Shown piece after piece: positions 1-32,522 of a stretch of 32,522 nt of DNA. A program made the translations under genes and the position numbers. The stretch is from Rhizobacter sp. Root1238 (GTDB lineage: Bacteria > Pseudomonadota > Gammaproteobacteria > Burkholderiales > Burkholderiaceae_C). Location of the stretch: contig NZ_LMDM01000031.1 of NCBI RefSeq assembly GCF_001425825.1, positions 1,341-33,862 of the forward strand, written 5' to 3'. The notes under the pieces are model-generated. The model was not told where the DNA came from, ran no database searches, and was given only the letters and a program-made list of their open reading frames with translations. Numbering within the stretch: the stretch's first letter is position 1; every line of letters starts with the position of its first letter.

Positions 1-60
1 GGCAACGACGGCACCGCCGACCTGGCGCGCCTGTGGGCGCTGTACGCCCGCAAGAAGTAG
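1..60 (+). CDS. C-terminal end of an unidentified gene (partial)
   Basis: An open frame enters from the left edge and ends at a TAG at 58-60; the visible 19 residues end in LWALYARKK. The codons have the same GC-rich third positions as the neighbours, so this is probably a real gene tail. Too little is present to name a family. It converges with the short-chain dehydrogenase gene across a 71-bp gap full of inverted repeats. Confidence 0.5.
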   Translation, partial: GNDGTADLARLWALYARKK

Positions 61-73
61 CCGGGATGCCAAT

Positions 74-123
74 CCGGGAGCGGCGGTTCGACGCCTGATG
101 CTGCTCCCGGGATGTCTCCCGGG
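74..123. terminator. Inverted-repeat cluster between convergent genes
   Basis: CCCGGGA (106-112) and TCCCGGG (117-123) form a perfect 7-bp hairpin with a 4-nt loop. A second possible pairing joins CCGGGAGC (74-81) to GCTCCCGG (103-110). There is no clear T-run on either strand, so this is a likely but not canonical transcription stop for the convergent genes. Confidence 0.4.
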
Positions 124-131
124 CTACGAGG

Positions 132-890
132 TCACTTCGGTGCGAGGCGGATCGCGCCGTCCAGGCGGATCACTTCCCCATTCAGCATCTCGTTCGTGAT
201 GATCTGGTGCACCAGCTTCGCGTAGTCGGCGGGCGTGCCCAGGCGGCTCGGGAAGGGCACGCCGGCAGCCAGCGCGTCCTGCACCTCCTGCGGCATGCCG
301 AACAGCATCGGCGTGCCGAAGATGCCCGGCGCGATCGTCATGTTGCGGATGCCGTTGCGTGCCAGGTCGCGCGCGATCGGCAGCGTCATGCCGACGATCC
401 CGCCTTTCGACGCCGAGTACGCCGCCTGCCCGATCTGCCCATCGTAGGCGGCGACGCTGGCGGTGGAAATCAGCACGCCGCGCTCGCCGGTGGGTTCGGG
501 CGCGTTGCGGCTCATCGCCTCGGCCGCGAGCCGGATCATGTTGAAGCTGCCGATCAGGTTGACCGTCACCGTCTTCGCGAACACCGCGAGCGGGTGCGCG
601 CCGTCCTTGCCCACGGTCTTGACCGCCGGCGCAATGCCGGCGCAGTTGACGAGGCCCATCAGCTTGCCGGCGGCGGTGGCCGCAGCGACCGCCGCCTGCC
701 CGTCGGCCTCCTGGCTGACGTCGCAGCGCACGAACACGCCGCCCAGTTCCTTCGCGACCGCTTCGCCCTTGTCGGCCTGCAGGTCGGCGATGACGACCTT
801 GCCGCCGGCCGCCGAGAGCATGCGCGCCGTGCCTTCGCCGAGGCCCGAGGCCCCGCCGGTCACGATGAAGACCTTGCCTGCGATGTCCAT
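132..890 (-). CDS. Short-chain dehydrogenase/reductase (3-hydroxyacyl-CoA dehydrogenase type II-like)
   Basis: A 252-aa classical SDR, the usual family length. The cofactor-binding motif TGGASGLG is at residues 11-18, an Asp at 36 after the second strand suggests NAD rather than NADP, NCAG is at 82-85, and the catalytic Ser145, Tyr158 and Lys162 have the normal S-13-Y-3-K spacing. The overall sequence resembles the HSD10 / 3-hydroxyacyl-CoA dehydrogenase type II group, which oxidises 3-hydroxyacyl-CoA in fatty-acid or branched-chain amino-acid breakdown; that substrate is inferred from resemblance only. The ATG lies 10 nt after the adk stop with a GAGG upstream, so it is probably translated from the adk transcript, although no functional link with adenylate kinase is obvious. 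Confidence 0.88.
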
Positions 891-900
891 GGGGAGCCTC

Positions 901-1557
<657 letters not shown>

Positions 1558-1623
1558 TCATCCTCAATTTATGGAATTCGTGGTCGCGGTGCCGGCCGGC
1601 GCAGACACGGACTTTTGCCGTCG

Positions 1624-1629
1624 AGAATA
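1624..1629 (-). promoter_or_regulatory. Possible -10 element upstream of adk
   Basis: In the 187-bp kdsB-adk gap the minus strand has TATTCT about 70 nt upstream of the adk start. No convincing -35 hexamer sits at the right distance, so this is only a weak candidate. The rest of the gap (1555-1741) holds no gene that I can see. Confidence 0.25.
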
Positions 1630-1741
1630 GCATGCGACCCCCTGCGCGAAACTGACGCAGGGCAGGCCGCGGCGCCCTCGGGGCCCCCGGGTTTACACCC
1701 GCTTTGCCGCGCGAATCGCCGCCCGGATCGCGCCGGGGTTT

Positions 1742-2509
1742 TCAGCCGATCAATGCCCTCGCACGGGCCAGGTCCTCGGGCGTGTCGACCCCCGGTCCCG
1801 GGCGCACCGCGCTGACATGCACCGCGATGCGGTGCCCATGCCACAGCACGCGCAACTGCTCGAGCGATTCGGTCTGCTCGAGCGGGCAGGGCGGCAACTT
1901 CGGGAAATCCCGCAGGAAGCCGACGCGGTAGCCGTACAGGCCGATGTGGCGCAACGGGGCGGCCAACGAACCGGCGGGCGACGACAGTGCCTCGATGCCC
2001 GACGCGTAGCCATCGCGCCACCACGGGATCGGCGCGCGCGAGAAGTAGAGCGCGCGGTTCGCGCCGTCGAGCACGACCTTCACGACGTTCGGGTTGCGCA
2101 GCTCGTCGGCGCTGTCGATCGCATGCGCGGCGGTGCTCATCGGGCAGTCGGTCTGCGACTGCAGCAATGCCGCGCAGGCATCGACCAGCGCCGGGTCGAT
2201 CAGCGGTTCGTCGCCCTGCACGTTGACGACGATCTCGTCGGGCTGCAGGCCCAGCAGCGCGCAGGCTTCCGCGAGACGATCGCTGCCGGTCGGGTGGTCG
2301 GTGCGGGTCAGCACGCAGGTCACGTCGTGGGCTCGGCACGCGGCGACGATCTCGGCGTCATCGGCCGCCACCACCACCTGCTGCGCGCCCGACAGCGCGG
2401 CGCGGCGCGCGACGCGCACGATCATCGGCAGCCCGCCGATGTCGGCCAGCGGCTTGCGCGGCAGCCGCGTCGACTGCAGCCGCGCCGGCACCAGCACGGT
2501 GAAGCTCAC
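1742..2509 (-). CDS. kdsB: 3-deoxy-manno-octulosonate cytidylyltransferase (CMP-Kdo synthetase)
   Basis: KdsB activates Kdo with CTP to CMP-Kdo for lipid A inner-core synthesis. The 255-aa product opens with the nucleotide-binding STRLPRKPL at residues 13-21, has [10 protein letters not shown] near 72-81 and the metal-binding VQGDEP at 97-102. An in-frame ORF extends further upstream, but that part is a shadow of the upstream small gene: the family alignment starts at [10 protein letters not shown], whose GTG at 2507-2509 overlaps the preceding stop as GTGA. Translational coupling to the UPF0434 gene is therefore likely. It follows lpxK and precedes adk, the common Burkholderiales order. Confidence 0.96.
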
Positions 2510-2709
2510 GCGGCGCTCCCGGCCTCGGCAGGGGTGTCGAGCGATCGCGCCTCGGCCTCGAGCATGATCGGCATGCCGTCGCGCACCGGGAAGGCCAGGC
2601 GGTCGGCATGGCACACCAGCTCGTGGGCGGTGTCCTGCGGCGGGCGCTTGTGCTCGAGCGGCCCCTTGCACAGGGGGCACACCAGCAGTTGAAGCAGTCG
2701 GGTGTCCAT
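2506..2709 (-). CDS. UPF0434 / Trm112-like small zinc-binding-type protein
   Basis: A 67-aa protein of the YcaR/UPF0434 family, which resembles the Trm112 methyltransferase activator. The N-terminus has [12 protein letters not shown] with Cys11 and Cys14, followed by Cys33, and the family signature [13 protein letters not shown] is at 39-51. The role of the bacterial members is not established; in many proteobacteria the gene sits between lpxK and kdsB exactly as here. It starts 14 nt after lpxK, and its TGA overlaps the kdsB GTG by four bases. A much longer ORF covers it in the same frame, but only this last part matches a family and the ATG at 2709 fits the usual start. Confidence 0.93.
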
Positions 2710-2723
2710 CGAGTGTCCTCGGG

Positions 2724-3755
2724 TCAGGAGTGGGCGGCCGGCGCGTGCTTCGGCAGCAGCGCCAGCAGGTCGGCCGCGAAGGCCGGCGGAAGCTGGAAGT
2801 CTAGCGTCGCGACCCACACGCGGGTCATGCCCAGGCGCGCGGGATCGAGCTTGACGGCATCTTTCTCGGTGACGACGACGTCGGCCGTGTCGGTCGGCCA
2901 CGGCAACGCTGCGAAGTCGTGGTGATCGGGCAGCGGCAGCTCGGCGATGTCGAGGCCGGCATCGCGCAGCATCGAGAAGAAGCGCTGCGGATGCGCCAGC
3001 CCGGCGGCGGCGACCAGGCGGCGGCCGCGCAGATCGGCGCCCGCCGTGGCGTCGCCCTGGCGGCCGTCCAGCCACGCCTGCAGCGGCGTGAAACGGCCGA
3101 GGCGACGCTGCGCGACATGCCCCGGCAGCGGCGTCGACGCGGCCGGCGCGTTGTACAGCAGCACGCTGCGCGCCGGCAGCGTCGACGGCATCGGCTCGCG
3201 CAACGGGCCGGCGGGCAGCAGCCAGCCGTTGCCGGCGCCGCGTTCGTCGAACACGATGACCTGCGCATCGCGCGCCAGCTGCCGGTGCTGCAGGCCGTCG
3301 TCGCAGACGATCACGTCGACCGCCGGGTGCGCCGCGAGCAGCGTGCGGCCGGCCTGTGCACGCCGCCGGCCGACGGCCACCGGCGCTTCGCTGCGGCGCT
3401 GCATCAGCAGCGGCTCGTCGCCGCAGGCGCTGGAGGGCGTGTCCGGCGTCACCAGCACGACCGCGTCGCCCGCGTTGCCACCGTAGCCGCGCGACACGAT
3501 GCCGGGCGTCCAGCCGCGTTGCCGCAACAGGTCGACCAGCGCGAGGCAGGTGGGGGTCTTGCCGGCGCCACCGGCGATCAGGTTGCCGACGACGATCACC
3601 GGCACCGGCAGGCGGTCGATGCGCCGCCAGCCGGCCCGGAAGGCGACGTCGCGCAGCGCGATGACCGCGCCGTACAGTCCCGCCAGCGGCAGCAGCGCCC
3701 ACGCGAGCGCACCACGCGCCAGCCAGGCGCGCTGCAGTCGGAGGGACAGCGACAC
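2724..3755 (-). CDS. lpxK: Tetraacyldisaccharide 4'-kinase
   Basis: LpxK phosphorylates the 4' position of the lipid A disaccharide at the inner membrane. The 343-aa product has a hydrophobic N-terminal segment (about residues 15-35), typical of the membrane-associated family, then the unusual P-loop [13 protein letters not shown] at 57-69, SRGYGG at 88-93, GDEP at 112-115 and the conserved DDGLQH at 152-157. It lies 44 nt after exbD and 14 nt before the UPF0434 gene, in the widespread exbBD-lpxK-kdsB arrangement. All motifs appear intact. Confidence 0.97.
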
Positions 3756-3799
3756 GGGGGGGTGAGAGAGGGGCAGGACGGGGCGCGGCGCGGGACCGC

Positions 3800-4234
3800 T
3801 CAGCGCGCTTCGCTGCCCTGCGACGATTGGGCCGCGAAGGTCAGCCGCGCCAGGCCCGCGCGGCGTGCGGCGTCCATCACCGTGATGACGGACTGGTGCG
3901 ACGACGCCGCATCGGCCGACACGATGATGATCGCGTCCTTCGAGCCGGCCGCCGCCGCCAGCAGCTCGGCCGTCAGCATCTCGACGTTGCGGCCGTCGAG
4001 CGTCTTGCGGTTGACCGCGTAGCGCCCTTCGGCCGAGATCGCGACGATCACTTCCTTGTTGTTCTCGCGCGGCTTGTCGGCATCGGCCACCGGCAGGCTG
4101 ACCTGCAGCTCGGTGAACTTCGAGTAGGTGGTCGACAGCATCAGGAAGATCAGGACGACCAGCAGCACGTCGATGAACGGGATCAGGTTGATCTCGGGTT
4201 CTTCGGGGTGATGCTTGCGGAACTTCATCGCCAT
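3800..4234 (-). CDS. exbD: ExbD/TolR-type biopolymer transport protein
   Basis: A 144-aa inner-membrane protein: a short cytoplasmic N-terminus, one transmembrane helix at about residues 17-37 carrying the essential Asp22 in [11 protein letters not shown], then a periplasmic domain. ExbD and ExbB use the proton gradient to energise outer-membrane transport through TonB; TolR is the close relative for the Tol system. It starts 6 nt after exbB, so both are one unit. No tonB gene is visible nearby. The link to lpxK downstream is a common beta-proteobacterial arrangement and may simply reflect envelope grouping. Confidence 0.93.
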
Positions 4235-4240
4235 GGCCCG

Positions 4241-4876
4241 TCAGCTCGCCTTGCGCACGGCGGTGAAGCGCATCAGGTGCGGCACCATGCGCTCGGCGGC
4301 TTGTTCCATCTCGAGCGTGTAGGCGTCGATCAGGCCGCGGAAGTAGCGGTAGGCGATCAGCGACGGGATCGCGATCATCAGGCCGAACGCGGTGTTGTAC
4401 AGCGCGACCGAGATGCCATGCGCCAGCAGTGCCGGGTTGCTGCCGCCGGTGGGCGCCTGCGATCCGAAGATCTCGATCATGCCGATCACCGTGCCCATCA
4501 GCCCCAGCAGCGGCGCGGCCGACGCGATGGTGCCCAGCGTGTTCAGGAAGCGCTCCATCTTGTGCACCGCGCTGCGGCCGGCGGATTCGAACGCGCCGTG
4601 CAGGTTGTCGTGCGAGATGCGCGGGTCGGCGATGATCGCCCGCAGGCCGGTGGCGAGCACCTGGCCGAGCAGCGAGTTGTCGGCGAGCTTGTTGACGACG
4701 TCGGCGGCCGGCAGGTGGGCGCGGGTGACCGAGATCACTTCATCGAGCAGCCGCGGCGGCGCGATGCGTGCGACCCGCAGGCTCGACAGGCGCTCGATGA
4801 TCAGCGCGAGCGCAATGATGGAACACAGGAGCAAGGGCCAGATCGGCCAGCCAGCGGCTTGTATGATCGAAAACAA
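4241..4876 (-). CDS. exbB: ExbB/TolQ/MotA-type proton channel protein
   Basis: A 211-aa protein with three likely membrane helices (about residues 12-28, 114-137 and 154-178) and the conserved GLMGTVIGMIEIF segment at 125-137. It forms the proton channel complex with ExbD in the inner membrane. The frame is open further upstream, but the family start MFSIIQAAGWPIWPLLL corresponds to a TTG at 4874-4876, preceded at about 5 nt by GAGAGGA; I therefore prefer this TTG over upstream starts. It is the first gene of the minus-strand run that continues to the SDR gene. Confidence 0.93.
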   Translation of the reverse strand: MFSIIQAAGWPIWPLLLCSIIALALIIERLSSLRVARIAPPRLLDEVISVTRAHLPAADVVNKLADNSLLGQVLATGLRAIIADPRISHDNLHGAFESAGRSAVHKMERFLNTLGTIASAAPLLGLMGTVIGMIEIFGSQAPTGGSNPALLAHGISVALYNTAFGLMIAIPSLIAYRYFRGLIDAYTLEMEQAAERMVPHLMRFTAVRKAS

Positions 4877-4973
4877 TCCGGTCCTCTCAGCAATGGTGGG
4901 ATGCGGTGATGCACAGGAGCCGCGGTCGACCGCCTCACCACAGGGTCTCGGGCGGTCTCTTTTTGGACGCGCG

Positions 4974-4979
4974 ATTATG
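4974..4979 (-). promoter_or_regulatory. Possible -10 element of exbB
   Basis: The minus strand reads CATAAT here (5 of 6 to the sigma-70 consensus), about 100 nt upstream of the exbB start. No good -35 hexamer is at 16-18 nt, so the call is tentative. Confidence 0.3.
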
Positions 4980-5033
4980 ACCCCAAGGCAGGCCCGCGAC
5001 GCACATCGGCAAGGCAACCGCATGTTTGCCGAC

Positions 5034-5089
5034 GGTCCCCGCGCGGGGACCCGGCTCGGTGGTCCGATGTAGTACCGGCCGACTACATC
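5034..5089. repeat. Two adjacent dyad symmetries
   Basis: Positions 5034-5051 are a perfect 18-nt palindrome with GGTCCCC and GGGGACC arms around GCGC. Fifteen bases on, GATGTAGT (5066-5073) and ACTACATC (5082-5089) form a perfect 8-bp stem with an 8-nt loop. They may be a protein-binding site or part of the exbB leader RNA. Confidence 0.55.
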
Positions 5090-5105
5090 CTGAGTCCACC
5101 GCAAC

Positions 5106-5114
5106 TGTGGATAA
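5106..5114 (-). promoter_or_regulatory. Consensus DnaA box
   Basis: TGTGGATAA on the + strand is the exact reverse complement of the TTATCCACA DnaA box. A single box with no companions nearby does not make an origin; it could give DnaA control of exbB or xseA, or be chance. Confidence 0.4.
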
Positions 5115-5319
5115 CTTTGTGGGCAACCCCGGGTCGAACCCGTCCAGGCCGCGCCAAATCAGGCTCCGCCACAGATTGCTCAAACTTTAAGCATGGAAAA
5201 TATGTTGAAAATCAAGGAGTTAGGCGATTGTGAATGCGGCATGACAGCCGAAGTACGCCGCCAGCCCTTGATTGGCGGGCTTGTGGAGTTCTCGACCCGC
5301 ATGAACGCTGGGTTTCCCC

Positions 5320-6660
5320 ATGCTTGAGCGGTCCGCGGCACGGGGCGAGCGCCTGGTCTGGAGCGTCGCGGGGCTGGTCCACGCGGTGTCGGACGCGCTG
5401 GCGGCGCGGTTCAGCGCCTGTGTCGTGCAGGGCGAACTGTCGGGCTTCTCGCGCGCCGCCAGCGGCCACTGCTACTTCAGCCTGAAGGATGCCGACGGGC
5501 AGCAGGCGACCCTCCGCTGTGCGATGTTCCGGCGCGCGGCGAGCCTGGTGGCGTTCAACCCGGCCGACGGACAGCGCGTCGAGGTGCGCGGGCGGCTCGC
5601 GGTCTACGAACCGCGCGGCGAGTTGCAGTTCGTCGTCGAATCGATGCAGCAGGCCGGTGCCGGTGCGCTGTACGAGCAGTTCCTGCGGCTGAAGGCACGG
5701 CTCGAGGCCGAAGGCGTGTTCGATCCGCTGCGCAAGCGCGAGCTGCCGCGTTATCCGCGGCGGCTGGGGGTCGTCACGTCGACGTCGGGCGCGGCGCTGC
5801 ACGACGTGCTGACCGCGCTCGAGCGGCGCGCGCCGCATGTGGCCGTCGTCGTCTATCCGAGCCTGGTGCAGGGCGCCGAGGCGCCTGCCGCGCTGGTGCG
5901 CGCGCTCGCGCAGGCGGCCGAACGCAACGAGGTCGATGCGCTGATCGTGTGCCGCGGCGGCGGCTCGCTGGAGGACCTGTGGGCCTTCAACGACGAGCGC
6001 GTGGTGCGCGCCATCGCGGCCAGCCCGCTGCCGACGATCTGCGGGGTCGGCCATGAGACCGACGTGACGCTGGCCGACTTCGCCGCCGACCTGCGCGCGC
6101 CGACACCGACCGCCGCGGCCGAGCTGGCGGCGCCGCCGGTGCGTGAGCTGGCCGAGATGCTGGCCGCATTCGCGACGCTGATGCAGCGCCGCATGCACCA
6201 TGTGCTCGACCAGCAGTCGCAATGGATCGACCGTGCCGCGTTGCGGCTCGCGCGGCCGGGGCAGGGCGTGCGGGCGACGGCGCAGCGCCTGCAGGGCCTG
6301 GCGCACCGGCTGCAGGCCAGTGCGCAGCGGCGCCTGCAGGCCGATGCGTACCGCCTCGACAGCGTCGCGCCGCGTCTCGCACGCGGCCTGCAGCGCAGCA
6401 CCGAAGGCGCCGGGCACCGCGTGCATGCGCTGGCCGCGCGGTTGCAGGCGGTCGATCCGCGCCAGGTGCTCGCGCGCGGCTACGCCTGGCTCGAAGACGA
6501 GCAGGGCGCGCCGGTCGCGAGTGTCGCGACGCTGGCGGTCGGACAGCGGCTGGGCGCGGTGTTTTCGGACGGCCGCGCCACGGTCGACGTGAAGCAAGTG
6601 ACGTCATCGGACGCGCGCCTGCAACCGGCGCCTGCTCTGCCTACAATGCGCCCCACCTGA
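5320..6660 (+). CDS. xseA: Exodeoxyribonuclease VII large subunit
   Basis: XseA is the catalytic subunit of exonuclease VII, which degrades single-stranded DNA to oligonucleotides. The 446-aa protein has an N-terminal OB-fold region (about 12-115) with [17 protein letters not shown], then the nuclease core: [14 protein letters not shown] at 151-164, [15 protein letters not shown] at 211-225 and [21 protein letters not shown] at 242-262. The C-terminal half is rich in Arg, Leu and Gln and likely helical/coiled coil. The ATG at 5320 is the only start that fits the family N-terminus, but it has no clear ribosome binding site. The small subunit gene xseB is not in the window. The sodB promoter appears to lie inside its last codons. 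Confidence 0.95.
6619..6647 (+). promoter_or_regulatory. Candidate sodB promoter
   Basis: TACAAT at 6642-6647 (5 of 6 to the -10 consensus) has CTGCAA 17 nt upstream at 6619-6624. It lies in the 3' end of xseA, about 37 nt before the sodB ATG. Confidence 0.45.
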
Positions 6661-6683
6661 CTCGATACCCGAAAGGAATTCGC

Positions 6684-7265
6684 ATGGAACACACGCTGCC
6701 GCCGCTGCCTTACGCGCAAGATGCCCTCGCCCCGCACCTGAGCAAGGAAACGCTCGAATACCACTACGGCAAGCACCACAACGCGTATGTGGTGAACCTG
6801 AACAACCTGCAGAAGGGCACCGAGTTCGAGTCCCTGAGCCTGGAAGAGATCGTCAAGAAGGCCTCGGGTGGCATCTACAACAATGCCGCGCAGATCTGGA
6901 ACCACACCTTCTTCTGGAATTGCATGAAGCCGGCCGGTGGCGGCGAACCGAAGGGCGCGCTGGCCGCGGCGATCGCCGCGAAGTTCGGCAGCTATGCGTC
7001 GTTCAAGGAAGCCTTCACGAAGAGCGCCGTCGGCAACTTCGGTTCGGGCTGGACCTGGCTCGTGAAGAAGGCCGACGGCAGCGTCGACATCGTCAACATG
7101 GGCGCGGCCGGCACGCCGCTGACCACCGCCGACAAGGCGCTGCTGACGATCGACGTGTGGGAGCATGCCTACTACATCGACTACCGCAACCTGCGCCCGA
7201 AGTTCGTCGAGGTCTTCCTGACCTCGCTGGTCAACTGGGACTTCGCCGAAAAGAATTTCGCCTGA
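6684..7265 (+). CDS. sodB: Iron superoxide dismutase
   Basis: Converts superoxide to oxygen and hydrogen peroxide in the cytoplasm. The 193-aa product has all four metal ligands: His27, His74, Asp157 and His161 (in [11 protein letters not shown]). The segment [15 protein letters not shown], with Gln70 just before the second ligand, is the pattern of iron-type rather than manganese-type enzymes. The ATG at 6684 follows AAAGGAA with good spacing; an ORF extends upstream only because it shadows xseA. An intrinsic terminator follows 28 nt after the stop, so with the promoter inside xseA it forms its own transcription unit. Confidence 0.97.
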
Positions 7266-7293
7266 TCGATCGCGATCCGCGACAGACAAGACA

Positions 7294-7319
7294 AAGCCGG
7301 TCGAGAGACCGGCTTTTTT
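7294..7319 (+). terminator. Intrinsic terminator of sodB
   Basis: AAGCCGGTC (7294-7302), loop GAGA, GACCGGCTT (7307-7315), then a run of six T. It may also serve the convergent DUF192 gene on the other strand. Confidence 0.92.
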
Positions 7320-7334
7320 GTTGGATCGGCGTGC

Positions 7335-7787
7335 TCAGCGACCGAACGGCGTGCCCGACAGCTTGTCGCCGGACTTGATGCCGCGCTTCGCGAACCAACC
7401 CTGGTTCATCTCGAGCACGAAGCGCACCGGCTTCTTCGAGCAGTGCGAGTCGAGCGTCTGCGGCTTCATATCTTCGATGTTGACGACGGTGCCGTCGTCG
7501 GCGATGAAGGCGGCCGACAGCGGCAGCAGCGTGTTCTTCATCCAGAAGCACTGCACGCCGGCGTCTTCGAACGCGAACAGCATGCCGTCGTTGGTGCCCA
7601 TCGTGCGGCGGAACATCAGGCCGGTGGCCCGTTGATCGGGCGTCTGCGCGACCTGCGCCTGGATGTTGTGGATGCCGGCGGTGATCTGGATCGCGGGCAG
7701 TTGCTGCGGAGCGTCCTGCGCGATGGCAGCGACGGCGATCGCGCCGAAGGCGAGCAGGGCGAGCAGGCGGGTGGCGAGGGTCTTCAT
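7335..7787 (-). CDS. DUF192 family secreted protein
   Basis: A 150-aa protein with a signal peptide: Lys at residue 3, a hydrophobic core, and a likely cut after AIA23. The mature part is the DUF192 domain (about 30-148), recognisable by TGLMFRRTM, GMLFAFEDAGVQCFWMKNTLLPLSAAFI and EMNQGWFAKRGIKSGDKL. The family is widespread, usually exported; its function is not known. I chose ATG 7787 because a signal peptide starts there; the upstream extension is a low-complexity shadow. It converges with sodB and shares the hairpin at 7294-7315. Confidence 0.9.
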   Translation of the reverse strand: MKTLATRLLALLAFGAIAVAAIAQDAPQQLPAIQITAGIHNIQAQVAQTPDQRATGLMFRRTMGTNDGMLFAFEDAGVQCFWMKNTLLPLSAAFIADDGTVVNIEDMKPQTLDSHCSKKPVRFVLEMNQGWFAKRGIKSGDKLSGTPFGR

Positions 7788-7874
7788 GGGCTGGCGGACA
7801 TCCGGTGGAAGAGGTGGCCGCAACAGAGGGCGGCTGCAGAAGAAGGGGGAGCGGGCGAGTTTAGCGAGCACCAA

Positions 7875-7901
7875 GAAAAACGCCCGGCATGGCCGGGCGT
7901 T
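7875..7901 (-). terminator. Intrinsic terminator of the Lys/Ala-rich gene
   Basis: On the minus strand AACGCCCGGC and GCCGGGCGTT pair as a 10-bp stem with a 3-nt loop, followed by a short T-rich tail (TTTTTCTT). It lies about 46 nt after the stop of the small gene. Confidence 0.85.
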
Positions 7902-7947
7902 CTTCATGCAACTCAGCGAAGCGGGCGCGAGCCCGGCTCCTCTTGAA

Positions 7948-8145
7948 TCACTTGGCAGCCGAAGCAGCCTTTTCGCTCTTCTCGGCCTTCTTGGCTTCAG
8001 CCTTCTCGGCCTTCTTTTCGGCCTTCTTGTCAGCCTTGGCGGCGGCCGAGGCAGCCGGCTTGGCGGCTTCAGCGGGCTTCGCATCAGCGGCGAAAGCGCC
8101 GGCAGCGAACAGGGAAGCAATCAGGGCGGCCAGAATCTTGTTCAT
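7948..8145 (-). CDS. Small exported Lys/Ala-rich protein
   Basis: A 65-aa predicted protein. Residues 1-19 are a clean signal peptide (MNKILAALIASLFAAGAFA, cut before ADAKP). The mature 46 residues are almost only Ala, Lys, Glu with a few Ser, Pro and Asp, in repeats such as KKAEKKAEKAEAKKAEK; this is likely a charged helix. The ATG at 8145 has AAAGG 7-8 nt upstream, and a terminator follows, so it is a real single-gene unit. Similar small Lys/Ala-rich exported proteins occur in Burkholderiales without assigned function. It may bind anionic envelope polymers, but that is only a guess from charge. Confidence 0.8.
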   Translation of the reverse strand: MNKILAALIASLFAAGAFAADAKPAEAAKPAASAAAKADKKAEKKAEKAEAKKAEKSEKAASAAK

Positions 8146-8222
8146 GTGAAAACCTTTCGAAAGTTTGGATCCGCCGTCCATCGGTGGACGACCCGCCCGT
8201 AACGCGGGCTCTCGAAAGTCGG

Positions 8223-8246
8223 TTGACACGGCACGTGACATAGAAT
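8223..8246 (+). promoter_or_regulatory. Promoter-like hexamers upstream of icd, odd spacing
   Basis: TTGACA (8223-8228) and TAGAAT (8241-8246) are near-perfect sigma-70 hexamers but only 12 nt apart, too close for a normal promoter. TAGAAT with a poor -35 is the simplest reading; it would give a leader of about 55 nt. Confidence 0.4.
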
Positions 8247-8308
8247 CGCCGGCTTCAGTGCGGTCCGGTCCCAGTCACTCCAACATCAGCAGCGCGCGGA
8301 GCTATCTC

Positions 8309-9562
8309 ATGTATCAGCACATCAAGGTGCCCGAGGGCGGGCAGAAGATCACCGTCAACGCGGACTTCTCGCTCAACGTCCCCGACCAGCCCATCATTCC
8401 GTACATCGAAGGCGACGGCACGGGCTACGACATCACCCCGGTGATGATCAAGGTCGTCGACGCCGCGGTGGCGAAGGCCTACAAGGGCAGCAAGAAGATC
8501 CACTGGATGGAGATCTTCGCCGGCGAGAAGTCGACCAAGATCTACGGCCCCGACGTGTGGCTGCCCGAAGAGACGCTGCAGGTCCTGCGCGAGTACGTCG
8601 TGTCGATCAAGGGCCCGCTGACGACGCCGGTCGGCGGCGGCATCCGCTCGCTGAACGTCGCACTGCGCCAGGAGCTCGACCTCTACGTCTGCCTGCGTCC
8701 GATCCAGTACTTCAAGGGCGTGCCGTCGCCGGTGAAGGAACCCGAGAAGACCAACATGGTGATCTTCCGCGAGAACTCGGAAGACATCTACGCCGGCATC
8801 GAATTCGAGGCCGAGAGCGACAAGGCCAAGAAGCTGATCAAGTTCCTGCAGGACGAATTCGGTGTCAAGAAGATCCGCTTCCCGAACACCTCGGGCATCG
8901 GCATCAAGCCGGTCTCGCGCGAAGGCACGGAGCGCCTGGTGCGCAAGGCGATCCAGTACGCGATCGACAACGACAAGCCCAGCGTGACCATCGTGCACAA
9001 GGGCAACATCATGAAGTTCACCGAAGGTGGCTTCCGTGATTGGGCCTACGGCCTGGCGCAGAAGGAATTCGGCGCCGAGCTGATCGACGGCGGCCCGTGG
9101 TGCAAGTTCAAGAACCCGAACACGGGCAAGGACATCACGATCAAGGATTCGATCGCTGATGCCTTCCTGCAGCAGATCCTGCTGCGCCCGGCCGAGTACT
9201 CGGTGATCGCGACGCTGAACCTGAACGGCGACTACGTCTCCGACGCGCTGGCGGCCCAGGTCGGCGGCATCGGCATCGCCCCGGGTGCGAACCTGAGCGA
9301 CTCGGTCGCGATGTTCGAAGCCACCCACGGCACGGCCCCGAAGTACGCCGGCAAGGACTACGTGAACCCGGGTTCCGAGATCCTGTCGGCCGAAATGATG
9401 CTGCGCCACATGGGCTGGAGCGAAGCGGCGAACCTGATCATCAGCTCGATGGAGAAGTCGATCCTGTCGAAGAAGGTCACGTACGACTTCGCGCGCCTGA
9501 TGGACGGCGCGACCCAGGTGTCGTGCTCGGGCTTCGGCCAGGTGATGATCGACCACATGTGA
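8309..9562 (+). CDS. icd: NADP-dependent isocitrate dehydrogenase
   Basis: Oxidative decarboxylation of isocitrate to 2-oxoglutarate in the TCA cycle. The 417-aa protein is the E. coli-like homodimeric type: [15 protein letters not shown] near the N-terminus, [18 protein letters not shown] (holding the Ser that in E. coli is phosphorylated by AceK), [11 protein letters not shown], the Lys/Asp-rich active-site region [13 protein letters not shown], and [19 protein letters not shown] with the metal-binding aspartates. The ATG at 8309 gives the usual [11 protein letters not shown] start and has GGAG upstream; the longer in-frame extension has no family similarity. A strong terminator follows. 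Confidence 0.97.
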
Positions 9563-9610
9563 TCCTCATGGGATCGTCCGCCGGTGGCTTCGGCCCGGCG
9601 GTGGTCTGCA

Positions 9611-9645
9611 AACCCCTTGTTCCTGCGTGGAGCAAGGGGTTTTTT
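9611..9645 (+). terminator. Intrinsic terminator of icd
   Basis: AACCCCTTG (9611-9619) pairs with CAAGGGGTT (9633-9641); TCC/GGA can pair further inside the loop. Six T follow (9640-9645). Confidence 0.9.
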
Positions 9646-9698
9646 GTTGGGCCCTGCGTTGCACGTGGTCCGGCGCGCGCTTCGCCAACTCGCAATGA

Positions 9699-9754
9699 AG
9701 ACGGCCCGGAGCCGTCTGGTTCGGGAAGCCGATGAAGGCTTTCCGCACCAGACG
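9699..9754. ncRNA. Nested alternative hairpins, candidate structured RNA or repeat
   Basis: Two overlapping hairpins share the bases CGTCT at 9713-9717. Hairpin A is AGACGGC (9699-9705), loop CCGGA, GCCGTCT (9711-9717). Hairpin B pairs 9713-9730 with 9737-9754: eight perfect pairs, one mismatch, nine pairs with one G-T, and a 6-nt loop GATGAA. Only one can form at a time in RNA. It sits in the 335-bp icd-cspA gap, which has no credible gene. It could be an sRNA, an attenuator-like element or a dispersed palindromic repeat; strand and function are open. Confidence 0.35.
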
Positions 9755-9838
9755 ATGCGCCGGGCCATGCTGGCCATGCGAGCTGCATGACGGCAACGGT
9801 CACCGACCACCGAAGTGGCAACGGCCAACCACAGCCCA

Positions 9839-9884
9839 CGCGCTGCCTGCGCAGCGCGCGTTCTTCCACGCCGCCTGCGCGGCG
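9839..9884. repeat. Tandem GC hairpins downstream of cspA
   Basis: CGCGCTGC / GCAGCGCG (9839-9858) and CGCCGC / GCGGCG (9869-9884) are two perfect hairpins, both with the loop CTGC, 10 nt apart. They lie just past the cspA stop on the minus strand and have no T-run; they may stabilise the 3' end or terminate weakly. Confidence 0.45.
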
Positions 9885-9897
9885 CGTGCCCTACGCC

Positions 9898-10179
9898 CTA
9901 GGCTGCAGCAGCTGAGGACTCCGTCACACCGACAGAACTGCGGCGATGCGGGGTCGTCTCGGGTGCGTCGAGCGCAGAGATGTTCTGCGCGAGCTGGCCT
10001 TTCGGGCCTTGCACCACTTCGTAGCTCACGCGGCCGCCCTGCTTGAGCGTGCGAAAGCCTTCACTCTGGATGGCCGAAAAATGTGCGAACACATCCTCGC
10101 CACCCCCTTCCGGTTCAATGAAGCCGAATCCCTTCGCATCATTGAACCACTTCACGGTTCCGAACAACTTCTGGGCCAT
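9898..10179 (-). CDS. cspA: Cold-shock domain protein with C-terminal tail
   Basis: A single-stranded nucleic-acid binding protein of the CspA family. Residues 1-67 form the cold-shock domain with [15 protein letters not shown] (RNP1 inside) and DVFAHFSAI (RNP2). The start ATG has a strong AGGAGA about 6 nt upstream. At 93 aa it is longer than the usual 67-70: residues 68-93 form a Ser/Thr/Ala-rich tail ([22 protein letters not shown]) that looks disordered. The exact paralogue within the family cannot be told from sequence alone. A near-consensus promoter lies just upstream and gives a short leader, unlike the long thermosensing leader of E. coli cspA. Confidence 0.93.
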
Positions 10180-10207
10180 ATTGGTCTCCTATCCCTGTGA
10201 GCGAAGA

Positions 10208-10236
10208 ATTTTGTGCGCCACCTTGGTGACTGTCAA
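10208..10236 (-). promoter_or_regulatory. cspA promoter
   Basis: On the minus strand a perfect -35 TTGACA (10231-10236) is followed by a 17-nt spacer and CAAAAT (10208-10213, 4 of 6). The expected start of transcription lies near 10200, giving a leader of about 20 nt that includes the AGGAGA ribosome binding site. Confidence 0.75.
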
Positions 10237-10393
10237 GGCACGGCAAACCATGGTTCAGGGCCATGCAACCAAATGCATTCCGTGCGCGGCCGTGTCGTAG
10301 AACAATGGGCACGTCGTGATGCATTTCCGGCCCTTGCAGTTCGTTCGGATGTCGCAATATCTGTCCGGGTGAGCACTGCGAAAATCAACTCTA

Positions 10394-10399
10394 TAGAAT
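10394..10399 (+). promoter_or_regulatory. -10 element directly at the clpS start
   Basis: TAGAAT lies 6 nt before the clpS ATG; TGAGCA at 10370-10375 is a weak -35 with an 18-nt spacer. If used, the transcript would start at or next to the ATG, so clpS would be leaderless. No Shine-Dalgarno sequence is seen before clpS. Confidence 0.4.
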
Positions 10400-10405
10400 G
10401 GTTCC

Positions 10406-10759
10406 ATGCCAGAGGAAAAACCAACACCGCCAGAGCCGCTGAAGCGGCCGACACCCGATGACGGGCAAGGAGCGGTTGTGGCCGAAAGGCAGGCCGCGAA
10501 GACAGAGCCGCCGCGCATGTACCAGGTGGTACTGCTCAACGACGACTACACACCGATGGAGTTTGTCGTGATGGTGCTTCAGGAGTATTTCCAGCGCGAC
10601 CTCGAAACCGCGACGCAGATCATGCTCAAGGTTCACAAAGAGGGCCGCGGAGTCTGCGGCGTCTATACGAAGGACGTCGCTGCAACCAAGGTCGAATTGG
10701 TGCTGGCCGCTGCCCGTCGGGGCGGCCACCCGTTGCAATGCATTATGGAGGCCGCATGA
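10406..10759 (+). CDS. clpS: ATP-dependent Clp protease adaptor ClpS
   Basis: ClpS binds the N-terminal domain of ClpA and delivers N-end-rule substrates to ClpAP. The 117-aa product has a Pro/Lys-rich flexible N-terminus (about 1-37), then the ClpS core: [25 protein letters not shown], the helix with METAT-like [30 protein letters not shown] and a C-terminal [10 protein letters not shown]. The substrate-pocket residues of [10 protein letters not shown] are intact. The TGA overlaps the clpA ATG (ATGA), and a GGAGG for clpA lies in the last clpS codons, so the two proteins are made from one message. Confidence 0.97.
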
Positions 10760-13059
10760 TCGCGCAAGAGCTTGAAGTCAGCCTGCACATGGCGTTCGTC
10801 GAGGCGCGCCAGCAGCGCCACGAATTCATCACCGTCGAGCACCTGCTGATGGCGCTGCTCGACAACCCGTCCGCCGCAGAGGTCCTGCGAGCGTGCTCGG
10901 CCAACATCGACGACCTGCGCAAGAGCCTTGCGCAGTTCATCAAGGAAAACACGCCGACCGTCGGCGGGGCCGAAGAGGTCGACACGCAGCCCACGCTGGG
11001 ATTCCAGCGCGTGATCCAGCGCGCGATCATGCACGTGCAGTCCACCGGCAGCGGCAAGAAGGAAGTGACCGGCGCCAACGTGCTGGTCGCGATCTTCGGC
11101 GAGAAGGACTCGCACGCGGTCTACTACCTGCACCAGCAGGGCGTGACGCGGCTCGACGTCGTCAACTTCATCGCGCACGGCATCAAGAAGACCGATCCGC
11201 CGGAGCCGGCCAAGCCGAGCGACGGCGGCGCGAGTGCCGAAGGCGAGAAGGACGAAGGCGAAGGCAAGGGCTCGCCGCTCGACCAGTTCACGCAGAACCT
11301 GAACCAGATGGCGCGCGACGGCAAGATCGATCCGCTGATCGGCCGCGAGCTCGAAGTCGAGCGCGTGATCCAGATCCTGTGCCGCCGCCGCAAGAACAAC
11401 CCGCTGCTGGTCGGTGAAGCCGGTGTCGGCAAGACGGCCATCGCCGAGGGCCTGGCCTGGCGCATCACGCAGGGCGACGTGCCGGAGATCCTGGCCGATG
11501 CCAACGTGTATTCGCTCGACATGGGCGCGCTGCTGGCCGGCACCAAGTACCGCGGCGATTTCGAGCAGCGCCTGAAGAGCGTGCTGAAGCACCTGAAGGA
11601 CCAGCCGAACGCGGTGCTGTTCATCGACGAGATCCACACGCTGATCGGTGCCGGTGCGGCGTCGGGCGGCACGCTGGACGCCAGCAACCTGCTGAAGCCG
11701 GCGCTCAGCTCGGGTGCAATGAAGTGCATTGGTGCGACCACCTTCACGGAGTACCGCGGCATCTTCGAGAAGGATGCGGCGCTGTCCCGGCGCTTCCAGA
11801 AGGTCGATGTGGTCGAGCCGTCGGTCGAGCAGACGATCGAGATCCTGAAGGGCCTGAAGTCGCGCTTCGAAGAGCATCACAGCGTCAAGTACGCGCTGGG
11901 CGCGCTGCAGGCCGCGGCCGAGTTGTCGGCGAAGTTCATCAACGACCGCCACCTGCCCGACAAGGCGATCGACGTGATCGACGAAGCCGGTGCCGCGCAG
12001 CGCATCCTGCCGAAGAGCAAGCAGAAGAAGACCATCACCCGCAACGAGGTCGAGGAGATCGTCGCGAAGATCGCGCGCATCCCGCCGACCAGCGTGTCGA
12101 GCGATGACCGCTCGAAGCTAAAGACGCTGGACCGCGACCTGAACAGCGTGGTGTTCGGCCAGGAGCCGGCGGTCGAGGCCATCGCGGCGGCCATCAAGAT
12201 GGCGCGTTCCGGCCTGGGCAAGCCCGACAAGCCGATCGGTTCGTTCCTGTTCAGCGGCCCCACCGGCGTCGGCAAGACCGAGGTCGCGAAGCAGCTCGCG
12301 TTCATCCTGGGCATCGAGCTGATCCGCTTCGACATGAGCGAGTACATGGAGCGCCATGCGGTCAGCCGCCTGATCGGTGCGCCTCCGGGCTATGTCGGCT
12401 TCGACCAGGGCGGCCTGCTGACCGAGGCGATCACGAAGAAGCCGCATGCGGTGCTGCTGCTCGACGAGATCGAGAAGGCGCACCCGGACGTCTTCAACGT
12501 GCTGCTGCAGGTGATGGACCACGGCACGCTGACCGACAACAACGGGCGCAAGGCCGACTTCCGCAACGTCATCATCATCATGACGACGAATGCGGGCGCG
12601 GAGACGATGAACAAGTCGACGATCGGCTTCACGAACGCCCGCGAGCAGGGCGACGAGATGGCCGACATCAAGCGCCTGTTCACGCCGGAGTTCCGCAACC
12701 GCCTCGACGCCACGGTGAGCTTCCGCGCGCTCGACGAAGAAATCATCATGCGGGTGGTCGACAAGTTCCTGCTGCAACTGGAGAGCCAGTTGCAGGAGAA
12801 GAAGGTCGAGGTCACGTTCACCGACGGGCTGCGCAAGCTGCTGGCGAAGAAGGGGTTCGATCCGCTGATGGGGGCTCGCCCGATGCAGCGCCTGATCCAG
12901 GACACGATCCGCCGTGCACTGGCCGACGAACTGCTGTTCGGCAGCCTGGTCGACGGTGGCCGCCTGACGGTCGACGTGGATGCCGATGGCAAGACTGTGC
13001 TCGACATCCAGCCGTCGAAGAAGATCGACAAGCCGAAGGCCGAGCCGGCGACGGCCTGA
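10756..13059 (+). CDS. clpA: ATP-dependent Clp protease ATP-binding subunit ClpA
   Basis: Hexameric AAA+ unfoldase that feeds ClpP. The 767-aa protein has the double Clp-N domain (about 1-142) that binds ClpS, a charged Gly/Glu linker (about 145-172), a first ATPase domain with Walker A GEAGVGKT at 220-227 and Walker B LFIDEIH at 288-294, and a second with GPTGVGKT at 501-508 and LLLDEIE at 567-573. The IGF tripeptide for ClpP docking is at 623-625. The ATG at 10756 overlaps the clpS stop and has GGAGG 4 nt upstream; a slightly longer upstream start is not needed. clpP is not in the window. A terminator follows. Confidence 0.98.
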
Positions 13060-13090
13060 TCCTCTTCACGCGGCACGCGGCAGTCGCGAC

Positions 13091-13112
13091 AACGGGGCCT
13101 TCGGGCCCCGTT
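13091..13112. terminator. Bidirectional hairpin terminator between clpA and mtfA
   Basis: AACGGGGCC (13091-13099), loop TTCG, GGCCCCGTT (13104-13112): a perfect 9-bp stem with a stable UUCG-type tetraloop between convergent genes. The T-tract is short and interrupted on both sides. Confidence 0.8.
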
Positions 13113-13147
13113 CTTCATTCAATCGGCGCTCGCCGAGCCACCGGGAA

Positions 13148-13951
13148 TCAGGCGAGCGGGAAGCGCGCCGCCGGGTCCTGCTCGAAGAAGTCCCTCAGAA
13201 GCGCGTACAGCGGCGCATCCCAGGCCTGCAGGTCGAGTGGCGCGACGAAGAAGGTCTCGCAGGCCACCGCGAAGAACTCGTCGGGGCCTTCGGCGGCGTA
13301 CGGGTCCATGAAGATGTCGTCGTCGCGGTCGACCTCGGCGCAGAAGCGCTCGTAGCTGGCCGGCATCACTTCGCGCCAGCGCTGGTGCGCCTCGCGGCTC
13401 GGCAGCGGCGGGATGCCGTCGGAGCGGCCGTCGCGCATGTCGATGACGTGCGCGAACTCGTGGATGACGACGTTGTAGGCCCAGCCGCTGCCGTCTTCCG
13501 GATTCTCCTGCGCCTCGGCGACGTCGCGCCACGACAGCGTCATCGGCCCGGCGCCGGGCGCCTCGCCGGTCAGCGCCTCTTCGTATTCGTGCACGATGCC
13601 GTCGTCGTCGACCACCTCGCGCTTCGCGAGCATCTCGTCGGGGTGCACGACGATCAGCACGAAGCCGTCGTACCAGCCGAGCCCGAGCCGCAGCACCGGC
13701 AGGCAGGCCTGCGCGGCGATCGCGACCGCCATCGCATCGTTGACGACCACGCCGTGCGTGCCGTGGAACTGCTTGTCGGCGAGAAACAGCGTCGCGAAGC
13801 GGCGCAGCTGCGCAGCGTCGGCCTCATCGAGATCACCGAGGAAGGGATAGCGCGCCAGCGTCTCGTGCCACAGCGCATCGGGAATCGGCCGGCGTGCCAG
13901 CGTGCGGCGCTCTCGCCACCCCTGCCACGCCGAGACCAGCCGTCCCAGCAC
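13148..13951 (-). CDS. mtfA: MtfA-type zinc metallopeptidase (Mlc titration factor family)
   Basis: A 267-aa member of the M90/DUF980 family. The zinc motif HEFAH is at residues 164-168 (H164, E165, H168), with Glu225 in the EFFAVACETFF helix the likely third ligand. Family blocks GVVVNDAMAVAIAAQACLPVL and YNVVIHEFAHVIDM are present. In E. coli MtfA binds the glucose repressor Mlc and has peptidase activity; no Mlc or PTS gene is near here, so the partner may differ. It starts 6 nt after lpxH and ends at the shared terminator with clpA, making it the last gene of the minus-strand run that begins at the TPR protein. Confidence 0.93.
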   Translation of the reverse strand: MLGRLVSAWQGWRERRTLARRPIPDALWHETLARYPFLGDLDEADAAQLRRFATLFLADKQFHGTHGVVVNDAMAVAIAAQACLPVLRLGLGWYDGFVLIVVHPDEMLAKREVVDDDGIVHEYEEALTGEAPGAGPMTLSWRDVAEAQENPEDGSGWAYNVVIHEFAHVIDMRDGRSDGIPPLPSREAHQRWREVMPASYERFCAEVDRDDDIFMDPYAAEGPDEFFAVACETFFVAPLDLQAWDAPLYALLRDFFEQDPAARFPLA

Positions 13952-13957
13952 GACCGC

Positions 13958-14770
13958 TCAGGCGAGCGCCACGCCGGGAGGCGTGATGCGCCTGAAGCCG
14001 CGCGCGCTCAGCCGCAGCACCTCGGCGCGGTGCGGCGGGTGGTCGAGCTCCCAGTCGCTCAGCACGTGGCGCAGCATGCCCGGCGCCAGCGGCTCGCTGC
14101 CTGGGTGGTGCGTGTGGCCGTGCACCATCGTCGTCGCGCCGGCTTCATGCAGCCAGCGCACCGCGGCCGCGCCGTCGACGTCGGCCCAGTCCATCGGAGC
14201 CGGGTTGCTGCGCTTGAGCTGCTCGCTCTCGTTGCGCACTGCCCGCGCAAAGCGACGGCGCTCGTCGAGCGGCTTCGCAAGGAAGTCCTGCTGCCAGGCC
14301 TCGCTGCGCACCAGCGCGCGGAACTGCTGGTACTTGGTGTCGTCCAGGCACAGCGCATCGCCGTGCGTCAGCAGCACGCGTTGCCCGAAGGCTTGCAGCA
14401 CCGTCGGGTCGGGCAGCGCGAGCACGCCGCAGTCGCGCAGCATGTCGAGCCCGACCAGGAAGTCGCGGTTGCCCGCCATGAAGCCTACCGTGCGCCGGCA
14501 GGCCGCCTCGGCCAGTTCGTTGGCGCAGCGCGCCTCGAACTCGTCGTGGCGGCTGTCGTCGCCGGCCCACACCTCGAACAGGTCGCCGAGGATGAACACC
14601 GCGTCGGCGTCGGTCGTGCGCAGGTAGGCCGACCAGGCATCGAAGGTGCGCGGCGTGTCGGCGCTCAGGTGCAGGTCGGAGATGAAATCCACGCTGCGCC
14701 AGTCGGTCGGCGCCAGGTACTCCCAGAGGCTGGGCAACGGTGGCGGTGCAACGGCGGTTTGGCGCGACAT
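13958..14770 (-). CDS. lpxH: UDP-2,3-diacylglucosamine diphosphatase
   Basis: LpxH hydrolyses UDP-2,3-diacylglucosamine to lipid X in lipid A synthesis, as a peripheral membrane enzyme. The 270-aa protein has the calcineurin-like metal motifs in order: DLH at 32-34, GDLFEVW at 62-68, GNRD at 100-103, HGD at 136-138 and a C-terminal HGHTHHP. The N-terminus carries about 20 extra residues (Pro-rich) before the first motif compared with the E. coli protein, so a later start cannot be excluded, but no other ATG fits. It follows ppiB after 62 nt and is followed by mtfA. Confidence 0.95.
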   Translation of the reverse strand: MSRQTAVAPPPLPSLWEYLAPTDWRSVDFISDLHLSADTPRTFDAWSAYLRTTDADAVFILGDLFEVWAGDDSRHDEFEARCANELAEAACRRTVGFMAGNRDFLVGLDMLRDCGVLALPDPTVLQAFGQRVLLTHGDALCLDDTKYQQFRALVRSEAWQQDFLAKPLDERRRFARAVRNESEQLKRSNPAPMDWADVDGAAAVRWLHEAGATTMVHGHTHHPGSEPLAPGMLRHVLSDWELDHPPHRAEVLRLSARGFRRITPPGVALA

Positions 14771-14832
14771 GGAACCCCGTACTGCAGGTTGTGGCGGGCG
14801 GTGAGGGCGCTCGAGGTGGGTGAGCCCCGGGC

Positions 14833-15333
14833 TCAGACCACCTTGGCTTCGAGGATCACGACGTCTTCGGTCGGCACATCGCTGTGGCCGCCCTTGTTGC
14901 CGGTCTTCACCTGCTCGATCTTGTCGACGACGTCCTGGCCGGCGATGACCTTGCCGAACACCGCATAGCCCCAGCCGGACGGCGTCTCGGACTTGAAGTT
15001 CAGGAAGTCGTTGTCGGTCGCGTTGATGAAGAACTGCGCGGTGGCCGAATGCGGCACGCTGGTGCGCGCCATCGCGAGCGTGTAGTGATCGTTCTTCAGG
15101 CCGTTGCCGGCTTCGTTCTGGATCTGTGCATCGGTCGGCTTCTGCTTCATGCCGGGCTCGAAGCCGCCGCCCTGGATCATGAAGCCCTTGATGACGCGGT
15201 GGAACACCGTGCCGGCGTAGTGGCCCTTCTCGACGTACGAGAGGAAGTTCTTGACCGACAGCGGCGCCTTGGCGTCGTCGAGTTCGATGCGGATGGTGCC
15301 GTGGTTGGTGACCAGGTCGACGAGTTTGCTCAT
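14833..15333 (-). CDS. ppiB: Cytoplasmic cyclophilin-type peptidyl-prolyl isomerase
   Basis: A 166-aa cyclophilin without a signal peptide, catalysing cis-trans isomerisation of prolyl bonds in the cytoplasm. Active-site blocks are [35 protein letters not shown] and [18 protein letters not shown]. The ATG at 15333 has TGGAGA 7-8 nt upstream and lies one base after the stop of the periplasmic paralogue; the longer in-frame reading upstream is a shadow of that gene. The pair probably arose by tandem duplication, with this copy having lost, or the other gained, an export signal. Confidence 0.95.
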
Positions 15334-15334
15334 G

Positions 15335-15916
15335 TTATTTCTCCAGCGTGGCTTGCTTGATGATGACGGGTTGGACCGGCACGTCCTGGTACGGTCCCTT
15401 GCTGCCGGTCTGCACGGCGCGGATCTTGTCGACAACGTCCATGCCCGAGACGACCTTGCCGAACACCGCATAGCCGTTGCCGTCGCGCGATTGCGCGGCG
15501 TTCAGGAAGGCGTTGTCCTTCACGTTGATGAAGAACTGCGAGGTGGCCGAATTCGGGTCCATCGTGCGGGCCATCGCGAGGGTGCCGCGGGTGTTGTCGA
15601 GGCCGTTGCGCGCTTCCAGCGGGATCGGCGCGCGCACCGGTTTTTCCTTCAGGTCGGGCGTCATGCCGCCGCCCTGGATCATGAAGTCGGGGATGACGCG
15701 GTGGAACACCGTGCCGTTGTAGTGCCCGTCCTTCACGTACTGCAGGAAATTGGCGGCCGACTTCGGCGCCTTCGCGGCATCGACCTCGACGACGATGTCG
15801 CCGAGCGAGGTGGCGAGCTTCACCTTCTGGGCGAATGCCGCCATGCTGCTCGTCAGGCCGGCGATGCCGACCACGCCGGCTGCCAGCAGCGGCATCCATG
15901 ACTTGAGGGTTTTCAC
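15335..15916 (-). CDS. ppiA: Periplasmic cyclophilin-type peptidyl-prolyl isomerase
   Basis: A 193-aa cyclophilin with a signal peptide (about residues 1-29: charged KTLK, a hydrophobic core, end SSMAAFA before QKVKL), so it acts in the periplasm. The catalytic blocks [35 protein letters not shown] and [18 protein letters not shown] are intact. I choose the GTG at 15914-15916: it has AAGGAG 7 nt upstream and overlaps the transpeptidase TGA as GTGA. An upstream in-frame ATG would need a start inside the transpeptidase gene and puts extra polar residues before the signal peptide. It is translationally coupled to the cell-wall enzyme gene. Confidence 0.94.
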
Positions 15917-17169
15917 GAGATCACTCCTTCGAAGAATATTTTCCATTGTCCACTTTCCTTGCCCCAGTACTGGCGCTTCAACGGGCCGGTCAACTGGCCG
16001 CTCAGCACCTCGCCGAACGTCACGATCAGCACCTCGCCGGCGTCGCGCCACGAGAGGATCGACATCTCCTTCAACTCGGCCGTGCGCCCGCGCGTGGCCT
16101 GCAGTTCCTTGTCGACCATTTCCGACCACTGCGCGAGGTCGGCGCTGCCGCTCTGGAACTGCGGCGAGTAGAAGCTCAGCAGCTTGCGCACGTCGCCCTG
16201 CGAGCGCGCGACGCGCCACTGCTCGACCATCGCATGCGCCGCGGCGCGCTCTTGTTCGACCTGGGCGCGCGCCACCCACTCGATCTTCGGTGCGATCACG
16301 ACCGGCGTGCGCCGCGGCGACACCTCGCGCAGCAGCCGCAGCAGGTCGGGGTTGGCGAGCACCACGCAGCCGTCGGTGGTCTGCGGGCCGCGCGCGAAAT
16401 TGGCCGGCGGCACGCCGTGCAGCCAGATGCCGCCGCCGGTCTTGCCGCGCCGGCGGTCGTACTCGTTCGGGTAGTTCAGCGTCAGCGCGCCCGGGCCGTA
16501 GAAGTCGGCGACCTGCTGGTTGGTCAGCCGGCTGGTGATGAAGTAGGCGCCGAGCGGCGTGCGCTGGTCGCCTTGCTCCTTCTTGTCGACACCCAGGCGG
16601 CCGAGCGAGACGTAGTGGTCGGCGATCAGGTGCAGGCCCTTCGCGTCGTTCGCGAACAGGTACAGGCGGGAGCGGCTCGCGTCGACGGCGATGGCATGCC
16701 GGGTGCTCGGCGGGATGTCGGTGAAGGGGCGCGGGAGCGCATCGGCCGGCGGCCGCTCGGTGAGCGCGGCCAGCCGCAGCGTGGCCTCCTGGCGCAGCTG
16801 CGCGAGCTGGTCGGGCGACGACGCGGCCAGCTCGGGCGGCGCAGCGCCCATCGCGTCGAGCGGCTGGCGGCGGGCCAGCAGCAGGTCGCCATAGACCAGC
16901 TGCGCGAGCTGGAAGTTCGGCACGTCGCGCGTCAGCGCCTCGGCGCGTGCGAGCGCGGTGCGGGCATCGCCGTCGCGGATCAGCTGGTAGACCTCGATCA
17001 ACCGTGCCTCCGGCGAGGCCGGCACCGATGGCAGGCCGCTGCGTGCCACCGCCGGCTTCAGCGCGGCAGGTGCGCGCGGTGCGGCCAGCGCCAAGCCCGC
17101 CACCCACGGCAGCGCCAGGCAGACAGGCAGCGCCGCGCGGCGGCACCACTCACGCAGGCGTCGGGTCAC
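15913..17169 (-). CDS. L,D-transpeptidase with C-terminal NTF2-like domain
   Basis: A 418-aa exported protein. Signal peptide at about 1-30 (ends LALAAP); an Ala/Leu-rich helical region follows (about 52-140, TPR-like). The YkuD catalytic domain (about 157-294) has HGVPP (His251) and TTDGCVVL with the nucleophile Cys268; such enzymes form 3-3 cross-links or attach proteins to peptidoglycan in the periplasm. The last 110 residues look like an NTF2/SnoaL-type fold, ending [15 protein letters not shown], as in Cds6-type transpeptidases. The start is GTG, overlapping the TPR gene stop by four bases, and its own stop overlaps ppiA the same way. Exact reaction type cannot be told from sequence. Confidence 0.92.
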
Positions 17170-18230
17170 GAACCGGTGCTTTCCTTCTGGATCAGCCAGC
17201 GGCCGGAGACGCGCACCAGGTCGAGCCGCTTGCGACTGGACACCTTCAGCGCATCGGCGCTGTAGGCCTGGCGCGCCTGCAGGACGGCCTTGTCGCCTTG
17301 CACGCGGATGTCGAAGTCGCTCAGCGTGACGGTGATGCTGCGCTTGCCGGTGATGCGGGCGCGGCGCTCGGCCTCCCAGGCGGCGCGCGTCTTGCCGCCG
17401 TTGAAGTCAGGGGTGTAGGACGCGAAGTAGGCGTCCATGTCCTTGCGCGCCCAGGCGGCGGCCCAGGCGAGCGCGGCGGTTTGCACGTCCTTCGCGTCTT
17501 CGCTGGCGGTGGCCGGTGCCGGCGTCGCCGCCGGGGCAGGGGCCGATGCAGGCTTGGCCGCGGCGGCCGGAGCAGGCGGTGTCGCAGCCACCGGGGCCGG
17601 TGCGGGCGCAGGTGCGGGTGCGGGTGCCGGTGCGGCAGCCGGCTTCGGCGCCGCGGCAACCACCGGTGCCGGCGCGGGCGCCGGCTTGGCGGCAACCGCC
17701 ACCGGCGGCTCCGAGCGCGTCATCGGCGAGAACAGGTCGCGGATCATCGCAAGCTTCGGGCTGACCTTCGCGGTGCTGCTGCCGTCGATCTGCAGCGCAC
17801 GCGAATAGGCCTGGCTCGCCAGCTTCGCGTACACGTCGCCGAGGTTCTCGTAGGCGGTCGCGTAGCTCGGGTTGGTGCGGATCGCCGCTTCGAGCGAACG
17901 CCGCGCCTGGTCGTACTGGCCTTGCTTGCTGTACAGCACCGCGAGGTTGTTGTGCGGCTCGGGCAGCTCGGGGTGGTCCTCGGTCAGCTTGACGAACACC
18001 GCGATCGCGTCGTTCGACTTGCCTTGCTCCGACAGCACCAGGCCTTTCAGGAAGCGCATGCGCGCGTCCTTCGGCTTCACGGACAGGAACTGGTCGGCCT
18101 TCTGGTTCGCCTCGGCCAGCCGGCCCGCGCCCAGCAGGCCGTCGACATCGCCGTACTCGTCGGCCCGGGCGGTGCCGGTTGCAAGCGCGGCGAAGACGGC
18201 CAGGGCGACGAGCGAAAAGCGTGAAGTCAT
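17166..18230 (-). CDS. Exported TPR protein with Pro/Ala linker and NTF2-like C-terminus
   Basis: A 354-aa protein with a signal peptide (cut after TGTARA near 23). TPR-like repeats cover about 25-165, including the textbook repeat PEPHNNLAVLYSKQGQYDQARRSLEAAI. A long Pro/Ala linker (about 175-245) resembles those spanning peptidoglycan. The C-terminal 105 residues (WAAAWARKDMDAYFASYTPDF ... SGRWLIQKE) are an NTF2-like domain similar in layout to the end of the next gene's transpeptidase. The gene overlaps the transpeptidase start by four bases. I infer a periplasmic scaffold working with the transpeptidase and cyclophilin; the exact role is unknown. Confidence 0.88.
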   Translation of the reverse strand: MTSRFSLVALAVFAALATGTARADEYGDVDGLLGAGRLAEANQKADQFLSVKPKDARMRFLKGLVLSEQGKSNDAIAVFVKLTEDHPELPEPHNNLAVLYSKQGQYDQARRSLEAAIRTNPSYATAYENLGDVYAKLASQAYSRALQIDGSSTAKVSPKLAMIRDLFSPMTRSEPPVAVAAKPAPAPAPVVAAAPKPAAAPAPAPAPAPAPAPVAATPPAPAAAAKPASAPAPAATPAPATASEDAKDVQTAALAWAAAWARKDMDAYFASYTPDFNGGKTRAAWEAERRARITGKRSITVTLSDFDIRVQGDKAVLQARQAYSADALKVSSRKRLDLVRVSGRWLIQKESTGS

Positions 18231-18305
18231 CTGGGGGCCGCGAGGTTGGTGGATGGACGACGTTGGCGGGCGCCAGCGGGGCTGAACGGTGTGCGGAAAC
18301 GGCCC

Positions 18306-18329
18306 GCTATACTGCGAAAATTGTATAGC
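18306..18329. promoter_or_regulatory. Dyad with -10-like arms between the TPR gene and cysS
   Basis: GCTATAC (18306-18312) and GTATAGC (18323-18329) are perfect inverted arms 10 nt apart. Each contains a -10-like hexamer, TATACT on + and TATACA on -. It lies in the 227-bp divergent gap, about 130 nt from cysS and 75 nt from the TPR start. No good -35 is found for either, so it may be an operator, a divergent promoter or both. A GCAGCC/GGCTGC hairpin follows at 18328-18343. Confidence 0.4.
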
Positions 18330-18457
18330 AGCCCCGTGGCTGCAAGCCCTTCGACCCTCGCTACACCCCGGGTGTGCGGCACCGGCCGGCGCGATGCGCC
18401 ACCGGACACTGTCCGCTGGCCAGGCCCTATGAGCGGTTCCACTGCAGCACTCCGCCG

Positions 18458-19846
18458 ATGACCCTGAGCATCTTCAACACCTTGTCGCGCCAGACCGAGG
18501 TGTTCACGCCGATAGCACCGAATCACGTCCGCATGTATGTGTGCGGCATGACGATCTACGACCTGTGCCACGTGGGCCATGCGCGCTTCATGATGGCCTT
18601 CGACGTCGCCGCACGCTGGATGCGCACGCTCGGCTACCAGGTCACGTACGTGCGCAACATCACCGACATCGACGACAAGATCATCAAGCGCGCGCTCGAA
18701 CGCAACATCCCGATCCGCCAGCTCACCGACGAGATGACGGCCGCGATGCACGAAGACGTGGCCGCGCTCGGCATCCTGCCGCCCACGCACGAGCCGCGTG
18801 CGACGCAGTACGTGCCGCAGATGCTGCAGATGATCGCCACGCTCGAGCGCAAGGGCTACGCCTACCGCGCGCCGAACGGCGACGTGAACTATGCGGTGCG
18901 CAAGTTCGACGGCTACGGCAAGCTGTCGGGCAAGTCGCTCGACCAGCTGCGCGCCGGCGAGCGCGTCGCGGTGCTCGACGGCAAGGAAGACCCGCTCGAC
19001 TTCGTGCTGTGGAAATCGGCCAAGCCCACCGAACCCGAGGACGCCAAGTGGGCGAGCGAATTCGGCGCCGGGCGGCCCGGCTGGCACATCGAATGCTCGG
19101 CGATGAGCTGCGCGCTGCTCGGCGAGCACTTCGACATCCACGGCGGCGGCATGGACCTGCAGTTCCCGCACCACGAGAACGAGATCGCGCAGAGCGAGGG
19201 TGCGACCGGCCGTCGCTTCGTCAACGTGTGGATGCACAACGGCTTCCTGAACGTCGTCAACGACCAGGGCGAGAACGAGAAGATGTCGAAGTCGCTCGGC
19301 AACTTCTTCACGATCCGTGACGTGCTGAAGCGCTACGACGGCGAGACGATCCGCTTCTTCATGCTGCGCACGCAGTACCGCAGCCCGCTGAACTTCGGCA
19401 CCGCCAACCTCGACGACGCGCGCAACGCGCTGCGCCGGCTCTACACCGCGCTGGTCGACCTCGATGTGCCCGAGATCGCGGTCGACTGGACACAGCCGCA
19501 GGCCGCGCGCTTCCGTGCCGCGATGAACGAGGACTTCAACACGCCCGAGGCGGTGGCGGTGCTGTTCGAGCTCGCGACCGAGCTGAACAAGAGCCGCTCG
19601 CCGCAGCAGGCGGCGCTGTTCAAGGGGCTGGCCGCGACGCTCGGGCTGCTGCAGCAGAACGCGCGCAGCTACCTGCAGGCGGGCAGCCAGCTCGACGACG
19701 CTGCGATCCAGGCGCAGATCCAGGCCCGGGCCGATGCGAAGAAGGCGCGCGATTTCGCGCTCGCCGACAGCATCCGCCAGAACCTGCTGGCGCAAGGCAT
19801 CGTGCTCCAGGACTCCGCGCAAGGCACGACCTGGATGAAGGCCTGA
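18458..19846 (+). CDS. cysS: Cysteinyl-tRNA synthetase
   Basis: Charges tRNA-Cys with cysteine in the cytoplasm. The 462-aa class I synthetase has the HIGH motif as HVGH (38-41) and KMSKS at 275-279. The zinc site is complete: Cys29, Cys213 (in IECSAM), His238 and Glu242 (in FPHHENE). C-terminal anticodon-binding part ends [28 protein letters not shown], a standard ending. I take ATG 18458 ([12 protein letters not shown]), which matches the family; an in-frame extension from 18374 has no similarity, and no Shine-Dalgarno is obvious. The next gene starts three bases after the stop. Confidence 0.96.
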
Positions 19847-19849
19847 TCC

Positions 19850-20491
19850 GTGGTGCGCTCCGTCACTCCCGAGTACTGGGACGAGGCGTGCCGGCACCTC
19901 GTCAAGCGCGACCGGGTGATGCGCAAGCTGATCCCGCAGTTCGGCGAAGGTCGGCTGCAGAGCCGCGGCGATGCCTTCACGACGCTCGCGCGTTCGATCG
20001 TCGGCCAGCAGAGTTCGGTGAAGGCCGCGCAGGCGTCGTGGGAGCGCGTGGCCGCGCTGCTCGACGGCGGCTCGCAGCGCATCCAGCCGGCCGCGGTGCT
20101 CGCCATCGAAACCGCGCAGATGCGCGAGGCCGGGTTGTCGGCGCGCAAGGTCGACTACCTGGTCGACCTGGCGCAGCACTTCGAGGCCGGCAGCGTGCAC
20201 GTGCGCCAGTGGCAGCAGATGGACGACGAAGCGATCGTCGACGAGCTGGTCGCGATCCGCGGCATCAGCCGCTGGACCGCCGAGATGTTCCTGATCTTCC
20301 ACCTGATCCGCCCCAACGTGCTGCCGCTGGACGACCCCGGCCTGATCAAGGGCATCAGCCACAACTACTTCAGCGGCGAGCCGGTTTCGCGGGCCGAGGC
20401 GCGCGAAGTGGGCGACGCCTGGGCGCCTTTTCGCTCGGTGGCCACATGGTACATTTGGCGCAGTCTCGACCCGCTTGCCGTGGCATATTGA
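19850..20491 (+). CDS. DNA-3-methyladenine glycosylase, AlkA-type (HhH-GPD)
   Basis: Base-excision repair enzyme that removes alkylated purines. The 213-aa protein is the short AlkA form lacking the N-terminal AlkA domain. SIVGQQSSVKAA at 49-60 starts the HhH-GPD fold, the helix-hairpin-helix is AIRGISRWTAEMF (135-147), and the catalytic Asp is probably Asp162 in LPLDDPGLIKG. The start is GTG, three bases after the cysS TGA, with GATGAAGG upstream in the cysS end; a second GTG follows at once. It is translated with cysS and precedes accA by 66 nt, the order common in this group. Confidence 0.92.
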   Translation: MVRSVTPEYWDEACRHLVKRDRVMRKLIPQFGEGRLQSRGDAFTTLARSIVGQQSSVKAAQASWERVAALLDGGSQRIQPAAVLAIETAQMREAGLSARKVDYLVDLAQHFEAGSVHVRQWQQMDDEAIVDELVAIRGISRWTAEMFLIFHLIRPNVLPLDDPGLIKGISHNYFSGEPVSRAEAREVGDAWAPFRSVATWYIWRSLDPLAVAY

Positions 20492-20557
20492 CGGCCCGCA
20501 AGCCAGCCCCCATCGTTGGGCCAGGGCATCCTCCTTCAAGAACAGGGATCAAGACAA

Positions 20558-21529
20558 ATGAGCAAACGCCATTTCCTTGAATTCGAGCAACCCATTGCCG
20601 AACTCGAAACCAAGATCGAAGAGCTGCGCTACGTGCAAAGCGAATCGGCCGTCGACATCTCCGAAGAGATCGACCGCCTGGGCAAGAAGAGCCAGCAGCT
20701 CACGAAGGACGTCTATGCGAGCCTGACGCCGTGGCAGGTGACGCAGATCGCCCGCCATCCGCAGCGTCCCTACACGCTGGACTACATCAGCGAGATCTTC
20801 ACCGACTTTCAAGAGCTGAAGGGCGACCGCGGGTTCGCGGACGACCAGTCGATCGTCGGTGGCCTCGCGCGCTTCAACGGCCAGGCCTGCATGGTGGTGG
20901 GCCACCAGAAGGGTCGCGACACCAAGGAGCGCGCCGCGCGCAACTTCGGCATGTCGCGCCCCGAGGGCTATCGCAAGGCGCTGCGCCTGATGAAGCTGGC
21001 CGAGAAATTCGGCCTGCCGGTGTTCACGCTGGTCGACACGCCGGGGGCCTATCCGGGCATCGGCGCCGAAGAGCGCGGGCAATCCGAAGCGATCGGCCGC
21101 AACATCTTCGAGATGGCGCAGCTCGAGGTGCCGATCATCTCGACCATCATCGGCGAAGGCGGCTCCGGCGGCGCGCTGGCGATCAGCGTCGGCGACCAGG
21201 TGCTGATGCTGCAGTACTCGGTGTACTCGGTGATCTCGCCGGAAGGCTGTGCGTCGATCCTGTGGAAGACGTCGGAGCGTGCCTCCGACGCCGCCGAAGC
21301 GCTGGGCATCACCGCCCATCGGTTGAAGGCGCTGGGGCTGGTCGACAAGATCGTCAACGAGCCGGTCGGTGGCGCACACCGCGACACCAAGCAGATGGCC
21401 TCGTTCCTGAAGCGCGCGCTGAACGACGCACTGCGCCAGGTCAGCGACCTGAAGCCGAAGGAACTGCTGCAGCGCCGCTACGAGCGCCTGCGCGCCTACG
21501 GCCGCTTCAGCGACACCAAGGACCACTGA
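20558..21529 (+). CDS. accA: Acetyl-CoA carboxylase carboxyltransferase subunit alpha
   Basis: With AccD it transfers the carboxyl group from biotin to acetyl-CoA, the first step of fatty-acid synthesis. The 323-aa product matches the family length. The N-terminal helix (about 8-50) is followed by [38 protein letters not shown] and [11 protein letters not shown] at 199-209, which contribute the carboxyltransferase oxyanion site. The ATG at 20558 has AGGGA about 9 nt upstream. tilS follows 7 nt after the stop. accD is not in the window. Confidence 0.97.
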
Positions 21530-21536
21530 CACCGCC

Positions 21537-22844
21537 GTGGCGCCGAAGCGCGTCGCGGTGGCCTACAGCGCGGGCCGCGACTCGACGGCGCTGCTGCATG
21601 CCACGCTGCATGCGGCGCTGGGCAGCGACGTCGAGGTGCTGGCGCTGCACGTCCACCATGGACTGAGCCCGCACGCCGATGCGTGGCTGGCGCATGGCCG
21701 GCAACAATGCGCGCGCTGGGCGCGCCGCGGCCTGCCGGTGCGCTTCGTCGACCACCGCCTGAGCGACGCGCCGCGCGGCGGCGACAGCATCGAGGCCTGG
21801 GCGAGGCAGGCGCGCTACGACGCACTGCGCACGATGGCGCTCGCCGAGCAGGCGGGCATCGTGCTGCTGGCCCACCACCGGCGCGACCAGGCCGAGACGC
21901 TGCTGCTGCAGGCCTTGCGCGGCGGCGGCGCCGCCGGGCTGGCCGGGATGCCGCGCCGCATCGAGCGCGACGGCGTGGTCTGGGAACGGCCGTGGCTCGA
22001 CACCCCGCGCGAGGCCATCGAGGCCTATGTGCGCCGGCACCGGTTGCGCTTCATCGACGACGACAGCAATGCCGACGAGCGCTTCGCCCGCAACCGGCTG
22101 CGGCTTGCCGTGTGGCCGGCGCTGATCGGCGCCTTTCCGCAGGCCGAGGCATCGCTCGCCCAATCGGCGCGCTGGGCACAGCAGGCCGCGGCCGCGCTCG
22201 ACGAACTGGCGGCGATCGACCTCGCGCGCGTGGCCGATGCGCGGGGACTGATCGTGGGCGAATGGCGCACGCTGAGCGACGCGAGGCAGTCGAACGCGCT
22301 GCGGGCCTGGCTTGCATCGATCGACCAGCCGGCGCCCGCCAGCCTCGTGCTGCGGCTGCAGCACGAACTGGGCGGGCAGGGCGCCTGGCCGGCCGTCGGC
22401 GGTGAGTTGCGGGCGCACCGGGGGCGCCTTGCCTTCGTCGCATCGCAGGTGCCACGCGCTGAATCGCTCGAATCACCCGAGCGCGAGTCGACGCTGAGCG
22501 TGCGGCGCGCCGGCCGCCACGCATTGCCGGGCTGGGGCGGCGAACTCGTCGTGACCCGCGTGAAGCGCGACGGCATTCCGCTCGCGTGGCTGGGCGCGCT
22601 GGCGCTGCGCGCGCGCGAGGGCGGCGAACGGTTCCAGGCCGGGCTGGGCCGCCCGCCGCGCAGCCTGAAGAAGCAGTACCAGGCCGCGGAGGTGCCGGCG
22701 TGGGAGCGCGACGGTCCGCTGGTGTACAGCGGCGGGCAGCTGCTGTTCGTGCCGGGGCTCGGCATCGACGCCCGCGCGATCGGGTTGCCGGGGCAGCCGC
22801 AGGTGAGCCTGGCGTGGCGGCGCGCGGCCGTGTCGGACGCCTGA
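21537..22844 (+). CDS. tilS: tRNA(Ile)-lysidine synthase
   Basis: Modifies C34 of tRNA-Ile(CAU) to lysidine, changing its reading from AUG to AUA. The 435-aa protein has the N-type ATP pyrophosphatase domain with the PP-loop YSAGRDS at 10-16; the usual form is SGGxDS, so a Gly is replaced by Ala. [31 protein letters not shown] and [16 protein letters not shown] are typical TilS blocks, and the C-terminal domain has [30 protein letters not shown]. The start is GTG at 21537, 7 nt after accA, with no clear ribosome binding site; coupling to accA is likely. Confidence 0.94.
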
Positions 22845-22855
22845 TTCCGCGCGGT

Positions 22856-22861
22856 TAAAAT
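22856..22861 (+). promoter_or_regulatory. Candidate -10 of lysC
   Basis: TAAAAT (5 of 6 to consensus) stands out in the 71-bp GC-rich tilS-lysC gap, 54 nt before the lysC ATG. The -35 region is poor. Confidence 0.4.
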
Positions 22862-22915
22862 GCCCGGTTGCGATCGACTCGCGACCCTTTTCTCCACTCG
22901 CGGCAAGACCCTTTC

Positions 22916-24184
22916 ATGGCACTCATCGTTCACAAGTACGGCGGCACCTCCATGGGCAGCACGGAGCGCATTCGCAATGTCGCGAAACGCGTTGCGAAAT
23001 GGGCCCGCGCCGGCCACCAGATGGTGGTCGTTCCTTCGGCGATGAGCGGCGAGACCAACCGCCTGCTCGGCCTGGCCAAGGAGCTGTCGCCGGCGTCGCC
23101 GACCACCGCCGTCGACCGCGAGCTCGACATGATCGCGTCGACCGGCGAGCAGGTCTCGGTCGGGCTGCTGTCGATCGCGCTGCAGGCCGAGGGCATGCAG
23201 GCCGTCAGCTATGCCGGCTGGCAGGTGCCGGTGCAGACCGACAGCTCGTACACGAAGGCGCGCATCCAGAGCATCGACGACGCCCGCGTGCGCGCCGACC
23301 TGGCGCAGGGCAAGGTGGTGGTCATCACCGGCTTCCAGGGCATCGATGGCGACGGCCACATCACGACGCTGGGCCGTGGCGGCTCGGACACGTCGGCGGT
23401 GGCGGTGGCGGCCGCGATGAAGGCCGACGAATGCCTGATCTACACCGACGTCGACGGCGTCTACACGACCGACCCGCGCATCGTTCCCGATGCGCGCCGT
23501 CTGCACACCATCAGCTTCGAAGAGATGCTCGAGATGGCGAGCCTCGGCTCCAAGGTGCTGCAGATCCGCTCGGTGGAATTTGCCGGCAAGTACCGCGTGC
23601 CGCTGCGCGTGCTGTCGAGCTTCACGCCGTGGGACATCGACATCGCCGAGGAAGCGCGCTCGGGCACCCTGATCACCTTTGAGGAAGACGAGAAAATGGA
23701 ACAAGCCGTTGTGTCGGGCATCGCATTCAACCGCGACGAGGCCAAGATCACCGTGATGGGCGTGCCCGACAAGCCGGGCATCGCGTACCAGATCCTGGGC
23801 CCGGTGGCCGACGCGAACATCGACGTCGACGTGATCATCCAGAACATCTCGCACGAGGGGAAGACCGACTTCTCGTTCACCGTGCACCGCAACGACTACA
23901 CGCGCACGATGGAGCTGCTGAAGAACACCGTGCTGCCGCAGACCGGCGCGGCGCAGGTGATGGGCGACACCAAGATCTGCAAGGTGAGCATCGTCGGCAT
24001 CGGCATGCGTTCGCACGTGGGCGTGGCGAGCAAGATGTTCCGCTGCCTGAGCGAGGAGGGCATCAACATCCAGATGATCACCACGAGCGAGATCAAGACC
24101 AGCGTCGTGATCGACGAGAAGTACATGGAGCTGGCGGTGCGTTCGCTGCACAAGGCTTTCGACCTGGAACAGCCCGCCGCCTGA
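22916..24184 (+). CDS. lysC: Aspartate kinase
   Basis: First step of the aspartate pathway (Lys, Thr, Met, diaminopimelate). The 422-aa protein has the kinase domain with KYGGTS at 7-12, PSAMSGETNRLL, TGEQVSVGLLS and the GRGGSDTSAVAVAAA loop, then two ACT regulatory domains (about 265-420) with KITVMGVPDKPGIAYQIL and SIVGIGMRSHVGVASKMF, the fold that senses lysine/threonine. An in-frame ATG at 23696 (residue 261) with GAGGA 10 nt upstream lies just where two-subunit aspartokinases start their beta subunit. The tRNA-Ser promoter overlaps the stop codon. Confidence 0.97.
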   Translation: MALIVHKYGGTSMGSTERIRNVAKRVAKWARAGHQMVVVPSAMSGETNRLLGLAKELSPASPTTAVDRELDMIASTGEQVSVGLLSIALQAEGMQAVSYAGWQVPVQTDSSYTKARIQSIDDARVRADLAQGKVVVITGFQGIDGDGHITTLGRGGSDTSAVAVAAAMKADECLIYTDVDGVYTTDPRIVPDARRLHTISFEEMLEMASLGSKVLQIRSVEFAGKYRVPLRVLSSFTPWDIDIAEEARSGTLITFEEDEKMEQAVVSGIAFNRDEAKITVMGVPDKPGIAYQILGPVADANIDVDVIIQNISHEGKTDFSFTVHRNDYTRTMELLKNTVLPQTGAAQVMGDTKICKVSIVGIGMRSHVGVASKMFRCLSEEGINIQMITTSEIKTSVVIDEKYMELAVRSLHKAFDLEQPAA

Positions 24185-24208
24185 AATCGCCAAAACTGCG
24201 GCTAGAAT
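24181..24208 (+). promoter_or_regulatory. tRNA-Ser promoter
   Basis: CTGAAA (24181-24186, 4 of 6) is followed by a 16-nt spacer and TAGAAT (24203-24208, 5 of 6), 13 nt before the mature tRNA 5' end. The -35 overlaps the lysC stop codon. Confidence 0.6.
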
Positions 24209-24221
24209 CGCAGTCTTCGCC

Positions 24222-24314
24222 GGAGTCGTGACCGAGTGGCCGAAGGTGCTCCCCTGCTAAGGGAGTATGTGGGCAAAACCTGCATCGAGGGTTCGAATCC
24301 CTCCGACTCCGCCA
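24222..24314 (+). tRNA. tRNA-Ser (anticodon GCT), CCA encoded
   Basis: A 93-nt class II tRNA. Acceptor stem GGAGTCG pairs with CGACTCC, discriminator G, encoded CCA at 24312-24314. Anticodon stem CTCCC/GGGAG encloses loop CTGCTAA with GCT at 24256-24258, reading AGC/AGT. A long variable arm and the T-loop GTTCGAATCC are present. Its 3' end is the probable integration site of the element that follows. Confidence 0.97.
24290..24314. other. Candidate attachment site (tRNA 3' end)
   Basis: P4-type integrases next to a tRNA gene normally recombine in the tRNA 3' half. The integrase begins about 190 nt downstream and the tRNA remains intact, so the crossover core is probably in the T-arm/acceptor region. 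The second copy (other end) is not in the window, so the exact core cannot be set. Confidence 0.5.
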
Positions 24315-24320
24315 GGATAG

Positions 24321-24419
24321 TGTTCGGCGAAATTCGCTGAAAGCCGTGAAAGCCCCGCCAAACCTAGGTTTGCGGGGCTTTTTTGTTTCGTCGGTGTTCG
24401 CTGAGCTTCGTTGACAGCC
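24321..24419 (+). repeat. Imperfect 25-bp direct repeats flanking the terminator near the att site
   Basis: Positions 24321-24345 and 24395-24419 share 19 of 25 bases in register, beginning TGTTCG and ending AGCC. They lie between tRNA and integrase, the right place for integrase arm-type binding sites. Confidence 0.45.
24350..24385. terminator. Strong intrinsic terminator after tRNA-Ser
   Basis: AAGCCCCGCCAAACC (24350-24364) pairs with GGTTTGCGGGGCTT (24367-24380) apart from one bulged base, followed by six T (24379-24384). It ends tRNA transcription before the integrase promoter. Confidence 0.92.
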
Positions 24420-24440
24420 AGGCCGTCCCAGGGGAATCAT
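24411..24440 (+). promoter_or_regulatory. Candidate integrase promoter
   Basis: A perfect TTGACA (24411-24416) lies 18 nt before AATCAT (24435-24440, 4 of 6), about 60 nt upstream of the integrase ATG. It overlaps the second direct repeat, so integrase binding could repress its own gene. Confidence 0.5.
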
Positions 24441-24501
24441 TCGGGGCACAAAACAGGTTGTGCCCCTGGCACAGCTCCAAATTCCCCGATTCCCCTCTCT
24501 C

Positions 24502-25722
24502 ATGCCTCTGACCGACCTAGCCTGCAAGAAAGCCACCTGTCCCGACACCAAGGCCCGCGAGCGCTACACCGACTCCGGTGGCCTCTACCTGGAAGTCCTC
24601 CCGAGCGGATCGAAGTACTGGCGTTGGAAGTACTACTTCGCCGGCAAGGAAAAACGCCTTGCCCTTGGAACCTATCCCGATGTCTCGTTGGTGCAAGCCC
24701 GCCTCGACCGCGACAAGGCCCGCGGTGCCCTGAAGGAAGGCGACGACCCGGTTCAACTGCGGAAGGACGCGAAGGCGGCCCGCCGTGTGGCCATTGGCAC
24801 CTCATTCGAGGTGGTGGCCATGAGCTGGTGGGAACACTGGCGCGGCACCCGCAGCCCGCGGCACGCCGACTACGTTTTACGGCGCCTGCAGCTCGATGTG
24901 TTCCCCGAGCTGGGGCGCAAGCCGGTTGCCGACATCCTCGCTCCGCACATCCTTGCCATGGCGAAGAAGATCGAGGCCCGAGGCGCTCTCGACATTGCAA
25001 AACGCTGCTATCAGACCTGCGGCCAGGTGTTTCGCTATGCGATCGCTCACGGCCTGGCCCTCCGCAACCCATGTGCCGACGTGAAGCCGTCGGACGCCCT
25101 CAAGCCGCGCCAGGTCGAGAACTTCGCTCGGCTTCACCTGCGGGACGTGCCGGAGTTGCTTCTCAAGATCGACGCGTACCAAGGTTCGGCATATACGCGC
25201 CTGGCCATGAAGTTGATGACGCTGACGTTCGTGCGTACCACTGAGCTGGTCGAGGTGACGTGGGACGAGATCGACCTGGAACGCGCTGAGTGGCGCATTC
25301 CCGCCGAGCGCATGAAGATGCGCTTCCCGCACATCGTGCCGCTGTCTCGTCAGGCTATCGAAGTCATCCGCACACTGGAACAGCTTCGCAACCGAAGCCC
25401 GTACGTGTTCCCTGGCGAGCGCGACCACGAGAAGCCAATGAGCAATAACACGATCCTGACCGCGCTCAAGCGGATGGGGTACGCGGGGCGGATGACCGGT
25501 CATGGCTTCCGAAGCATCGCCTCCACCGCGCTCAGCGAATGGAAGTTTCCGGAAAAGATCGTTGAGCCGCAGCTGGCGCACATGAAGCGCAATCAGGTGG
25601 CTGCGATCTACAACACGGCGGAGTACCTCACAGAGCGAGCCGAAATGATGCAGTGGTACGCCGATTACATCGATTCAATCCGCCAAGGCGGACCCGTGCT
25701 GCCCGTCAAAAAGGCAGCGTAA
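24502..25722 (+). CDS. int: P4-type tyrosine site-specific integrase
   Basis: A 406-aa integrase. Residues 1-85 form the DUF4102 arm-binding domain (YTDSGGLYLEVLPSGSKYWRWKYY, KRLALGTYPDVSLVQAR). The core-binding part spans about 100-205 and the catalytic domain about 215-390, with Arg245 (FVRTTE), Lys near 272, His334 and Arg337 (HGFRS), His360 (LAHMKRN) and the nucleophile Tyr370 (IYNTAEY). All key residues are present, so it is probably active. I use ATG 24502, which gives the common MPLTD start; a GTG 42 nt earlier only adds unmatched residues. It points away from the tRNA. No excisionase next to it; the AlpA-like gene further on may fill that role. Confidence 0.95.
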   Translation: MPLTDLACKKATCPDTKARERYTDSGGLYLEVLPSGSKYWRWKYYFAGKEKRLALGTYPDVSLVQARLDRDKARGALKEGDDPVQLRKDAKAARRVAIGTSFEVVAMSWWEHWRGTRSPRHADYVLRRLQLDVFPELGRKPVADILAPHILAMAKKIEARGALDIAKRCYQTCGQVFRYAIAHGLALRNPCADVKPSDALKPRQVENFARLHLRDVPELLLKIDAYQGSAYTRLAMKLMTLTFVRTTELVEVTWDEIDLERAEWRIPAERMKMRFPHIVPLSRQAIEVIRTLEQLRNRSPYVFPGERDHEKPMSNNTILTALKRMGYAGRMTGHGFRSIASTALSEWKFPEKIVEPQLAHMKRNQVAAIYNTAEYLTERAEMMQWYADYIDSIRQGGPVLPVKKAA

Positions 25723-25730
25723 AAGCGGAA

Positions 25731-25756
25731 AGGCCAGGTGCGTCAACACCCGGCCT
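25731..25756 (+). terminator. Hairpin after the integrase
   Basis: AGGCC-A-GGTG and CACC-C-GGCCT pair as a 9-bp stem with one A-C mismatch and a 6-nt loop, 9 nt after the stop. It has no T-run, so termination would be weak or Rho-assisted. Confidence 0.5.
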
Positions 25757-25791
25757 CTCCTAACCACAACCCACCTGCTTCAGAGGTGAAT

Positions 25792-25914
25792 ATGGCTATT
25801 TCGAATGATAGCGGCGCAAGCTTGCGCCGCAATGATTGGTTCTCGGGCGCCCTGCCCGGCGTGCACCGGTTCTGCCTGGTGCATGACGTTCGTCACTCCG
25901 CACGGGAGGCCTGA
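25792..25914 (+). CDS. Small unknown protein (40 aa)
   Basis: A short ORF beginning MAISNDSGASLRRNDW. Support: AGAGG 6-7 nt before the ATG, and its TGA lies two bases before the next gene, whose GGGAGG sits in its last codons, a compact coupled arrangement. No family is recognised; the sequence has no obvious membrane segment. A 20-bp perfect palindrome (25811-25830) falls inside it and codes for SGASLRR-like residues. It could be a leader or regulator-binding region rather than a functional protein. Confidence 0.45.
   Translation: MAISNDSGASLRRNDWFSGALPGVHRFCLVHDVRHSAREA
25811..25830. repeat. Perfect 20-bp palindrome
   Basis: GCGGCGCAAG followed directly by CTTGCGCCGC, with no spacer. AATGAT flanks both sides as a direct repeat. 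This is a plausible binding site for a dimeric repressor or for a replication or recombination protein; as RNA it would be a hairpin only with a distorted loop. Confidence 0.75.
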
Positions 25915-25916
25915 CG

Positions 25917-26276
25917 ATGGAACCGTATATCAAGACCCAGCGGCTGTACATGAAGGCGGCCGAGCAGACCAAGTTGCCAGGGATGGCAGTGATGAAGTTC
26001 GCCGAGCTGGTGAACGAGGTCGCGAGCGGCATGCAGGTGCTTTTCTCGATTCGCGAAACGATGTACCTGGACACCACCGTCCACGAGCAGCCATACGCGC
26101 CGCTGCTGTCAGAGCACGACGTGCAGGCGCTCGATCGCATGGCCCGTGCGTCGCTGGAAATGCTCACGAATGAGAGCGTGCAGCTCATGGACTGGGCCTA
26201 CGACCACCACACCACCGAGGGCGTGGAGCGACGCCGATTGCACCGACAGCAAATGCCAAAGGGCGGCGGCGCGTGA
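25917..26276 (+). CDS. Unknown element protein (119 aa)
   Basis: A 119-aa protein that I do not recognise. It looks soluble and mainly helical: MKAAEQTKLPGMAVMKFAELVNEVASGMQVLFSIRE at the N-terminal half, LSEHDVQALDRMARASLEMLTNESVQLMDWAYDHH in the second half, and a basic, Gly-ended tail (RRRLHRQQMPKGGGA). Start supported by GGGAGG 7-8 nt before the ATG. It follows the 40-aa ORF by two bases and precedes the iteron segment, so it sits among the regulation and replication genes of the element. No transmembrane segment or DNA-binding motif is obvious. Confidence 0.75.
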   Translation: MEPYIKTQRLYMKAAEQTKLPGMAVMKFAELVNEVASGMQVLFSIRETMYLDTTVHEQPYAPLLSEHDVQALDRMARASLEMLTNESVQLMDWAYDHHTTEGVERRRLHRQQMPKGGGA

Positions 26277-26283
26277 TTTCCGC

Positions 26284-26396
26284 TGCGGACATGCGGACAA
26301 ACGACGCAAGACCGCTGCAAGCCGCATGAATGCTGGGTTTGCGGCCCGGAAAGGACTGCGGACAAAGGTGCGGACAAAGTGAGGACAGTGCGGACA
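26284..26396 (+). repeat. Six TGCGGACA iterons
   Basis: TGCGGACA occurs at 26284, 26292, 26357, 26369 and 26389, and TGAGGACA at 26380. The first two abut; the last four start 12, 11 and 9 bases apart, close to one helical turn, so they face the same side of the DNA. This is the pattern of initiator-binding iterons; the 994-aa primase-helicase downstream or AlpA is the likely binder. Confidence 0.8.
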
Positions 26397-26463
26397 AGTC
26401 CTCTCTATCTCTTCTCTTTGTTCTCCAGCTTTGTCCTTTCCAGGTCAGCCCTGGCAATGAAAT

Positions 26464-26493
26464 TGTCTCGTCTTGGTGTCTACAGATGAGACA
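26464..26493. promoter_or_regulatory. Dyad symmetry upstream of alpA
   Basis: TGTCTCGTCT (26464-26473) and AGATGAGACA (26484-26493) are complementary over ten positions with a single G-T pair, around a 10-nt loop. It is either an operator or a hairpin in the alpA leader RNA, about 180 nt before alpA. Confidence 0.5.
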
Positions 26494-26675
26494 GCGATTT
26501 GCATCAAATGGCGTCAGCAGTTTTCAGCCCTGACCGAAGCAATTCGCCTGAACGGTAGCGACTGGCGCCGCAACAAGAAAGCGGGCAGCACCGCAGGTGA
26601 ATTGCGCCTGGTCGAGCAAAGCGCGCGCACGTCGAGCGACGTGTGGCCATGTCTCCACCTCAATCCATACGAACC

Positions 26676-26954
26676 ATGAACGCAACCGCACAACGTATTC
26701 CGGGCACTGCAGGCGAGCGCCTGTTGAGGAAGCCCGAGGTCCTGGCCAAGGTTGGCCTGGGGACCACCAGTCTGTATGCACGAATCAAGGAAGGCCGATT
26801 CCCTGCGCCGATCTCGCTCGGCGGGAGCTGCGGCGGCGGCCGAGGCCTCGGAAGGGCTGTCGGCTGGCTCGAGTCGGAGGTCGAAAGTTGGATCGCTGAT
26901 CGCATCGCCGAGTCCCGTGGCCAACAAGCCGGACCGAGGGAGGCGCAGCGCTGA
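26676..26954 (+). CDS. alpA: AlpA-family DNA-binding regulator
   Basis: A 92-aa winged-helix protein of the AlpA / MerR-like type. LLRKPEVLAKVGLGTTSLYARIKEGRFPAPISLG (about 27-60) is the HTH and wing start, and GRAVGWLESEVESWIADRIAESR (about 69-91) the end. Between them is an extra Gly-rich stretch (GSCGGGRGL) that the family normally lacks: usually the wing goes straight from LG to RAVGW. AlpA proteins activate integrase/excision or satellite genes. The ATG at 26676 has no clear ribosome binding site; GTG 26643 or ATG 26649 are alternatives. The stop overlaps the primase ATG by one base (TGATG). Confidence 0.88.
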   Translation: MNATAQRIPGTAGERLLRKPEVLAKVGLGTTSLYARIKEGRFPAPISLGGSCGGGRGLGRAVGWLESEVESWIADRIAESRGQQAGPREAQR

Positions 26955-29938
26955 TGACTGAACGCACCCCGAGAAAGTTCACCCCGCGCCGTGTCGACGT
27001 GGCGGTCATCCGCAGCGCCCTGTCGTTCCTCTCGGCCGACATCGGCCACGACGAGCGCGCACGCATTGCGTTCGCGGTCTACGACGGCGTCGGCGATGCC
27101 GGCGAGGACGCCTGGATGGCGTGGGCCGAGCAGCGGCCAACACCCGATGCCGCCGAGGACCGCGCGACCTGGCGCAGTGCGAAGAAGCCCGGCAAGGTGA
27201 AGGTGGGCACGCTGTTCGGCCTGGCCAAGAAACGCGGCTTCACCTTCCCGGCCGACGACACGCCGCCCGAGCTGCGGCCGACGCCCGCCCAGCTCGAAGC
27301 CGAGGAACAGGAGAGGGCGGCAGCGCGCGCCCTGCAGGAGGCGCAGTACAGAGAGCGGGCGGACCGCGCAGCGGTCGAGGCGAGGCGCCTGTGGGACGCC
27401 GCGAGCGTCGAGGGACACAGCCCGTACCTGGTGCACAAGCGCGTGGGCGCGCACGGCGTGCGCTTCCAGCGTGACGGCACGATGCTGGTTCCGCTGCGCA
27501 ACGCGCCGGGCGAGCTGCTGAACGTCCAGCGCATCGCACCGACCAAGCCCTCGAAGGAACAGGAGGACAAAGGCACGGGCGAGAAGATGCTTCTGCCAAG
27601 CGGGCGCAAGTCCGGGCTGTTCCACTGGATCGGCCAGAGGACGGTGCAGACGCCTGTACTGCTGCTGGCCGAGGGCTACGCGACGGCCGCCAGCCTGCAC
27701 GAGGCCACGGGCTATCCGGTGGTGGTCGGATTCGATGCCGGCAACCTGAAGCCGGTTGCGGTCGCGCTGCGCTCGATGTTCCCGAAAGCGCGCATCCTGG
27801 TGTGCGGCGACGATGACGTGCAGACCGAGGCTCGCACTGGTAAAAATCCTGGGCGCAAAGGGGCCTCCGCCGCCGCCCAATCCGCTGCCGCGGACGGCCT
27901 GCCGGCGTTGACGGCATTCCCTGAGGGACTGCCCGAGGCCAAGGGCCTGAAGGACTTCAACGACCTGGCCGTGCACGCCGGCCTGCCGGCTGTTGCTGCC
28001 ATCGTCGAGGCGGCACTGCAGCAGGAGGCGCCGGCCGCTCCGGCCGCGCCTGCAGCTCCTGTCACGGTGGCCGAGGTGCTTGCTGCGTCAGAGGTGCCGG
28101 ACGACGAGCCCGAGGAAGAAGAGGCAGAGGCAGAGCCCGAGGCCGAGCCTGTGAAGGCACCGAGCCCCGACCGCTTCAGCCTGACGGCGAAGGGCGTGTG
28201 GTACATCGCTCGCGACAAAGAGGGCAACGAGAAGCGGCCGGCGTGGGTCTGCTCGCGCCTGGTCGTCGCAGCGCTCACGCGCACTGACGACGGGAACGGC
28301 TGGGGCTACCTCGTGCACTTCGCCGACCCGGACGGCAACGCGAAGTCATGGGCCATGCCGTCCAGCATGCTCGGCGGGGATGGCAACGAGTGGCTGTGCC
28401 GCTTGCGCGACATGGGCCTGGAGGTGTCGCCGGCCCAAGGCACTCGCGCACGGATCGTGCAGTACATCGACTCGCGCCGGCCTGCGGAGCGAGTGACCTG
28501 CACCGACCGGGTGGGCTGGCATGACGGCGTGTACGTGCTGCCCAGCGAATGCATCGGCGAGACGGAAGGCCGCCGCTACGTCTTCCAGAGCGAGGCGGGG
28601 ATGGACGACACCTACCGCAGCGAAGGCTCGTTGGCGCGGTGGCGGGCCAATGTCTCGGAGCCTTGCATCGGCAACTCGCGTCTGATCTTCGCGCTGTGCT
28701 GCGCGTTTGCCGGGCCGATGGCACGTCTGGCCGAGATGGAGAGCGGTGGCTTCCACCTGCGCGGCGACTCCAGCATGGGCAAGACGACCGCGCTGCGCCT
28801 GGCTGCGAGCGTTTGGGGACGGCCGAGCTACATGCAGCGCTGGCGCACCACCGACAACGCGCTGGAGGCCACCGCGGTGCAGCACTGCGACAGCACGCTG
28901 ATCCTCGACGAGTTCGGCCAGCTCGACCCGGACGTGGCGGGGGAGGTCGCCTACATGCTGGCCAACGATCAGGAGAAGGGCCGCGCGACGCGCAACGGCT
29001 TCGCACGCAAGCGGCGCACCTGGCGATTGCTGTTCCTGTCCTCGGGTGAGGTGTCGCTCGCGCAGCACATGGCATCAGCCTCGAAGACGCCGCGCGCGGG
29101 GCAAGAGGTGCGCATGCTCGACATCCCGCTGGACGCCGGCAAGGGCATGGGCGGGATCGAAGAGCTGCACGACTTCAGCGGGCCGGCCGTCATGGCGGAT
29201 GAGCTCGTGACCGCTGCGGCGAAGAGCTATGGCCAGGCTGGGCGCACCTGGCTGGAATGGGCCTGCAAGCACTACGAAGAACTGCCCGCGCGCCTGGCGG
29301 AAATGATCCGACGCTACCGCGACGACTTCGTGCCCGAGGAAGCGGGCGAGCAGGTGCGCCGAGCCGGCGCGCGATTCGCCTTGGTCGCTGCTGCCGGCGA
29401 GCTGGCCACAGAGGCGGGCATCACCGGATGGCCAAAGGGCGAGGCTCACCGGGCGTTGAGCCGTTGCTTCAATGCATGGCTCGAGTCGCGTGGCCACGCC
29501 GGCAACGGTGAGGACCAAGCGATGTGCCGCCAGGTGCGCCGCTTCATGGAACTGCATGGCGCGGCCCGCTTCACCTGGTGGAATCGTGCGGCCGACGATC
29601 ACTCGCCGAACACGCTGATGCGCGCAGGCTTCCGGCGACTGGTCGATGCGGCTGGCAAGCCCATTCGCACGAACTCGGACCATCAACGCGAGTTCGGCGA
29701 ACGCATGCAGCCCGCGGACGGTGAAGGCACGTCCGTTGAGTTCTTCGTGTTGCCGGAAGTGTTCCGCGGCGAGGTCTGTGCGGGCTACGACTACCGCGCT
29801 GTCTGTCGCGTGCTGCTGCAGCGCGGACACCTCGAACCGGGCCATGGCGGTCGCTTCGATCGCAAGGAACGCTTGCCCGGCATCGGGTCGAGCACCTGCT
29901 ATCGGCTGAAGGCCTCGATCTTCGCGGAGGGCCACTGA
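26954..29938 (+). CDS. Toprim-DUF927 fused primase-helicase
   Basis: A 994-aa replication protein. Residues about 10-95 look like the PriCT-type helical domain; 140-345 hold a phage-type Toprim primase domain with LLLAEGYATAASLHEATGYPVVVG (Glu240) and ILVCGDDDVQTE (Asp286-288). An Ala/Pro and acidic linker (about 357-397) leads to a DUF927 ATPase: FHLRGDSSMGKTTALRLAASVWG (Walker A at 604-611) and LILDEFGQLD (Asp652, Glu653). The C-terminal part (about 740-994) may bind DNA. Start ATG 26954 has GGGAGG 10 nt upstream. It probably starts replication of the element at the iterons just upstream. Primase and helicase activity are inferred from the motifs. Confidence 0.9.
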   Translation: MTERTPRKFTPRRVDVAVIRSALSFLSADIGHDERARIAFAVYDGVGDAGEDAWMAWAEQRPTPDAAEDRATWRSAKKPGKVKVGTLFGLAKKRGFTFPADDTPPELRPTPAQLEAEEQERAAARALQEAQYRERADRAAVEARRLWDAASVEGHSPYLVHKRVGAHGVRFQRDGTMLVPLRNAPGELLNVQRIAPTKPSKEQEDKGTGEKMLLPSGRKSGLFHWIGQRTVQTPVLLLAEGYATAASLHEATGYPVVVGFDAGNLKPVAVALRSMFPKARILVCGDDDVQTEARTGKNPGRKGASAAAQSAAADGLPALTAFPEGLPEAKGLKDFNDLAVHAGLPAVAAIVEAALQQEAPAAPAAPAAPVTVAEVLAASEVPDDEPEEEEAEAEPEAEPVKAPSPDRFSLTAKGVWYIARDKEGNEKRPAWVCSRLVVAALTRTDDGNGWGYLVHFADPDGNAKSWAMPSSMLGGDGNEWLCRLRDMGLEVSPAQGTRARIVQYIDSRRPAERVTCTDRVGWHDGVYVLPSECIGETEGRRYVFQSEAGMDDTYRSEGSLARWRANVSEPCIGNSRLIFALCCAFAGPMARLAEMESGGFHLRGDSSMGKTTALRLAASVWGRPSYMQRWRTTDNALEATAVQHCDSTLILDEFGQLDPDVAGEVAYMLANDQEKGRATRNGFARKRRTWRLLFLSSGEVSLAQHMASASKTPRAGQEVRMLDIPLDAGKGMGGIEELHDFSGPAVMADELVTAAAKSYGQAGRTWLEWACKHYEELPARLAEMIRRYRDDFVPEEAGEQVRRAGARFALVAAAGELATEAGITGWPKGEAHRALSRCFNAWLESRGHAGNGEDQAMCRQVRRFMELHGAARFTWWNRAADDHSPNTLMRAGFRRLVDAAGKPIRTNSDHQREFGERMQPADGEGTSVEFFVLPEVFRGEVCAGYDYRAVCRVLLQRGHLEPGHGGRFDRKERLPGIGSSTCYRLKASIFAEGH

Positions 29939-29939
29939 C

Positions 29940-30467
29940 ATGCACATCGCAACTTACGGGGGGATGCCCGAGGTCGACGGCATCGAGATGATGGGCGAGA
30001 TGCTTGCGCACGTGAAGTACGGCGTTCCTCTCTCTCCTCAAAGTGCGTACCGGTGGGAGCACGTCATCGTCACGTCCGTGCGGCGCGGTGAGCCGCTCGA
30101 CACGACGCTGGGCCTGGCGGTGGCGGGCCGTCGCACGGTGCAAAGGCGCCTGCTGCACATGCGTCGCGATGAGCAGCTCATGCATGCGGTTGCGACCGTG
30201 TTGCCCGACCCTGCGCTGTCGACCTGGGCGCGATGCATGGAGCTGGCGCCGCGGCTGCGCACTTTCGTCGACCGTGAATGGCCCGCAGTGCGCACGCAAG
30301 CCGATCCGCGGGACGACTGGCCCGCCTGGAAAGCGCACCTGTTCCGCGCGATGCAGCAGGACCTTGCGTTGCCGCACTCGGCACGTGGCCTCTATGACGT
30401 CGTGCAGCGAGCGCAGGGCTATTCCACACAGAAGCCCGGCACGAAACTGCTCTCACAACAACTTTGA
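29940..30467 (+). CDS. Unknown element protein (175 aa)
   Basis: A 175-aa protein, not recognised. The ATG is one base after the primase stop, with GGAGG 9 nt upstream, so it is coupled to the primase. The sequence is soluble-looking and helical, rich in Arg and Trp: EHVIVTSVRRGEPLDTTLGLA, RRTVQRRLLHMRRDEQLMHAVA, and DDWPAWKAHLFRAMQQDLALP. The RRTVQRRLLHMRRDE region could be a DNA-binding helix-turn-helix, which would fit a regulator or small terminase-like protein, but this is a guess. It sits exactly between replication and capsid genes, and the capsid gene starts 7 nt after its stop. Confidence 0.8.
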   Translation: MHIATYGGMPEVDGIEMMGEMLAHVKYGVPLSPQSAYRWEHVIVTSVRRGEPLDTTLGLAVAGRRTVQRRLLHMRRDEQLMHAVATVLPDPALSTWARCMELAPRLRTFVDREWPAVRTQADPRDDWPAWKAHLFRAMQQDLALPHSARGLYDVVQRAQGYSTQKPGTKLLSQQL

Positions 30468-30474
30468 AATCACC

Positions 30475-32463
30475 ATGCAAACGATCCACATCTTTGGCGA
30501 AATCGGTACCGAAGTGACTGCGGATTTCATCCGTCAGGAACTGGACCTCTTCAAGGACCAGCCCGTGCTGGTGCGCATCAACTCGGAAGGCGGCGCCGTG
30601 TACGACGGCATCGCGATCTATGAGTTGCTGCGCGCTCATCCGTCGCACGTCACGGTCGAGATCACCGGCTGGGCGCTGTCTATTGCCAGCGTCATCGCGA
30701 TGGGTGGTCGCAAGGTCATCATCGCGCCGTCCGGCCTGATGATGGTCCACAACCCGTGGAGCACCACCAGTGGCAACGCGACCGACCTGCGTCGCACGGC
30801 CGACAAGCTCGACCTGGTGCGTGACACGCTCATCACGGCCTATCGGCGCACCGGCCAGGCCGACGACAAGCTGCGAGCCTGGCTCGATGCGGAGACCTGG
30901 TTCGACGCCGAGCAAGCGAAGGCGGCCGGCCTGGTCGACGAGATCGCCGACGACTCCTACGACGAGCGGCCCTCCAACGCGCGTGCCTGCGCCTTCTCCA
31001 TTCCGGACAAGTACAAGCTGCGCCGACCTGCGCTCGCCAATCTGCACCTGCCGCCCCAAAGCCGGCATACGGTCACCCGAGCACCCGAGTCGGCCCCGCT
31101 CGCGTCCGCTGCCGGCGCCCCCGTCAGTGACTATGCCCTGTCGATTCGCAACGAAGCGGACACAGCCCGGATCGTGGACATGTTCGAGCGACATATTCTC
31201 AGAGCGCCGGACAGCGCGGGCGAGATGGGCAAGTTGATGTTCCAGTGCCTGGCCAACAAGCGGATGACACCAGCCGAGGCGGGCGAGCGCATCCTGAACA
31301 AGATGGGCGAGGGCGCGTTCTCGGTCGGCGCAATGGCGTACGTGGACGACCGCGGGCAGACCGTGTGGGCAGGTTCCAGCAGCAGCGGCCCCAGCACGAT
31401 GCACGAATTCAAGGCCGCTGCCTCTGACGTGCTGCTGGCGCGCGCAGGCGTGCCGGTGGAGAACCCGCACCCGGCCTCGCGTGACCTGCAGCGCCTGACG
31501 ATGCTCGCGATGGCAGAGAAGGTGCTCTCGATGGCGGGCATCTCGACGTACCGCAAGAGCCAGAACGAGATCATCAAGGCCGCCATGAGCACCTCGGACT
31601 TCCCCGAGCTGCTGGCCAACACGACGGGCCGCGCGCTGCGTGCCGGCTACGAGAACGCGCAGGCCACGCACGCGGTGTGGACCGCCGAGCGCGAGGTGCC
31701 GGACTTCAAGCCGCAAACCCTGGTGTCGCTGTCCGAGGCGCCGGGCCTGGACAAGGTGCTGGAGCTGGCCAACTACACCTACGGCAGCTTCGCCGAGTCG
31801 GCCGAATCGTTCCGCATCGAGACCTTCGGAAAGATCGTCAAGATCTCGCGTCAGGCGCTCATCAATGACGACCTGGACGCCTTCACGCGCATCCCGCAGG
31901 CCTACGGTGCTTCCGCGCGCCGCCTCGAAGCCGACAGCGTGTATGCCAAGCTGACGGGCAGCACGCGACTGCGCGATGATCTGCCGCTGTTCCACGCGAA
32001 GCATGGCAACCTGGCCGTCGCAGGTGCCGCGCTGTCTGCCGAGACGCTGGGCATTGCACGGGCCGCCATGCGCAAGCAGAAGGGACTGCAGGGGCTGGGG
32101 TACTTCGATCCGCAACCGCGCTTCCTGATCGTGCCGGTGTCGCTGGAGACGAAGGCAGAGCAGCTGCTGGCCAGCCTGGTCGATCCGGGCATGGCGAACA
32201 ACACTGGCAACCCGGAGTGGATTCGTCGCCTGGTGCTGGTCTCCGATCCGCGCCTCGATGAAGTCTCCGAAGCGGCGTGGTACCTCGCTGCGGACCCGAC
32301 CCAGCACGACACCATCGTGCGCGCCTACCTGGCCGGCGAGCCGCGCCCGTACCTCGAAGAAGACGAGGAATTCGAGCGCGACGCCGTGGCACACAAGTGC
32401 CGGCTGGACTTCGGTGTGGGCGTGATCGACTACCGCGGGCTGTACAAGAACCCGGGCAAGTAA
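30475..32463 (+). CDS. ClpP-type prohead protease fused to Mu gpT-like major capsid protein
   Basis: A 662-aa fusion. Residues 1-190 are a ClpP-fold head-maturation protease: [22 protein letters not shown], the nucleophile Ser69 in GWALSIAS, His92 in MMVHNP, and [19 protein letters not shown] linker of low complexity (about 190-225) leads to a capsid part (about 285-662) like the Mu gpT head protein: [70 protein letters not shown] and a C-terminal [18 protein letters not shown]. Such protease-capsid fusions are known in phages; the protease frees the capsid protein and scaffold part during assembly. Both halves look intact. There is no strong ribosome binding site, so coupling to the previous gene is likely. 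Confidence 0.93.
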
Positions 32464-32522
32464 AGAGGCAAGACAGGCGGCGGGCGAGAAGTTGGCCATA
32501 GCCCGCGGCCTGAGCGTTCGGC
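32464..32522 (+). other. Start of the next intergenic region or gene, cut by the edge
   Basis: 59 bases follow the capsid gene. A TTG at 32492 opens a short frame to the edge, after GGGCGAGA; a start there cannot be confirmed. No terminator is seen, so the capsid operon probably continues. Confidence 0.4.

Follow-up and report, generated by a model that had tools for sequence, protein, structure and literature searches.

P4 carries an AlpA-like regulator, a primase-helicase and two iteron regions and integrates at tRNA-type sites; it is not known to carry a capsid gene, resizes P2 heads through Sid, and is marked by Sid/Psu/Delta and a CI immunity RNA. Capsid-forming PICIs (cf-PICIs), reportedly described by Alqurainy et al. 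in 2023, carry TerS/TerL, a portal and head-tail adaptors besides their capsid. Ccm of SaPIbov5 is not known to have a fused protease.

Capsid genes in Gram-negative PICIs are already known. The late zone of these elements often holds one (21 of 29 reference elements), and they are stated to be dispensable for transfer (PMC10111431). In the model Gram-negative PICI, EcCICFT073, phage growth did not recover when the capsid gene, c1499, was deleted, and therefore the capsid did not explain the interference (PMC6092414). The same paper has PmCI172 carrying a capsid homologue and making small heads (PMC6092414); others describe SaPIbov5 Ccm as a capsid-protein homologue that fills pentamers, giving T=4 heads (PMC8569155), and report three clades of cfPICI capsids (PMC11389934). 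Gram-negative PICIs commonly have a capsid gene but neither portal nor terminase. The lineage of E1, the element described here, offers a clean case in which to ask what such a gene is used for, with protease and capsid in one gene, most capsids in a clade apart from sampled phages, and a small conserved protein, Pcp, alongside.

Results

The window, the whole stretch of DNA analysed, comprises 32,522 nucleotides of Rhizobacter sp. Root1238. E1 extends from window position 24315 to C31:36057, about 10.26 kb in total, with its right end outside the window. The attachment gene is a tRNA-Ser(GCT) at 24222..24314 on the + strand (tRNA call), whose attL core CCTCCGACTCCGCCA at 24300-24314 pairs with a 15-bp attR core, CCTCCGACTCCGCCA, right of the window at L009:3044-3058 (C31:36043-36057). 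None of 5000 random 120-bp stretches from window positions 1-24120 shared a 15-mer with the right part. At the window end a single N lies between the arms of a 127-128 bp duplication, in E1 as well as in a second copy of the element, E2; from the sequence we read this as an assembly join. A remnant in the sister genome G212 is contiguous across the join position, with no N there, which speaks against packaging genes hidden at the join. Right of the window, L009 holds repeats and a candidate defence gene before attR; the cargo slot of E1 is occupied by a PDC-S60-like gene. L009 covers the 4.7 kb right of the window; scans of its longer ORFs against Pfam, PHROG and NCBIfam recognised no gene for terminase, portal, lysis or tail before attR, nor did the region between the att sites show the portal, large terminase, tail and lysis genes expected of a whole temperate phage. 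The first-pass annotation had not seen these genes between replication and capsid and had proposed reading rightward to the second copy of the tRNA 3' end; that copy was reached without any phage structural gene being recognised, and the absence held.

From the tRNA onward, the + strand carries int, small ORFs, an iteron array, alpA, a DUF927 primase, Pcp and a ClpP-capsid fusion, a one-strand series that had been noted earlier and was borne out by the tRNA call and family scans. The tyrosine integrase (24460..25722, +; Arm-DNA-bind_3, Phage_int_M and Phage_integrase in family scans) has its likely start at MPLTDLACKK, about 24502; it is 72% identical in amino acids to the E2 copy and matches, at 5.6e-148, the integrase of genome G355, which lies in the same tRNA-Ser(GCT) site. 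A small ORF at 25917..26276 (+) found no family in profile scans. Repeat searches revealed two iteron arrays in inverted orientation, one ahead of alpA (iteron-like, 8-bp unit TGCGGACA, 26284..26396) and the other past the late zone, beyond the window (TGTCCGCA, L009:1591-1897); both arrays of E2 contain many TGAGGACA/TGTCCTCA units. They are accompanied by an AlpA-like regulator/excisionase (26643..26954, +; PF05930 at 1e-12, phrog_66 at 4e-10) and a primase-helicase with PriCT-2, Toprim and DUF927 regions by family scans (26954..29938, +), which shares 74% amino acid identity with the E2 copy. No TerS was recognised in E1, and portal and TerL models matched neither E1 nor E2.

The last gene of the window encodes a fusion of a ClpP-type prohead protease and a major capsid protein (30475..32463, +; PF25209 at 1.4e-54, CLP_protease at 1.9e-31, NCBIfam NF045540 at 551 bits against a cut-off of 475). 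It had at first been taken for a Mu gpT-like fused capsid, a reading we dropped because the gpT match is weak (3.3e-5); it belongs instead to the ClpP-capsid fusion family that lambda-like siphophages, MD8 and Ayreon among them, carry. The siphophages MD8, F10, mEp460 and Ayreon have this capsid gene family in common with E1, although in MD8 and Ayreon, unlike E1, the fusion gene stands behind TerS, TerL, gpW-type and portal genes, with head and tail genes after it. The closest matches in phage collections are about 35% identical. Compared with E2, the dN/dS of the fusion is 0.157 overall and 0.084 in the capsid part (last 127 bp left out), which by this sequence measure indicates purifying selection that is tightest in the capsid part. 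In the capsid tree, seven of eight satellite fusions form one clade (support 98/96), separate from 37 phage representatives; the capsid of the G1126 satellite falls outside it.

Directly upstream of the capsid gene lies a conserved helical protein of 175 aa (29940..30467, +), which we name Pcp. It has no Pfam, PHROG or NCBIfam match at 0.001, and fold searches with the models of the E1 protein and its G917 homologue (AF2 pLDDT 84 and 88, respectively) gave none at 0.001. At least 22 loci, including E1, carry Pcp. Among 13 loci found by Pcp alone, nine have a capsid gene, eight of these on Pcp's strand. A lambda-type portal model matched none of the 22 Pcp loci; of 202 fetched loci that contain related capsid or protease genes, it detected a portal in 150. 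The portal and TerL models are seeded on two lambda-type phages and miss other families. The association is not exclusive: Pcp stands alongside TerL in G846 (TerL detected by PHROGs only) and G986 and occurs in a plasmid-like contig where no capsid was seen (G1113), and five portal-less capsid loci are without Pcp (L052, L096, L106, L124 and L153). Searches of phage and plasmid collections for Pcp gave nothing, as did, to any useful extent, viral-contig scans with unfused capsids; an alignment of Pcp searched against viral contigs returned no relative. One viral contig, circular and 10,351 bp long, encodes int, RecT, Pcp, the capsid fusion and a tape-measure-like gene.

E2 resides in tRNA-Ser(CGA) of the same genome, with a HEPN-like gene in its cargo slot; its right att site was not found, and the element must end somewhere from L010 13891 to about 14972. 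Among 11 genus genomes searched at both tRNA sites, with some flanks fetched, G400 has a prophage-like remnant at tRNA-Ser(CGA), which speaks against a prophage-free attachment site for E2. The gene order was also sought in other genomes, as had been suggested, and relatives were found, G355, G262, G917, G131 and G1126 among them. The G355 element occupies the same lysC/tRNA-Ser(GCT) site; its stretch is free of N and carries a TerS-like gene, Pcp and a protease-capsid gene, and its att repeat is only 13 bp long. In the single-contig genome G262, 10.07 kb with content as in E1 and no N lie between imperfect 13-14 bp att-like copies. Seven related elements of 8.7-13.1 kb are bounded by exact 25-58 bp repeats, mostly at tRNA ends; tRNA-end repeats of 38-58 bp bound G917 (9.7 kb), G131 (9.5 kb) and G1126 (11.2 kb). 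A Pfam scan of 71 proteins chosen from eight such elements returned capsid, Clp protease, integrase, AlpA, primase-type, RecT and cargo families as well as two minor-tail-Z matches; at 1e-4, neither terminase nor portal families appeared. The head module of G917 is near-identical to that of viral contig L377, whereas their int and TerS backgrounds differ, which makes the unit of exchange visible. The capsid (gpE-like), protease and decoration genes of G1068 were named by eye. Counts from the family, order and class searches are lower bounds because few candidates were scored per genome (3 in some). Two further candidates in the genome were rejected as satellites: an integrase region without a capsid (C24), and a ClpP gene judged by eye, from its clpX/lon-like neighbours, to be housekeeping (C4).

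Discussion

On the strength of its bounds and content, the second copy, the relatives of the same layout, the circular contig and the capsid clade, E1 is, as far as sequence can tell, a phage satellite and not a prophage. Because relatives with the same layout occur in other bacteria, its type looks like a real satellite lineage rather than a broken virus. Its anatomy is that of a satellite: tRNA-Ser integration, a one-directional series of int, AlpA, primase and late zone, two iteron arrays and a cargo slot. We favor the view, with a probability of about 0.55, that E1 is an integrated satellite of the Gram-negative PICI plan that would form its own head on a helper's portal; most likely the shell is self-built, and portal, motor and tail would be borrowed.

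Several other explanations must be weighed against this one. The E1 capsid could be built into a mostly helper shell and shrink it, in the manner of SaPIbov5 Ccm, whose filling of pentamers leads to T=4 heads (PMC8569155), and PmCI172 is described as combining a capsid homologue with small heads (PMC6092414). The E1 protein, however, is a full protease-plus-capsid fusion, in a clade apart from sampled phages and with best phage-collection matches about 35% identical; co-assembly would for these reasons need an unseen close helper, and we consider resizing doubtful. Somewhat less probable still is that the capsid chiefly poisons helper assembly, or is a passenger dispensable for transfer. Interference that stayed intact after the EcCICFT073 capsid deletion (PMC6092414) and the report that capsid genes are unneeded for transfer (PMC10111431) would agree with this idea, but purifying selection, which is tightest in the capsid part (dN/dS 0.084), a capsid clade rich in satellites and the recurrence of a capsid gene beside Pcp (in 9 of 13 loci, eight on its strand) argue otherwise.

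The presence of alpA, primase and capsid, in a window that ends at an assembly join, could also suggest a true cf-PICI whose terminase and portal were lost or lie hidden in the gap. The G212 remnant crosses the join without an insert, and the G355 and G262 stretches have the same content and no N; this very improbable explanation is already largely refuted. We give least credence to an ordinary or decaying prophage. The homology of the capsid fusion to phage head genes would fit one, and a prophage with packaging genes further right was the main alternative of the first-pass annotation, but the sequence up to attR and the relatives speak against it, as do the precise bounds of several independent elements (8.7-13.1 kb), reading frames that are open and under purifying selection, and one circular form.

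Were E1 to build its own head on a helper's portal, a helper phage would switch AlpA on, Int and AlpA would excise the element, and the primase would replicate it, starting at the iterons. E1's own head would then be formed around the helper's portal by the fused protease/capsid protein, with Pcp perhaps aiding head assembly or connecting helper parts to the shell. Filling of the head would fall to the helper's large terminase, guided in relatives with TerS by the satellite's own protein, and the helper's tail would be attached to the filled head. A resident helper in the window's genome was rejected, as TerL models (phrog_2 and GpA) matched nothing there. A self-made shell on a helper portal would provide a simple system for the docking of a foreign head to portal, motor and tail, and satellite finders should then search more widely for such elements.

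What is new here is the Burkholderiales lineage, the satellite-rich capsid clade, and Pcp, with no family or fold match. More tentatively, Pcp may mark an undescribed satellite family across Pseudomonadota whose members supply one virion part, or a few, of their own (a shell, tape measure or tail-tip gene) and take the rest from helpers, Pcp fitting the satellite part to the helper virion.

Among known satellites, E1 resembles P4 in its AlpA-like regulator, primase-helicase, two iteron regions and tRNA-type integration. Membership was nevertheless rejected, as no P4 RNA family reached gathering score in E1 and no family named Sid, Psu or Delta was matched in its profile scans. The first-pass annotation had suggested a betaproteobacterial capsid-forming satellite; the satellite stands, in a probably beta-proteobacterial host genome, but the TerS/TerL, portal and adaptors of a cf-PICI were not recognised in E1. 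E1 does share with cf-PICIs its own capsid and head protease, and satellite capsids in clades apart from phages (PMC11389934). With SaPIbov5 it shares a satellite-borne capsid homologue, although SaPIbov5 is Gram-positive and cos-type, and its Ccm co-assembles with the helper capsid (PMC8569155).

Gram-negative PICIs differ from E1 in several respects. The 2018 set comprises Gammaproteobacteria, mostly Enterobacteriaceae and Pasteurellaceae (PMC6092414, PMC10111431). E1 has Pcp ahead of its capsid gene and a DUF927 primase. The stretch of EcCICFT073 seen, its left end cut off, holds primase, SSB, capsid and decoration genes and no annotated portal or terminase; Pcp was not found in it (best E 0.31, phmmer), and its capsid has no phmmer match to the ClpP-capsid fusion of E1. 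The likenesses, however, include the one-strand series int, alpA, primase, a late zone with few head genes and no full morphogenesis set, in E1 and its relatives, cargo genes, a length of about 10-20 kb, a capsid without large terminase or portal and probably an iteron origin (PMC6092414, PMC10111431). In Gram-negative PICIs that origin is located on the 3' side of the primase, where an AT-rich region is flanked by two sets of iterons; E1 has two inverted arrays, of which one precedes alpA and the other follows the late zone. Of the known kinds, the Gram-negative PICI, rather than the capsid-forming PICI, fits E1 more closely.

The right end of the tRNA-Ser(GCT) element

The tRNA gene and the gene order proposed in the first-pass annotation were borne out by a tRNA call and by gene and family scans of the window, which spans C31:1341-33862 of a 6.5-Mb draft genome. 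The contig, C31, extends 4.7 kb beyond the window's right end, where the capsid gene of the element (E1) is followed by repeats, a 317-aa ORF and attR, with a 15-bp core. The ORF has a sub-threshold match to DUF4062 (0.0015) and a partial match to PDC-S60 (2.6e-28, 176 of 906 profile positions). E1 is 10,403 bp long as assembled and ~10,258 bp without the duplication at an assembly join, where a single N lies between 127-128 bp copies (window 32395-32522 and 864-1008 of L009, the locus right of the window). The same kind of join, again a single N between 127-128 bp copies, occurs in contig C5 (L010:12154). In the relative G212, nothing is hidden at the join, because the same capsid end continues without an N into the same downstream sequence. 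The stretch right of attR, L009:3187-5459, is probably a tandem element; it contains integrase fragments (DUF6538, Phage_integrase) split among several frames, together with an ORF that matches PDC-M34A.

The identity of E1 as a satellite is well supported, with a probability of about 0.95. The formation of a shell by E1 itself is inferred, as is the role of Pcp, our name for the conserved 175-aa protein encoded directly before the ClpP–capsid fusion.

A second copy and a sister genome

A second element with the same gene order, E2, occupies tRNA-Ser(CGA) on C5. Identity between the two is 90% for the capsid fusion (95% in its capsid part), 74% for the primase, 72% for the integrase and 62% for Pcp. 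The fusion has a dN/dS of 0.157 as a whole and of 0.084 in its capsid part alone; the integrase gives 0.185, with dS (1.2) close to saturation, and Pcp gives 0.386. Both carry two inverted iteron arrays, whose units are mostly TGCGGACA in E1 and, in both arrays, in many cases TGAGGACA in E2. The right-end cargo differs, that of E2 being a HEPN-like gene (5.8e-9). Directly after the E2 integrase lies an antitoxin-type antisense RNA, PtaRNA1 (RF01811; L010:5321-5398, minus strand), which scores 47.3 bits, just above the gathering cut-off of 47.

In the sister genome G400, the lysC site holds a decayed relative of E1 (L229). It retains a capsid fragment, an attR-like end and a repeat region 90% identical to that of E1, and its cargo slot is filled by another gene. 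At tRNA-Ser(CGA) of G400, E2's site is occupied by a different element (L228), a ~5.3-kb stretch flanked by two 57-bp copies of the tRNA end, in which ORFs resembling integrase and lysis genes were recognised by eye.

Relatives found by capsid and by Pcp

At 1e-40, with three candidates scored per genome, the capsid matched in at least 19 of 399 genomes of the family; at 1e-90 in 399 genomes of the order, only our own genome matched among the candidates scored. Close capsids are those of G131 (53% identity) and G262 (52%); in G212 the gene is reduced to a broken C-terminal fragment (77%). In G262, a single-contig genome, the integrase, a Toprim primase, a DUF3987 helicase, an HTH protein, Pcp and the ClpP–capsid fusion are followed by host selD, and imperfect att-like copies of 13-14 bp enclose 10.07 kb. 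Pcp and a protease–capsid gene also occur together in G355, G230 and G046 from the family capsid list. G355 occupies the lysC/tRNA-Ser(GCT) site that also holds E1; its integrase is of the same type, it has a TerS-like gene, and its att repeat is only 13 bp long.

Pcp profiles of four, six and 13 members matched, respectively, at least six of 399 genomes in the family (G106, G387 and G245 were new and the other three were the seed genomes), at least eight of 303 including our own (seven new, in seven other families of the class) and at least four of 398 including our own (three new). A capsid gene is present in nine of the 13 loci found by Pcp rather than by capsid, eight by model or sequence match (G245, G106, G917, G1019, G986, G1055, G459 and G1126) and one, gpE-like, by eye (G1068). 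The other four show no visible capsid gene: G387 is a lone gene, G827 encodes TerS and the tail-tip protein J, G846 encodes TerL (phrog_38), and G1113 is represented by L284 (G1113:C3), an 18.2-kb plasmid-like contig. Besides Pcp, L284 carries three features named by eye, namely a ParA-like gene and two ORFs, one coiled-coil and one retropepsin-like; a capsid gene was not seen. In total, 18 of 22 Pcp loci have a capsid gene, 17 of these 18 on Pcp's strand. Nine of the 22 form a biased part of this count, since two belong to the window's own genome and the rest came from searches with the capsid. G986 differs in layout, with Pcp encoded on one strand and the capsid and TerL genes on the other. 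The capsids are ClpP fusions, other protease fusions (G355, G230, G046), unfused PF25209-related proteins (G245, G1019, G1055, G459) or HK97-type (G106, PF05065 at 6.9e-35; G986 by match to G106).

Exact direct repeats bound elements of 9,706 bp in G917 (58-bp repeat), 9,492 bp in G131 (38 bp), 13,094 bp in G1068 (48 bp), 10,280 bp in G827 (58 bp), 9,487 bp in G1019 (25 bp, no tRNA found), 8,735 bp in G106 (47 bp) and 11,217 bp in G1126 (49 bp). The repeat search covered these seven, G355 and G230, and the stretch tried in G230 gave no bracketing repeat.

Portal, packaging and tail genes

Pfam scans at 1e-4 of 71 chosen proteins from eight elements detected neither a portal nor a terminase family (27 proteins from L377, L117 and G1126; 44 from G355, G230, G917, G262 and G131 without its integrase); a minor-tail-Z protein occurs in two of the eight (the G917/L377 module). 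Our own portal model, seeded like our TerL model on two lambda-type phages and missing other families, had no match among the 22 Pcp loci, where the TerL model matched only G986. Applied to 202 loci that contain related capsid or protease genes, some of which overlap or are short, the portal model matched 150. Non-Pcp loci without a portal match despite at least 4 kb upstream are L052 and L153, where TerL adjoins; L124, L096 and L106, phage-like or transposon-laden by eye and without Pcp; and L239, the cell's own ClpP.

TerS-like genes (phrog_57) occur in G245, G106, G917 and, weakly, G262 (0.12), and in G355 and G230 by match to these genes. Tape-measure genes occur in G1019 (phrog_24, 1.2e-24) and G1068 (phrog_2854, 7e-88), a central tail fibre J gene in G827 (1.2e-77) and a tail-completion gene in G917 (phrog_27, 5e-20). 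Because the Pcp elements L272, L273 and L275 carry J or tape-measure genes, satellites may swap tail parts as well.

The viral contig L117 (10,492 bp) is read as a 10,351-bp circle because of its 141-bp end repeat. It encodes an integrase, RecT, Pcp (9.7e-5 in a pooled search, 4.5e-7 alone), a ClpP–capsid fusion and, by eye, a tape-measure-like gene spanning the ends. Pcp was found in only one of 101 further viral-contig loci, L377 (9,145 bp), whose 3.5-kb head module is 97% identical to that of G917, whereas its integrase is different and its TerS-like gene diverged.

Relation to phages and known satellites

When eight satellite fusions were placed in a tree with 37 phage representatives (148 portal-linked capsids thinned at 80%), seven of the eight grouped in a single clade (98/96) that excludes G1126. 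Both G1126 and L117 are long branches of unsure placement. Pcp is predicted to be helical (AF2 pLDDT 84.3 for E1, 87.9 for G917), and its fold had no match at 0.001, either in the PDB, searched with both models, or in BFVD, searched with the E1 model.

Pcp was not found in the stretch of EcCICFT073, the model Gram-negative PICI. Among the matches listed, neither Pcp nor such Burkholderiales satellites appeared in a title or abstract start, subscription papers being mostly outside this scope. Our comparison with known satellites draws on accounts of PICI features (PMC6092414) and gene content (PMC10111431), and on PMC8569155, PMC10690885, PMC11389934 and PMC10803314.
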